A DNA stretch of 64,000 nt, taken from Escallonia rubra (lineage: Eukaryota; Streptophyta; Magnoliopsida; Escalloniales; Escalloniaceae). Every line of letters starts with the position of its first letter. Positions within the stretch are counted from its first letter, which is position 1. This document shows positions 1 through 64,000 of the stretch, one piece after another. The stretch covers positions 1 to 64,000 of the forward strand of contig JAVXUO010000887.1 in the NCBI GenBank assembly GCA_033065855.1. The letters run 5' to 3'. Under the pieces are notes generated by a model, which was not told the DNA's origin, searched no databases, and saw only the letters and a program-made list of their open reading frames with translations. The position numbers and the translations under genes were made by a program.

Positions 1-130
1 CGTGATAAATTACTTTAAAATTTTTAAATTAAAATATGAAAATTGTATTTAGCGACAGAATCATACGTCCGTCGCTAAAGGTCTTTGCGGATGGAATTGT
101 CCGTCGCTTAAAATCCTTTATCTTGTAGTT
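1..130. mobile_element. Terminal fragment of a CACTA-like transposon
   Basis: This stretch carries several copies of the sub-terminal motif CGTCGCTAAA and its complement. It ends in TTATCTTGTAGTT at 118-130, one base from the usual CACTA end TTCTTGTAGTG. The same sub-terminal motif occurs at the clear CACTA ends at 2702 and 33186. Its other end is outside the window, so its size and orientation are not known. It could also be an internal repeat block of the next element. Confidence 0.45.
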
Positions 131-637
131 AAACCTACAACTCAGAGCAATCGTTAGTACGACTCACTATAGCAGCCCTAGAAGTTATATAAATGTTAAA
201 TATACTCAATGTTGTACCCCCAAGGTGACGAACATTCGTTAATGGTTTATTTTACTTGGAGTGATATTTTTTTCGGCGGTTACTTCCTATATGTGCTTAA
301 CCGCGGATGGGGAATTTCCCGTCGTGGAGTGTTCTTAAGTATAGCCTTATCGTTTTGTTGCCAAATCCCATAGATCTCGTATGACGAACTTTAGTATCAG
401 AGGTCACTGCCATGCCAGCAGCGAGTGTATGTTATTATACCATATGATTTGCGAATTTTGCCAAGTTTGGCTTGAATACAATGCGTCATCTGAAATTGCA
501 ACCGAGCCTCATACAATCCATAATGGAGTAGAACTGTTTTTGCACCTCCGTTCATATATATATATATATATAGTGCCGATGATGATTTCTGCCAAATTAT
601 TGTTTTTAACGTGTTAATGTCTTTGTAATTTATCTAT

Positions 638-2271
638 ATGAAGTCAGATATGGATAGGATACGGGCTATTCGTGGCCGGGCTGGACGAAGCTATCTTCCC
701 CGGTGGGTCCCACCTCGTCATTGCCCACTGATGACGAGGCACAGAGTGATCGCATACAGCAGATGGGGCCCCAGCCCCAACCGTCGCCACAGCCCTAGCC
801 GTCGCCCCAGCCCGACACAGATTCATCCCACACGCGCGTGCATTCTCCATCTTCCGTGGGTTCTACCTCAGGTATAGTTGATAACGGTGTTTAGTACATT
901 TTCGCTAGCCTTATATTTAAAGTATATTTGAACTGTATTAATGTCTGTGTTTTGTAGGATCTCGACGAGGCCGTGGTTCGACATGCAGGGTACGCATCGA
1001 CCCCCAGCGTAAACAAAGAGTTACGCTCACCCAAGAGAGCCTGTAAGTAAAAAAAAAATATCACATCATGCCTTATATTTAAAATTTTGGGGTGTTAATT
1101 TATATTTGAACTGTATTAATTTATTTATTTACTTCTTTGGCAAGATCCTGGAGAATCAGGCGAGGACGAAGATCAGCGTTCTTGTGAAGGGCCGATTCTT
1201 CGAGCCACGCCTGTACTGGAAGGACTGGGATGCCGCTGCGAGGGAGTCCCTATGGGAGGAATGGCTGGTACGGTGAAGTATTTTTTTCAGCGATAGTATT
1301 TTTTTAATTAGAGTTTGTTTTCTATAGTTAATTTGTGTTATTGAATGCCTTACAGGAGGGGTTCACGTTTGACTCGCCTGAGCAGCAGGCACTGGGGCAG
1401 CAGGCCTTCTTTGCTTACATCGGCAAGAATTACCGTTGATAGTGCCACGACACACGGGACTGGGCGAAGAAGATGCTGCCTGAGGGTGCCCCGATGACAA
1501 GATATCCCCCACATTGGATATCTCACGGTGTATGGGGGAGATGATAGATCGGTGGGCTGCGGATACAGGCTGGGATGCCAAGAGTAAGAGCGGGGCCGAG
1601 AACAGACAGAACAGAGATCCGACTCACACGAGAGAGGGGGGGTCGGTGCCACACGACATCGTCCGACACATGAACGCGGTCGAGCACCCGGATCTGGAGG
1701 AGGATGATGTCATAGCTCTGACGTATAGTCAGACGCACGTGCAGAAGAAGGACAAGGACGAGGCGCACCGGTCGGGCGATTATATTTCAGATATTACCCA
1801 GCGGATCGATGTGAGTCAATTTGTTTAAGTTGTTATTTTTTTGTCTTTCTATCTTCAATGTCTGTTGCGTTAATTAATGCCCTAACATATCATTAAATCA
1901 CTATTTTTGTAGGCCTCGTATGAACAGCTTAGAGGGTCCGAGCAACAGTCCAGACAGCCATCAGCGTCCACTAGTACGAGTGCGAGTACTGGGGTGTTGA
2001 AGCGATGGCTGGATACGCCGGAGGTCGTCAATCGGCCGAATGGCCGCATACGCGGCCTGCTAGAACGACTGCTCGTGCCATAATAGGAGCGTCCTCACCC
2101 CCCGCTGCCCCTCCACAGACACCGGCTCCTCAGCGTCCGTTGGACGACAAAGAGATCCAGTGCGTTGCTACGGTGGTAGTGAGGATGATTAGGGAGCAGG
2201 GTACCGCTGCTAGACATGCCGAGCCGGCCCCGGATCAGCAGGATCCAGATCCGGGTTTCGGCAACCCCTGA
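638..2271 (+). pseudogene. Plant En/Spm (Ptta-type) transposase remnant
   Basis: Coding pieces in several frames, separated by short AT-rich introns, together resemble the plant transposase family Transposase_24 (Ptta/En/Spm). Visible pieces are a Pro/Arg-rich N-terminal part (638-870); a piece reading KGRFFEPRLYWKDWD (about 1150-1275); FTFDSPEQQALGQQ (about 1360-1438, ending in a stop); a block at 1514-1815 with the family pattern GGSVPHDI...ALTYSQTHVQKKD...YISDI; and a Ser/Thr/Pro-rich tail with LKRWLDTPEVVNRPNGRI (from 1913). In-frame stops show it is no longer intact. Family members bind the CACTA ends and act in the nucleus. The recognition is by remembered family pattern, not by alignment. 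Confidence 0.65.
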
Positions 2272-2389
2272 TGAGCCCCTTCTCGTGCCTGGTCCCAGCT
2301 CCCCCCCCCCCAGCATCCGGCTGGGTAATAGAAAAATAGAAAAAAAAAAAAAAAGATTTCAAAAAAATTTTGACTTTTGGCAACGGACT

Positions 2390-2702
2390 ATTCCGTCGCT
2401 AAAACGGAATAGTCCGTCGCTAAAATATTTATTCCGTCGCTAATTTAACAAAAAAGAAAACAAATTAAAATACTTAAATTATATTTAGAGACGAATATTC
2501 CGTCGCTAATTAAAAATAAATTCGTCGCAAAAACTTACATATTACACAACGGATTTGAAAATTTCGTCGCCAAACTATTACTAACGGCTTTTATACGAGG
2601 GACTTTTAGCGTCGGTAAATCCGTCGCTAAAACATTTAGCGACGGATTTTAGGCTTTTAGCGACGGATGTACCCGTCACTAAAAGCCTTATTTCTTATAG
2701 TG
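2390..2702. repeat. CACTA sub-terminal repeats (CGTCGCTAAA family)
   Basis: About ten copies of CCGTCGCTAAA or its complement TAGCGACGG occur here, several arranged head to head so that they form short hairpins. Known role in CACTA elements: cooperative binding sites for the transposase-associated protein. The same motif occurs at 1-130 and 32820-33170, so at least three related CACTA ends lie in this window. Confidence 0.75.
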
Positions 2703-5044
2703 CGTGTAGAAGTGATAAAAGTTTCACATACTAGCACGTTCTGCATAGCAATCTAAAAGTTTCATGGCCTGCTCGTTCTTTAATTGAATTACAAACTGAT
2801 TTAGTTACATAATGAGCAACTCAGACTTTTTAGTAAATTGCATAAACCATCGAAAACCTAATTACTCAATTACTCATAAATATAAATCTCAGAAACTACC
2901 TCTGTAAGGACTTTAATGGTAGCTTCTTGGCTCTCTCTATTAAAAACCCTAATCTGCAAAAAACAAACAAATACCAACAATCAACCGTAACCATCAGCCA
3001 TATCTATCAATTTTTCCAGTGGAAAAATCAAATCTTGGGAATCCAATTCTATTAATTGCACAGTAATAAACAAGTAATTGACTAAGAAATTAATAAGCAC
3101 ATAGACCTATAATGTTCTAAGTGATAAGGAGAACCAAAGGTGTTGGAAATGAAAGATGGAAGACTGTGTATAGGGTTTAATTAGTTTGATATAATGGTTT
3201 CAGTTGAACTGCATATGTGAAAATATGAGTCAAATGGAGTTGTAGTGGGTGGGATGTGGCATATTCGGTGTCAGATAGGACGGTGACAATGATACTTACC
3301 TGCAGAAGATGAAGCTATCGGCTAGGTTTGGGGCAAAATCGTAGAAAATAAGGGACGTGTGTGTCTGGAGAGAGAGAGAGAAGGGGGGTGTCTCCGTTTA
3401 GAGGGTGAGCGTAATTAACCAATACAGGAGAAGAAACACAAATAAGGGCAAGGAACAACTCTGTGTAAAAAGGCGATCGATAATATCGGTGTGCATTTGG
3501 CTGGTGGCATAGCTTACATGTGGAAGCGGTCATTTTAGTCTGTTGGCATTGGGCACTGCTATAGGCCTATTTTCTTGTAATGGAGATATTGAGCTTCTAT
3601 GACAAAAGAAGTACTAAAACATAAACCCAAGGATACCTCCAAGAAACAAAAACGAATACTAAGACAAAACAAAAAAAGGAGCACCCAAAGAAAGGCAGAA
3701 CCATAAACTCAAAAACTCTGGCACTATGAAACACAGAAGTATGGATCCCAGAAGTATACGCCTGAAGCTTCAACCTAACATCAAATTTGATGTCTAGAAC
3801 AAAAATCTTCAGAAAATATAACCAAATTATCTTAAAGTTTCTCTATTTCCTACATATGATGTACCATAGCAGCAACATAAAGATTCTAGGCAAGAAAGAT
3901 GCAAATCTCTTTTCCAAACGATGCAGAAAATGAGTACCCGATGAATCCATGACCAACGGTTTCGTCAGAAAAACTAACAACTTCCTAACTAAACAAGTTG
4001 CTGAAATTGATTACCCACACAACGGTATACAGAGCAAGAGTAACATGACTACTGGGCTTTCAAAGTTCCAGGGTCATAGTCAAAGCTCAGTTCCATTGAT
4101 CTTAATAAGCAATTTAGCTGTAGCCAAAACATATTAAGGCAACTAATAATATAATCAATCGGCATCAAATATCAAAAATCAAATTTCTAGCTGAAAGTGG
4201 CATCAAACATAAAAATAAATTTTCTAATTGGTATTCATTTACATGTAAAAAATAGTAAGTGAATTAAAAATACCTTTAATTGCGCCTAAATGGTCGAAGC
4301 CCCACTTTCAACGGATTCCAAACACACCAATGTATTTTCCCCGATCAAGCCCTACCACAAAAGAACCTAAGATCAGAACTGAAATTGGATTGAAATTTTC
4401 AGAGCCTAAGCACAACATAAGCCGTTGCATGAGTTACAACGCAACACCAATCAAAATGGCCAACCATGCCCTAGAATGTTGATCTAATTTCAACTAATAA
4501 GACTTTTCTGAAAAAACCTAGACTCAGGTAAAATTGTTTCACCATACGTTGTGTTGCACCAAATTCAAAGCAGAAGAAGGTAGAGAATGATGTGAGTGGT
4601 CGACAAAAGAAGAGAGAAGAAGATCGTCGGTATGGTGTCAGTGATCGACAAAATAAGAGAGAAGAATGTCATACCTAGAAGTCGATCTTCATTGAAATTC
4701 TAATTGCCCGTGAAATTCTCATCTGAGATAGGTTTTGTGCAATTCCAATTGCCAAATTATGCCCGTGAAATTATCCCGCCTAATCATCGACCCCTATCCC
4801 AACGGTAATCAGCCGTGGGAATTGCGTATGAGAGATTCAATCGCCAAGCTGCGTCTGCGAGATTCACTCAATTCCTGATTGTTCGCCCAATTCCCACGGT
4901 AAACACCGTCGTGATTGCCCTTCCAATTTGAAGCAACACCAATGGCCACGGTACAATAATAACCGTAGGTGTACATGACTTGTATCTACGGTTCCTTTTA
5001 TACCGTAGGCCTTTTTGTCACCACAAAGCAGTTTCATTGTAGTG
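2703..5044. mobile_element. 3' part of a second CACTA-type element; no gene seen
   Basis: The right end reads TTTCATTGTAGTG (5032-5044), complement CACTACAATGAAA, a CACTA-type terminus. The last 250 bp repeat the motif ACCGTAGG/ACGGT, different from the CGTCGCTAAA motif of the first element, so it is a different family. The end falls exactly inside a gypsy reverse transcriptase, which resumes in frame at 5045. The 5' end is not found; the first CACTA may be nested inside this one. The rest of the stretch has only short, unconvincing reading frames. Confidence 0.55.
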
Positions 5045-7553
5045 CAGAGGGCAATGAATTTGATTTTTCATAATATGATTGGCAAATTTGTAGAAGTATA
5101 TATTGATTATGTAGTTGTTAAATCGGATGATCTTTAGGAACATATACGACATTTAGAAAATGCCTTCATAAGGATGACAAGACAAAATCTAAAATTGAAC
5201 CCTTTGAAATATTTTGGAGTTTCTGCGGGGAACTTTCTAGGATTTTTGGTTCACCAAAAGGGAATCGAAATCAACGAAAATAAACCAAAAGCTATTATAA
5301 ATGCTAAACTCCCTTCGAATAAGAATGAGCTCCAGCACTTTTTAGGCCAAGTTAATTTCTTATGTCGATTCATTGCTAACCTAACAGGAAAAATAAAAGC
5401 ATTCTCAGCATTTTCGGTGTTGAAAGGAGACACCGAATATCGTTGGGAAGCAGACCATTAGGAGGCTTTCCAATTGATAAGGGAATATCTAGCCAAGCCC
5501 CCAGTCCTAATGCCACCGAGAATCGGAAGGCCGTTAAAGCTATATGTATTAGCCGCGAAGTCATTGCTTCGCAGTTTACTAGCTCAGGAAAACAGTCAAG
5601 GCTTTGAACAAGCTATCTATTACTTTAGTCGAGGCTTAAATGTAACCACATAGAAGTACTCCATTATATAGAAGGTATTCTTAACTTTGTACTCTACCAG
5701 GATTAAACTTCGACACTATATGCTGCCCTTTGATGTGTTAGTGATAACACAACCCGATTTGATAAAATACATGCTATCAAGGCCAGTCTTGTCGAGAAAA
5801 ATGGGGAAGTAAGTCCTACAACTGATATAGTAGAGCTTAACTTATATTCCTCAGAAAGCCCAAATTATCCAAGCGATGGCATTGAGAACGAAGTAATCTA
5901 TGTTGGCATTGTTTATTGGAAAATGGCGTTTGATAGGTCAAAAACTAGCCAAGGAGCTGGAGCTGGAGCTAGAATAGTATTAATTTCACTCATCAGGAAT
6001 GTTCATCAATTTGCCTTTCAAATTGAAAAAGATTGCTCAAAGAACCAAGAAAATTATGAAGCTTTGGAGGCAGAAATATTGTTGGATATGCGTATAAGAA
6101 CAGTACAAATATTTGGAGACTCTCAGTTGGTGGTAAAACAATTAAATAGAGAATTCAAATGTAATGCTCCTGGTTTGGAGGTATATTTCAGTATTGCTTC
6201 ATATTTGCTAGCAAAATTTGACGATGTGACTATAACCCATGTTCCAAGGTTAAACAATGGAAATGCCAACGTCATGGCTCAATTGGCCTCAGGCTTAAGA
6301 GTGTTGGGATGAGTTATTGAGCAATGGGTAAAACTATCAGAACATTTGCCATTGATTGGTGATAGATATAAACAATTAGAAATGGTTAACCCAATCGATA
6401 TTGTTCAAGATGATTGGAGAGCACCCATTATTTAGTTTTTACAAAACCCTCAGTCAAAGGTAGACGCGAAAATAAAATTGAAAGCAATTTAAGTACTTTA
6501 TCCTAAACGGTGATTTGTTTGAACGAACAACAAAAGGACTCGTGTTAAGATGTTTAGGGTAACAAGAAGCTATGCAAGTGCAACAAGAAGCTATGCAAGT
6601 AATGGCTGAAGTACGTGAGGGTACTTGTGGTGCCCATTAGGCAGGTGTAAAAATGAGATGGTTGATTAAACGACATGGCCATTATTGGCCTACCATAATG
6701 GAAGATTGCATCAGATATGCAAAGAGATTCCAGGATTGCCAAAAGCATGGCATAGTTCATCGCGCAACTTGTATAGAGTTACAATCGATAGTGAAACAAA
6801 GGCCCTTCCAAGGATGGGCCATGGATTTAATAGGTCAAATACATCTTTTTTGTCCAAGAAACATGGGTTCATTATCGTAGCAACTGATTATTTTACAAAG
6901 TGAACGAAAGCCAAACCAATGAAAAGAGTTACTCATGAAAGTGTCATGATGTTCATCAAAGAGAATATAATCCATCGATTTGGATTACCACAGATGATTA
7001 CGGCAATAGAGGCACTGTTTCACTGGGGGCAAATACTTGTGTTTGCTAAAGAATATAAATTTGAAATAGTAAACTCTACTTCGTATTATGCACAAGCAAA
7101 CGGCCAAGCTGAAGCCACAAACAAATCAATTAAACACATTATAGAAAAGGCAATTGAAGATACCCCTAGTGACTGGCACCGATTATTGTCTGAGGTTCTT
7201 TGGGCATTTCGAACTTCTCCAAAGTCTAGTATATGAGTAACTCCATATGCTAAACGTTTGGACATGATCCCCTATTGCCCATGGAAATAACGGTAAGATC
7301 CTTCCAAGTAGCCGTGCAAAATAATATTCACGTGGCAGATCTTACAACATAAGGGTTTTACGAAATCATTTGAAGAACAAGATTTGGTTTGGAAGACAAT
7401 TCTTCTGATAGGATCAAAAGACCCAAAATTTGAAAATGGTCCTCAAATTGGGAAAGGTCGGTCTTTTCAAGTACATAAAGTTTTAAGAGGGGGAGCATGT
7501 TGGTTAAAATCTTTGGAAGGGCAGTTACACGCCAAGCCTATCAACGGCCGATA

Positions 7554-7556
<3 letters not shown>
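5045..7556 (+). pseudogene. Ty3/gypsy pol remnant (RT, two RNase H, integrase), Tat-like
   Basis: Decayed pol gene, read across several frames. It starts inside reverse transcriptase: RAMNLIFHNMIGKFVEVYID (5046 on), with the catalytic YIDD changed to YIDY and a stop soon after. RT thumb and a first RNase H follow to about 5800. A second RNase H lies at 5923-6312, with NYEALEAE and GDSQLVVKQ giving acidic active-site residues. Integrase follows: an HHCC zinc module near 6630-6750 (CQKHG at its end), WAMDLIGQ with the first Asp, a second Asp apparently lost in GLPQMITAIE, and the Glu kept in YYAQANGQAEA. The C-terminal pol tail with PINGRY ends at about 7554. Two RNase H domains in this order are known from the Tat lineage. 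It is cut on the left by a CACTA end and on the right by the giant element. Confidence 0.85.

Positions 7557-7589
<33 letters not shown>
7557..7589. repeat. TA microsatellite at the insertion site (left side)
   Basis: A run of about 16 TA units directly precedes the first base of the giant element. A matching shorter TA run lies directly after its last base (20937-20953). Any target-site duplication is hidden in these runs. Confidence 0.9.
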
Positions 7590-7591
<2 letters not shown>

Positions 7592-8580
7592 GAGGCGATC
7601 CACACCCACCGGTGGATAAAAAAAATTTCTCCACCCAACCGCATGTAAGAGAAGCGGTTGGGTAGGATTTCTTTTTGTCGTGGGCCCCACCACAAAAAAA
7701 CAGTGATTTTTTTTTTAGCCCAACCGCATGTAAGAGAACCAGTTGGGTAGGATTATCTTTTTGACGTGGGCCCACCACAAAAAAAGCACTCCACCCAACC
7801 GCTTCTCTTATACGCGGTTGGAACAAATTTTTTTTTTTAGCCCAACCGCTTCTAAGAGAAGCGGTTGGTAAGCACTTTTTTTTTTTAACAATTTTTTTGC
7901 CCACCAACCGCATATAAGAGAAGCGGTTGGTGGCTTGCGTAACTTTTTTTTGGGTGGCTCCCACACAAAAATTTTCTGATTTTTTGGTTGGCTCCCACAA
8001 AAAAAAAAAAAACTCGAGCACAAGCCTGCCACGTGGCGTCGCCCACGACTGCCACGTGGCCCAACCGCGTGAAGGGGCGCCGGTTGGGGCGATGCCCTGC
8101 CACGTGGCCCAACCACGTGAAGGGCCGCCGGTTGGGGTGATGCCCTGCCACGTGGCCTCTCCCGCGCCTGCCACGTGGCCTCTCCCGCGCCTGCCACGTG
8201 GCCCACAGCGTGAAGGGGCCCCGCGGCTTGCCCTTCCCCCCACGCCTGCCACGTGGCGCCCCCCCCCCCCCACGCGGGTGATGCCCCACCTGGCGTCCTT
8301 CCCTCCCCCGTGACTGTCCTTCCCTCTCCTTTTTTCTTTGTTTGCAGCTCACTTCAGAGTCTGCCAAATGTTTTTTTGCAGCCTATTCGGGCACTTTGCA
8401 GAGACCACTCACGGGTATTTTTTTTCCCTCTTTTTTCTTCTCTCTTCCTCACTTTTCTCTCTTTATAATCCCCTCCCCCCAACCCTTCTTCTCCACACTT
8501 CTTCTCCACAAACCAAAAAATTTTAGCGCTAGAAGATCGGTGGATAATCGCTAGAAGATCGGTAGATTTTTCTTCAAATA
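7590..8580. repeat. Left terminal region with stem-loops
   Basis: The first 350 bp carry five imperfect hairpins. Each has the stem CCAACCGC / GCGGTTGG and a loop of about 10-15 bases that often reads ATGTAAGAGAA: near 7637, 7718, 7795, 7848 and 7900. A GC-rich block (8028-8330), a pyrimidine-rich block (8330-8520), and a short direct repeat CGCTAGAAGATCGGT (8527-8560) follow. The right arm has the same order inverted (20210-20936). No gene is seen here; reading frames through it are low-complexity. Confidence 0.75.
8028..8256. promoter_or_regulatory. CACGTG (G-box) array, left arm
   Basis: Seven copies of the perfect palindrome GCCACGTGGC lie within about 230 bp, plus one AACCACGTGAAG. They alternate with GCGCCGGTTGGGG-type spacers. 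CACGTG is the core G-box, bound in plants by bZIP and bHLH factors. In a transposon end it could instead be a transposase or host-factor docking site. What binds it is not known from sequence. Confidence 0.7.
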
Positions 8581-10155
8581 CATCAAGTCACAACAAGTAA
8601 GTATTTTGAATTTCCTTATAATTCAATGTTAGGTTTATACAAATCAGCGTATTACATTTAGCGTATTACATTTATAGCGATTCAAAATAGCGTATTACAT
8701 TTATAGACAGTTTTTCACGAATTTATAAAAAATAACTAGAGCGAGATTTTGCCAAAGTACAAAAAAGAGATCCTAGTTATTCTGAAAGGATCTATATCAA
8801 GTAAAAATTTCAGATTTTTCCAAAGACCGTAAAGGGGCTAACTGATACGGGGAACCGTGTACCTTCGCAGTCTAATTTAAAATACCAAGCTAGCGCGATT
8901 TCGCGCGAAACTTTTACGAGAACCCTAGGATGTTGGGAAGTTCCATTCCCCAGGATTTCGCGCCATTCTGGAGCCGTTAGCTATATTTTTGGCCGAACGA
9001 CCCTTTCAGCGCTCGCCCTTTAATTAGACAGTTTTTTCATGAATTTATAAAAAATAGCTAGAGCGTGATTTGGCCAAAGTGCAAAACAGAGACCCTAGTT
9101 ACTCTGAAAGGATCTGTATCAGGTAAAAATTTCAGATTTTTCCAAAGACTGTAAAGGGGCTAATTGATACGGGGAACCGTGTACCTTCGCAGTCTAATTT
9201 AAAATACCAAGCTAGCGCGATTTCGCGCGAAAATTTTTCAAGAACCCTAGGATGTTGGGAAGTTCCATTCCCCAGGATTTCGCGCCATTCTGGAGCCGTT
9301 AGCTATTTTTTTGGCCAAACGGCCCTTTCAGCGCTCGATCCGGACACCGGTTCGCGATTTTTGCGCGAAAAATCCGTAAAGTACTTTTTAGGCCAAGGAT
9401 GAACTCACGAAGCGTAAAGTAGCATTTCGAGGCACCTTTGAGATTTTTCCTGATGCCAGGGGCATTTTGGTAATTTGCCAGCCCGCGAGGGGTTTTTCGG
9501 TAATTTTTCCGCGCCAAGTTTTTAATTAGACAGTTTTAGTCCAGGAATGTAATCACATAACCTGAAATGTTGTTTTGAAGCTGGTTCGGGGGCGTTGGGG
9601 TGATAGTGAACTCCCGGGGGCATTTCGGTAATTTGTCGCTCATCGGGGGCTATTTTGCTAGGAAGGATCCAGCTTAAAGGGCCATACCTTAAAATAACTT
9701 TTAGTTCAGCAAAGGGTGTCAGACACCCGAAAACTTTTATTGTTCCGGGTGAATTCAGGAACTTGTGACGCACCGGCGATGACTGCCAGGGGGTATTTTC
9801 CATAAGTAGCGGGTGTTTTGGTAACTTTCCCCCTTTAAAATTTTTCCTGATATATTTGGTATATAATTGACGTAATACATTTAAAAACTTGACTTTAAAA
9901 CGGTTTTGAGGTCTTGGGGGTGTAGGGGCCATCGGGGGGTATATTGCTATATAACCACGTTGGCGCTAAATTCAATGAGAACTAGCGTAATTAAGCGTTC
10001 GGAGTGGTGGGAAGTGAGGATTTGTTTTAATACATTGAAATAATGACTATTGCTAATGTGTTGGTAAGCTAGGTTAAAGATCCAGGAATGTAGTTTTGGA
10101 ATGTAAATATTATGGACGCTAAGTTGGTTTACGATTATATTTTGTTCTTAGAGAT
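8581..10155 (+). promoter_or_regulatory. Leader/promoter module of the left PMD-Ulp1 gene, partly duplicated
   Basis: Non-coding stretch between the terminal region and the PMD gene. A unit starting GACAGTTTTTTCA...GAATTTATAAAAAATAGC occurs twice in tandem (about 8705-9020 and 9029-9350). It contains the conserved blocks GCTAGCGCGATTTCGCGCGAAA and GGGAAGTTCCATTCCCCAGG-like sequence. A second part (9390-9960) repeats the motif GGGGCATTTTGGTAATTTG about five times. The same second part stands before the FAR1 gene (14040-14340) and in the right arm (17960-20090). Promoter function is an inference from position. Confidence 0.55.
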
Positions 10156-13100
10156 ATGGATTTCAACCCCGAACCTCATGATACATCAATCCTATACGAT
10201 GACGATGACCACGTTGCGAGGCACGTATTTGACGGTGTCGATAGGGGTGTTTTGGAAACAATTCAAACCACAAGAGGAATTGAAGAGTGGGTACTAAACG
10301 AGGAACAAAAAGCCCTTATACACGGTCAAAATTTAAGCATGTTCACCGATTGCGGGAAATGGTATCGACACGACGATTGCCTTATATCCGCTCTAGTTGA
10401 ACGATGGATGAGCGAGACGAACTCATTTCATTTCCGGTTTGGTGAAATGACTGTTACGTTAGAGGACGTCGGATATATACTTGGAATCCCATGTCACGGC
10501 AGACCCGTTACTCTGAGCGTGCCGTCTGCATCCGTAGCGAATATGGCTAGGCATTATTTTCCGGGAATTCCAAGGGCAGCTCTTACAACAAACGGCGTCA
10601 AGCTTAAATGGCTGAGAGAGCAGTATGGCGTGCTACCGGATGAATACACTCGTCATGATTTCGTGACGTATACGAGGGCATACCTTCTGTATATTATTGG
10701 AGCCATATTACTTCCGACGCATTCGAAAAACACGGTGCATCCGAAGTATATGGTGTTATTGGAGGATCTTGACGAGGTATACTCGTATTCGTGGGGTTCA
10801 GCTGTCCTTGCGCACCTATATCAAGCACTGCATAAGGCTACGAGAAACGGTGCCAAGTCCATTGCCGCCTGCCTGACTCTATTACAGGTATGAGCATTTA
10901 TTTTCTTACCCGGATCCTTAGTCAATATATTCGGGATTCATTACTAATTCCATATAATGTTTGCGTTCACAAGTTTGGTCTTACGAGAGGCTACCCACAG
11001 GTCGTCCACAACCGTTGGTAGATTCCGATGAGACGTGGCCTAGGGTGTGGGCCTGGGGGCCTCCGACCAACCGGAGGAGGAGACGGGTAGACCCTCACAA
11101 CCATCTACAGTTCTATCGGGGGGAACTAGAGATGCTGGATGCATACCAGGTGATGTGGCAGCCATATGACAAGGTGATGCATCTGTTGGATGAGTTGTGT
11201 TGGCAACTTCCGAAGTATATGGTGTTATTGGAGGATCTTGACGAGGTATACTCGTATTCGTGGGGTTCAGCTGTCCTTGCGCACCTATATCAAGCACTGC
11301 ATAAGGCTACGAGAAACGGTGCCAAGTCCATTGCCGCCTGCCTGACTCTATTACAGGTATGAGCATTTATTTTCTTACCCGGATCCTTAGTCAATATATT
11401 CGGGATTCATTACTAATTCCATATAATGTTTGCGTTCACAAGTTTGGTCTTACGAGAGGCTACCCACAGGTCGTCCACAACCGTTGGTAGATTCCGATGA
11501 GACGTGGCCTAGGGTGTGGGCCTGGGGGCCTCCGACCAACCGGAGGAGGAGACGGGTAGACCCTCACAACCATCTACAGTTCTATCGGGGGGAACTAGAG
11601 ATGCTGGATGCATACCAGGTGATGTGGCAGCCATATGACAAGGTGATGCATCTGTTGGATGAGTTGTGTTGGCAACTTCCAGTGTCGTACGTGCTTGCAG
11701 GTTTGGTTCGGGTGCCGCTCATTCACTTCGAAGAATGTGAGTTTCAGATGCCCGATCGAGCTATGAAGCAAGCTGGCTGTCCACAAGGGATTTCGAAACC
11801 CGCTGTAGACATGCGGCCATACAGGGGTGGTCGAGGGCCGAACTTTGAGGTGGCTAATGCCTTGACTGTGTTGGGTGACGAGGTGCAACAATGGAATACC
11901 TGGCAGAAAACGTATGACAGCCTTGTATCGCTGAAGCACGACGGCATCAGTACTGAGGACTACTTACAGTGGTTTCTCAGGGTGACGCGCACGAGGGTGA
12001 ATCGCCCTTCCCAGGTGAAGGAGACATCGTATGCGCCACGTGAGGTCTATGACCAATACTGGGCATTGGCCATTGTAAGTCATGCTAGTGTTGTTTGATA
12101 ATTTATTTGCGCACGCGTATCGACCATCAAATGAAATGATTAGCCATATTTTCTATGCATGTTTTTTAGGTTGACCAGGCCACTGACGTGTTCAAGCAGC
12201 TGGAGTCGTTTGACTGGTTTGTCGCGCAGGCTCCTGACAATATCAAGAGGTCCATTGAGAGGTACAAGACTGATGTTCAAAACTTTAGTCTTGCGTACCG
12301 GGGTTACCAAGGGGAGCCGTCTAGTCGCCCTCCTCCTGACGCTTACGACTATCAGCCCCAGAGTCAGGTGTGGGAGCCGTCTAGTCGCCCTCCTCCTGAC
12401 GCGTACGACTACCGAACTTTGAGTCAGGTGTGGGAGCCGTCTAGTCGCCCTCCTCCTGACGCGTACGACTACGGAACTTCGAGTCAGGTGTGGGAGCCGT
12501 ATAGTCGCCCTCCTCCTGACACATACGACTCTCAGTGCCAGAGTCAGGTTCCCCAAGTAGGAATCCATGCCTCGCGCCCAAGCTTCCGGTCGAACAAAGG
12601 ACAAGCGACGAAGCCATTGAGGCCGGAGAAGATGGGTTGGATCAACCGGCACTACTTCGGGCATGAGCCTGTCAATTCAACAGACTTCCCTCTTGGGACA
12701 CTCCTAGGTCATTCGGATATCAGAATGTTGGCGCCGGAGACAAATCTTTCAAATTTTGTCATGAACGCTTACATAGATCTGCTCCGGATTAGAGAGCATC
12801 ATTTTAACCGTTCTGAATACTGTAAGCTTAACATGTATCCCACTCATTTTTTGGAATTAGCGATCCGGGAATTCCATGAATGGAGGCAAGGGGGCAACAG
12901 GAGTAATTGGAAACCAGGTCGAAACGTGTTATGCATGATGAACGCAGAGTATCAATGTCCCGCTGCTGATGCGAACCTTATCATGATACCTTGTCTTCAT
13001 GGGCACCACTGGTTCCTATTAGTTCTCCATCCAGCGTTCAGAACGGTTCACATATACGATAGCCTAAGGGAGCACGAGCCTGGACAGCTGCTGGCACAGA

Positions 13101-13477
13101 TGTACAACGACTACATCACTTTAGTGGTTAGTTTTTATTTTTTGACCTTGGCTCATAGTATATTGTTGTTGTTTCATAGGCTTGATTCTCGATTTTATTG
13201 TTGGATGCAGACTACTGTCCTCTCGCTAGCGTGCGGACGGCCACGGGGGGAGCCTTGGACGGTCGTGATGATAAAGGACCGACCAAAGCAATATAACGGT
13301 AACGATTGCGGGATTTACGTCCTCAAGTACATGGACTACATTGCTCGCTCGAAAGTGCTCAAACACTCCTCGTGGACTAGGAAGGATGCCTTGACGTTTA
13401 GGTATAGGATAGCCTGGGAGCTGAAAAAGAATGAAGCCAGACGACTTCATTACCATTATCCTGACGTGCGTGGCTAG
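10156..13477 (+). CDS. Plant mobile domain (PMD) - Ulp1 protease fusion, left arm
   Basis: Exon 1 (10156-10891) is a PMD, with the family blocks CLISALVERW, GEMTVTLEDVGYILGIP, YLLYIIGAILLPTHS and GSAVLAHLYQALHKA. Exon 2 follows in the second copy of a tandem duplication (about 11444-12074) and finishes the PMD with VWSYERL and a DEVQQW region. Exon 3 (12170-13126) has a linker with four 20-residue Pro-rich repeats and then a C48 Ulp1-like protease with catalytic His in HGHHW and Asp in IYDSL. Exon 4 (13211-13477) gives the Gln in KQYNG and the Cys in DCGIYVL. The Ulp1 family cleaves SUMO or its precursor; PMD is a domain shared with transposons and gene-silencing factors. Two problems: the 469-bp duplication, and an exon-2 acceptor that seems shifted by one base. 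It may therefore yield two separate products, or none. Confidence 0.75.
10742..11679 (+). repeat. Perfect 469-bp tandem duplication inside the PMD gene
   Basis: Bases 10742-11210 and 11211-11679 are the same sequence repeated head to tail, with no difference that I could find by reading both. The unit runs from the end of PMD exon 1 through the intron into exon 2. It duplicates the exon-1 tail, one donor, one acceptor and the exon-2 start. The right arm does not carry this region, because it is deleted there. Identity this high means a very recent event or an assembly artefact. Confidence 0.9.
12314..12553 (+). repeat. 60-bp coding minisatellite (20-residue Pro-rich repeats)
   Basis: Four in-frame copies of a 60-bp unit encode EPSSRPPPDAYDY followed by a variable heptad ending SQVW. 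It forms the flexible linker between the PMD and the Ulp1 protease. The right-arm gene has only two degenerate copies (about 16645-16745). Expansion and contraction in exact multiples of three keeps the frame. Confidence 0.9.
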
Positions 13478-13497
13478 CTGCTGTGATGTTACAAAAA

Positions 13498-13790
13498 ACT
13501 GTACCAAAAAGAAATGTACATAATTTTTCGCATGCTATGAATTTGGCGCTAAAATGTGCGCGAATATACAGTTCATATGACGCATTCGAAAAAATAACGT
13601 GTCTTGTTTTTCGCCGAAATACATAAGAATGGGCTAACTAGCGCGCCTCATGTGCAATGAGCGAAAAAAAAGTGACAAAAAAATTTACAAGATTTTTCGA
13701 ACGTTATGAATTGGCCCCTAAAGTGTGCCCGAATAGGCCCTTCATAGGAAAACTCAAAAAATAACGTGTCTCGTTTTTCGCCGAAATACT
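13498..13790. repeat. Inner end of left arm (about 1.5 copies of the 167-bp repeat)
   Basis: Downstream of the Ulp1 stop codon the sequence contains TTTTTCGCCGAAATAC and AGTGACAAAAAAATTTACAAG blocks. These are the complement of the tandem repeats at 14870-15600. This marks where the left arm of the inverted repeat ends. Confidence 0.7.
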
Positions 13791-14035
13791 GCCAGGTTTC
13801 GATACCTGAAACATTAACCCTAACACTCTTCCTCATCATCGTCCTCCTCGACCATACTGCCAGGTACCTAACACTTAAACCCTAACACTCTTCCTCCTCA
13901 TCGTCCTCCTCGACCATACTGCCAGGTACCTAACACTTTAACCCTAACACTCTTCCTCCTCATCGTCCTCCTCGACCATACTGCCAGGTTAGGGGCAGGG
14001 CAGTATGTTAGGGTTAAAGTGTTAGGTATCGAACC
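13791..14035. repeat. 62-bp minisatellite in the centre of the giant element
   Basis: A unit starting GCCAGGTACCTAACACTT and containing ACCCTAACACTCTTCCTCCT occurs three to four times with a 62-68 bp period (13791, 13859, 13921, 13983). An inverted partial copy (TTAGGGTTAAAGTGTTAGG) follows at about 14009. The ACCCTAAC block resembles plant telomere repeats only by chance: it occurs once per unit, not in runs. Confidence 0.8.
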
Positions 14036-14039
14036 CTAA

Positions 14040-14423
14040 CACTTTTGAGATTTTTCCTGCTTAAAATCCCGTTTCAAAGCACTTTTCAGATTTTACGATG
14101 CCAGGGGCATTTTGGTAATTCGCAGCCCCGAGGGGGTATTTTCGTAATTTTGCTCAGTTAAATTTTTCAAAGGACTTCTTAGTCCAGAAATGTAAGCAAA
14201 GCACCTGAAAGGTTGTTTTCAAGCTGATTTGAGACGTTAGGGTGATAATGAACCCCCGGGGGTATTTCGGTAATTTGCCGCTCGTCGGGGCTATTTTGAT
14301 AATTTTACCTGCCTACAAATTTTTCCCGCAATTAACTTTTAGATAATTTTTATTCTTCTTTTATTTAATTCTATGACTTGTTGAGAATGATATAATTTTT
14401 ATGTTTTAGATTTCAATATAAAT
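14040..14423 (+). promoter_or_regulatory. Leader module in front of the FAR1 gene fragment
   Basis: This is a recognisable copy of the 9390-9700 leader, with the blocks GCCAGGGGCATTTTGGTAAT, CTTAGTCCAGAAATGTAA and CCCGGGGGTATTTCGGTAAT in the same order. It ends just upstream of the FAR1 start codon. The shared leader suggests that the PMD-Ulp1 and FAR1 genes of this element were driven by one promoter type. Confidence 0.6.
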
Positions 14424-14765
14424 ATGAATCCAACTGGAGGAAATAATATTTGTGAAGGTTCTGATCCACCTTACTTGGGTAAAGTTTTTCAAACACTGGA
14501 CGAAGTTGAAGCATACTATAGAGCATATTCGAAAACGATAGGTTTCGGTATTAGAACTAAGACGACTAGAAAACGGGCGAATACAGATCAAATTTGTGGA
14601 AGACTATTTGAGTGTCATAGAGGAGCACCGCATGTACCCCCAGTCATTCGGATCAGTGACGAAGGGACAACAAGACAAAGAAAACGGGACACATTTCCGG
14701 GTACCGGCTGCAAAGCCCATGTGTATGCAGTACACCGGAAAAATGAAAACCATTGGTTTGTTTAA
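14424..14765 (+). pseudogene. FAR1-type transposase gene, N-terminal fragment
   Basis: The 113-residue reading frame starts MNPTGGNN and matches the FAR1 DNA-binding domain, with FQTLDEVEAYYRAYSKTIGFGIR, then KRANTDQICGRLFECHR and a TGCKAHVY block that supply the Cys/His zinc-binding residues. FAR1/FHY3 factors descend from Mutator-like transposases, and in transposons this domain sits N-terminal to the catalytic DDE region. Here it stops at 14765 and no DDE or SWIM region follows; instead the 167-bp repeats begin. It is therefore a truncated gene, or a small DNA-binding protein if expressed. It has no inverted partner in the arms apart from a scrap near 19408-19430. Confidence 0.75.
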
Positions 14766-14865
14766 ATGTTTCAGTTGTATAACGAATAACTTTTATAATG
14801 TTTAAATTTGTGATTTGGTTTGTTGAATCTTTAATTTGTGATTTGATTTGTGGATTATTGATATT

Positions 14866-15610
14866 TTTTGAATGGCATATTCGCGCACACTTTAGCGCCC
14901 AATTCATAGCTTCCAAAAAATCTTGTAATTTGTTTTGTTCATTGCACTTTAGGCACGCTTTAGTGGCCACTTCATAACTTTCGAAAAATCTTGTAATTTT
15001 TTTTGTCACTTTTTTTTCGCTCATTGCACATGAGGTGTGCTAGTTAGCCCATTCTTATGTATTTCGGCGAAAAACGAGACACGTTATTTTTTGGGTTTTC
15101 CTATGAAGGGCCTATTCGGGCACACTTTAGGGGCCAATTCATAACGTTCGAAAAATCTTGTAATTTTTTTTGTCACTTTTTTTTCACTCATTGCACATGA
15201 GGCATGCTAGTTAGCCCATTCTTATGTATTTCGGCGAAAAACGAGACACGTTATTTTTTGGGTTTTCCTATGAAGGGCCTATTCGGGCACACTTTCGGGG
15301 CCAATTCATAACGTTCAAAAAATTTTGTAATTTTTTTTGTCACTTTTTTTTCGCTCATTGCACATGAGGCACGCTAGTTAGCCCATTTCTATGAATTTCG
15401 ACGAAAAAAAAGATAAATTATTTTTTGGGTTTTCCTACGACGCCCCTATTCGCGCACATTTTAAGGCCCAATTCTTAGCTTGCGAAAAAAGTTGTAATTT
15501 TTTTGTCACTTTTTTTTCTCTCATTGCACCTCATGCACGCTAGTTAGCCCATTTTTATGAATTTCGGCGAAAAGCGAGACGCGAAATTTTTTCGAATGCG
15601 TCATATGAAA
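14866..15610. repeat. 167-bp tandem repeats at the inner end of the right arm
   Basis: About four and a half copies of a unit containing TCATTGCACATGAGG, CTAGTTAGCCCATT, TTTCGGCGAAAAACGAGAC and CCTATTCGGGCACACTTT repeat with a 157-168 bp period (marker positions 15019, 15187, 15354, 15511). The left arm has only about one and a half inverted copies (13560-13790). Confidence 0.85.
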
Positions 15611-15703
15611 GGTATATTCGCGCACATTTTAGCGCCAAATTCATAGCATGCAAAAAATTATGTACATTTCTTTTTGGTACAGTTTTTTGTAACATCACAG
15701 CAG

Positions 15704-17781
15704 CTAGCCACGCACGTCAGGATAATGGTAATGAAGGCGTCTAGCTTCATTCTTTTTCAGCTCCCAGGCTATCCTATACCTAAACGTCAAGGCATCCTTC
15801 CTAGTCCACGAGGAGTGTTTGAGCACTTCTGAGCGAGAAATGTAGTCCATGTACTTGAGGACGTAAATCCCGCAATCGTGACCGTTATATTGCTTTGGTC
15901 GGTCCTTTATCATCACGACCGTCCAAGGGTCCCCCTGTGGCCGTTCGCACGCTAGCGAGAGGACAGTAGTCTGCATCCAACAATAAAAACGAGAATCAAG
16001 CCTATGAAACAAGAACAATATACTATGAGCCAAGGTCAAAAAATAAAAACTAACCACTAAAGTGATGTAGTCATTGTACATCTGTGCCAGCAGCTGTCCA
16101 GGCTCGTCCTCCCTTAGGCTATCGTATATGTGAACCGTTCTGAACGCTGGATGGAGAACTAATAGGAACTAGTGGTTTGCATGATGACAAGGTATCATGA
16201 TAAGGTTCGCATCAGCAGCGGGACATTGATAGTTTGCGTTCATCATGCCTAACACGTTTCGACCTGGTTTCCACTTACTCCTGCTGCCTCCTCGCCTCCA
16301 TTCTGTGAATTCCCTCACCGTTAATTCCACAAAATGAGTGGGATACATGTTAAGCTTCAAGTATTCAGAACGGTTAAAATGATGCTCTCTAATCCTGAGC
16401 AGATCTATGTAAGCGTTCATGACAAAATTTGAAAGATCTGTCTCCGGCGCCAACGTTCTGATATCATCATGACCTAGGAATGTCGCAAGAGGAAAATCTG
16501 TTGAATTGACAGGCTCATGCTTGAAGTAGTGCCGGTCGATCCAACCCATCTTGTCCGGCCTCAATGGCTTCGTCGCTTGTCCTTTGTCCGACCGGAAGCT
16601 TGGGCGCGAGGCCTGGATTCCTACTTGGGGAACCTGACTCTGGCACTGAGAGTCGTATACGTCAGGAGGCAAGCGACTATACGGCTCCCAGAATTCATAG
16701 CTATGCGATGAAGACGCGTCAGGAGGCAAGCGACTAGACGGCTCCCCTTGGTAACCCCAGTACGCAAGACTAAAGTTTTGAACTTCAGTCTTGTACCTCT
16801 CAATGGACCTCTTGAGATTGTCAGGAGCCTGCGCGACAAACCAGTCAAACAACTCTAGCTGCTTGAACACCTCAGTGCCCTGGTCAACCTAAAAAACATG
16901 CATAGAAAATATGGCTAATCATTTCAGGCATGGTCGATAAGGTGCGCAAATAAATTATCAAACAACACTAGCATGACTTACAATGGCCAATGCCCAGAAC
17001 TGGTCATAGACCTCACGTGGCGCGTACGATGTCTTCTTCACCTGGGAAGGGCGATTCACCCTCGTGCGCGTCACCCTGAGAAACCACTGTAAGTATTCCT
17101 CAGTACTAATGCCGTCGTGCTTCAGCGATACAAGGCTATCATACGTTTCCTGCCAGGTATTCCACTGTTGCACCTCGTCACCCAACAAAATCAAGGCATC
17201 AGCCACCTCGAAGTTCGGCCCTCGACCACCCCTGTATGGCCGCATGTCTACAGCGGGTTTTGGTATCCCTTGTGGACAGCCAGCTTGTTTTGGTATCCCT
17301 GTAGCACGCCGTACTGCTCTCTCAGCCATTTAAGCTTGACGCCGTTTGTTGTAAGAGCTGCCATTGGAATTCCCGGAAAATACTGCCTAGACATATTCGC
17401 TATGGATGCAGACGGCACGTTCAAAGTAACGGTTCTGCCGTAACATGGGATTCCAAGTATATATCCGACGTCCTCTAACGTAACAGTCATTTCACCAAAC
17501 TGGAAGTGAAATGAGTTCGTCTCGCTCCTCCATCGTTCAACTAGAGCGGATATAAGGCAATCGTCGTGTCGAGACCATTTCCCGCAATCGGTGAACAGGG
17601 TTAAATTTTGACGGTGTAATAGCTGTATTTGTTCCTTGTTTAGTACCCACTCTTCAAGGTGCCTTGTGCTTTGAATTGTTTCCAAAACACCCCTATCGAC
17701 ACCGTCAAATACGTGCCTCGCGACGTGGTCATCGTCATCGTATAGGATTGATGTATCATGAGGTCCAGGGCTGAAATTCAT
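15704..17781 (-). pseudogene. PMD - Ulp1 fusion, right arm, broken
   Basis: Inverted copy of the 10156-13477 gene. The PMD part (17781-17310) starts MNFSPGPHDTS and is about 88% identical in protein to the left copy by eye. It then jumps at GVLQG to the piece AGCPQG...AVDMRPY, losing the PMD C-terminal half. A 12-bp motif GGATACCAAAAC is repeated at the deletion joint. The linker and Ulp1 N-terminal part follow (16870-16169). At the catalytic His region the Trp codon is TAG (HHANH, then stop), so the protease is cut before its Asp and Cys. The final exon region (16081-15704) still has NGHDCGIYVL. A second product is unlikely to be active. Confidence 0.8.
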
Positions 17782-17789
17782 ACCTCTAA

Positions 17790-20209
17790 GAACAAAATAT
17801 AATTATGAACCAACTTAGCGTCCATAATATTTACATTCCAAAACTATAACTGGATCTTTAACCTAGCTTACCAACACATTAGCAATAGTCATTATTTCAA
17901 TGTATTAAAACAAATCCTCACTTCCCACCACTCCGAACGCTTAATTACGCTAGTCAGCAGGTGAATTTAACGCCAATGTGGTTATATAGCAATATACCCC
18001 CCGATGGCCCCTACACTCCCAAAACCCCCAAAACCGCTTTAAAGTCAAGTGTTTAATGTGAATATGTCAATTATATACCAAATATATCAGGAAAAATTTT
18101 AAAGGGGGAAAGTTACCAAAACACCCGCTACTTATGCAAAATACCCCCTGGCAGTCATCGCCGGTGCGTCACAAGGTTCAGAACATCCGGAACAAAATAA
18201 GTTTTCGGGTGTCTCACACCCTTTCCTGAACTAAAAGTTATTTTAAGGTATGAATTTTAAGCTGGATCCTTCATAGCAAAATAGCCCCCGATGAGCGGCA
18301 AATTACCGAAATGCCCCTGGGGGTTCACTATCACCCCAACACCCCCGAACCAGGTTCAAAACAATATTTCAGGTGGTTTACTTACATTTCTGGACTAAAA
18401 AGTCGTTTGGAAAACTTGGCGCGGGAAAATTACCAAAACACCCCTCGCGGGTTAGCAAATTACCAAAATGCCCCTGGCATCAAGAAAAATATCAAAGGTG
18501 CCTTAAAATGCTATTTTACGCTTCCTGAGTTAATTCTTCATCTAAAAAGTATTTTACGGATCTTTCGCGCAAAAATCGCGAACCGGTGTCCGGATCGAGC
18601 GCTTAAAGGGCCGTTCGGCCAAAAAAATAGGTAACGGCTTCGGAATGGCCCGAATTCCTGGGGAATGGAACTTCCCAACATCCTAGAGTTCTCATAAAAG
18701 TTTCGCGCGAAATCGCGCTAGCTTGGTATTTTAAATTAGATTGCGAAGTTACACGGTTCCCCGTATCAGCTAGCCCCTTTACGGTCTTTGGAAAAATCTG
18801 AAATTTTTACCTGATACAGATCTTTTGAAAATACCTAGGGTCTCTGTTTTGTACTTTGGCAAAATCATGCTCTAGCTATTTTTTATAAATTCGTGAAAAA
18901 ACTGTCTAATTAAGTTTTCAACCCTAGCGCCAATTACGCCCCCGAACCGTAAAATTACCAAAACACCCCTCGCGGGGTGGCAAACTACCAAAATGCCCCC
19001 TGGCATGAGAAAATATCAAAAGTGCTTTAAAAAGCTATTTTAAAGCTTCCTGAGTTCATTCTTGATCTAAAAAGTATTTTACGAATTTTTCGCCTAAAAA
19101 TTCGAACCGGTGTCCGGATCGAGCGCTTAAAAGCCCGTTCGGCCAAAAAATTAGCTAACGGCTTCGGAATGGCCCGAATTCTTGGGAATGGAACTTCCCA
19201 ACACCCTAGGGTTCTCATAAAAGTTTCGCGTGAAATCGCGCTGGCTTGATATTTTAAATTACACTACAAAGTTACAAAGGTTGCGCGTATCAGTATTTGT
19301 GAAATTAGTGAAAAAACTGTCTAATTAAGTTTTCACCTTTAGCGCCAATTACGTTTCATATTCACATTAAACACACATAGTGTTACACCCTAGGAATACA
19401 CATAGTGTTGAAAATTATTTCCTCCAGTTGTGTTACAACGTTCAGTTACCAAAATACCCTCGCTGAGCGACAAATTATCGAAATGCCCCCGGGGATTCAT
19501 TATCACCCCTACGCGCGCCAAATCATCTTCAAAACAACATTTCAGGTTTTGTAATTACATTTCTGGACTAAAAAGTCCGTCGAAAAACTTAGCACTGTAG
19601 AATTACCGAAATACCCCTCTCGGGGCGGCGAATTACCGAAATGCCCCCTGGCATCGAAAAATATCAAAAGAGGCTTCGAAATGCTATTTTAGGCTCCCTG
19701 AATTCATTCTTGACCTAAAAAGTATTTTACGGAGGTTTCGCCCAAAAATCCCGAACCGGTGTCCGGATCAAGCGCTTAAAGGGCCGTTCGGCCAAAAAAA
19801 TAGGTAACGGCTTCGGAATGGCCCGAATTCCTGGGGAATGGAACTTCCCAACATCCTAGGGTTCTCATAAAATTTTCGCGCGAAATCGCGCTAGCTTGAT
19901 ATTTTAAAATACACTGCAGAGTTACAAGGTTCCCCGTATCAGTTAACCCCTTTCCAGTCTTTGGAAAAATCTGAAATTTTTACCTGAGACAGATCCTTTA
20001 AGAATAACTAGGGTCTCTTTTTTGTATTTTGGCAAAATCTAACTCTAGCTATTTTTTATAAATTCGTGAAAAACTGTCTATAAAATCGCTATTTTAGAAT
20101 CTATAAATGTAATACGCTGATTTGTATAAACCTAACATTGAATTATAAGGAAATTCAAAATACTTACTTGTTGTGACTTGATGTATTTAAAGAAAAATCT
20201 ACCGATCTT
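17790..20209 (-). promoter_or_regulatory. Leader region of the right arm, with extra leader copies and a FAR1 scrap
   Basis: Inverted counterpart of 8581-10155, but longer. It has three copies of the GACAGTTTTTTCACGAATTT / GAAGTTCCATTCCC block (near 18640-18910, 19140-19330 and 19790-20085) and extra copies of the GGGGCATTTTGGTAATTTG block. At about 19408-19430 it reads, on the minus strand, CAACTGGAGGAAATAATTTT. That matches the first codons of the FAR1 gene at 14431. So a leader-plus-FAR1-start segment was once part of this arm. Confidence 0.55.
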
Positions 20210-20936
20210 CTAGCGGTTATCCACCGATCTTCTAGCGTAAAATTTTTTGGTTTATATTGTTGTGGAGATTATGTAGGTGAGATATGAAGTACGAAGGAAA
20301 TTGGTAAATATGATAGAGTGCAGAATAAGGGTTCGGGGGAGGGGATTATAAAGAGAGAAAAGTGAGGAAGAGAGAAGAAAAAAGACAGAAAAAAGTGAGG
20401 AAGAAAAAAGAAAAAAGACAGAAAAAAAAACCCGTGATCGACAGTCAAAGGCTGCGGCAAAAAAAAAAATTCGGCAGAAGGACACCACGTGGGGCCACGT
20501 GGCAGGGAGGGAAGGATGACACGTGGCAGGGCATCGCCCAACCGCGGGTTGTTCATGCGGTTGGGCCACGTGGCAGGGAGGAAGGACGACACGTGGCAGG
20601 GCCACTCCCCCAACCGCGGGTTGTTCATGCGGTTGGGCCACGTGGCAGGGAGGGGGGACGACACGTGGCAGGGGCCATGGGGTTGGGCCACGTGGCAGGC
20701 GTGGAAGACGACACGTGGCAGGGGAAATTAATGCCAACCGCTGCTTCTTTATGCGGTTGGTGTCCTTTTTCCAATTTCTCATGGTATTTTCACCAATTTC
20801 TCACCATTTCACCATTTTCTCTTGCCATTTTTGCCATTAATGCAGTGGGCCGTACACTTTTTTTCCCAACCGCTGCTGTTACCTGCGGTTCGGTGGAGAA
20901 ATTAATTTTTTCCCACCGGTGGGTGTGGATCGCCCC
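20210..20936. repeat. Right terminal region
   Basis: Inverted counterpart of 7590-8580: the TCTAGCG/ATCTTCTAGCG repeat, a purine-rich tract (20340-20440), the CACGTG array, GCGGTTGG blocks near 20745 and 20890, and the terminus CACCGGTGGGTGTGGATCGC. It is about 260 bp shorter than the left side and has lost some hairpins. Confidence 0.75.
20480..20730. promoter_or_regulatory. CACGTG (G-box) array, right arm
   Basis: Nine CACGTG cores occur in about 240 bp, alternating CCACGTGGC and ACACGTGGC, in units that also contain CCAACCGCGGGTTGTTCATG. The array is organised differently from the left one, so the two arms have diverged by unit turnover rather than being kept identical. Confidence 0.7.
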
Positions 20937-20982
20937 TATATATATATATATATCTCTCTGTGTGTGTGGGGGGGGGGGGATG
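20937..20982. repeat. Compound microsatellite after the giant element
   Basis: TA repeats (20937-20953) pass into TC, then TG, then a run of about ten G. This is the right side of the insertion site. Confidence 0.85.
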
Positions 20983-21169
20983 AAGTCAAGCCAATTGACA
21001 GAGATAGTCTGCATTAGTCTGATGAAGGCTACATAATGCAATATAAGAGAACTGCTACGATATTAAAGTAGTGATCAAAAGCAAATAATTCATTTAAAAG
21101 AAAAGATTGTCTACAAAACAAAACAAATGACGAAGGGAGATTAAACATCAAAAGCAGTTTGTATATCCC

Positions 21170-24100
21170 TCCATTGCGCCTCCACCTTAGAGACAATCTG
21201 GTCTGCAAAAGAAAGTTGGGAATAAGCTCTTGCTTGGTTTTTAAGGGCTCTTCCGTGGGCTTTAGCTAAATCGACCGCCTCCTAGTATATCGCGCTTTGT
21301 CGTTTAAGCAAACTTTGCTTCTTTTGTTCCAAAGCAGCCATTCTTATCTCCAGTTCTTTCTTCTCAGCCGTAATTTCTTCAATATCCTTGGAAATTCGCA
21401 GGCTGGCTTGATGTTTTTCTTGAATCCTCACATTCAAAGCATCGATATCTTTATCCACTATATGGATACTTGACTTGATATCCATACCTTGCTCCCAGGA
21501 AGAAGATATAAGCATAAACTACAATTTCAAAGTAGTAATCAACTCCGCTTGAACATTGTTCAATGCAGATGTGTTATCGACCAGGGTGTCAATTAAGTCA
21601 TTAATTTTTGACAGAGCATCCACATTGGTTAAAACATCAGAGAGACAATGACTAAGTAGGCTCTTGAATACATCTACAATTGTAGTCACATCAATGATGA
21701 GGGCTGGAGTTGATGTCGTCATTGAAGGCCAAGAAAAAGCGCTAATAGCCGTTTGAAGTTGCTGGAACTTTTGATTGATATCTTCAGAGACGGGTGTGGA
21801 GGAGCTTGGTCCTTTCGAAATTAGAGTTTTTTTTTTTTTACTTTTTCTATCGTTTGAGGAGTAGATGGGGAACTTGACACGATCGGGACAGGCAGCACCT
21901 CAGGCATTGATGGGTTAATGGTTGTCTAGACGACTGGCATAAGAGCCAACGCGAGGCCTCTAACGGGACTCATCACAGTAGGGGAAATAACTTCAGTTGG
22001 GATGCGAATTTCAGAAATATGAGAGACATGTGATAAGGTGTTTCCCGACTGATTGGAGTGATGATCACTAAAGCCTTCTTCACCTTGAATGTCCCATGAC
22101 TCACTGCTCTCCTGTATAAACTGAAATAAAGAGTGAGTCGTCAATTATAACGCAAAATAAAAGCGTCTAAAACCCACAAACCTGCTGAGGTGAAGATGTT
22201 GATTGATGAGAGGCAACGACTAAAGGACCCTCGCCATTGATAGTTTCTATATTAGTTGGTACGTCAGCAGAGTTATCAGAAGAAACATTATTGGTTGAAG
22301 GGGTGCCCTCATTGATTGTGCTTTCCTGAGTTAAATCAATGGTGATACCATCCAAATCCTAATAAAGGGGTAAGAAATAGAATAGGACAATAGATGCAAA
22401 AAATAGTAAAAGAAGAAATTTACTTTTAGCAACACTGTCCTTGCACTGAAGCGAGCCTTACATGTTATACTCTTCTTCCGAGTGGCTTTGGGCTTAGCTA
22501 GACCCGTGCCAACCTGAATGGTCAAAAGGTCCTCATGCTGATCAGCCAGGGCTATAATAGTGTAACGCCCCAAATTTTCGGAGCGTTAATTTCGGATAAA
22601 CAGAATTTGAAAACCTCAAAATATCAAAAAGTATCCCCAAAATGGTCATTCAGAGCATGTACTGATTAATCCCAAAGATACCTCAATAAATACCATAGCA
22701 GCCTAAAGCATTTATATAATCCAAATTACTCCGACACGGAGTTCAAATATTAATTCCAATTCCACATAGGTCCTCCTATTGTACAATCTAAAAATAACCA
22801 AACTAAACTACTAATATTGCCTCTGATACAAAAATGCTAGTTCCCAATCGCACAGCTAGCCCTGTAATCGAGTCCCCTTTTTACTGATTACCTGAGAGAA
22901 AAAAATAATAAGGAAGTGAGCCAAATGCCCAGTAAGGTCGCTCAACAGACCAACCAAAAGGGATACAAATAAAAATGTCTGAAGAACAAAATTTCGAAGA
23001 ATACGAAACTTTAACGGAACAGATACGTGACAGACTTTTAAAGTGCCAAAATATATTTTCGTACGAAGACATAATTTCAAAATGTCAAAATACATCCTTG
23101 TACAGAGACAGACACTAGAGAGCCATTCAGAATAAGATCACACATGCCATCACTGACAGTGAAACCAGGTTCAGAAAGTAAGATCGCGATCTCTAGCTCA
23201 TCCCATTGAGCTAGCCCACGTTCCAATCCACGTGGGTAAGTCAGAAACAGATAGTCACATACACGTGACATGGCTCATAAAAATACTACACAAACATTCA
23301 ATACAAAACTAGGCGAGATACCAACAAGCCGTCCAAACATGTAAACTAATGGGTCAAATATACTTAGCGGTTATAGCTCTTGCTAAGTATCATCGTAAGT
23401 TGTACAAAGTCATGTGACTGATTTTGCAACAAATATTTCCAAATCAATTCACTCAGAGTAACGACAACGATTTCAAAATACTTACAATTGACTCTAGCAA
23501 AAGAACAGAAAATGCAAGTTTAAGGGAGGTCAAAACGCTTAGATCAGAGTTTGTATGAACAATTCATTACCAATTACACAAACGGGCAGAATCAACTTGT
23601 ATACAAAGAGGGCTAAAATGAGAAGAAACAAATCTCCTTCTACGAAAGAATAGAAAGCAATTTTAGCAATAACATAGGGCCAATATTCATGAGAAACAAT
23701 TTATGATACCAATACAAATATTTAAAGCAGGAGTACGTTGAAGCAATTCTAAGTATGGTCTATACTGCTTAGCACATGGAGTTTAGCATGTGGCGTGGTC
23801 GTCTATAATACAAACCAGGACCACTGCTAGAAGAAAAAGAAAGGGAGTAACACCAATTAAAACAACTCTTAACAACGTGGGAACATAGATCTACTAAAAG
23901 ATTAGAAAAAGAGTTATAATGATGAGTTTATCATAGGAAGCAAAGACAAAAATACAACTTTCAAATACCCAAGATGGTAGCACGTGAACATCAAGGTAGT
24001 GGGCAAAGCTGAAGAATTTGAGAGGGTAATTGAACAAAGGATATTGACCCTGACAATTCATACAGTTTAATTCCCAAGGCTTTAAGAAGGCATACAGTAA

Positions 24101-26213
24101 TGCTCCATGACAAACGACTTTAGCAGAATGTTTAAAAATTCGGCCCACTATACCCACAAGTCTGACGAATTTGACCAAGGCAACTTTGAGTGAAAGCAGG
24201 TATAGATCGGCGGAAACCAAAACAAGCTCAGAAGAGATCGTTCAGATCCAATTCACAATAAACTTGACAGATTCAGATGATAATTAGAGTTACAGAAATA
24301 AGCTCCAATAAATTTTTATAACGTAAGATTGGTCGATCCAACGCTGATTCGGATTTAAAGAAAAACAATAAACCCTTACCTCCAATTGTGCAATTCAACC
24401 CAAAACCTTGATCTTCTCAATTCAATTGTATCAAAAGCCCTCAAGCAAATTGTAAAATCCCAAGAAGTCTCTTCCTAGGGATTCTATGCAAGCTCCTCTG
24501 AACTTTAGTGTACTCCTATGAATGTACGTAACTATCAGACACCTAAAAGATATATATTTATATTCCTTAAACAAATGGGATTTCAAAATACCCATTACGT
24601 CCCAAACTCTCTAATTTTATTATTATTATTATTATTTTAAGCATTTAAATATGAGGGGTCTAACAAATAGTCTCTTCGGTGTCTTTGAATGCTCCACTCG
24701 GACTGGCAGGGACTCTTGCTTCAACAGCTAGTGTGTTAGCTGGTCTAACACTTTCATCAGCTGGTTAAAACAAATTAACGATCAAAGCCTTTTGAACGAT
24801 TGTCATTGCCAAAATATATAAGGACTGAAAAGTTCTTACTTGGGTTTAGAACACTCAGGAATGTTGGAACACTGATGAGAGCTAAAGTAGCCTGGGCAGG
24901 AGGAATGATTTTCAAGGGAACGACTGATATCGACTCAGTTAATTGAAGATTTGAGGCAGGGTCGTCAAAAAATTACTTTGTTCGCTTTTTACCCTCTCAT
25001 ATTTCCTTTCTCCTCTGAATGAGAGGTACATCATCTTCTTCATCGTCCTCTTCCATTTCATCAATCTCTTCTCCTGCCGATAAATCTTTAGAAGAATCAT
25101 CTGTCGCTCTGACGATGTCAGACTCCTCGGGTGAACACTCAATAACAGGTTATTTCCCTTTCTTACCCCGCACTTGTCGGGAGGTTTCTTCAGAAGGAGA
25201 TTTGCTTCTTTTTTGTGGAATGGTCGGGTTGTTGCTTCCTCTTATATCAATAGAACCAAAGTATAATAAGCAAATTGATACCGAAAGTCAAAAATTGTAC
25301 TAAAAACAGAAGTAAATTACCAAGTCGATGTAGGCTGTCTAGAGCAAGAAAAACCCTGCAGTCAACACACCTGATGCTAGCATCTAATTTGGAAACATTA
25401 TCTTGCTACCACGAATCAAAAAGGCAAATCAATCCACTAGTGCGAATGGCAAAATTAGAGATAGTAATGCTATCCATCGATCGGTTAATGACCTTTTCTA
25501 TCGCCCTAATATGGTTTTGAGTTATTCTCTGAATTCTTTCTTTTGCCTCTAAAACCCCATTATCAATAAAGAAAGGGGCTAGAATTCCCTGGACCAATCC
25601 AAATTGTTGGCCAAAATAAGAGGGAGTAAATCGTTCGTAACTGCAAACTCCCGATGGCGAGTTCATGATTTGACCGCCCACATGGAGAAAACGTCCACAA
25701 AGAAAGCTAGCCCATACTCTACGGACAAAATCTTGAGACTTTATGGACATCCCTTCATCTATGTAGGTAAGAAGAGTCCTAAACCAGATGGATCCAAACT
25801 CCTTAGAGAGGAACGGATGTGAACGCTTGAGATGCTCAAAGAAGAATCGGAAACAAGATATGAAGGAATGATGTTTTATTTCACCCAAAGAAAGGCGATG
25901 TCCATAAGTTAAGGAGGTATCGGGTTGAACAATAATAAAAGGAGCAAACTCTAGAAAGTAAGCTTGCAATCACAATTGGACCAACCAAAAAGGGCCGCCA
26001 ATACTCAAATGTGTTTTCTTACCTACCATAGTAAACATAGCACTATACAAACTACCCAACTACAAAGGCGCAAGCGCATACTCCCTCCCGTGAGCTAAGT
26101 TAATTGCCAAATTCATATATTCATTGGTTCGAGAAAGGCTAGATATGCAAAAGACATGACGAGATAGCCACATCCAACAAAAGCATTGATGTATATCTTC
26201 CCAACATATAAAC
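21170..26213 (-). pseudogene. Antisense PMD gene of a gypsy element (decayed, split by a solo LTR)
   Basis: The first visible exon runs from 26213 to about 25395 and reads as a PMD of a different type from the giant element's. Blocks are WLSRHVFCISSLSRTNEY, LAHGREYALAPL, GGPFWLVQL and YERFTPSYFGQQFGLVQG. It has stops in place of at least two codons, one where TGG became TGA. Later pieces are acidic (EIDEMEEDDEEDDVPLIQ, about 25100), then Ser/Thr-rich (22355-21930), then a coiled coil with heptads (IEEITAEKKELEIRMAALEQ, 21515-21282). An LTR inserted at 22561-24665 divides it. It lies antisense and about 230 bp beyond the end of the gypsy pol once the giant element is removed, so it is probably that element's antisense extra gene. 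A host PMD gene is the alternative. Confidence 0.6.
22561..24665 (-). mobile_element. Solo LTR, 2.1 kb, with AATAG target duplication
   Basis: Read on the minus strand it starts TGTTAGACCCC and ends GGGGCGTTACA, giving TG...CA ends and an imperfect inverted terminal repeat. AATAG stands directly outside both ends (22556-22560 and 24666-24670), a perfect 5-bp target duplication. A TATA-like AATATAAATATATA lies near 24540-24560 on the minus strand, a plausible LTR promoter. No gag or pol sequence is seen between the ends, so it is a solo LTR or a very short LTR element. Reading frames inside are short and unlike known proteins. Confidence 0.85.
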
Positions 26214-26219
26214 CTGAAA

Positions 26220-29200
26220 ATAAAAAAAGTCAAGAAAGAAAGTTATAAATTTAACTGGTATAACAGAAGTCGAAAGCCTAAAAACTAGCCGACAAATAAA
26301 ATGCCTTAAGAAAGATAAAGACTCATCTAGTACCCCTTTCGTTCTTGCATCTTAATTTTTTTTTTAAATAAAATTTGCAAAATTTTTCATTGCTTTTTTA
26401 ATATTGAGAAGACTGAATAATAAGATCCCATGCAATTAATCATTTTATATACAAAAGAAAAGACACGACCATGTCGGAAACATCTATACACTCAAGTAAA
26501 TTTCATTACCCAATTTTTCAAAGTTACGAATGCATAAGCAGGCTCTTGAATGAAATCGGAAAGCTCTAATGCAAAATTTTACACTTTCATCCTGTGCAAA
26601 CAAGAGAGAAAGTGTATGACAATTTACCTAAACTCTTACTTGAGCATTGCTCTTTTGACCATTTGCATGGGGGAACGGGAACCTCACTTTTTCTTTGTTT
26701 TTTTTGTTCTATGCACTCTTTGCCTAGCAGTTGAAACATTTACGGAAGCATGATTAGGAAATAAAATAGAGCTAATAGCAAGGGGGGGGGGGGGGGGGGG
26801 GGGGAATCAGTCTAGATGTACATGCTACTAAAAATGATGCCACCTAGCAAACATTGCATGAATCGTTCGCTTCCTAAACCAACATGTCCCCAAACACCGC
26901 ATAAGTACCACTAACATTGCCAAAAATACCACCACCACCACAAAAACCTACATACTGAGTTGAACTCAAGAAGAAACTGTTGGCTTTGTGTGACTCAAAG
27001 GATTTAAAACCACCCAACTAGTCATTTATAGCGTGCCCCGAGAAAAATTACAGAATAGTATTAAGATTTTACAGGCAACATCTTATATTCTGTATTTTAC
27101 TTCAGTGCCAGCAGAAATACATACTCAGGAGATGGAATTGTGTGGTTGATCACTCTAAAAAATAGATGAGAACTGAGTACCTCTTATGATCTCGTCCAAA
27201 TCGGCATTACACTTCTGTTTGTCCTCAAGCTTGTGGTGGCCAGAGGTTAAATAGAAACAAACAAAGCACAACCACATTTGAAAGGGTGACATGCTAATTG
27301 ATGATGATCCCTGTATTAGAAAACAAATACATATTTGGTATCCAAAATGTCATCAATGCATATTTTTAATAAATGGTCAGTGCATACGTAATAACACGAT
27401 GTCAAGCATCTAATCACTGCAATCACTAGCAATAAACAATGGAATCTCTTTCATGAAAGGCAAAAGAACTCAAAGTTCCATGTTTTTAATCAATTTTTTT
27501 CTCGTTTCCTTTTTCTGGTTGTGCTCGCAAAACACCACAGGGGTTTTAAGGCTATTGAGAATCCATCAAAGTCATCGGGTGCGTAGTTTCTTCATGGAGC
27601 TAGGGTGAGTATGGTAGAGGTTGTTTTGGCAGGCAAGCTAGAAGCTGGGGCTAGTGGAACCACAATTTTTTTTGCTGAGGGCTTTGGCCTTTAAGCTGAA
27701 AAGGGAAGCTTATATCATACTCTAAAAAACTCAAACCAATGCCAGTTGTTTTTAACAACTCACAAACATCTTTGATGAAAACTCATAGTGCTAAAATAGT
27801 TGTGCTATTTTAATTTTATAATAGTTTTCTTCTTATTCTACTTCGTGTTTAGGAGATTCAATTCACAATAAAAATGAAAATACGGTATAATTTACTTGAC
27901 AGTTGCCATTATCCTTGTCTTTATTTGATACTAAGGGCCAGTCAGATGCGATTCGAGTGCAACACAATTGGCATAATAGTTACACCAAAAAGCTACTAAG
28001 TCAGTGATGACGAGTATATTTAAATGCCATGTTAAGACAACAATCCTAGATTGACAGTAATTTACATTAATATGTAAGTATATAATTGCAAAAATATGCT
28101 AATTGTAAAAAGGTTTTGTGAAGGTAAAGCCATAACTCCCCCAAACCCACTACATACTAAGATCTGAGTTTAGTATTCTCTTGTGGACTTTCTGACATTT
28201 TTAGTTTACTTAATTTTTTCATTTGTGCAAATGGAACAAGAAATGGGGAGGAAGAGAGGTGGAGTGATAAGGGAGGGTGACCATGAGAAATGGGTATATG
28301 ATGCATCTATTACTAACAAAGGGAGAATTCCAAAGTTCTTGGGTAAGGAATCAAAGGGTTTAATTTGAGACACACACACAAACAAGCAATGAACCCACAC
28401 ACCTTAGTGACCTCCCCCCCCCCCCCCCCCCCCACACACACACATAAGCGCTTTACAGAAACTCTTTTTCCCAAGAATTTCAAAGTTGGCAATCCTTTAA
28501 AGAGCCTGAATGATCATGAACCCACTGCAAGTAGTTCAATTCGATCATACTACAATCCTAAACATTGTGTCCCGCTAGAGACCAATAGCTGTGTGCCTTG
28601 TCCAGATAAGATACAATATCTTGTGACCCTGGATTTTGCCCTTTCAAAGAAAATGAGACACTTCCAAATATCTCTTCTACTAGAGGTCTCGCGGACCTTA
28701 TGATTGTTTGCAAATCTTTTCATATGAACCTTTTCAATATCTGCATCTCAATTGTAACTTAAGTGCCATTTAGCTTCTTAGTTTCTCATGTTTTCTTGAT
28801 CAACTCTGTTCAACACAAAAGTACAGTGGAAAATATCCAAGATCACTTACATGTTATTAAAAAAATTTCTTTTTGTATCTCTGACTTTTAGGGTCCATAG
28901 AGGGAGTCCTCTCACTCTGGAACTAGAGGGTCATCAAGGAAGCAGGATTTGGGAAGTAAATATGGCAATGCCAAGCATGGTAATCCAGGTTTGTTTTTCT
29001 TTTTCCATTCACTAAACTTACATAATACTACTTCGAATGATATAACTAAAACTATACGCGTAAAGAGAAAAATAATTAGAGATTTCTCTCCCGTTTATAC
29101 CATTCCTTCTGACTCCAGAATATATGACTCAAAGAAGCAAGTTTGAAAGTGGCGGAAAATCAGCAAGGATAGAGGTTATCAAAATGAAACACAACAAAAA

Positions 29201-29730
29201 TATAAATAGACCAGGAAGGTTAAAATTGGCATATATGTTCACATAAAATTAGGAATTTTAAGGTTACCCACTAGATACTGTCTTCCTCTCTTCCTCTGTC
29301 AACTACAGTCCTAAACATTGTGTCTCTTGTGTGTGTGCACATTGATTTGAATGCACAGTTTTGTGCGTTCAAATGTAAGCATATAATTGCAAAAATATGC
29401 TAATTATAAAAAGAATTTGTGACTTCCCAATGCATAGCATCACAAAAAAAATATAATCACCACTTCCACTATTGCAAATTGAACCTTTCCTACAAACATC
29501 CACTTAGAAACTTGGTTGACATATTATTGCTAAAGAAAAAGTAGAAAAACTGCTAAAATTTGATAACTTGGTTGGTTTCTTTCTGTTAAATTATTGAACT
29601 CCCAATACAAAAAGATGGAGGTAACGGGTCAACCAAAGATATCCCAATTAATCATGCTTAAACTTATGCTACTACGAGATAATGCAACCAAATAGTACGA
29701 AATGATACTCTTTAGAAACTATCACTAATC
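26220..29730. other. Intergenic, no gene recognised; G23 and C20 runs
   Basis: AT-rich sequence with a run of 23 G (26782-26804) and a run of 20 C followed by AC repeats (28414-28444). Small reading frames at 28183-28368 and 28949-29146 have no recognisable domain. If the antisense PMD gene belongs to a gypsy element, part of this stretch should be its 3' end and 3' LTR, but I could not find LTR ends. Confidence 0.5.
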
Positions 29731-29739
29731 AACTAAGTG

Positions 29740-30441
29740 CCAATTTTATGTGGAATTCAAGTCCGTGCATATTGATTTTCTAATTCCAAAAAGATTATAT
29801 TGGGATAACTAGGGTTTACGAGATGGAGGGAGGGGGGTACCTGTGACTGAAAATTATAGAGAAGGGAGAGAGACAGAGAAGGTTGATTTTCGGTCTTCAT
29901 GGCCTATCATTTGTGTGTGAGAGAGAGGGAGAGGATCAATTTTTGCACCTTGAGTGTGAGAGAGGCTGATTTTTGCATCTTGCATATGAGGGAGCTGAGT
30001 TCTGAGCGGGCAGCGGGGAGGGAGAGAGAGGGAGGGAATTTCAATTTCTGGAGAAATTTGAAATACTGGGCGCGAGAGGCTGAATTTTTTTCCCTCTAAT
30101 GTTTTTTGGGTTTCGATGTTTTATGTACTTGCGTGTAATGAGAGAAAATTGATCGGAAGCGATTGTTTAGTATATAAAGGTACGACACTTTATAGTAAGT
30201 GTTGGTATTAAGCGACACGTTCTTAAATGTGTGTAGTTAGTGTCGCTATAGAGTAAAGTGACGTTCAGTAAGTGGCATGTAAAAAAAACGTCGAAAAATT
30301 TGTGATACGTTTAAAATTGTGTCGTAGATTATGCGGCGGTATTATAGAAGTGTCACGAATTAAAGCTGGTTTATAACATTTTCCTAAGTGTCGGCAAAGA
30401 AGCGTCGCATATACTCCTCTTTTTTTTTTTTTTTGTAATGT
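29740..30441. mobile_element. Possible CACTA-like or MITE end
   Basis: From about 30165 the sequence repeats GTGTCGCTA/GCGACAC-type motifs in both directions and ends in a T run with TTTTTTGTAATG at about 30441. This resembles a CACTA terminus with one changed base (GTAATG for GTAGTG). A purine-rich GAGAGA stretch (29860-30050) precedes it. The other end was not found. Confidence 0.3.
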
Positions 30442-31640
30442 GTATAGCAACTAACATGTCTTCAAGGTTGACATCAAATGAAGGATAATGCAGAACAACA
30501 ATTTTATGGCTACCAAAACTCACTTACCCAACATCTTCTCTCTTCTCTTCGTCTCCATTCTCTTTTGTTTCATTTTCGACAATCACCACTGCAGAATATA
30601 CCATATTTAAAAGAGCAAACAATTATATACAAATCTTAGTCCTCATGGATGGTCAGAGAACTCTTGATAAGAAGTGCACTCATAATCAAAAAAGAAAACA
30701 TGATGCTCCTAATTTTGTCCATAATCTTCACAAGTAAAAGATAACTCGCAACTACGCAACCAAATTCAAGTGCACCAACATCGTTAACAGTGATGATTAC
30801 TGAAACCCACAAAGAAGAAACAAATAACTAATGCAACAAATACCACAAACTAGCTAAAATGATTTTCTAAAATAATAATTGCTCATAGTACATTAAAGGT
30901 ACAAGAAAATTTTGAACCATTAAAGTTACAAATCGATAGCTATAAAATGCCTTAAAACATAATTCATTCAACATTTGGTATGTATCTTGATTAAATAGAT
31001 CTAAAAATTTAAAAACCGCAACACAGCCATCGCTAGAGAAACTTCTTTGAATCGGTAGATGCAGCATGTCTTGGCCGCCATTATGTGCTTGCCCAAGTAA
31101 AGCGCTAGAACTCTAGCTTTTGAGAGCTAGGTCTTAGAATGTTGCCTAAGTAAGCTATCTGCAACCGTCTTTGGGAAGATGAATCATAGGATCTCGAGAT
31201 CCTTAAGAGGTTGTGCCCCATGGTAGCCTCTCTGGGGAGAGGATACAAAGTTGTGCATGCAGGTCATTGCTTGTGCTTGTACATATTCTCCTAAGTGTTT
31301 ATATGTCCCCTTGAGGGGTTTCACTTGACAATGTAGTTTTTACCTCTTCGTTGGAGGGTGTTTGTTGCAAGTGTGTGTTCTTTAGCTTGAGCTGACCACC
31401 TCATGCTTACGTTTTACTTTGACGTGAACTCTTATCATCAGCTAAGAGCTGGGAAAGAAACCGCGCATCCACGCTTGGCTCGTTTTGAATTGACAAATAG
31501 TGGTGGGCTGATGAAGTCTCACAGAGTGCTTTGTCGTTTCATGGGTTAGAGCTGTAGCTAAATCGTTCGGATAGAACTTGAGCTCTATCATGTCACCCTT
31601 GAGGGTGTTCATCCCTTGAGGGACCGCCCAAGGGGCCTAG
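30442..31640. other. Non-coding stretch, no gene recognised
   Basis: No convincing reading frame or known repeat family was seen. From about 31070 the sequence becomes more GC-rich and contains imperfect palindromes such as CCCCTTGAGGGG, leading into the tandem repeat that follows. Confidence 0.4.
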
Positions 31641-31659
31641 TGGAACATAGAGTTCTAGT

Positions 31660-32290
31660 AGGATTTGATAGAACTTAGAGTTCTTGTACGCGCCCTTGGG
31701 GGCAGATGTAGAGCAAAGCTCATGTAAATACCCTTGGGGGTTTGACGGAACTTAGAGTTCTTGTACGCGCCCTTAAGGATGGATGGAGCACAAAGCTTGC
31801 GTAAATACCCTTGAGGGTTTGATGGAACTTTAGAGTTCACGTACGCGCTCTTGAGGGCTGATGGAGCGCAAAGCTCATGTAAGTACCCTTGAGGGTTTGA
31901 TGGAACTTAGAGTTCTCATACACGCCCTTGAGGGCGGATGAAGCACAAAGCTTGTGTAAAATACCCTTAAGGGTTTGATGGAACTCTAGAGTTCATGTAC
32001 GCGCCCTTGAGGGCGGACGGAGCACAAAGCTCATGTAAATACCCTTGGGGGTTCGACAGAACTTAGAGTAATGCACCCTTGAGGGCGGATGGAGCGCAAA
32101 GCTTATGTAAATACCTTAGGGGATTTGATGGAACTTAGAGTTCTCGTACACGCCCTTGAGGGCTAACGGAGTGCGGAGCTCGTGTAAACACCCTAGGGGT
32201 TTTGACGAAACTTAGAGTTCTCGTGCGTGCCCTTGAGGGCTAATGAAGCGCAGAGCTCGTGTAAATACCCTAGGGGGTTTGAGTCAAAGA
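31660..32290. repeat. 77-78 bp tandem repeat, about eight copies
   Basis: The marker GAACTTAGAG recurs at 31671, 31748, 31825, 31903, 31981, 32059 and 32131, a very regular 77-78 bp step with one shorter step, and a diverged copy follows at about 32207. Each unit holds the palindrome-like block CGCCCTTGAGGGC and the block GCAAAGCTCATGTAAATACC. A related weaker repeat (GAGAAGGCG...TTTAGCCCGTAATAT) continues to about 32500. It could be an internal tandem array of the CACTA element that ends at 33186, or part of a retroelement. Confidence 0.85.
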
Positions 32291-32299
32291 AAACATGTA

Positions 32300-33186
32300 C
32301 CTTGTCGCCATGATACTACATGAGAAGGCGCGGGACATTTAGCCCGTAATATAGCCGGCTGTTATGAAGCCCGTGTGTCTGAGAGGGCACAAGGCATTTA
32401 AAGCCTATAATATTTCTAATATCATAAGATATAAAGCCGTCTTGCCTTCGAGAAGGCGTGGATATATATAGACGGGTTTTCAGCCTACAATTGCAAGAAG
32501 ACTTGTAGAAGCAATATAGAAAACCATAATTTGTTTGCTCGGCTAGACAAGCACATAAAATTAGGCGGCGATGGTGTAGTGGCGGTGGTGCAGCGGCGGC
32601 GACGACGGTGGTGGTGTTACAGCAGTGGAAGGCCTTGGGAGATGTGGCCCCGCACGGCGTCGATGAGGGGGGGGATGTCACCGGGGGGTGTCGCTGAAAG
32701 GGCTGTCGCCAGAGAGGGGGTCGCCGTAGAGGGGGGTTGCCAGAGGGGGAAGAATGCTGGTGAGTAAGAGATAGAGAGAGAAAAAAAGGGAGAGAGTAAG
32801 AAGGGAAAGTAACATGACTTTTAGCGACGGAATATTCCGTTGCTAAAAGTCTGTCGCTAAAAGTCATAACTTATAGACTTTCAGCGACGGAATATTCCGT
32901 TGCTAAAACAGTTTTAAGCAATGAAATTTTTAGCGACAGACTTCTTTCATTGCTAAAAAATTTCTAAAATATTTTTAAAAAAAAGTGGCTGAAAACTGAA
33001 AAATTTTATAAAAACTTTTAGCGACGGAATATCTGTCGCTAAAACACCATCGGTAAAAATCTATGGGCAAAAGTTTTTACCGACGGAATTTTACCAACGA
33101 TAAATTCCCTCATTGAAAGAGCCTTTAGCGACGAAATGATGTCCGTTGCTAGAAGTCCATCACAAAATACCTTTTTTCTTGTAGTG
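32300..33186. mobile_element. CACTA transposon right end
   Basis: The end at 33186 reads TTTTTTCTTGTAGTG; its complement CACTACAAGAAAAAA is a textbook CACTA terminus. From 32820 there are about eight copies of TAGCGACGGAATATTCCGT-like sub-terminal repeats, the same family as the ends at 130 and 2702. A GC-rich minus-strand open frame (32867-32525) with Pro/Thr-rich low-complexity protein lies just inside. It shows no known domain. The left end is not identified. Confidence 0.7.
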
Positions 33187-34037
33187 CATCAACTTGCGAA
33201 AGAGTAAAATAAGACCTTGTTTTTATGAACAATGAGCCGCAAGTTGTATGGAACGAAGATGTTTGGTTGTTGCCAAGGCAAAGTCGAAGCTCAGATCACG
33301 TTGTTTTGTGACAGAAAGAGATGGACGTGGGGGCGGTGTCTCAAAATAAATTAACTTTGCTAAGCTTGTTTCACTTTTTTTTTTCTTTTTTATTTTATTT
33401 TTCTTTAGCAGTCCCGTTGGCAATCCTGAAATTGTTATTGGCACTCCTTGTGCAGCTTTAAAATACATTAAACGGATAATATGCATAAACAAACAGTAAA
33501 TGGTGTGTTTTTAGCCATTTAAAAAGTGCCAATAAAGGTTCCTTGCTCTTTTAATGCTTTTAAGAGTTGACCAGCTTGATTGCCACCTATTTGTTACAAT
33601 TCATAGGACTAGCTTTTCCCAATTTTGAGCTTTATACGGCTCTATGGCACAGGGCCTTGTATATGTGGCAAAATCCAGCGCATTGGGCTTCAAACTTCTG
33701 TGTTTCAAATTTCAACGACGTGCTATAGGTGATTGATGTACATAGGTTTTCCCAACGTATATGCCTTGAGGGCTGGTGAGGTATGCTTTTAAAGCATCTG
33801 AAAATTTCATCTGGGGCATAGAGTGGATGGTGCTTTAAAGTGTGCCAGAAATTATTTGTTCCACGAAAATTTATTTTTGAAAAAGATTTTTTGTATTTTT
33901 CGTTGTTTGGTGCGTCCTTGAATCTTCTATCGCAAGATGATTTCCTTATCATACCTATTTAATAGAACAAAATCTCGAAAAACTACTTACATGATAAAGT
34001 TCGGTAAGTCATTTTTTAGAAGACTCGCTGAGCGCGC

Positions 34038-34072
<35 letters not shown>

Positions 34073-36046
34073 AACACACACGCGCGTGCGCTCACCTGGA
34101 GCTCACACAGACAAGCACACTTCTCCACCACCCATGCACAATCGCCATCATTAACACGCACATTGCCCTTTTGTTCCACCCACAAGGGCCAATCACCACC
34201 GCAACCAAAGTTCACCACCACCACCTTAATAGCGCAGCCCTCCACTACCTCATTCAAATATCACCTCTGCACGCAACACCAGCACATAGACATCACAACT
34301 TGCGCACCTACCACCAATCGGTATAAACACCGTTGTACCACCACCACAGCTACATCATCACCACCAAATCACCACACACCCACGGCCTCATCGCAGCACA
34401 CCGGCGCCGGAAACCAGACCAACCACCGCGTTTTCCCCAACCACCACCATCATTGTCTCATCTCGCCACCTCATATCTGCTATCACGGTGACCTACGAGA
34501 TTTTAGGTGTTTGGATTGTCCAAGGAGTGGACTGTGTATAAGTGGCGATGACATGTTTATATACTTATGATTGTGAGTTTGAATTGGACTTTCTAATAAT
34601 TAGCCAAACAACTAAAAATAATGTTTTAGAAAAAGCATTTCTTGGGAACTTGTTGTCACGGAAACATTTTTCAGAATTAGTTTTCTGTAAGTTATTTTCC
34701 TTGAAAGAAACAGGGCCTAAAAGAGTGGTTCAGGCCATCATTTTCCTAGAGTTATTGATCACCCTGTGCATTGATATGGATTGTCCCTCAGGCAGCAAGG
34801 CACGATGTTAACGAAGAAATTGAGAAAATTGTTGCGACACTGAAAACCTAGACTAGTTTGTGTCTGAAACTGGAACGGGGGTCGACTAATAGAGCATATT
34901 CTTTACAATGCGTGTGCTCTTTTTGTCCCTGCATTATTAAAACATAAGGTAGTAACTATTGCATCACCATTTATAGATGATCTATCAATTATAAGCAGCC
35001 ATAGAATCCATGCGTGCATAAAGATGGATAGAATAAGTACTTTAATCCCAAGAAAGACTATACGTACTGCAGTTAGCTTTTAATGTGTTCTTTTCTATGT
35101 TTTTTTAAGGGTGTTGCATACTTGTTTCCTTCATTCCTCAGGAAATGCATGGCAATAATCATCTTGACATCTGAGATTTTCACTTGCGTTAAATTTCACC
35201 TTACATACAAGAAAGAATTAGAGGGAGTTCAGAGTGCACTAATATTAGAATTTTCACCATTATAAGAACTTTGAGTAATCTTGCCAGATACACTAATGTC
35301 ATGATACTCCATATAGTAGTATCACTTAAACGGAAGATGCACCTTATTCCTGTGATGCTCGTATTTTCTAATGATTGCCGTTTTAATCGGAAAAGGTTTT
35401 GACTGCTACCCTGGTCATAATATCTCATATACAGCTGCTATTAAAAGTCGCTATACATATTTGATGGTGATTCCGCTAATGCTTTAAGTGACAATTTTTA
35501 GCGTCACTAAATAAAAGTCCTAAAATTACTTAACGACTATTAGTTATCGCTATACAGAATATTGTAACTATCTTCCTATAACTCAAGAAGCAGCGAAAAC
35601 ATTTCCTTTTAATAATTCTTCTCAACTGATCCCCCCCACCCCCCCAAAAAAAAAGAAAGGGGGGAAAAAGAACGAAGAGGAACTTCTAGTCTATAAACAG
35701 TATGTAATTACTTGCGAATCATTTAAGCCAGATGTGATGGTCTATTGACCTGATCAGAGAGCGAGGTGAACTTAGTATGGTGAGCAGAAACTGGCATGCA
35801 GTACATACCCACCAACAAACACATTGATATCCCACTAAAATAAGACAGAAAGTATCGTTATACTTCATTAAGAGGGAAGGAGCCATGAAGGAAGTATGTG
35901 AAGTAGATAATACACCTCGGATCACTGCAGAACATAGATTTCCAAACGAGATAGGTTAGGTTGTACAATGTTTGCTCACTCATTTCTAGTACACAGGAAT
36001 CAATGAAACAGCTACAGAGTTACATACACATGTTGGGTCAAACCTG
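33187..36046. other. Intergenic, microsatellite and low-complexity; no gene recognised
   Basis: A compound CT/AC microsatellite lies at 34037-34085, followed by an ACC-rich stretch (34120-34460) whose open frames encode only His/Thr/Pro-rich low-complexity peptide. Around 35445-35560 a short region with AGTCGCTATA and TTATCGCTATA resembles the inside of the MITE at 62482, a possible old relative. Nothing else was identified. Confidence 0.45.
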
Positions 36047-36481
36047 TTATGCAAGTGGAACAACAGGTGCAGGAACCATGGGGACAGAGAAATATACGCC
36101 AACCAAAGAGGCCTCATTCCCCATTCTGCTAGGATGTTCAGCAACATTGCTAGAAAACTTCTTTTGAATTGCTTTAGCCTTCTTTAGGACGTAACTCACC
36201 GAAGATGCAAGGAGCCAAACGCCTATCTCGCGACGAACAAGTCTCGCCCTCTTTTGCCTCTGACCTCTCCAAAGCTTCTTCTTCCTTGAACATTTCCCGT
36301 GCTGCTCCTCAGAGATTGTTTCACTAGGGGTGTGATCTTTAATCAATTGGTAGGGCAGATTTTTGGGACATGAGAGTGAGAGATTTGTATGGCGCTGATC
36401 TCCTTTCGGTGCCACTACTCGTAAGAATTTTCGGCCGGTGTTCCGCCGGAAACCTGAAAGGGCTGCAAGTTGGGTGGCCAT
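36047..36481 (-). CDS. Small single-exon gene of unknown function (144 aa)
   Basis: Uninterrupted frame starting MATQLAALSGFRRN and ending PAPVVPLA. I do not recognise the family. Visible features are a strongly basic patch in the middle (CSRKKKLWRGQRQKRARLVRR), which could act as a nuclear localisation or nucleic-acid contact site, then a short helix-prone stretch (VSYVLKKAKAIQKK) and a hydrophobic, proline-containing tail. An ATG 51 bases upstream (36532) would add 17 residues. I prefer 36481 because a TATA box at 36559-36566 puts the likely transcript start close to 36530. A hAT element begins about 80 bp upstream of the TATA box. It could be a real lineage-specific gene or an open frame by chance. 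Confidence 0.4.
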   Translation of the reverse strand: MATQLAALSGFRRNTGRKFLRVVAPKGDQRHTNLSLSCPKNLPYQLIKDHTPSETISEEQHGKCSRKKKLWRGQRQKRARLVRREIGVWLLASSVSYVLKKAKAIQKKFSSNVAEHPSRMGNEASLVGVYFSVPMVPAPVVPLA

Positions 36482-36558
36482 GGAAGTTGGAATTGTACGT
36501 AGTTGCGGCAGGCTAGTCTCTGTTGAGATCAATGCCTTGAGACAACAGTTAGACAGCC

Positions 36559-36566
36559 ATTTTATA
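36559..36566 (-). promoter_or_regulatory. TATA box of the small gene
   Basis: The minus strand reads CTCTATAAAATGG here, a good match to the plant TATA consensus, about 80 bases before the chosen start codon at 36481. No other promoter element was identified. Confidence 0.4.
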
Positions 36567-36646
36567 GAGGTTGATCAGTGGAGTAGGTAAACTATAAATT
36601 TCTCACGTGGAGGCAAACATGAGAGTAACTTCCCTTCTCTTGCCAA

Positions 36647-37624
36647 CAGTGGCAGAACCAGGAATATTTTTCAGGGGGTGCAAAAATTTTATGTCCATTA
36701 CCAAATTTTTAATTAAAATAATATTAAAAACAAAGTGCACTTATAAAGCATACAAAAAGCAATATTAAGTTTCACGAGAGTCATTAAAGACTCTTTACAA
36801 GTACAAAAAAAAATACAAATACAAATTATACTCCGAGCGTTTACAAGCAAAATTGTACAAATTATTAGAATTTAGAAGCAAACAAGCAGAAGCAGTGAAG
36901 CAGTATTTTGCAGCATTGACCATTGTACAAAATTTTAGATCAAAAGCAAGAAAGAAATGATAAAAGTTGAAGAGCCTCACACTATTTTTTGTCACTAAGG
37001 GCTTAACTGCTTAAGGCAATAAGGCAGACAAACTTATACTTTGCAGCAGGGAGCCAGGGAGCTGTGAGCAGTTAGCACTCAGCAGAGCAGCTCAGCTGCC
37101 AGCACTCGGCACGGCACTCCTAGGCAGGCCCCAGCAGGTAGGCGGCAGCAACCAGCGACTGGTGTCGGCGTCGGCGCGGGACTGCGGGAGGTCGTCGGCG
37201 GTCAAGATGACAAGATCTCAGTGACTCAGTCTCAGATCTGGTGCTTCAAGGGCGTCGCGGGACTCACGACAGTTGCGGGACTGCGGGAGGTCGTCATCCG
37301 GTCACGGGCTCACGGCGTCACTCCGTCGTCCCTCGTCGTCGTCGAAGCTACTGTCTGAAGGAGTGAAGGGGAGTGAAGCCGTGAAGGACTGAAGGTCAAG
37401 GTGGGTGGGATTTGTCGCCGGTCGGTTCACTATCCACCGGTCGCCGGTGAGACCGTGAGAGAGAGTGGGTCTCTCAGGGAACGGCCGACCGCGGTATCGG
37501 GGATTGGGGAACGGGATCTCGGGAACGGGGTTAGTGCGATTCCCCAGAAAAAAATATTTATTTATTTTCCCTGAAGTCAGGGGGTGCTTCAGCCCCCCCT
37601 TGTCCCAACGTGCGTCTGCCCCTG
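36647..37624. mobile_element. hAT transposon, non-autonomous, 978 bp
   Basis: The left end reads CAGTGGCAGA and the complement of the right end CAGGGGCAGA, short hAT-type inverted repeats. CTTGCCAA lies directly outside both ends (36639-36646 and 37625-37632), a perfect 8-bp target duplication as hAT elements make. Sub-terminal AGGGGGTGCAAAA and GGGGGTGCTTCAGCC blocks are typical of this plant repeat class. The inside is GC-rich between 37030 and 37540 and has no transposase domain, so it depends on an enzyme from elsewhere. Confidence 0.9.
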
Positions 37625-37739
37625 CTTGCCAATGCATGCAAGTCTTTTTAGTGTGTGTCGTGCCTAACTGGAGGCTGTTTATGTCCAAAACCATGCACGT
37701 CGATTTGAAAGTGATTAGTATCATTAATTAGGTGCCGCA

Positions 37740-39830
37740 AAATGGACAAATCTATCCTAATTAAACTAGAACGGCGGTGTTCGTCAAATGAATGGAAGGT
37801 GGGTGGTAGTTCTTATTTATAAAAGTTACCAACAAAATATGAGTTTATACCCAAATGAATTTTAAAAGTCTTAACACAAGATAACTCTTAATAATATGAA
37901 CTCAACACATCCTAACTCATTTTGAAATTAAGTCGGTTGGGTTAGGTTGGGTTGGATCAGGTAAAACCTCATAATTTTTTTGGTTGAATCGGTTAAACCC
38001 ATAAAAATTCAATGCTAGTTTGCAGTCCTATTTCTCCTTTAATTAGGAGGAGAAAGGATCAATACGGCGTGCATATGAAACCAACATTTTAGCTAGCTAG
38101 TAATTGCACCTGCAAGTCTGATGCAAGTACTTGTCAGCTAATACTTCTCATTTTCGCAACAATAATTCACCCAGAAGACTTTCAACATAAGTTTTTCGAC
38201 AGTCAAGTAAAGTGAAGTGACGAAAAAACGCAGTTATTTACTACAATTATGATTCTCTCTCAGTCTTCTAGCGTTATTCAAAACTTATGGTCACCGATGC
38301 TTTGGCTAGCACGTCAGCTACTTTTTGGTTCCACTGGACGTGCATGAGACTTCATGTGCCCACCAAAAGGGACGTTATGAGCGAGGTTCCCCGAGACCCA
38401 AGAATATGGCAGTGTTACATACTATTTCTGGGGTTGGTGATGCTAGATGAACAATGACCTGGGTTTCCATTACAGCTGTAGTTTCAATTTTCTCTGGACC
38501 CACTGTTCTTGTGGGGTTTGTAACGATGTGATTGGCCACTTTGGATGGCTGTGATTGGTTTACAAATCCCATCCTCCATCACATGTTTCACCGACATTTC
38601 CTGGGGAACAGTGTTATCAACCACTTCCTTCATTCTCAGACACTGACTCGAGACTACGTTATAGTAGAAGTGGGGTTCCTCTCTGTGGATGTGAAGCCTT
38701 AGGCACCGGCACCACTGCACCAGCAAAGCTAACCATGCTCACAAGCGATCAGGATACGCGGCTGTAACTCATGGTTCCAGCATGAGATCCTGATCCGCTC
38801 ACAAGTGTATTACTGGAAAAGTGCAGTCCTCAAAAGTTTTGAATTTTTTGTGAAAAGATAAATTTGATATTTTTAAGGACCAATCATCAAGTTTGGGTTT
38901 CGAACTAAAGTGACAAAGCACTGCAGAGGATTATCGTTCGTTCTGTAGAGTTTGGGAACAGCAATGGCTAGGCTTAAGCAAGCACTTCTAGCTCCGAATC
39001 TCCAGGGTCATTTGATGCTAATTTGCGTAAGATACACGCTCTAATGTTCGTTTTAGACTGTTGATAGCACCCGTCAAGCAAAATACCTTTTTCCCTCAAT
39101 GATAATTTCGGATCGCACGGTTTTTTTCCTCGATCTCTCATTAAACCTACTATCATATCTCAAGTTCTCCATGTGGATACTCGCCATCAAAAGTTGGGAA
39201 GAACAATTGTCCAAACACATTAGAACGTTTGGTTTTGTCAAATATACATTTCTCAAAAGTGTAAGTTAGTTCTTTGTCATTATTAATGTATTAAATGTGA
39301 AGTATCTCATACCTGCTTTTCAATCCAAAATATAACTTGCCTGTCATACTGGCATTACCAATCTGGTCTGGTTAAATAGACAACACTTGCTGTTGAACTA
39401 GGGTGCTACATCGAAGCACGTGAATAATTGATCTGGTAGGCATAGTCCATCCCTTGTCCACAGGGCATATGCCTCGAAGGACTTCTGTTCAGTTATTGAA
39501 GGTTTTCATTCTAGAACTTTCAATAATATAACTCAGAAATTTCAAGTTCTTCCTGCTCAAAGATACCAGTTCCTCACTAAGCTGAAGCGAAAGCCAGCCC
39601 GACAGGAAACGGTACGCATATATTTATGCAAACTACGTTTCACTGTTATAAAACGAACTGCTTTCAAACATCTCGGAGAAGATAACCAAAAAAAAAGTTT
39701 ACTTGTTCAGGGACTCAAATTTTGGAAGTAATGGAATCACTCAACTGAAATTTCCTAATTACTCGGGAAAATTTTAAATAAGGCAAGCTTTCCCAGACAC
39801 CACCAAAAGAAAAAAAAACACAAGATATTC
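37740..39830. other. Intergenic; possible tiny RNase H scrap, otherwise no gene
   Basis: On the minus strand at about 38345-38285 a short stretch reads HVQWNQKVADVLAKAS, like the end of a retroelement RNase H domain; no neighbouring domain supports it. The stretch from 38375 to 38770 has open frames on both strands without known domains. The last 150 bp should include the 3' UTR of the CCR4-like gene. Confidence 0.4.
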
Positions 39831-39835
39831 CATAA

Positions 39836-42800
39836 TCATACAGCTTCAAATTCAGCACCAATTGGCAGATGATCACTAGGATGGTGGTAATTTGGCAATC
39901 CATCGCGAACATCAGAGGATTTTCGTTCTGGTAGTTCAAGGTAACTGACTGGTTTCAAGTCCCCGGAAGGCGTGAAAAATATATAATCAAGAGTATTGGT
40001 GAAATCAGGGGTGCAGTTCGTGAACTCTGGTTCTTCCCTTGTATATGCATAAACACTGCACAATGGAATAGGTAGATCCTCCGGCAATTCCTGCACGAGC
40101 TCTAGTGAAGAGCTGCCTGAAGTAAGGTATTGATATACCTGAAACAACCGAAACCTTGTTAGAAATTTGTGATTATTACTGCGGTTAAAACATGCAGAAG
40201 TTTCCATTAGGCTCAAGCCTCTGCATCTGCAATCTTATAACAAGCTAATTTTGATCTACAAAACCATTCAAGACAATGAATTACTCTCCAAGTTCTGTAA
40301 AGCAATCGATCTGCCAAAAGTTTTAAGGGGAAGTTTGTTGTCCCTTTGATTGGAATCGGCTCATCAAGTTCTTCTAAGATATTCTAGCTTATAATTCACA
40401 ATCATAAATGAGCCTACTGTTAACATGACAATGAAACATGGCTCAAAAATTTTGGACTTTGTAATTTTAAGATCCACTTCAAAAACTACTACAAAGAAAA
40501 AGGATAATCCAGTTTTTCTCTTAATTTAGAATGTTTAGTAGAAGAGGGTTAACTGGATAAGCAACTCATGTTTGAGGGGCAAACCAAACTCCACCCTAGG
40601 TAAACTAACATGGGTAACCTGAAAATATAGAAGAAACTACCATATAACTGCGAGTAATATAAGAATATCAGATGATAAAAATCTATTGATTCTAAGATTT
40701 TTCAATAAGGAAGGCTCAAATATGTCAACAAGATTATTGGGGAAAAAAAAAGTACCATAAAGTCGTACTAGCTAAATTAGTAATAATTTAATAGCCAAGT
40801 GTAATAAAACAAAAGTGGACAAAATTAAGTAAACCATTTAATCATTAATTCTTTTGGGTAGTTTTCTTCCTTGTTATCTAACTACATACGAGCATATTTG
40901 ACAGGGATTTATCCAGAACAATGAAAGAGAAAATCATAACATACAGAACGAATAAACCAAAGAAAATATAGATAGGCGAAAAATGTGGGAGTGGAATGAG
41001 TTTCAAGTTTTTGCTGACCGTTTGGAGGCCAAATAGATGCCAGAATCCTAAACTTTTGCTTACAAAAAAACACTGTAACACTAAATTCGTGGCACAACAT
41101 AGAGCCTCTAGTCGAGAAAATCTTCACTATAACGGTGATGAGATGACATGGTGTAACAAAAGGGTGAGATCACAAGATGGAGGAAATCCTAGACAATAAA
41201 GGGTCAAAGTTTTATTATCCTCTCTTCTCGTCCATCAGTTGCTCCACGGGAAAGAAAGAAAGAGAAAAAGAAACTCATTTGCAAAATCAAGTTTTAACAA
41301 CAAGCTCAGGATAGAGATAACTACCAAGTCCTATTTGCTAACCTTATCTCCAGGAACTGAATTAAAGTCACCAGCAAGAATTACTGAAGGCATGCATTGA
41401 AACTTGTCTGAGACCAGCATTTTGAATTGAGCTAAGCGTGATAGTAGATATTTTGCTTGTGCAAGCTTGACATCAGCCCATTCGGGATCCCTGGCCAGCA
41501 AAATGGAATGTCCAATATTTTAAATCTCAGCATTATAACAGAAAAATTAACCTTTTCACGGTAGACCATAAAATGCACAGAACCTTTCTTCGAATTATAT
41601 ACCAGTAAAGATGTGTGTTTGCCACAATGATGATGCGATGAGAAGAATCCTTAAGTTTGAAGGCAGCCATGATACCAACACAATCACGTTTTAATCTTAC
41701 ACGTGGATCATTAGGATCACCACGATCACCTTGAGCACTTGTTAGCTCCAAACCTGAAAACAAAAATTAATGAAACAATTTGCCGCATAACATTAGATAG
41801 CTAACATTTGAATCAGCAACTCAAAGAGATCCTTATAGTCAAAAGCATTTCCTTAAAGACTCCATTAGACAGAAAAAGGGTAAATACAAGGCTTGGGCAT
41901 GGGCCGCATGGCTAAACCAGCAATTATTTCTGCCAAAGCTAATGCTCCCGTAAAGGGTTATACCAAGGAAAGGAAATTCTCAATATTATGCAAAGTCATA
42001 TGGTTTTAATCCAATGTGAAATTTGCAGCAAGCATCTCCTATAACCCTTCCAAGTAGAGAACTTATGGTTGTTGAAGTATCATATTCAACCACAATTGTT
42101 AGTCGCTCATTCGCTGGTCAAGTTTCAAGCAGACAGACCCTTACAAGCAACTGATGCTTTCTGTCTAATCATGTCAACCCTTCCTTCCCATGAAAATTTT
42201 GCACGGCGGTCATCTTTTAATTGAAGCTAGAAGTCATCCTTAGTGAAGCAGTGCAAAGAGAATATCAGGCTGTTTTAAAAAAAGGGATAGATCAAAATAA
42301 CAATTTTGATAAGTTCTGAGTTGAGTGCTTGCATATCCATTATGTGTCTTCAAAATAACAATTTTGATAAGTTCTGCGTTGAGTGCTTGCATATCTATTA
42401 TTTCACCAAAATCTCAAGCAGCTAAGTTAAACTCCCCTTTTGGATAGGCAAAATTCATCCGAAATTCTCCCCGCAATCTCAGTAAATTGTTCTGGGCTCG
42501 CCATGAACCTGCTGCCATATAGATTAAAATCCAGAGTTTAATCGTATTTACATTATCCCCCTTTCAACCCAACCCCGGTGCACCCCACGCTACTTTTAGA
42601 GAAATAATATGCAATATACCAACATCAAAAGGGTTAGAAAACAAAGAGAAGTTAATCCTTTAATCTAGAGCAGGCAATAAACACCAGTGAGAGGTCATGA
42701 ACCTGCAGCCAGGTAGAATGAAATCCAGAGTTTTATCCTATCTACATCACCACCCCCTGCGCCACACCACCCATTCCACAAAATGCACAATACAGCAACA

Positions 42801-45800
42801 TCGAATAGGGTAGAAAACAAACATATTTTTGTACTAAATATGGACTAGACAATATACCTTCTTTTGATGTAGCAGCACTATTTCCACTAGCAGATGCATG
42901 TTTGTCCTTGTCCAAGCATAATTTTGCTTCACCATGCAACAAGTTAACAAGGTCATTGTATTCTATTTTCTCCTCTATAACCAACTCTGCTCTGCAAAAA
43001 GAAACGAAAGAAAAAAAAAGAGGTTAATTGATACAACATATTGGAGAGGCGGTATTAAGATCTAGACATGCAACATTGCATTAGAACTCCATGGAAGAAA
43101 AAAGGTATCTACAACAACAGACAGAATATCATTTCTAGGCCTTATAGATGCTCTCCAACCCTGCTCAAGAATTGCATTACTTTTTCCCCAAATTTTGTAT
43201 TCAAGAGAAAATCCTAATCAATTACTGTCGAGTTCTGTTTATGCCGTGATGCTATGGTTAATTCGAGTAAAAGATTCAAAGAAGAATCACAATAAAAATT
43301 TCCATTACACTTTCAGAAAGCCACAAATCAAGTCATGAAATTGTATATGGTAACTCACAAAAGTTCATTTTTATTCTGACCGACAAACAAGAAAAATCCA
43401 CCATACCTGTTGGGCTTGTAAAAAATCCCACAGCCATCACGCTTCTGGCCGCTTCTTTTAATGTAGACACTAGAATAGCCATAGTTCTCCAGATTTACTT
43501 TGTAAAAGTTATCGTACTCGTCTATTTCCTGAAGAAAACTGTGAGAATTTATTTTGAAGAATGAAGAACATCTAGAGCTTATTACAGTATAAGTAGGAGA
43601 AGCAGAGAACCTGCAAGCAAAAGAAATCAGCCTCAAGGCTCTGGAGAAGCATTAAAATTGCCTGGGAGCGAGCTTTCCACCTGCGCCAATCAGATACTCA
43701 AGCAATCATTTTAAAAGTTACCAAATATGTGACCACCTGCAATCTTAGCTTCATTCAAGTGTAAGAATGATAGAATTAATATTTTAATACTCTTCCAATA
43801 ATTTACTAACACGGAACACCAGACACTCCTCATTATGCACTAGGAAACAAATTCAAAAGGAAGTGCAGGTAACATAATTTAAATGCAAACATGAGGTAGA
43901 CAGGAAGATAATCAAGTTAATTGACGATGTGTGTTACACGTGCAAACTTCAAAAGCTTTTGAAAATCTTCATAGCCTTAACAGATAGATTCCTACTATGT
44001 GCTTCTCGGAGACCCAATAGTATAGGAGAAAACAAACTTTAGTGATGGTATTGACTATGGCTTTTTCCAAGGACGGGGATATGGAATACCAGGGAACTTC
44101 GCTTGGTTAAATCCTTCGTGGTCTTGCCTAGTTGGCGCAGTTTAGTTGGATCTGTCAGAGGCTGGAGGTTATTGGTAGTGATGGTGTAGGTGGTGGAAGT
44201 GATGCGAGGTGGCACGGTGGGTCGGGTTGGGTTGCGTGATGAAGATACAGGACAGAAAGGAGAATACAAGGAAAAGACAAAAATGTCTGAAAGGAAATGA
44301 AAAATGAGCAGCCAAAACAAAAAGCTCTGGCTTACAGGATCATAAATTCTTTAAAAATGAAGACCTAACACCTAAACTAGTTTTTGCTCTTGTTTTAGTA
44401 AAAAGTGAAAAACTAAAAATTACTTTCTTATCCGCACACCACCCCCACACCACCCAACTATCATGGAGGAAAAAATGTAATTTTGAGGGAAAAAAATTAC
44501 TTTTTGTTTCGTTTTACATCAAAAACTAAAAGTGAAAATCGAAAATGCGTAAAGGGAAGGTACAGAATAACGTTTTCATACACAAGGATGGCCTTCTGTG
44601 GAAGTTTTCAAAAGTTCGACATTTTCTATGCCACAAGGAGGGAAAACAAAGATAAAATTCCTTGAGCTGACCAACTGACAAGAATGCCTCCTCAAACATC
44701 TTTCCTGTCTTTCGCACCATAGACACCAAAACTATACACAAACACTTAAATCCGAAAATCTCATTTCATCCTTGTTTTGTGGAGTGACCAAGTCAGCATT
44801 AAATCCATAACCTTCACAGACATCTGAAAGAGAGATACCTGACAGACTTAGCACAATATTCATAATCAGATAACCATCATAGAAAGGTGATCAGTACTCT
44901 CCCTGTCCATTTTAAACTTGAAGAACGAATTCACTTTTTATTTTTTGTCGTGACTTCTCAAACACCATACATTTAGTGCAATATCCATGGCCCATCCTAA
45001 GTGATATATCCACCTTGAAAGGAGATGATGACCTCTAATCTAAAATCTAAGTGCCCTGTGAGGTTGGGGTTTGTGCAGCATGTGTAGATGCCACAGGCAA
45101 CATGGGGGCAGAACTTTCTCTTCGCGAACCTGCACTTTGAACTCGTTTAAATCTACACCAGGCATGCATTGTCATGTTTCTTTTTTCCTTCTTCCAGAAG
45201 GGGCGTAGTGCACTTCTCACTTTCGATTGGGTTCTTGTACATATTGCCATACTTGCGTGTTGTATCATGTTTTGTGCAATCTTTGAGCATGCATAGGTAT
45301 CAAAAAATTGCTAACAAAGTGGCAGCAAAGATGGATTTATCAGATCTAATTGTTACGTTGTTCACCTCGGTCATTAGTTCGATTTCAAGCTGCATATGAA
45401 GGTTTACTTTATTAGGTTCCGTAAACTTGGTCAGACTTCGGCTTTATATCATGTTTTCTGCACCATTTTCGCATGCATACTTATACATTTAGCTATAACA
45501 GAATGACAGCAACCTATACCAGATCTAATTGTTACTACATTGTTTGGATATCAGCTGCATATGGAATTTTATTCTCTTAGTCATTAATCAAATCTGCTGT
45601 GGATCAAAATTTATCGCTCAAACAAGGAAAAAAACGCACAGCTAATGATGCAAGGCAAAGTAAATCCCTGATTCGCCAGCAAGTATCCAACATTCCACAT
45701 GCTTGAACAATATCTGAGAAGCAATGGATTGGGAAGAAGCTATTCTACAAGTTCGAGAATTACTTGAGACAAGGAGCTGGAGAGTGTGGAAACAGAGCAC

Positions 45801-47826
45801 TCTTTACGTAGACCTACAAAATTGGAATGGGATGGTGTGAAAAACCATCTACATAAATAAGTTCGACAGATAAGCTAGGAGAATAAGACAGCACATAATA
45901 TTTGAGAAGCAAACGTATGATGGTGGAGTGCTGAAACAATAAAGTCTGACACTTTTAGGCCAACTTAACAAGATTGGAGCTTTCCCTTACTGTTTAATCT
46001 ATTTGGGAGGAAAAGACCAATAAAACCTTTCAACAGCATTCATTCATTAACATGCAATAACGTGTCAAAAACTTCTTACAAGTGAACCACCAACACATGT
46101 TCATACAAAAGAAGATTACGATCACGATTTTAATTACAACTACAATGGCCGTAACGCAGTTTTGCAAAAGGTGAACCACAGTGACCCTAGGCATCGTTTC
46201 CAATCCTTTCGGAAAAAAAGGAAAGAGAACTTGCATTCTATTTCATTGCACCGCCCTTTACTGAAGCCCCCGAAGAAGGCTCTACACGTAACTAAAATAA
46301 CATCTTATGTGCATTAGGTTTCACTAGAAATTCACTACAAGATCCAGGAATAGGTTTACCTAGAATAAAGACGGTATCTTACAGCTTTTATCGCTTCAGA
46401 ACCTTGTATCCTGGTTTGAATTCTACTACAGACGAGCAAAGTTCTCCAGTGACAATATGGCAGGAAAATAAAGGACTCATGAAGAAACAAGTACTGCCCA
46501 AATAAACCTGCTTTATGAAACTTACATATACTCAAAGGATCGAAGTTCTTAAAAAGAACTTCTAACTTTAATACGCAATAGGTTTTATCCCAAGGACTTT
46601 ATTTACTGAATGTTGTTGTACTATTGACTCCTATCATGGGCTTTCACCTCTATTGTCGTCACCCAAGCCTTTTTCCCAAACTAGTTGAGGCCTGCTACAT
46701 GAATGCTTTCCTTCTATTCTTTCCTGTCCAAGCGCATGTTGCTCAAGTTAAATTTCAGCAGTCAAACCATTTCTCACTACTTCTGCCCATGTTTTTGTGG
46801 GTCTAGTGCTTCAAACATGTTTACATGACAATACGTTTAGCAGCACAATGTTAACGCGAGAGAAAGTTGAAGTGATGCTGAGGGTTTTGAACAAAAGCAC
46901 CACCACAAGTGGGGTTAAGAACACTCCCCAGACCCCGCAATGACAGGGGCCTTATGCACTGGGACCACCCTTATAGTTCAGGGTGGTGACTAAACTTTGC
47001 TTTTGGTAGATGAGATCATTTCTAATGGCAAAAAAATTAATAGAAAAGAATGCCTCAGAGAAATTGAGATCTGCATCATGTGGTAGAAAAAGCAGAAAAT
47101 TTTGGAAGAGTGATGGTATTCTAGCACAGTACCAGCAAAAAGATTACATACTGTTGAAAGTGAGAATTAAGTTTCCATCATTATCTGGTCAAATGAAGGT
47201 GGAGCAGATGCATTCCGGATTATGTACTTCTGGAGAATCAAAGATTAGAGTGGGATACTAATGCACTGTTTTCACTTTTCAGTTCAATACATATACACCA
47301 TCTGGGCGATTGGCTTCAATCATCAGGAAGTATTCCCCAGTAATAAAAAGAACAATCCCAAGATGACTAAATTGATAAATACCACTAGGTAGCAAGAAGT
47401 GATGAAAACGTATGTTAAGATGGTCCGAAGCGTGCATGGAATTCGATACTAGTTCATGTCCATCGAGATTCCAGCCAAACTCAAATTCGATATGTGGCAT
47501 AAAAGCGGCAAAGTAACACATCGAATTCTTGATAATTTTTGAAAGAAACGTGAAAGTGAGCATACCTGAGCCAAGATGTTATACGAGACGAGACGGAATT
47601 TGACGCCTGTAAGATCGCATTTTGACATGCCATTCTTAGAACAGTTGTCAAGTAACACAGGGAAAACAAAAAAAGTAACAGGATTTTAACTTGATGACCA
47701 ACTAAACCAAATTCAAAGATTACTGGGCACACCTTCAGGTTTACTTATGGAGGTAATCCCACTCTGCTCGAAAGGAACAAATTTTCGGCACAGTGGTTCT
47801 GGTTCAGCAGACGTTGTGCTGCTCAT
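39836..47826 (-). CDS. CCR4-4: CCR4 homolog 4 / HESPERIN-like poly(A)-specific ribonuclease
   Basis: Nine exons on the minus strand: 47826-47733, 47606-47566, 45813-45764, 43680-43611, 43528-43407, 42991-42858, 41753-41603, 41490-41343 and 40138-39836. All junctions are GT-AG and in phase, and the sum is 1113 nt, 370 residues. The protein is an endonuclease/exonuclease/phosphatase-fold deadenylase: RLVSYNILAQVYVKSALFPH near the N-terminus, the catalytic Glu in FFCLQEIDEYD, RSGQKRDGCGIFYKPNR, VANTHLYWDPEWADVK, Asp/Asn in LAGDFNSVPGD, and the final Asp-His in HHPSDHLPIGAEF. The ending GLPNYHHPSDH fits the Arabidopsis CCR4-4/HESPERIN subfamily, linked to clock-related mRNA decay. At 370 residues it is shorter than I recall for that protein; an acceptor (TGCAG, about 47850) before the first ATG allows an upstream exon with a targeting peptide. 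Introns are large (up to 2.1 kb). Confidence 0.9.
44880..45600. repeat. Diverged direct repeat inside a CCR4 intron
   Basis: Two stretches (about 45255-45410 and 45440-45590) share TATCATGTTTT, GCATGCATA, AGATCTAATTGTTAC and AGCTGCATATG in the same order. They lie between exons 3 and 4 of the deadenylase gene and show no coding sign. The origin is unknown, probably an old local duplication. Confidence 0.5.
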
Positions 47827-48590
47827 TTTGTTCAAATATATTTTGCTGCACAGGGGGTAAGAGATTTAAGGATTTCAATGGAGTAGAAGAATGTCAAGGA
47901 AGCCTAGGATTTGCATAAATCTAATCCCTCGTACGACCGCCGCCAAGATTTGAACTTTGTACAGATAGAGAAAAGGTACCTCCGGGAAGACGAAGAAAGG
48001 GGTAGGCGGTGAGGCAAAAGAGCTGTTGCCCTCAGCATTCTTGTCTCTGCGGTACTCGTAAACTTCTGAAATTTTAAGATTCACTCCCCGTTTTGTTTGA
48101 CTCATTTGAGTACATATTGATATTTGATTTGACCCTCAGCTTGCTTCGTGAAGTTGTGCGCTTGGAACCAAATCCTTAGAAATTCAGTTTCAGTATAGGC
48201 ATAGAATTTGGCCCCCTTTATTTGTTTGGAACAAAAAGAATTCGAATCACATACTTCTTTTCTTATGGAGAAAGCAGAAAATGACAAGATAATGAAACTT
48301 TAGACATTTTTGTCCTGAGAGGAACAAAAGAACATGTGTAAGGGTGACGGTAGAGATGTCAAACGGGTTGGGGGCAGTGAGCCAACCTGGTCCAGTCTAG
48401 AAAAAGTCCGGGCCAGTCCGGCCCGACAGGAACTGTGTAGGCTCGGGCTACTTTGAAGAGTAATTTCGTCCAACCTTATTCCAACAACTCTTTTATGTAC
48501 TTTTATATATTTGTCATTCCCAACAACTATAAATGGCTAGTTTTTATGGGTATTTTGGTCTCTTATGAGGATTAAAAAATTGATAAATTG
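47827..48590. other. Upstream region of the CCR4-like gene
   Basis: This should hold the 5' UTR and promoter of the deadenylase. A minus-strand donor-like CCCGGAG|GTACC (about 47980) could end a 5' exon that joins the acceptor near 47850. From about 48350 the sequence (CGGGTTGGGGGCAG, CCGGGCCAGTCCGGCCCGAC) looks like a repeat of unknown class. No gene is recognised. Confidence 0.4.
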
Positions 48591-48599
48591 TTCATTCTC

Positions 48600-51500
48600 T
48601 TAACCGAAATCAATCGTCAGATTATCAATCAAGTAGTATGGGAAAACATAGTAAGTGAGCAAATTCAAATTATCTAGAGTGACATTAGCATCCAACTCTT
48701 CGGATTCAGGAGCAGGTAATCTCTCCCACAATTAGTTGTATGTACTTCATCATCCAATTATGTGCATCGCCATTGGGCTAGCTAGGTTTACCATCTAGTC
48801 GTCTACTTCGCAGATAAGCACCAGGATATACATATCGTTGAATCATGTTGTCATTCTCTCCGGTTCCATGAAGTCCATCCAGTCATAAACATATTTGCTA
48901 CTTGGCTCAGTCACAATCAACATGTCCTTTTCTTCAACCTGTTCGCAATCATAGGAAGTTTCATGTCCCTTGATCAGCTTCCATGTTTCCACATTGTAGA
49001 CAATCTTCAAAATCCATAAAAATGTTCATTTTCTCCTTCTTTGACAAAGCATCCATTCATGATGGGGACCTTGGTTATGCCTTTGATGTTCATGCTCTGT
49101 CCACTTTCTTTGTCTTTCTTGGCCTGAACCATATTCTGATGGCCTCTATTTTCCTTCTCTTGGTTGGCTTATACCCCAACCCAAACTGATCTTTCTTATT
49201 CTCGACATCTAGAAAATTGAAAATTCCTTGGCAATTCCAACCCGAACCTTTTCCAAGCAAGTAGTGAAATTTCTCATCACATGCAGTATTGTCTTATTAC
49301 TATAAGGTGTGAATGTGAGGAAGTTTTTTGACGAGATAAACTTCCTCGTACTTCAGACATTGTACCAGGCTATCCATCATAAATCCACTGAGCAGAATAT
49401 CCAACGAATCATGTGGCACCATAAACATTGTCTTTATCTTTTTCTATATGTCCAATTTGAGATAATTATGAATCATCTATGATTGTGAAAACAGCCTTAT
49501 CCAAAACAAATTTAACCTCTTGGTGCAATGTAGAAGGGATTGCACCAACAAAGTGTATCCATGGTATTCCCAAAAGGAGATTGAACGCGGCATGTATAAT
49601 CAAACTTGAAACTCAACTTCGAAGCCGACAGTTCTGACAGTCATAGGGAGCTTGACTGTATCAATCACCTCTCTCTGTGTATTGTCATAGGCTCGGATAG
49701 CTTGGTTGGAAGGGGTAAATTCTGAGGGGTCAATGTCAAGGGTTTAAATAGTGTATAGGGAGCAAACATTCAAGGCAGAACCATTATCTATGAGGATCAA
49801 GGGGACCTTCTTATCAAGTGCTCGCATTGTGATGTGGAGCAGATCGTTGTGGCTGGGTCCTGGCTTGGGAAATTCTAATTTGGAGAAGGTGAGGACATTT
49901 CTATAATGAATTTCCCCTAACACTTGGGACAGGTCTTCATGGTAGGTCTGTATGGGTATTTGGGCCTTACTGAGTAGTTTGATAAGGGCTTGCAATGAGA
50001 GTATGAGGCGGATAACAACCCCCAAATAGAGATGTTTGCTTGGGTTTTCTTCAATTGTCTCAAGACTTCATGGTCTAGAGGGGTCTTGAGAAAACAACGC
50101 GACAGATGTAGCTGGTTGGGAGGCAGTCTTGTACGCTCGGCCTTATCTGGTTAGGTGGGATACCATGGTATTGGGCCTAAACATAAAGCCTGTTTCTTCA
50201 TTCTACTCTTCCTCGGTAGTGAAGGCCTCACCTTCCATCAACTCTTCCCATGTGATAACGTCATAAGACTGCGATAAAGAATTACATACTGAAATTGGCT
50301 GAACTTGCTAGCTGGTTGGAACAATAAAGATGGTTGGATCCATATCATCAATAAAGTTAACCCTATGAGGTGGTAAGGAATTTTTCCGGCATTAGGCTTT
50401 GCAGGATGAAATACTTCGCCTTTATCAATGAGGTCTTAGATGGCGTGCTTAAGCATTACGCATCTATCCATAGGGTGTCACTTCCCTTGACGATAAGCAC
50501 AAAAAGCATGAATGACATATCCTTCTAGTATTACTGCTAGTGTGGGGGTAGGCGGTAACTTTGATATCATACCCTTCCTTAACAATAATTCAAATACTTT
50601 GGGCAGTGGTGCATCCAACATCGTGAACTTCCTCCTTGACTCTGAAGTGGCCTCCCATGACACTACTTGGGGTGCTTGCATGTTGTTTATGTTGTTAACA
50701 GTGACTGGCTTTGGTTGTACATTAGAGCTCTTCGGGCCTAATCGATATACCTCTGCCTTCGACTCCACGAGAGATGGTTTCTTTATTGATGGCATCTTTG
50801 ATCTGTAAGAAGGATCCCATTAGTGCCTTAAACGAGGTGTGGTAGCGCCCAAAGAGATAGTCATGATATATAGGGAGTAGATTGTCCTGACAATGTTCAC
50901 ATGTTCCTCTTTCATAGGGCAGTTCACCATCTGAGCGGCTTTATTTCTCCATCTCGTGATAAAGGTAGATACTTATTCTCTTGGTTTTACTTGGTGGTTT
51001 GTAGGTCTTTTTGGGTAATGTCCAAGTCGGCATTATACTGATATTGCTTCATAAATTCTCTCACAACATCTTCCCAAGTTTGGACTCGAGCTTCGTCCAA
51101 AGTGAGGAACCAATGAAAGGCGGCTCCTCCCGTAAGATTACGGTGAAAAAGTTGTATCAATTTGTTCTGATTCACTCCATAGGGGGCTAGCGCACGCATG
51201 TACATCTTGATATGGATCTTAAGGTCCATGGTCCTATCATACTTGTCCATCTCCGACATCTAGAACTTAGGGGGCAATCTATCCTCGGGGTTAATGGTTA
51301 GGGTGCTGAGATCTAGGGGGTCATCGGCTCTTCTCATTCTGGCGACTTGGGATTTAAATGCCGTCAGTTTATCTTTCCACTCCGGAACCACAGGTTTTAC
51401 TTTTTCATCCTCAGATACATATTGCCAATCAAACTCGGGACCCATTTCTTGTCATCTTTCTTTTCCATCCTCGCCTCATCTTCTTGTTATTTCCTACCTC

Positions 51501-51660
51501 TCCTATTAAGGTTGTCTATTTCTTCGGTTGTTTGGGACTGCTGATCCACCAAAGTCACGAAACGATATGAAAATCCTTTTGTAATTCACTGATACTTCAG
51601 ACCAAATGCATCATCTGTGGGAATTCTTTGGCCATTAGGGTTCGTTTGAGCAACCCGGAT
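48600..51660 (-). pseudogene. Ty3/gypsy gag-protease remnant
   Basis: Minus strand, following the primer-binding site. A linker region reads MGPEFDWQYVSEDEKVKPVV (51445 on). A Retrotrans_gag domain (51259-50987) shows KYDRTMDLKIHIKMYMRALA, LIQLFHRNLTGGAAFHWF and WEDVVREFMKQY. Further gag sequence (50795-50478) follows, and then a retropepsin (50025-49744) with LILIDNGSALNVCSL, where DNGS stands for the catalytic DTG/DSG. Sequence after the protease (EFTPSNQAIRAYDN, LGYKPTKRRKIEAI) continues the pro-RT linker to about 48640. No reverse transcriptase follows, so the element is truncated. Frameshifts and stops are frequent. The gag and protease patterns resemble the Tat-lineage type of the element at 5045. 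Confidence 0.8.
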
Positions 51661-51662
51661 GA

Positions 51663-51674
51663 GTCCTGATACCA
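51663..51674 (-). other. Primer-binding site of the second gypsy element
   Basis: The minus strand reads TGGTATCAGGAC just inside the LTR. The first nine bases match the plant initiator-Met tRNA primer site TGGTATCAGAGC. Its place between LTR and gag fits. Confidence 0.65.
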
Positions 51675-51676
51675 AC

Positions 51677-53938
51677 TACACTTAGTCTTAATTGTATAAA
51701 GAAATTTTTTGAGAATTTAATCATACAAACCACATAGATTGAATTGGCTGGCTCATATCCCATGGGGGAAGGTAGGTTTTTCTGTTCAATAAGGAATTTT
51801 TATTGGATTTTCAAAAGTAGGGGGTAAGACTGACTGATTGTCCAGTCATACAAGTGGAAAACTGGTGGGTTGACCAGTACGGTTAGGTTTTGTTTCTGAG
51901 AATTTTTAGGAAAAAACAATGTCTGATTAACCGTCTGGTCATCCGGATGGATGAACTAGCCGATTGGTCAGTGGGTTTAGGATTTATCTCTAAAAATGTT
52001 TTGAAAAGAAAAGATCCTGACTGACCGTCTGATCAATCGAATGGATAAACCGGCCAGTTGGTCAGTGGGGTTGAATTTTATTTTTGGGAATTGTTTTAAG
52101 GAAGGATAGGTCTTGACTAACCGTTCGGTCATTCTGGTGGATAAATCGGCTGGTTGGTCAGTGAGTTGGATCGGGATATAAGCCAGCCAATTTCGAATTT
52201 TTTCAAAAAGGCAAAACATTGAATGGTCCGGGTGTGTGGTTCCTCTCTCAACGCCGGTGTAAAGGTCACTCCATCGACTCGACTGAACCATATACCTCAT
52301 GCCCGTACCTCAAGTAGTTAATAACGGGGGATCACTAGTACATGTACACATTGTTCAATTAATATATGAAGAAACCAGGAGGTCCCTTTAGTACGAGGCC
52401 ATGAAATTGAGGATCCAGTCAAAAACCGCCTTGAAACTTCAAATGTTGCCCTTGAGTGGGTGGTTACGGTAAAAAGTGCACATGTGTGAGGTAGAGAAAT
52501 AAGAGCTCAAATACCAAAGTTATATCACATTATACATGTTATAAAACACACAGAAAATACAACGAGGCCAACAAATCAATAAAAAATTTGAAGTCTAGTC
52601 CTTTTAACTTTTGTGAAATTGCCATTGTAGCGAATCGCCTCTGAAAAATCCCGCTAGGAAACTTTAGAGAGTTGCCATCTTATTTAATTCAAAATATAAG
52701 AAAAAACCTAAAATGACTCAAAATTATCCAAAAGAGAACTTACCTCTTGAAAACAAGGTAATGAGTTCGGGGATTAAGTTAGGCAGCGGGAAGGTGTTAG
52801 GCACTCGCTACACCCTTTTGGTCTCTACTTTATTTTCATTGATTTTTGACCTTTAAAAACATATAACATGTAAAATGCAATAAAACTAACTGTAAGATTA
52901 TTTTTATATTTTTTGCTTATATTTGACATCAGGGATCGAATTGTCTACGTATCCTGTCAAACTAACCGAAACCAAAACCACCGTAGTTCGACTCTGGCCC
53001 TACGGTAAGCAATCTACATTTTGATCCTATACTTAGACTGAGAAATGAGAAATACTCTTTTTGATTTTTGTAATAGAAATGTGATTACTGGAAATGTGAG
53101 ACAATTCTATATGATTATCTAGACTAGAAAGCCATAAAAATCACCTCGAGAGGTTGCTTGTATGGATGACTTGAGAATACTATCCATAATGCAAAAGATT
53201 AAATGACTTTTAAAGTGAATACGAGGAACTAAAATTCTTGAGAGAGATGATGTACCACTTCACAAATAAATGGAATAAAAACTCTAAAGAGAAGAAGCTT
53301 CTGACCCTTGAAAATGAACCTCAAGGACATACTTATAGAGCTCTGGGGCGCAGAACTGATAAAATTGGCTATGTCAATCTACGAGCTGGAGATAAGTCAG
53401 AATATTTGATAAAATCGCAGATTGACAAAAGTCAAATAACCTGCCGGTTAGCTGAAAATCAGCCAATTCATCCCATTATTTTAAAATGATTTTTCCTAAA
53501 ATTTGAGGCGTTATTTGACCCTAATTTCGATAATTATCTCTGATTTTACAGGTGAGATGTACCAGATTTGGAATTTATCATCTTTAATTAATGAAATGAT
53601 TTATTTAATCTTTGCATCATAGACAATTTATAGGATAATTTCCTAAATTATCTAGACCGATAAAATAAAATAAATAATAGAATCTAGACATTTGGACTGG
53701 GCTGACACAATTAGATTGTACCACTGGTCTGAACTGGAGTTGACTGGACTACTAGTCTAGACAAGACCATTGGACTTGATAACTAAACTCATGACTTTGA
53801 CAACTGGACTGGACTGGACTGGACCAAACTAATTAATTAATTCATATTACCAAGCCTAGGCTTAATAATAAACTCCAATTAATAATAAAAATCCAATACT
53901 TCTTTAGTAAATAATAACTACAAAATGGGGTGTCTACA
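51677..53938 (-). mobile_element. 5' LTR of the second gypsy element, about 2.26 kb
   Basis: On the minus strand it starts TGTAGACACCCCATTTTG at 53938, a common start of plant gypsy LTRs, and ends just before the primer-binding site. The expected CA end is degenerate (GTAGT), so the inner border is uncertain by a few bases. No partner 3' LTR was found, so no age can be estimated. The left part holds a 95-bp tandem repeat; CTGGACTGGACTGG repeats occur near 53800. Confidence 0.7.
51828..52180. repeat. About 95-bp tandem repeat inside the LTR, four copies
   Basis: The unit has ACTGACCGTCTGGTCAT, then GGATGGATAAACCGGC, then GGTTGGTCAGTGGG. Copies start near 51833, 51923, 52020 and 52115. Unit borders contain the inverted pair TGACC/GGTCA. 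Confidence 0.75.
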
Positions 53939-53942
53939 CTGC

Positions 53943-55152
53943 TATTAGGCAAATTTGATCACTAGATTTCGATTTGTGTCAAAGTGACGTTAGACTCGTT
54001 AATTTATCAATTAATTCTTTCCATTAGCTTCTGTCAATTCTAAGTTCGTTAAGTGACTTAATTCAGGGATAATTTTGTCACTCTTTTTTTTTTCTTTCTC
54101 TCTCATCTTCTTTCTCCCATCACCACCACGATCAAGCCTCCGTCGTACCTCACCTACGCCTCACGACCCCGCAACACCACTTGTCTCCACCATAAACCCC
54201 TTCATCTACCACCCAGATTCTATCATTTCTAAGCTAGCCAAATAAGATATTCAGCCCTTGATAGACAGTGGTGTAGTCAAATTGCCCGTCACCAGGCAAT
54301 TGGAATAAGCTAGCTAACTCACCAAAGGCAAATTAGGTGATGATGATGACAATCTGTGGTGATAATGGTGATAATAATCTGGTGAAGATTATAAAGGTGG
54401 TGGTGCAGGTTTGCTGCAATGGTAGTGGTGGTTGGTTTGGGTGAAATTGGGTTCCGTAAAATGGTGATGGTAGTGAGTTGGTTATAATGGTTAATAGTTG
54501 TGCTATTGGTGGTTGTGACAAAGGTGTGGTGGGGTATATGATGAAGGTGTAGTGGTAATGGGTGGGGCGGTGGCTTGGTCGTTGTGGTGATTGGGGGTGA
54601 GCCTTGGTCGTGGTGGTGGTGGTGGTGGTGGGTGGCGAGATTCAAGTGTGGTGGTAGTGAGGCTTGGATGAGGGCATCGACTTGGTCGTGGTGGGTGGCG
54701 AGTTAGGCTGGGCAATGAGGCTTGTTTGTGATAGTGGTACTGGGGGTGGGCAGTGAGGGTGAGTTGGAGGTAGAGGTGGGTAGTACTGGGCGATCAGGGG
54801 TGAAGAAGATTACGGTTAGATTAACTGAAACAAAATCTATTTAGGGTTAATTGAAGAAAAGAAAATCTTGTTAGGATCAATTGAAGAAGAATGAAATTTT
54901 TGGGGGGGTCAGTTAAAGAAAAAAAAATTTGTTGTGTTCAATCGAAAAAAAGTGAGACTAAGAATTTAAAGAAAAGAAAAGAGAATATTTTTTTTTTCAC
55001 AATTTTGCCCTTACTTAAGCCTCATGTGCCTCGCACATCGGAAGTTAACGGACCACAGTTAACAGAGTGACCTAATTGAGATCAATTGAAGTATTCAATG
55101 GTCATTTTGACACAGATAGAAGTGTAGTGACCAAAGTTAAATTTTCCTAATA
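53943..55152. mobile_element. Long-TIR element of about 1.2 kb (Mutator-like or fold-back)
   Basis: The left end TATTAGGCAAATTT...TTTGTGTCAAAGTGAC and the complement of the right end TATTAGGAAAATTT...TCTGTGTCAAAATGAC form a degenerate inverted repeat of roughly 70-100 bp. The interior is non-coding with a TGG-rich stretch (54590-54760) that gives only His/Thr/Pro-rich open frames. It begins about five bases from the start of the gypsy LTR, so one insertion may have targeted the other's flank. Confidence 0.5.
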
Positions 55153-55159
55153 ATACAGT

Positions 55160-57770
55160 GGTCAATCGAGTATTTAACCCTAATTAAAAAAGATATTAAA
55201 TTTTGCTATATTAAGCAATTAAGGGTAAGAACATAGAATTAAGTTACGTCTGAACAAACTTTAGATAACATGGGCAAAAGGTTAATCATCTGATTATTAC
55301 TTGACGTAGTAGAGACGCAGAAGTCACATCAATTAAATTATAGGAGATGTATGAAGGTTTACAGTCGTTTTCAGCAACACGAAATGTGAAAGGGGCTTGA
55401 GAGAGGTTGGCATCTACCAAGGTGGTAACATTTGAAAGGCATTGGTATAATATGTAAAACTGTATACATGCATTTATGTCATAAATATAAATTATACATA
55501 TTCACTATACACACATGAGGGCACAAGTGAGAGTGAAATTCATCTATAGTAAGCAAAAACCATTGTAAACTAATCGTCATCTGAAAAAGGAAAAACTACT
55601 GAAATTAGTATATAAGATGCTATGGTGATGTCTTTCATAGCCTATCCTATACCGGGTATCAAGTTGTAGATGACATTAAAAAATAAACCCATATACTAAA
55701 TATAAGTGTCATGAGAAGTGGAAGAGCCATCCATGTACTAATTGCAGCTTTTGTGAAAGTTAAAAAAGGCGGAGTTGTTAGAAAATCTAGATTTTAGGTA
55801 TGTCAATTGTACTTGAATGGCAATTGAGCAATTCAACGATATACAGAGCATAATCTTATCCAGAAAATAATTTACAGTCATCCACATTTTTATAAGTAGT
55901 ATAAATATGTGGTGATCTATGAATAATAAAGAGCAAGTTATCAAACTAAAAAAAATAAAAAAGGAAAAATAAGGCAAAATGTAATGCTTGCTCCTTGTGG
56001 GGTCAATTTGTTGGTTCCCCACTGCCTCCCTTCATGTTCAGTAAGTTGAAAGGGTATGCCTCCACAAGTTATCTATGCAATCTTCGCTTTTAAATTGCGG
56101 GTACTTGATCTTCAGAGCTGATAGAGTTGATTGGTTGGCAAAATGACCACAAATGAGGACACCGTCAGAATAATTTCTCTTTGTTTGGCCAACATATTCT
56201 AGATCTTATGTAGTTTGATTTTCATAGTAGGGACCTCAATTATTGAATGTATTGTAACAGTTCTTCTTTTAAATATGATGATTTTGAGATGTGGTTGGAA
56301 TTATGCGTCGAGGATGTGAATGTTGAATGAGATTGATAAGCTTGCCTTTGATGTTATTGTCCAGCTGAATACATGCACCAAAAGCAGAATTAATACTATA
56401 TTTTATCTTTTACGAAAGAAGTTTTACATGTATTAACAAGGCAATACGTCAACTGATTGTAATAAGAATCAGTCATTAGAAGTGTATAGTTCAATGACAA
56501 CTTTCGATTTGTCAATGATGTAGCATTCCTCGACGAATGTGATCCGTCAAGTAATAAGACTTGACTTCCCTGACTTCAACAACAAATCTCAATTTGAAAT
56601 ATGTCTATATCTTGACAAACTTTGGCTTTCTTTGACAATCTTGCACCTCTTTGGCTGATGAATTAGTTCGTCGTACAAAAGCCGAATATTTCTTGGTGAA
56701 TTCATCATTCGCCAAGAAAGTTATGCCTTTAACGACGAATATATGAGTTTATCAAAGTTTATTTTATTTTATTACAACGTGTGATAAACCCGCCCAAAGC
56801 AAACTATCAAGCTTCACTATATTAGACATTATAGTCATTCGCACAACTTTTCATTACATTATATACATTCATTTGTTGAACTAAAGAATCAAATTTACTT
56901 GTAGTTATTATTATGGATGGATTTTCTCCCACGAATCTTTGACAAGTATACATTGACTGTCATTGGTGCGTAAATTACACAATCTTCGATCCAGAACAAC
57001 TTCCTTCTAAGTCAGGTTTACGATATTAAAACTTGGATTATGATCATCTGATGTACAACACCTCTGTTTCTATAAAAGATGGTTGCTAAATATATTTTAG
57101 GGACATATTGTCATTATAATTTTTAACAATTGCGATAAAATATTTTAACGACGTTCTTTTATTACTGTTATCAAATTCACATAATCTTTATCAAAATTAT
57201 CAAAATTCTGGTGGGCCAAGTCACAGCCTTACAGAACACACAACCTAAGATATAGCCATAACTAGCTTCGGTTAAATAAATCACCGAAGTCCGTGAGTCA
57301 ATTTTCTATATCAGAGACCATTCCAATCATGGCCCTCACTTTCCCCATGCAGAACATAAACTCCCTCCCTCTGTCTCTCTCTCTACAAGTTGCTCATTAA
57401 TGGCAGAGACACTGTTGCTAGAGCGCGTAAAACGATAAGCTTCCTTCTTGTTTTTGAGAAAGGGAAAAAAAATTAAAAAAATGCATGCATATATGGATGA
57501 TTATAGAATAGTTCTTTTTGAGTAGGGACTTGAAACAACTTATTCAAAGATTCAAAATAATAATAATAGTAATAACTTAAATATAAGTAGTCCCAACTTC
57601 TCCGTTGGCCTTTGTAGACTGTAATGTTCCGGATCATGTGGTCGTGTAGAAAATTATAAGGATTGAAGTAATGAATGGATATGAAAAGTGAAGCGATGAA
57701 AGAATTATAAGTTCATTTGGTGCAAGGGCCAGAGCGAAAGAAAGGAAGACAAGAGGGAAAAAAAGAAGAA
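55160..57770. other. AT-rich intergenic stretch, no gene recognised
   Basis: No reading frame with a recognisable domain. Between 56500 and 57200 there are scattered CGACGAAT/ATTCGTC and ACGACG motifs like worn transposon sub-terminal repeats, but no ends could be paired. Confidence 0.4.
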
Positions 57771-57775
57771 GGTAA

Positions 57776-57850
57776 TGTTAACAATAAAAAGATCTTTATT
57801 TGTGCATCTTTATGTTAACAATAAAAAGATCTTTATTTGTGCATCTTTAT
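57776..57850. repeat. 37-bp perfect tandem duplication
   Basis: A 37-bp unit that contains TGTTAACAATAAAAAGATC and ends in GTGCATCTTTA occurs twice back to back without change. It is a small, recent duplication. Confidence 0.9.
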
Positions 57851-58019
57851 GGAGATTTTCTTACTTAAGATCTCGATCAAAAAAAGTAATAAATCTAAAT
57901 TTGCCCTATATAAACTTGGGCCATTATCAAGGCATTTTTTTAAAAAGCCATCGTCTCCGGGAGACAAGTTGAGTTGGTGATAGAATGATAATCGGTATAA
58001 AAGATCAATTTGAAAATAG

Positions 58020-59060
58020 GACATTTTAACTGTATGTAAGAGTATGATAATTTTATAATGATGAAAGAGAATTTTATGCATTTTGAAATAAATAAGTGAA
58101 AGTAAAAGAGAAAAAAAACATTCATCTACCTTCATGTACTTTACGGATGTTAGTCATTTGACTGACAAAGTCTTGGAGTACCTATCTGTCTTTAGATCGA
58201 AGGAAGAATTTTTATTCTTTTACTTAAATTGAAAAATAAGAACAAGAAAAGAAAGATATCATGATTTTATTATTGAGTAACTTCTAAGAAAGTAAAAATC
58301 GAGGGTACGGTATATTTGGAAAGATCGTTACTTTAACTTTCACATGTAGTGCTTTTTTCATGGGAAGATGGAGTTTATAAGTGGACTTCGACCATCTTTA
58401 TACTTTGACATAAGGATTGAAATTGTGACAATCTACTTTGGTCAAATGGCACTAATGCCACTTTCCGAGTTTTTCACTAAAATAATAGAAGGTTTGTTAA
58501 TTTAAACACATTCCCTATAAATAAATAAAAAAGGCCACTTAACTCGGTGATATATAATATTTTTATTATATGTAAGAGTATGATACGAAGTAACTTTATA
58601 ACGATGAAAGAGAAATTTATGCATTTTTAAATAAAATGAGTGAAAGTAAAAGAGAAAAAAATGTTCATAAACGTTCATGTACTTTACGGATGTTAGTGAT
58701 CTGACTGACAAAATCTTAGAGCACCTTTCTGTCTTTAGACCGAAGGAAGAATTTCTATCCTTTCACTTAAATAAAAAAAAAGCAAGAAAAGAAAGATATC
58801 ATGATTTTTTTACCGAGTAACTTCTAAGATAGTCGAAATCGAGGACCATGGTACATTTTTGGAAAAATCGTTACTTTAACTTTCACATGTATTACTTTTT
58901 TCTTGAGAAGATGGAGTTTGTAAGTGGACTTCGACCATCTTTGTACTTTGACATAAGGATTGAAATTGTGAGAATCTACTCTGGTCAAATGGCATTAATG
59001 CCACTTTCCGAGGTCTTCACTTAAATAATGGAGAGTTTCTTAAAATTTCTCTCACAACAG
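58020..59060. repeat. 536-bp direct tandem duplication, diverged
   Basis: TGTAAGAGTATGAT at 58035 recurs at 58571. The order GATGAAAGAGAA, GTGAAAGTAAAAGAG, CATGTACTTTACGGATGTTAG, GTCTTTAGA, GAAAGATATCATGATTTT, TTCACATGTA and GACTTCGACCATCTTT is kept in both copies with many point changes. It lies upstream of the pectin acetylesterase gene. No coding signal was seen. Confidence 0.85.
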
Positions 59061-59171
59061 TAAAAGACATTCCCTATTAGAAAAAAGAAAAAAAAAAGTA
59101 ACTTTTGTCGGTGGTATTACTGGGTTTTGAGCCGAATGAGTGTCGGTAAGGTCACGGGATTCTCTGCCTTC

Positions 59172-59180
59172 ACTATAAAG
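59172..59180 (+). promoter_or_regulatory. Putative TATA box of the pectin acetylesterase gene
   Basis: CACTATAAAGC lies about 340 bp upstream of the start codon. The ATG sits just after an acceptor (TTGCAG at 59507-59511), so a 5'-UTR intron is likely, and this TATA box fits a transcript start near 59205. The donor may be the CACG|GTATAT at about 59360. Confidence 0.4.
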
Positions 59181-59512
59181 CAGCACTTTTCCTGAAAGTT
59201 CCTTTTAGCCGTGAGTGCTGTTTGGATTCTTTTCCTCAAGTTCTTGCCAATTACATCGGCACTCAACTGGGTTGCTTCCATATTCACTTTTCGCCTGAAC
59301 TGGTTCCCCCTGTCCCTTCTCTCTGCCTCCATTAGCCATGTATGCATTTCCCTCCTCACGGTATATGTTCTTGTTTTTGTGTGTTTGGGAAACTGGTACT
59401 TACACAGAGAGATGTGCGTATAGATCTGATTCTGACTCATACATCTCACTGATGTGCCCTGCTTTCTATCCCCTTTTAAGTGAGTTAACTTTTTTCCTGA
59501 CAATGTTGCAGC

Positions 59513-62191
59513 ATGGGAACTCCAAGATTAAGCCAATGGGTGTACATTTTAGTTGGTGTTCTGGTCTTGCTGAAAGCAGAAGGCTACTTTGTCGGTATTA
59601 CTTATGTGCAGAACGCCGTGGCTAAAGGAGCAGGTGAATCTTCATATATCTGGCACTTGGTTTTAGTTACTTTTGTTGAGATTCTATGCTTGTTCATCTC
59701 AATGTTAGCCTATTCAATTCTCGTATACTGCAGTTTGTCTGGACGGGAGTCCGCCGGCGTACCATCTTGAGGAGGGATTTGGAGCAGGAGTTAACAATTG
59801 GTTGGTACACATTGAGGTTGGTGATTCTGCCAACGAGCTATTGGAAGAAATTTACACCTATTTCTCTCTGAAGTCTGATCTATAAGTAACGATGAAGAAT
59901 CTTAAGCCCTTTCTTACTTGATCCATGATTTTAACCATATTATTGTAAGAAATGTTTTCTCCTATGATGAAGTTTTGGATAACTCCTACATTAAACTAGA
60001 GTTGACATAAGCAACTTTATTCTAAAGTATCTGCATATTTAGCTAACAAAAGTGGATCTCAAAGTTGCTCTTATAACATCCTACCGATGGCGTTTTAGGG
60101 AGGGGGATGGTGCAACAACGTAACAACTTGCTTAGCGCGTATCAATACTCGTTTGGGATCCTCGAAGCAAATGGTAAAACAAGTTGCTTTCTCAGGGATT
60201 TTGAGCAATAAGCCGCAGTTCAATCCAGGTAACCGTCTCACTAAAATTTGGCTGTTTTAATTATCGTTTTTAGTTGAACTCTATTTTTCCCTTGACACAT
60301 TTTCCTTGCTTATAACTTAACTCTGTTTTTTTCCAGACTTTTATAACTGGAATAAAATCAAGGTCAGGTATTGTGATGGAGCATCGTTCACTGGTGATGT
60401 GGAAGCAGTCAATCCTGTAAGTCATCTTATTGTTGTTCACTATATGTAGACATTGTTGAGAGGAGAATGACCGAGTCACACAGTAGTTAAACAAATGCGC
60501 GGGCATAAATCCAGTTCCGTTTGGACTTCACGGGATTCTGCTTATGTGACAATTTGTATCAGGCTACTAATCTGCACTACAGAGGAGCAAGGGTTTTTCT
60601 TGCAGTTATGGAGGATCTATTAGCAAAAGGAATGAAGAGTGCTGAAAATGTATGGTCCATTTCATTTTACTCCTATCCTCTTTTCCCCTGCCCCCCACCC
60701 CCAAAATGAAATTTAAATAGAAATAAATTTGGAAACGAACCTCCAATTACTATATTTGGTCTGAGAAACTCGTACAAAATTGATGTGATAGGCAATTCTT
60801 TCTGGCTGTTCAGCTGGTGGACTGACTTCAATATTAAACTGTGATAAATTCCGAGCAATCCTACCTGCGGGTACTAAAGTAAAATGCCTTGCCGACGCTG
60901 GTTACTTTACGAATCAGTAAGTTTTTGCATAGGCCATTGTAACTTAGTCTACTTCTATAGCTGTTGCATTGCTTAATATCGATTTCTTGTGTGAACCTAA
61001 ATCATCTGTATAACAGAAAGGATATTTCTGGAGCGCAACACATCGAAGGTTTTTACAATGAAGTGGTTACTACACATGTACTCTTCTTTCCTCAGTCCTT
61101 TGTAATGTTAATATCGTGTAGACTGTGGTGGTTTTAATCTCAATTGGGATGTTATCTCTTATTCTCAACTATTTTGCTTCTTTTCTGCTTTAGGGGTCGG
61201 CCAAAAATTTGCATCCATCCTGCACTTCAAAAATGAAACCTGGTTTGGTAAGAGTTTGGTGTCCTGCAAATGTGCTTGCTTTTGGTTATATACTATTTAG
61301 GTCTTTATAATTTAACGTACAATATTGCAGTGTTTTTTCCCGCAACACATGGCCCAAGAGATCAAGACACCACTCCTTGTTACAAATGCAGCCTATGATT
61401 CATGGCAGGTGAGATGATTTCCAATTTAAGTTTCCAATAGTCAAATACAGCTTATTAACTTTCAGTGATGCAAAAAAGGGAATACAGTGGCATCTCTCTT
61501 GTTTATCCATCAATCATGTTTATCCAGATAAAGAACATTTTGGCACCGGGTGTTGCTGATCCGCATGGAACCTGGCACAACTGCAAGCTTGATATTAAAA
61601 ATTGCTCGCCTGATCAACTCAAAATCATGCAAGGTCATTACCATGAACTCCTGCAAACTTTCTTATGTATATTTTGTACTCGCATAGTCTAAATTGCACA
61701 CGCTTGTCATTTTATATACTGGTTTACTAGAACTTGAAAGATCAGCTCATCCTCTTTCAAATGAGAATGAAACATGATTTCTTTTATGGGTTATCTCCAG
61801 ATTTCAGGTTGGAGTTCCTAAGTGCATTGACCGGATTGCAAAGCTCAGTATCCAACGGGATGTTTATCAACTCGTGCTATGCACACTGCCAAACTGAAAT
61901 GCAGGAGACATGGCTCAGGAGTGACTCCCCAGTGTTGAATGACAAGGTAAGTTAAGCATAAGTTATCTCTACAAATGCACAGAGACATTAGTTCCCTTTT
62001 TTATTTTGATACTGGTTAACATACACCTCATCACCCCTGTTTTGGTTGATCTGATCTATTTCTTTCTTGTTTTGTCTACGCAGACAATTGCAAAGGCTGT
62101 TGGAGACTGGTTTTACGATCGCAGCCCATTCCAGAAGATAGACTGCCCATACCCTTGTGATAAAACTTGCCATAATCGCATTTTTGAATAG
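59513..62191 (+). CDS. PAE: Pectin acetylesterase (CE13 family)
   Basis: Twelve exons: 59513-59633, 59734-59816, 60099-60228, 60337-60416, 60563-60649, 60792-60916, 61017-61077, 61194-61247, 61331-61408, 61528-61633, 61801-61946 and 62084-62191. All junctions are GT-AG and in phase; 1179 nt, 392 residues, normal for the family. Residues 1-24 are a hydrophobic signal peptide ([16 protein letters not shown]), so the enzyme is secreted to the cell wall, where it removes acetyl groups from pectin. Family blocks: [38 protein letters not shown], nucleophile Ser174 in SGCSAGG, Asp270 in NAAYDSWQ, and His337 in NSCYAHCQ, the three residues of the Notum/PAE triad. The many Cys residues fit a disulfide-rich secreted protein. 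The start is set by the acceptor one base before the ATG and by the signal peptide. No defect was seen. Confidence 0.95.
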
Positions 62192-62481
62192 CAACAGCAC
62201 CCGTTTATACTACTTCATATCATTAGCATACATATTCTTTGGCGCGGGGGTGACGATTGATTTGTCAAGTTCAGAGAATAAGTGAAGATCACCAAGCCAC
62301 AAATCTGTGTGATGGTGTTTATTTTCATTCATATTACATGTTACTCTATTAAACAAGCTATAAATGAAATCTACACCTTGAAGGTTTCTTAATTATAGCA
62401 TCCTTTTTGGTCATGTCAACGTTTGTTTTAGGTTTGCCTACTTTTTGTTGTTGGAGGTTTTAGAGGTTAGAATAAACTTTG

Positions 62482-62706
62482 GCTGCTACCCGAGTTGAAG
62501 GAATCTCCCTCCTACCTCATATATAATGACAATTAATAGTCGCTAAATGTCTCTAGGGCTTTCCTATTATTACTTACAGCGATAACTCTTAACATAATTT
62601 TTTTTAGCATCATTACATAAAAGCCACTAGAAACAATTAGCAACTATTAATTGTCGCTATATGGGGGGAGGGTAAGTGGAAGATTCCTTCAACCCGGGTA
62701 GCAGCT
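62482..62706. mobile_element. MITE, 225 bp, near the 3' end of the pectin acetylesterase gene
   Basis: The first bases GCTGCTACCCGAGTTGAAGG and the complement of the last bases GCTGCTACCCGGGTTGAAGG are inverted repeats with one mismatch. The match continues with GAATCT and CCTCC, then AATGACAATT/TAGCGACAATT. No target duplication is obvious. It carries no gene. It starts about 290 bp after the stop codon, so it may lie in or near the 3' UTR. Confidence 0.8.
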
Positions 62707-62818
62707 AAATTTTTTCCAAAGAAAAATCCCCTCTCTCACTCTCTAAGAGAGGCGATAAAACTGATACACTTCTCCGTCTCCGTTACCATCGCTGGTTTTC
62801 CCGACGCGTGGTTGACAT

Positions 62819-62820
<2 letters not shown>

Positions 62821-62865
<45 letters not shown>
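62821..62865. repeat. TA microsatellite
   Basis: About 22 TA units in a row. Confidence 0.95.
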
Positions 62866-62870
<5 letters not shown>

Positions 62871-62979
62871 GTAGAAAGTAGATTAGATCATTAGTTCAGG
62901 GTTTTTAGGATCATTTGCACATAAAACCTTATAGTTTGAAGGTTTGTGCGTATTTCACCTTATTATTTCAATTTTGGCG

Positions 62980-64000
62980 CAATTCACCTCAATGTTCATT
63001 AATTTGTGCTCAATTTACCAATTGACGGATTGAAGCCAATTTTTTGGATGCCCGTCAATTTCTCAGGGGGCAAATTCGTGACTTCAGTCGTCCAATCCAC
63101 CTTGGCAATCACATGTCCACCTCACCAAACCTGTTCAAACCACATCACCACTGCCAACACAAATTCTTTGACCAGCAAAATCCAAAGCTCTACAGATTAG
63201 GGCCAAGGTGATGGTTCAGACACATGCCAGCCCCAACAATGCCGTCCAAAACCCAACCACTACAGCGCCTCCAAACCCCCAATGGCACTATCGCCTTCCT
63301 ATCTCAATCAAGGCAGCTCCGTCCAAAACCCACCACTGCAGCGCCGTCCAAACCCCACCACTGCAGCGCCTTCTACCCCACCTCCATCATAGAGTCGTCC
63401 AACGCCTCATTTCCCCCCTCCCCCTCCCCCGGCAGCCCTTTCCAAACCCCTAACGGTGCTAACACCGTCCAACTGTAACGCTCGAAGACGACGTCAAACT
63501 CCGTCTTCTCCCCGACTATGGCAGGCACCTCCATGGCGGTGATCACAACGGGGCCGAAGGCGACAACGATGATGTTGAGCTTATCCTCTAGGTACTCGAC
63601 GAGCTTCTGCACGTCGGCGAGGGACAACTCAGTGATATCGTTGCCGAGGAAGACCGCTTTCTTGATGGCGTCAACAACGGTAATAGGGCATCAACGGGGT
63701 AGTGCGATTAGGAGGTTTAATCAGTTGAGGCAGAAGGTGTCGAATGAGAAGAAGGCGAGGATGGGGCGGAGGAGGCGATGCCGACATTGGCAGAGTTGAA
63801 GCTGCCTTTGAGGGTGTTGAGGAGGCTGAGGAAGGTGGGGATCGGGTTGGACAAGAGGTTGAAGTGGGTGATTGAAGCTGATGGTTTGGGGGCTGAATTG
63901 ACCTTTTTATCCTTAAAATCTTGACCGGCGTCCAAAAAATTAGATTTCAATCCGTCAATTGGTAAATCAAGCACAAATTAATGAACAGTGAGGTGAATTG
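62980..64000. mobile_element. Long-TIR element with captured gene sequence (Pack-MULE-like), cut by the window end
   Basis: The stretch 62980-63055 (CAATTCACCTCAATGTTCAT, then TTACCAATTGACGGATTGAA) is repeated inverted at 63923-64000 with few changes. The match is still running at the last base, so the right terminus is outside the window. Between them is GC-rich coding-like DNA (63200-63890), in contrast with the AT-rich flanks. Part of it resembles a ribosomal protein gene. This is the layout of a Pack-MULE. The outer left boundary is not fixed; it may lie as far out as 62890. Confidence 0.6.
63487..63684 (-). pseudogene. Ribosomal protein L7/L12-like gene fragment
   Basis: Minus-strand coding reads TVVDAIKKAVFLGNDITELS, then LADVQKLVEYLEDKL, then a Val/Ala/Pro-rich hinge, and EKTEFDVVFE. 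The order of an N-terminal helical segment, hinge and start of a C-terminal domain with EKTEFDVV is that of bacterial-type L7/L12, as found in plant chloroplast or mitochondrial ribosomes. It breaks off right after this motif and runs into unrelated Pro/Gly-rich sequence. So only a fragment was taken up. An upstream frame (63974-63717) ends in a stop and shows no domain. The match is by remembered pattern only. Confidence 0.45.

Follow-up and report, generated by a model that had tools for sequence, protein, structure and literature searches.

In maize, MuDR carries two convergent genes that run from opposite TIRs, a transposase gene and a second gene, and Mu killer, a familiar example of transposon silencing by the transposon's own inverted copy, consists of part of mudrA duplicated in inverted orientation, with one TIR present twice, and has been proposed as a source of hairpin RNA (PMC3440606, excerpted sections). 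The structure of Mu killer thus offers a precedent for a gene repeated in inverted orientation within a Mutator-type element, which takes away part of the novelty that a preliminary description of the locus reported here had seen in a gene duplicated in both arms, although the duplicated gene is in this case PMD-Ulp1 and not mudrA (mudrA according to the same sections of PMC3440606). ULP1-carrying MULE families of grapevine are described, in the excerpts of PMC2528002 and PMC13317346, with either gene orientation and both with and without TIRs, and FARE1 is named as a foldback MULE in the excerpted text of PMC4486113.

We analysed a window of 64,000 nt from Escallonia rubra (GCA_033065855.1, contig JAVXUO010000887.1, positions 1-64,000, forward strand). 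Comparison of the window with itself confirmed that the element is near-palindromic and has PMD-Ulp1 sequence in both arms, as claimed in the preliminary description, and a second such copy (C275) exists. The inverted arms (8510-13787 against 20253-15395) are mostly 89-92% alike, far above chance: identity is 89.5% for 8510-9013 against 19771-20253, 91.5% for 9020-10639 against 17298-18913, 91.6% for 11769-12410 against 16651-17287 and 91.8% for 12432-13787 against 15395-16746, all in inverted orientation. Identity falls to 74-77% in the left arm's first kilobase and rises to 97% with the right arm over its last 500 bp. The ends are likewise inverted and lie in a TA microsatellite, as had been described (7574-7662 against 20953-20865, 88.9% over 90 columns, ~16 of which are flanking TA), and they differ in type, the left being of type A and the right of type B. 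A TA run of at least 6 units adjoins each end: the (TA)n target microsatellite occupies 7556-7589 on the left flank and 20937-20952 on the right flank, where it runs on into TC and TG repeats. Between the two ends there is no TA run of at least 6 units, and no terminal motif is left in the centre of the element. All 12 of the 12 elements listed insert in (TA)n, masking any 9-bp target site duplication, with the right flank of C1482 being short and imperfect. Pfam matched PMD and Peptidase_C48 in both arms and a FAR1 domain between them at 14391-14765, in agreement with the claim that the arms meet around a FAR1 fragment.

The left arm reads on the forward strand. Its terminal region (7590-8000, end type A) contains stem-loops in which 7618-7698 pairs with 7835-7758; a counterpart of this pairing is absent among the right-end matches of the self-comparison. 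The CACGTG (G-box) array follows at 8000-8300 with 8 sites, compared to a mean of 0.23 and a maximum of 3 in 300 first-order Markov simulations, and then the leader (8510-10120) with 313-bp units at 8704-9015 and 9025-9337. We also observed that the TIR of the ordinary copies described below stops near the end of this leader. The PMD exon forms an ORF of 256 aa (10123-10893, Pfam PMD E 2.2e-45), and a second PMD ORF of 223 aa lies at 11427-12098; an exact tandem duplication is found within this gene at 10740-11680 (10740-11211 = 11209-11680). The Ulp1/C48 protease ORF of 435 aa (12170-13477) exhibits His/Asp/Gln/Cys motifs and matches the C48 catalytic domain (PF02902, E 1.9e-16), with the Gln-Cys stretch aligning with SENP2 (i-Evalue 2e-5) and the His-Asp stretch doing so weakly. 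This ORF includes an in-frame GT-AG stretch of 87 bp (13126-13212) with 4 variants in 84 sites, compared to 88 in 543 exon sites; its G+C content is 0.33 against 0.50, and low G+C may be the cause of the fewer variants. The 3' region of the gene (13493-13789) consists of repeat units of ~166 bp.

On the right arm, which reads on the reverse strand, the corresponding parts are a gene 3' region with ~166-bp repeat units (14952-15688), the Ulp1 coding region (15704-16888), a 3' remnant of PMD (16958-17287) and a 5' remnant (17298-17802), a leader (17824-20253) with a 313-bp unit at 18596-18908, a CACGTG array (20440-20760) with 9 sites against a simulated mean of 0.25 and maximum of 2 (300 first-order Markov simulations), and the terminal region of end type B (20760-20936). 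The PMD-Ulp1 gene of this arm is broken: a stop codon at 16169-16171 interrupts the Ulp1 frame, a second stop is located in the PMD part, and the counterpart of left ~10640-11768 is missing from the right PMD in the self-comparison. The suggestion of a full protease gene in each arm is contradicted by these defects.

Seven genome copies display what we term the ordinary layout: across 11.8-13.9 kb, with TIRs of ~2.3-3.8 kb, one PMD-Ulp1 gene faces one FAR1-MULE-SWIM transposase gene. Each TIR consists of the end, the G-box array and the leader, and each gene begins just inside a TIR. The 5-6 kb gene-containing TIRs of the preliminary description are hence not borne out, since in these seven related copies the genes lie internal to the TIRs, between them. 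That account had also envisaged that copies elsewhere might prove single-armed with short TIRs: the other copies examined are indeed single-armed, but they have long TIRs, and C275 is a further palindrome. Compared to MuDR, in which the second gene is mudrB and the TIRs are ~215 bp, the ordinary copies carry PMD-Ulp1, far longer TIRs and a FAR1/FRS5-like transposase. Its FAR1, MULE and SWIM domains are all matched by Pfam on the ORF of C2128 (MULE (DDE) PF10551, E 9.9e-33), and the transposase frame is open for 779 codons in two ordinary copies. The terminal motif is present at both ends of the window element, of 8 related copies and of C2193, and is incomplete in C1482 (one end degraded) and in C2266 and C1653 (one end only); it was not found at the left end of C275. 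With all 40 matches scored, the left end of the window element was matched in 39 further places at 83-91% over ~500-600 bp, and tandem arrays were present in every element end examined. Pooled NG86 dN/dS was 0.53 for PMD exon 1, 0.97 for PMD exon 2 and 0.79 for Ulp1 in a set made up of the canonical copies, the window left arm and, for the regions that it retains, C1482, with broken copies among them; for the transposase it was 0.68 in a set without the window. In case of the Ulp1 3' part, no purifying selection was detected in 42 sequences (60 of 88 changes non-synonymous against an expected 0.71, p 0.32), these being mostly best-matching copies and hence biased to intact ones.

The window copy lacks the MuDR-type two-gene layout and holds two PMD-Ulp1 arms plus a FAR1 stub instead: it is a mosaic non-autonomous, rearranged derivative of a TA-microsatellite MULE. 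Left arm and stub are separated by a junction (13790-14039) in which the antisense 3' end of the transposase occurs three times as ~62-bp copies (13806-13990), accompanied by an inverted 23-bp piece (14006-14028 against 13949-13927), and which by its sequence resembles a templated-insertion scar. The stub itself (14040-14761, forward strand) comprises a truncated FAR1-side leader and the transposase gene 5' part with the FAR1 domain; a frame of 113 aa starts at ATG 14424. At the transposase breakpoint (14761-14765, forward strand) ~1.96 kb of transposase is missing with reference to C2128, leaving the FAR1 part only (residues 8-129). This breakpoint is contiguous in the window and in 15 other loci among the 40 scored, and all 16 of the 16 loci aligned are joined by an identical sequence; a derivative that kept FAR1 and lost the catalytic transposase part is thus present in at least 15 other loci. 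A FAR1-only ORF conserved as a repressor was considered and found unsupported, because the frames vary or break among the 16 loci: 113 aa in the window and C1314; 125-126 aa with a shifted tail in C1174, C182, C1389 and C1915; 104-118 aa with frameshifts in C275, C1541 and C702; a stop after 4-77 aa in C1817, C1125, C1123, C3180 and C822; and an absent 5' part in C1576 and C984.

Two facing arms were found only in the window and in C275, 2 of the 75 Ulp1-bearing loci among the matches listed, and the two-arm palindrome is therefore a rare derivative and not the normal form of the transposon. The arms of C275 are 97.4% identical along the 7069 bp that pair, and 99.1% identical within the Ulp1 region; each contains one defect, and type B sequence is found near both ends; the left terminus is short of ~20 bases of the terminal motif, so that C275 may be immobile. 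Its centre also carries a FAR1 stub, cut at the same transposase breakpoint and joined to the arm by a 2-bp microhomology at the equivalent of window 14132. The window left arm is 97.5-98.9% identical to young copies, the closest being a C275 arm (98.9%), and the right arm is 98.6% identical to C2193 but 91.5-92.9% to the others compared. The left arm is of a young lineage, the right arm of an older one and the FAR1 stub of the deletion lineage. In the tree the window FAR1 groups with C1314 (support 0.874; supports within the FAR1-only group range from 0.10 to 0.94), and the right arm with C2193 forms a long branch beside the window left arm (0.741). Given this last placement and the 97% identity of the final 500 bp, some exchange between the window arms is possible.

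In both the window and C275, a second PMD-Ulp1 arm stands in place of the FAR1-side end. We consider it likely that this arm replaced the end by repair synthesis in a rearranged, non-autonomous MULE, with double-stranded RNA, if the product is transcribed, as a likely effect: a break in the FAR1-side end would have been mended by copying a PMD-Ulp1 arm, a route open to the element since each of its TIRs repeats the other in inverted orientation. As template, the window copy would have used another, younger element, and C275 probably its own arm or a close relative, with synthesis ending at the template-switch scar or the 2-bp microhomology join, respectively. The product, being without catalytic transposase, would depend on ordinary copies to supply the transposase for any movement. 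The different joining place in C275 and its arm identity of 97.4% suggest that arm replacement probably happened twice. A single origin in one ancestral palindrome, of which both loci would be transposed survivors with arm differences due to later gene conversion and decay, agrees with the central stub of identical breakpoint, with the closeness of the window left arm to a C275 arm and, if C275 later suffered a deletion, with its join falling inside the extent of the window stub (from 14040). We nevertheless hold it to be unlikely: the breakpoint is common to at least 12 copies with an ordinary FAR1-side leader and is thus most likely older than the palindrome, the joins are unlike (scar against microhomology), the window FAR1 groups with C1314 and is free of a 1-bp deletion found in C275, and the lineage of the window right arm is a different one. 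In the 14 breakpoint carriers other than the window and C275, the region upstream of FAR1 is an ordinary leader in 12 and other element fragments in 2; the idea of the window and C275 as one subfamily defined by this breakpoint was weakened by those 12.

Arms of different lineages, and a right half like a FAR1-only element cut at 14040, would also be expected if two elements had lain side by side or nested and the sequence between them had been deleted. Such a history, though conceivable for the window alone, is improbable, as the centre retains neither terminal motif nor TA run of at least 6 units and the near-identical arms of C275, with type B near both its ends, fit arm copying better; a one-off chimera of two elements as the sole account was dropped once C275 had been found. 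It is very improbable that the palindrome is an assembly error fusing two different copies: whilst the family is difficult to assemble, 17 of 32 Ulp1 places retrieved having a contig end no more than 6.5 kb away, and the left arm contains an exact tandem duplication, C275 shows the palindromic form independently, (TA)n adjoins both ends as predicted for one insertion, and the window join is a structured scar of triplicated and inverted pieces rather than a clean switch in common sequence.

If transcribed, the window palindrome would most likely give rise to double-stranded RNA that targets the shared TIR together with the PMD-Ulp1 gene, and by analogy a Mu killer-like role as a source of such RNA is plausible. 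The palindrome could also be read as a selected form in which transposase-borrowing elements gain twice the amount of a VANC-like anti-silencing protein. In line with this, 10 of the 15 FAR1-only loci outside the window contain the Ulp1 3' part (among the best 40 Ulp1 matches, C1576 also in a second listing), the tandem arrays of the ends are comparable to VANC target arrays (PMC5735166, excerpt), and the PMD exon matches DUF1985, a domain documented for VANC, with 29.8 bits, below the 35.1-bit cut-off. However, the defects in the window right arm and in each C275 arm, the scarcity of palindromes among the listed Ulp1 matches and the undetected purifying selection in the 42 Ulp1 3' sequences make this extremely improbable. 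A broader idea, which we regard as quite doubtful, is that PMD-Ulp1 acts as a sequence-specific anti-silencer at the G-box arrays in the long TIRs, kept by transposase-less copies for protection, and that repair across the inverted TIRs repeatedly turns it into its own double-stranded RNA silencer; if true, one family would yield both an anti-silencer and its killer. With a FAR1-type transposase and PMD-Ulp1, the ordinary element joins domain families treated separately in plant silencing and anti-silencing. With this pairing, the hypothesis that PMD and Ulp1 carried by MULEs counteract silencing becomes open to test. Since related copies number in the dozens and both palindromes have readable joins, the origin of such loci, presumably by template switching across long inverted TIRs, is also accessible to study in sequence.

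By description, the family resembles FARE2 of Arabidopsis in its foldback MULE-type ends; FARE2 foldback elements are large and have ULP content. MULE-encoded PMD-C proteins share with it the carriage of PMD by MULEs, but in the sections of PMC5418596 drawn on they are transposase fusions in several grasses and Amborella, whereas here PMD lies beside Ulp1 in a separate gene. VANC of VANDAL is likewise an extra MULE gene accompanied by short-motif arrays in non-coding parts (excerpts of PMC5735166 and PMC10398659); VANDAL TIRs are described there as degenerate, unlike those of the window family, and a VANC-like role of PMD-Ulp1 in binding or demethylation is putative. Kaonashi/KIU and other ULP1-carrying MULEs have in common with the family a C48 protease gene beside the transposase (PMC2528002 and PMC13317346, in part), yet KI-MULEs are described there as non-TIR, whilst the window family has PMD joined to Ulp1 and very long TIRs. 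MuTAnT/AutoMuTAnT of Medicago truncatula is similar as a TA-microsatellite MULE with foldback-type TIRs, GGGG-type ends and a Jittery-like transposase, but AutoMuTAnT is 4.9 kb with a single ORF, the mean TIR of MuTAnT is 47 bp in 218 mined copies, and the excerpted text of PMC4486113 does not mention PMD or Ulp1. Mu killer, as presented in the sections of PMC3440606, resembles the window element in being internally deleted, with one element gene inverted-duplicated together with its end and the same TIR present twice, although the outer ends of the window element are of two different types. It differs in involving ~1.3 kb of mudrA, whereas the arms of the window and C275 extend over ~5-7 kb and duplicate PMD-Ulp1, the gene in the mudrB position.

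Self-comparison of the window bore out the near-palindrome, which spans 7590-20936 and whose arms pair between 8510-13787 and 20253-15395 at 89-92% identity; the outer part is less alike (74-77% over the left arm's first kilobase), whilst the last 500 bases before 13589 reach 97%. Pfam matched PMD and Peptidase_C48 (the Ulp1 protease) in the left arm, likewise in the right arm, and FAR1 on the + strand in the centre. The preliminary description of a full protease gene in both TIRs proved inaccurate: the left Ulp1 frame is open (435 aa), but a stop codon interrupts the right one at 16169-16171, and the right PMD is without a large internal part. The left PMD gene contains an exact tandem duplication (10740-11680), either a very recent event or an assembly effect. 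Inside the left Ulp1 ORF there is an 87-bp GT-AG stretch (13126-13212), in frame and without stops, which across 42 copies shows fewer variants (4 in 84 sites) than the surrounding exons (88 in 543).

The left end of this Mutator-like element (MULE) lies close to the 3' coding end of remains resembling a Ty3/gypsy-type retrotransposon pol gene (5734-7536; RVT_3 match at 5734-6312, remainder by eye). Self-comparison also revealed a tandem array at 31660-32282, with units of about 77 bp that are mostly 80-83% alike, and a direct repeat of about 480 bp (58023-58500 and 58559-59043; 86.5% identical).

The source genome (566 Mb, 3222 contigs) was searched with the left end of the element: 40 of 498 candidates were scored, all but the window itself matching at 83-91%, and these included facing end pairs on at least nine contigs. 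Eleven loci were retrieved for comparison, seven of which (C2492, C168, C2455, C2369, C2128, C2144 and C3182) exhibit one PMD-Ulp1 gene facing one transposase gene within 11.8-13.9 kb; their TIRs measure about 2.3-3.8 kb, and thus the 5-6 kb initially given for the TIRs is also inaccurate. The remainder comprise a deleted copy that retains PMD and part of FAR1 (C1482), a rearranged copy (C2266), a partly retrieved locus with only one end seen (C1653) and a locus with foldback ends in which PMD, Ulp1 and transposase queries all found no match (C2359). The transposase exhibits FAR1, MULE and SWIM domains and resembles FRS5-like proteins, with 46% identity to the best of 1358 database matches; its frame is open for 779 codons in C2128 and C2369, the other five ordinary copies having stops, a frameshift or a deletion. 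Ordinary copies share the layout of maize MuDR, in which two genes start from the TIRs and converge. TA repeats flank all 12 listed elements, window included (the right flank of C1482 being short and imperfect), as is likewise described for the MuTAnT elements of Medicago (PMC4486113). CACGTG occurs 4-17 times within 1.2 kb of each end of the 12 elements, versus 0-0.21 per kb in the interior. The outermost six bases differ between copies (GGGAAC, GGGGCC, GGGGAC, GGGGTC) and are the same at the two ends of an element in five of the eight copies whose ends are both readable, a count that leaves out the window, where the two ends differ, and C1482, which has lost one end; it is as if the ends of an element were homogenised.

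From frame and order, the PMD and Ulp1 exons would form one protein in this family. A Heracleum protein (P0123) carries both domains by Pfam, and hence the pairing is not peculiar to the Escallonia rubra genome. The database proteins P0001 (transposase, 46% identical) and P0122 (PMD protein, 38%) are both listed in ENA with a longest contig of 7311 bases; this contig is perhaps identical, which suggests the same gene pair in another plant.

Alignment to ordinary copies reveals that the window element corresponds to the ordinary PMD-Ulp1 half up to 13789, whilst from 14040 the FAR1-side half follows in the opposite direction, with the leader end and then the FAR1 exon to 14761. Directly after this comes the sequence that follows the transposase stop in C2128, and thus about 1.96 kb of transposase is missing; the copy then closes with a facing PMD-Ulp1 half. 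A query spanning this deletion (40 scored of 2222 candidates) matched contiguously in the window and at least 15 other loci (C1576 and C984 from query position 79 on), and its FAR1 part alone matched at 96-98% in 24 further loci, in one of which (C1881) the far side of the deletion is also present about 140 bases away. Since the joining sequence is identical in all 16 aligned loci, the deletion most simply happened once and then spread. For the 14 carriers of this joining sequence other than the window and C275, a second palindrome, 1.7-2.3 kb upstream of FAR1 was retrieved from each: none displayed a Ulp1 arm there, 12 had the ordinary leader (seven of these with the terminal motif at the outer end) and C1576 and C984 had other element fragments. 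In C182, a 72-bp match to the 3' repeats lies beyond the leader. Two contigs (C2536:44069-47330 and C122:19798-22928) each hold two FAR1 exons facing away from one another, about 2.5-2.7 kb apart, possibly the reciprocal arrangement on the transposase side.

The inverted arms of C275 pair over 7069 bp at 97.4% identity; PMD and Ulp1 are present in both, and the FAR1 stub between them breaks off at the same point as in the window. Its left Ulp1 has a frameshift, the open frame of its right PMD exon is shortened and about 20 bases of the motif are missing at its left terminus. The element is bordered by TA repeats on both sides, and its flanks differ by eye from those of the window. The Ulp1 3' parts of the two window arms, each used as a query (best 40 of 907 and best 40 of 911 candidates), together gave 77 distinct places at 75 loci, with facing arm pairs in the window and C275 alone; this count covers the best matches rather than the genome as a whole, and some palindromes may have been lost in assembly, as 17 of 32 retrieved Ulp1 places are no more than 6.5 kb from the end of a contig.

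The breakpoint common to both palindromes could be accommodated by a single palindrome origin with a later deletion in C275. We consider this less likely than two events, given the arms, joins and stubs. A tree built from the Ulp1 region clusters the two C275 arms (support 0.949; 99.1% identical), whilst the window left arm is 97.5-98.9% identical to young copies and the right arm is 98.6% identical to C2193 and 91.5-92.9% to others; thus the two arms of C275 nearly duplicate one another, and the window combines two lineages. Many further places among the best 40 Ulp1 3' matches are 95-99% like the right arm. The right arm and C2193, on a long branch, are placed beside the left arm (support 0.741), a position that exchange close to the centre may explain. 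The window join before 14040 consists of three ~62-bp copies of the antisense transposase 3' end plus an inverted 23-bp piece, a pattern familiar from templated insertions in polymerase-theta-type end joining, whereas the C275 join falls at the position equivalent to 14132 and shows a 2-bp overlap. The window FAR1 clusters with C1314 (support 0.874), and a 1-bp deletion in the C275 FAR1 is absent from it. The FAR1-side end was thus probably replaced by a PMD-Ulp1 arm twice, most simply through the arm being copied by repair synthesis between inverted TIRs; for P-type elements, gap repair that aborts, slips or switches template is described as giving rise to defective copies (PMC4168063). Arm replacement in a rearranged, non-autonomous MULE appears a likely explanation as a whole, our confidence being lowered slightly by where the right arm falls in the tree and by the damaged C275 end.

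Earlier publications cover TA targeting, MULE-borne ULP1 and MULE-borne PMD individually; amongst open-licence PMC texts, no paper was found on a MULE in which PMD-Ulp1 forms a gene of its own. One review ties MULE-borne Ulp1 to anti-silencing of the VANC type (PMC13317346), and a role for MULE-borne PMD in anti-silencing has been offered as speculation (PMC5418596). The Ulp1 3' part showed no clear purifying selection among recent copies (42 copies). The window copy has one open Ulp1 frame and no catalytic transposase, and would move only with transposase from ordinary copies. Its arms face each other, each end has a G-box array and a leader, and read-through or convergent transcription could yield double-stranded RNA. 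In maize, MuDR is silenced by Mu killer, a locus in which part of mudrA is duplicated in inverted order and TIRA is present twice; hairpin RNA has been proposed as its means of action (PMC3440606). The window copy is alike in anatomy; were it to act in silencing, the window and C275 palindromes would be the counterpart of Mu killer for the other gene, PMD-Ulp1.
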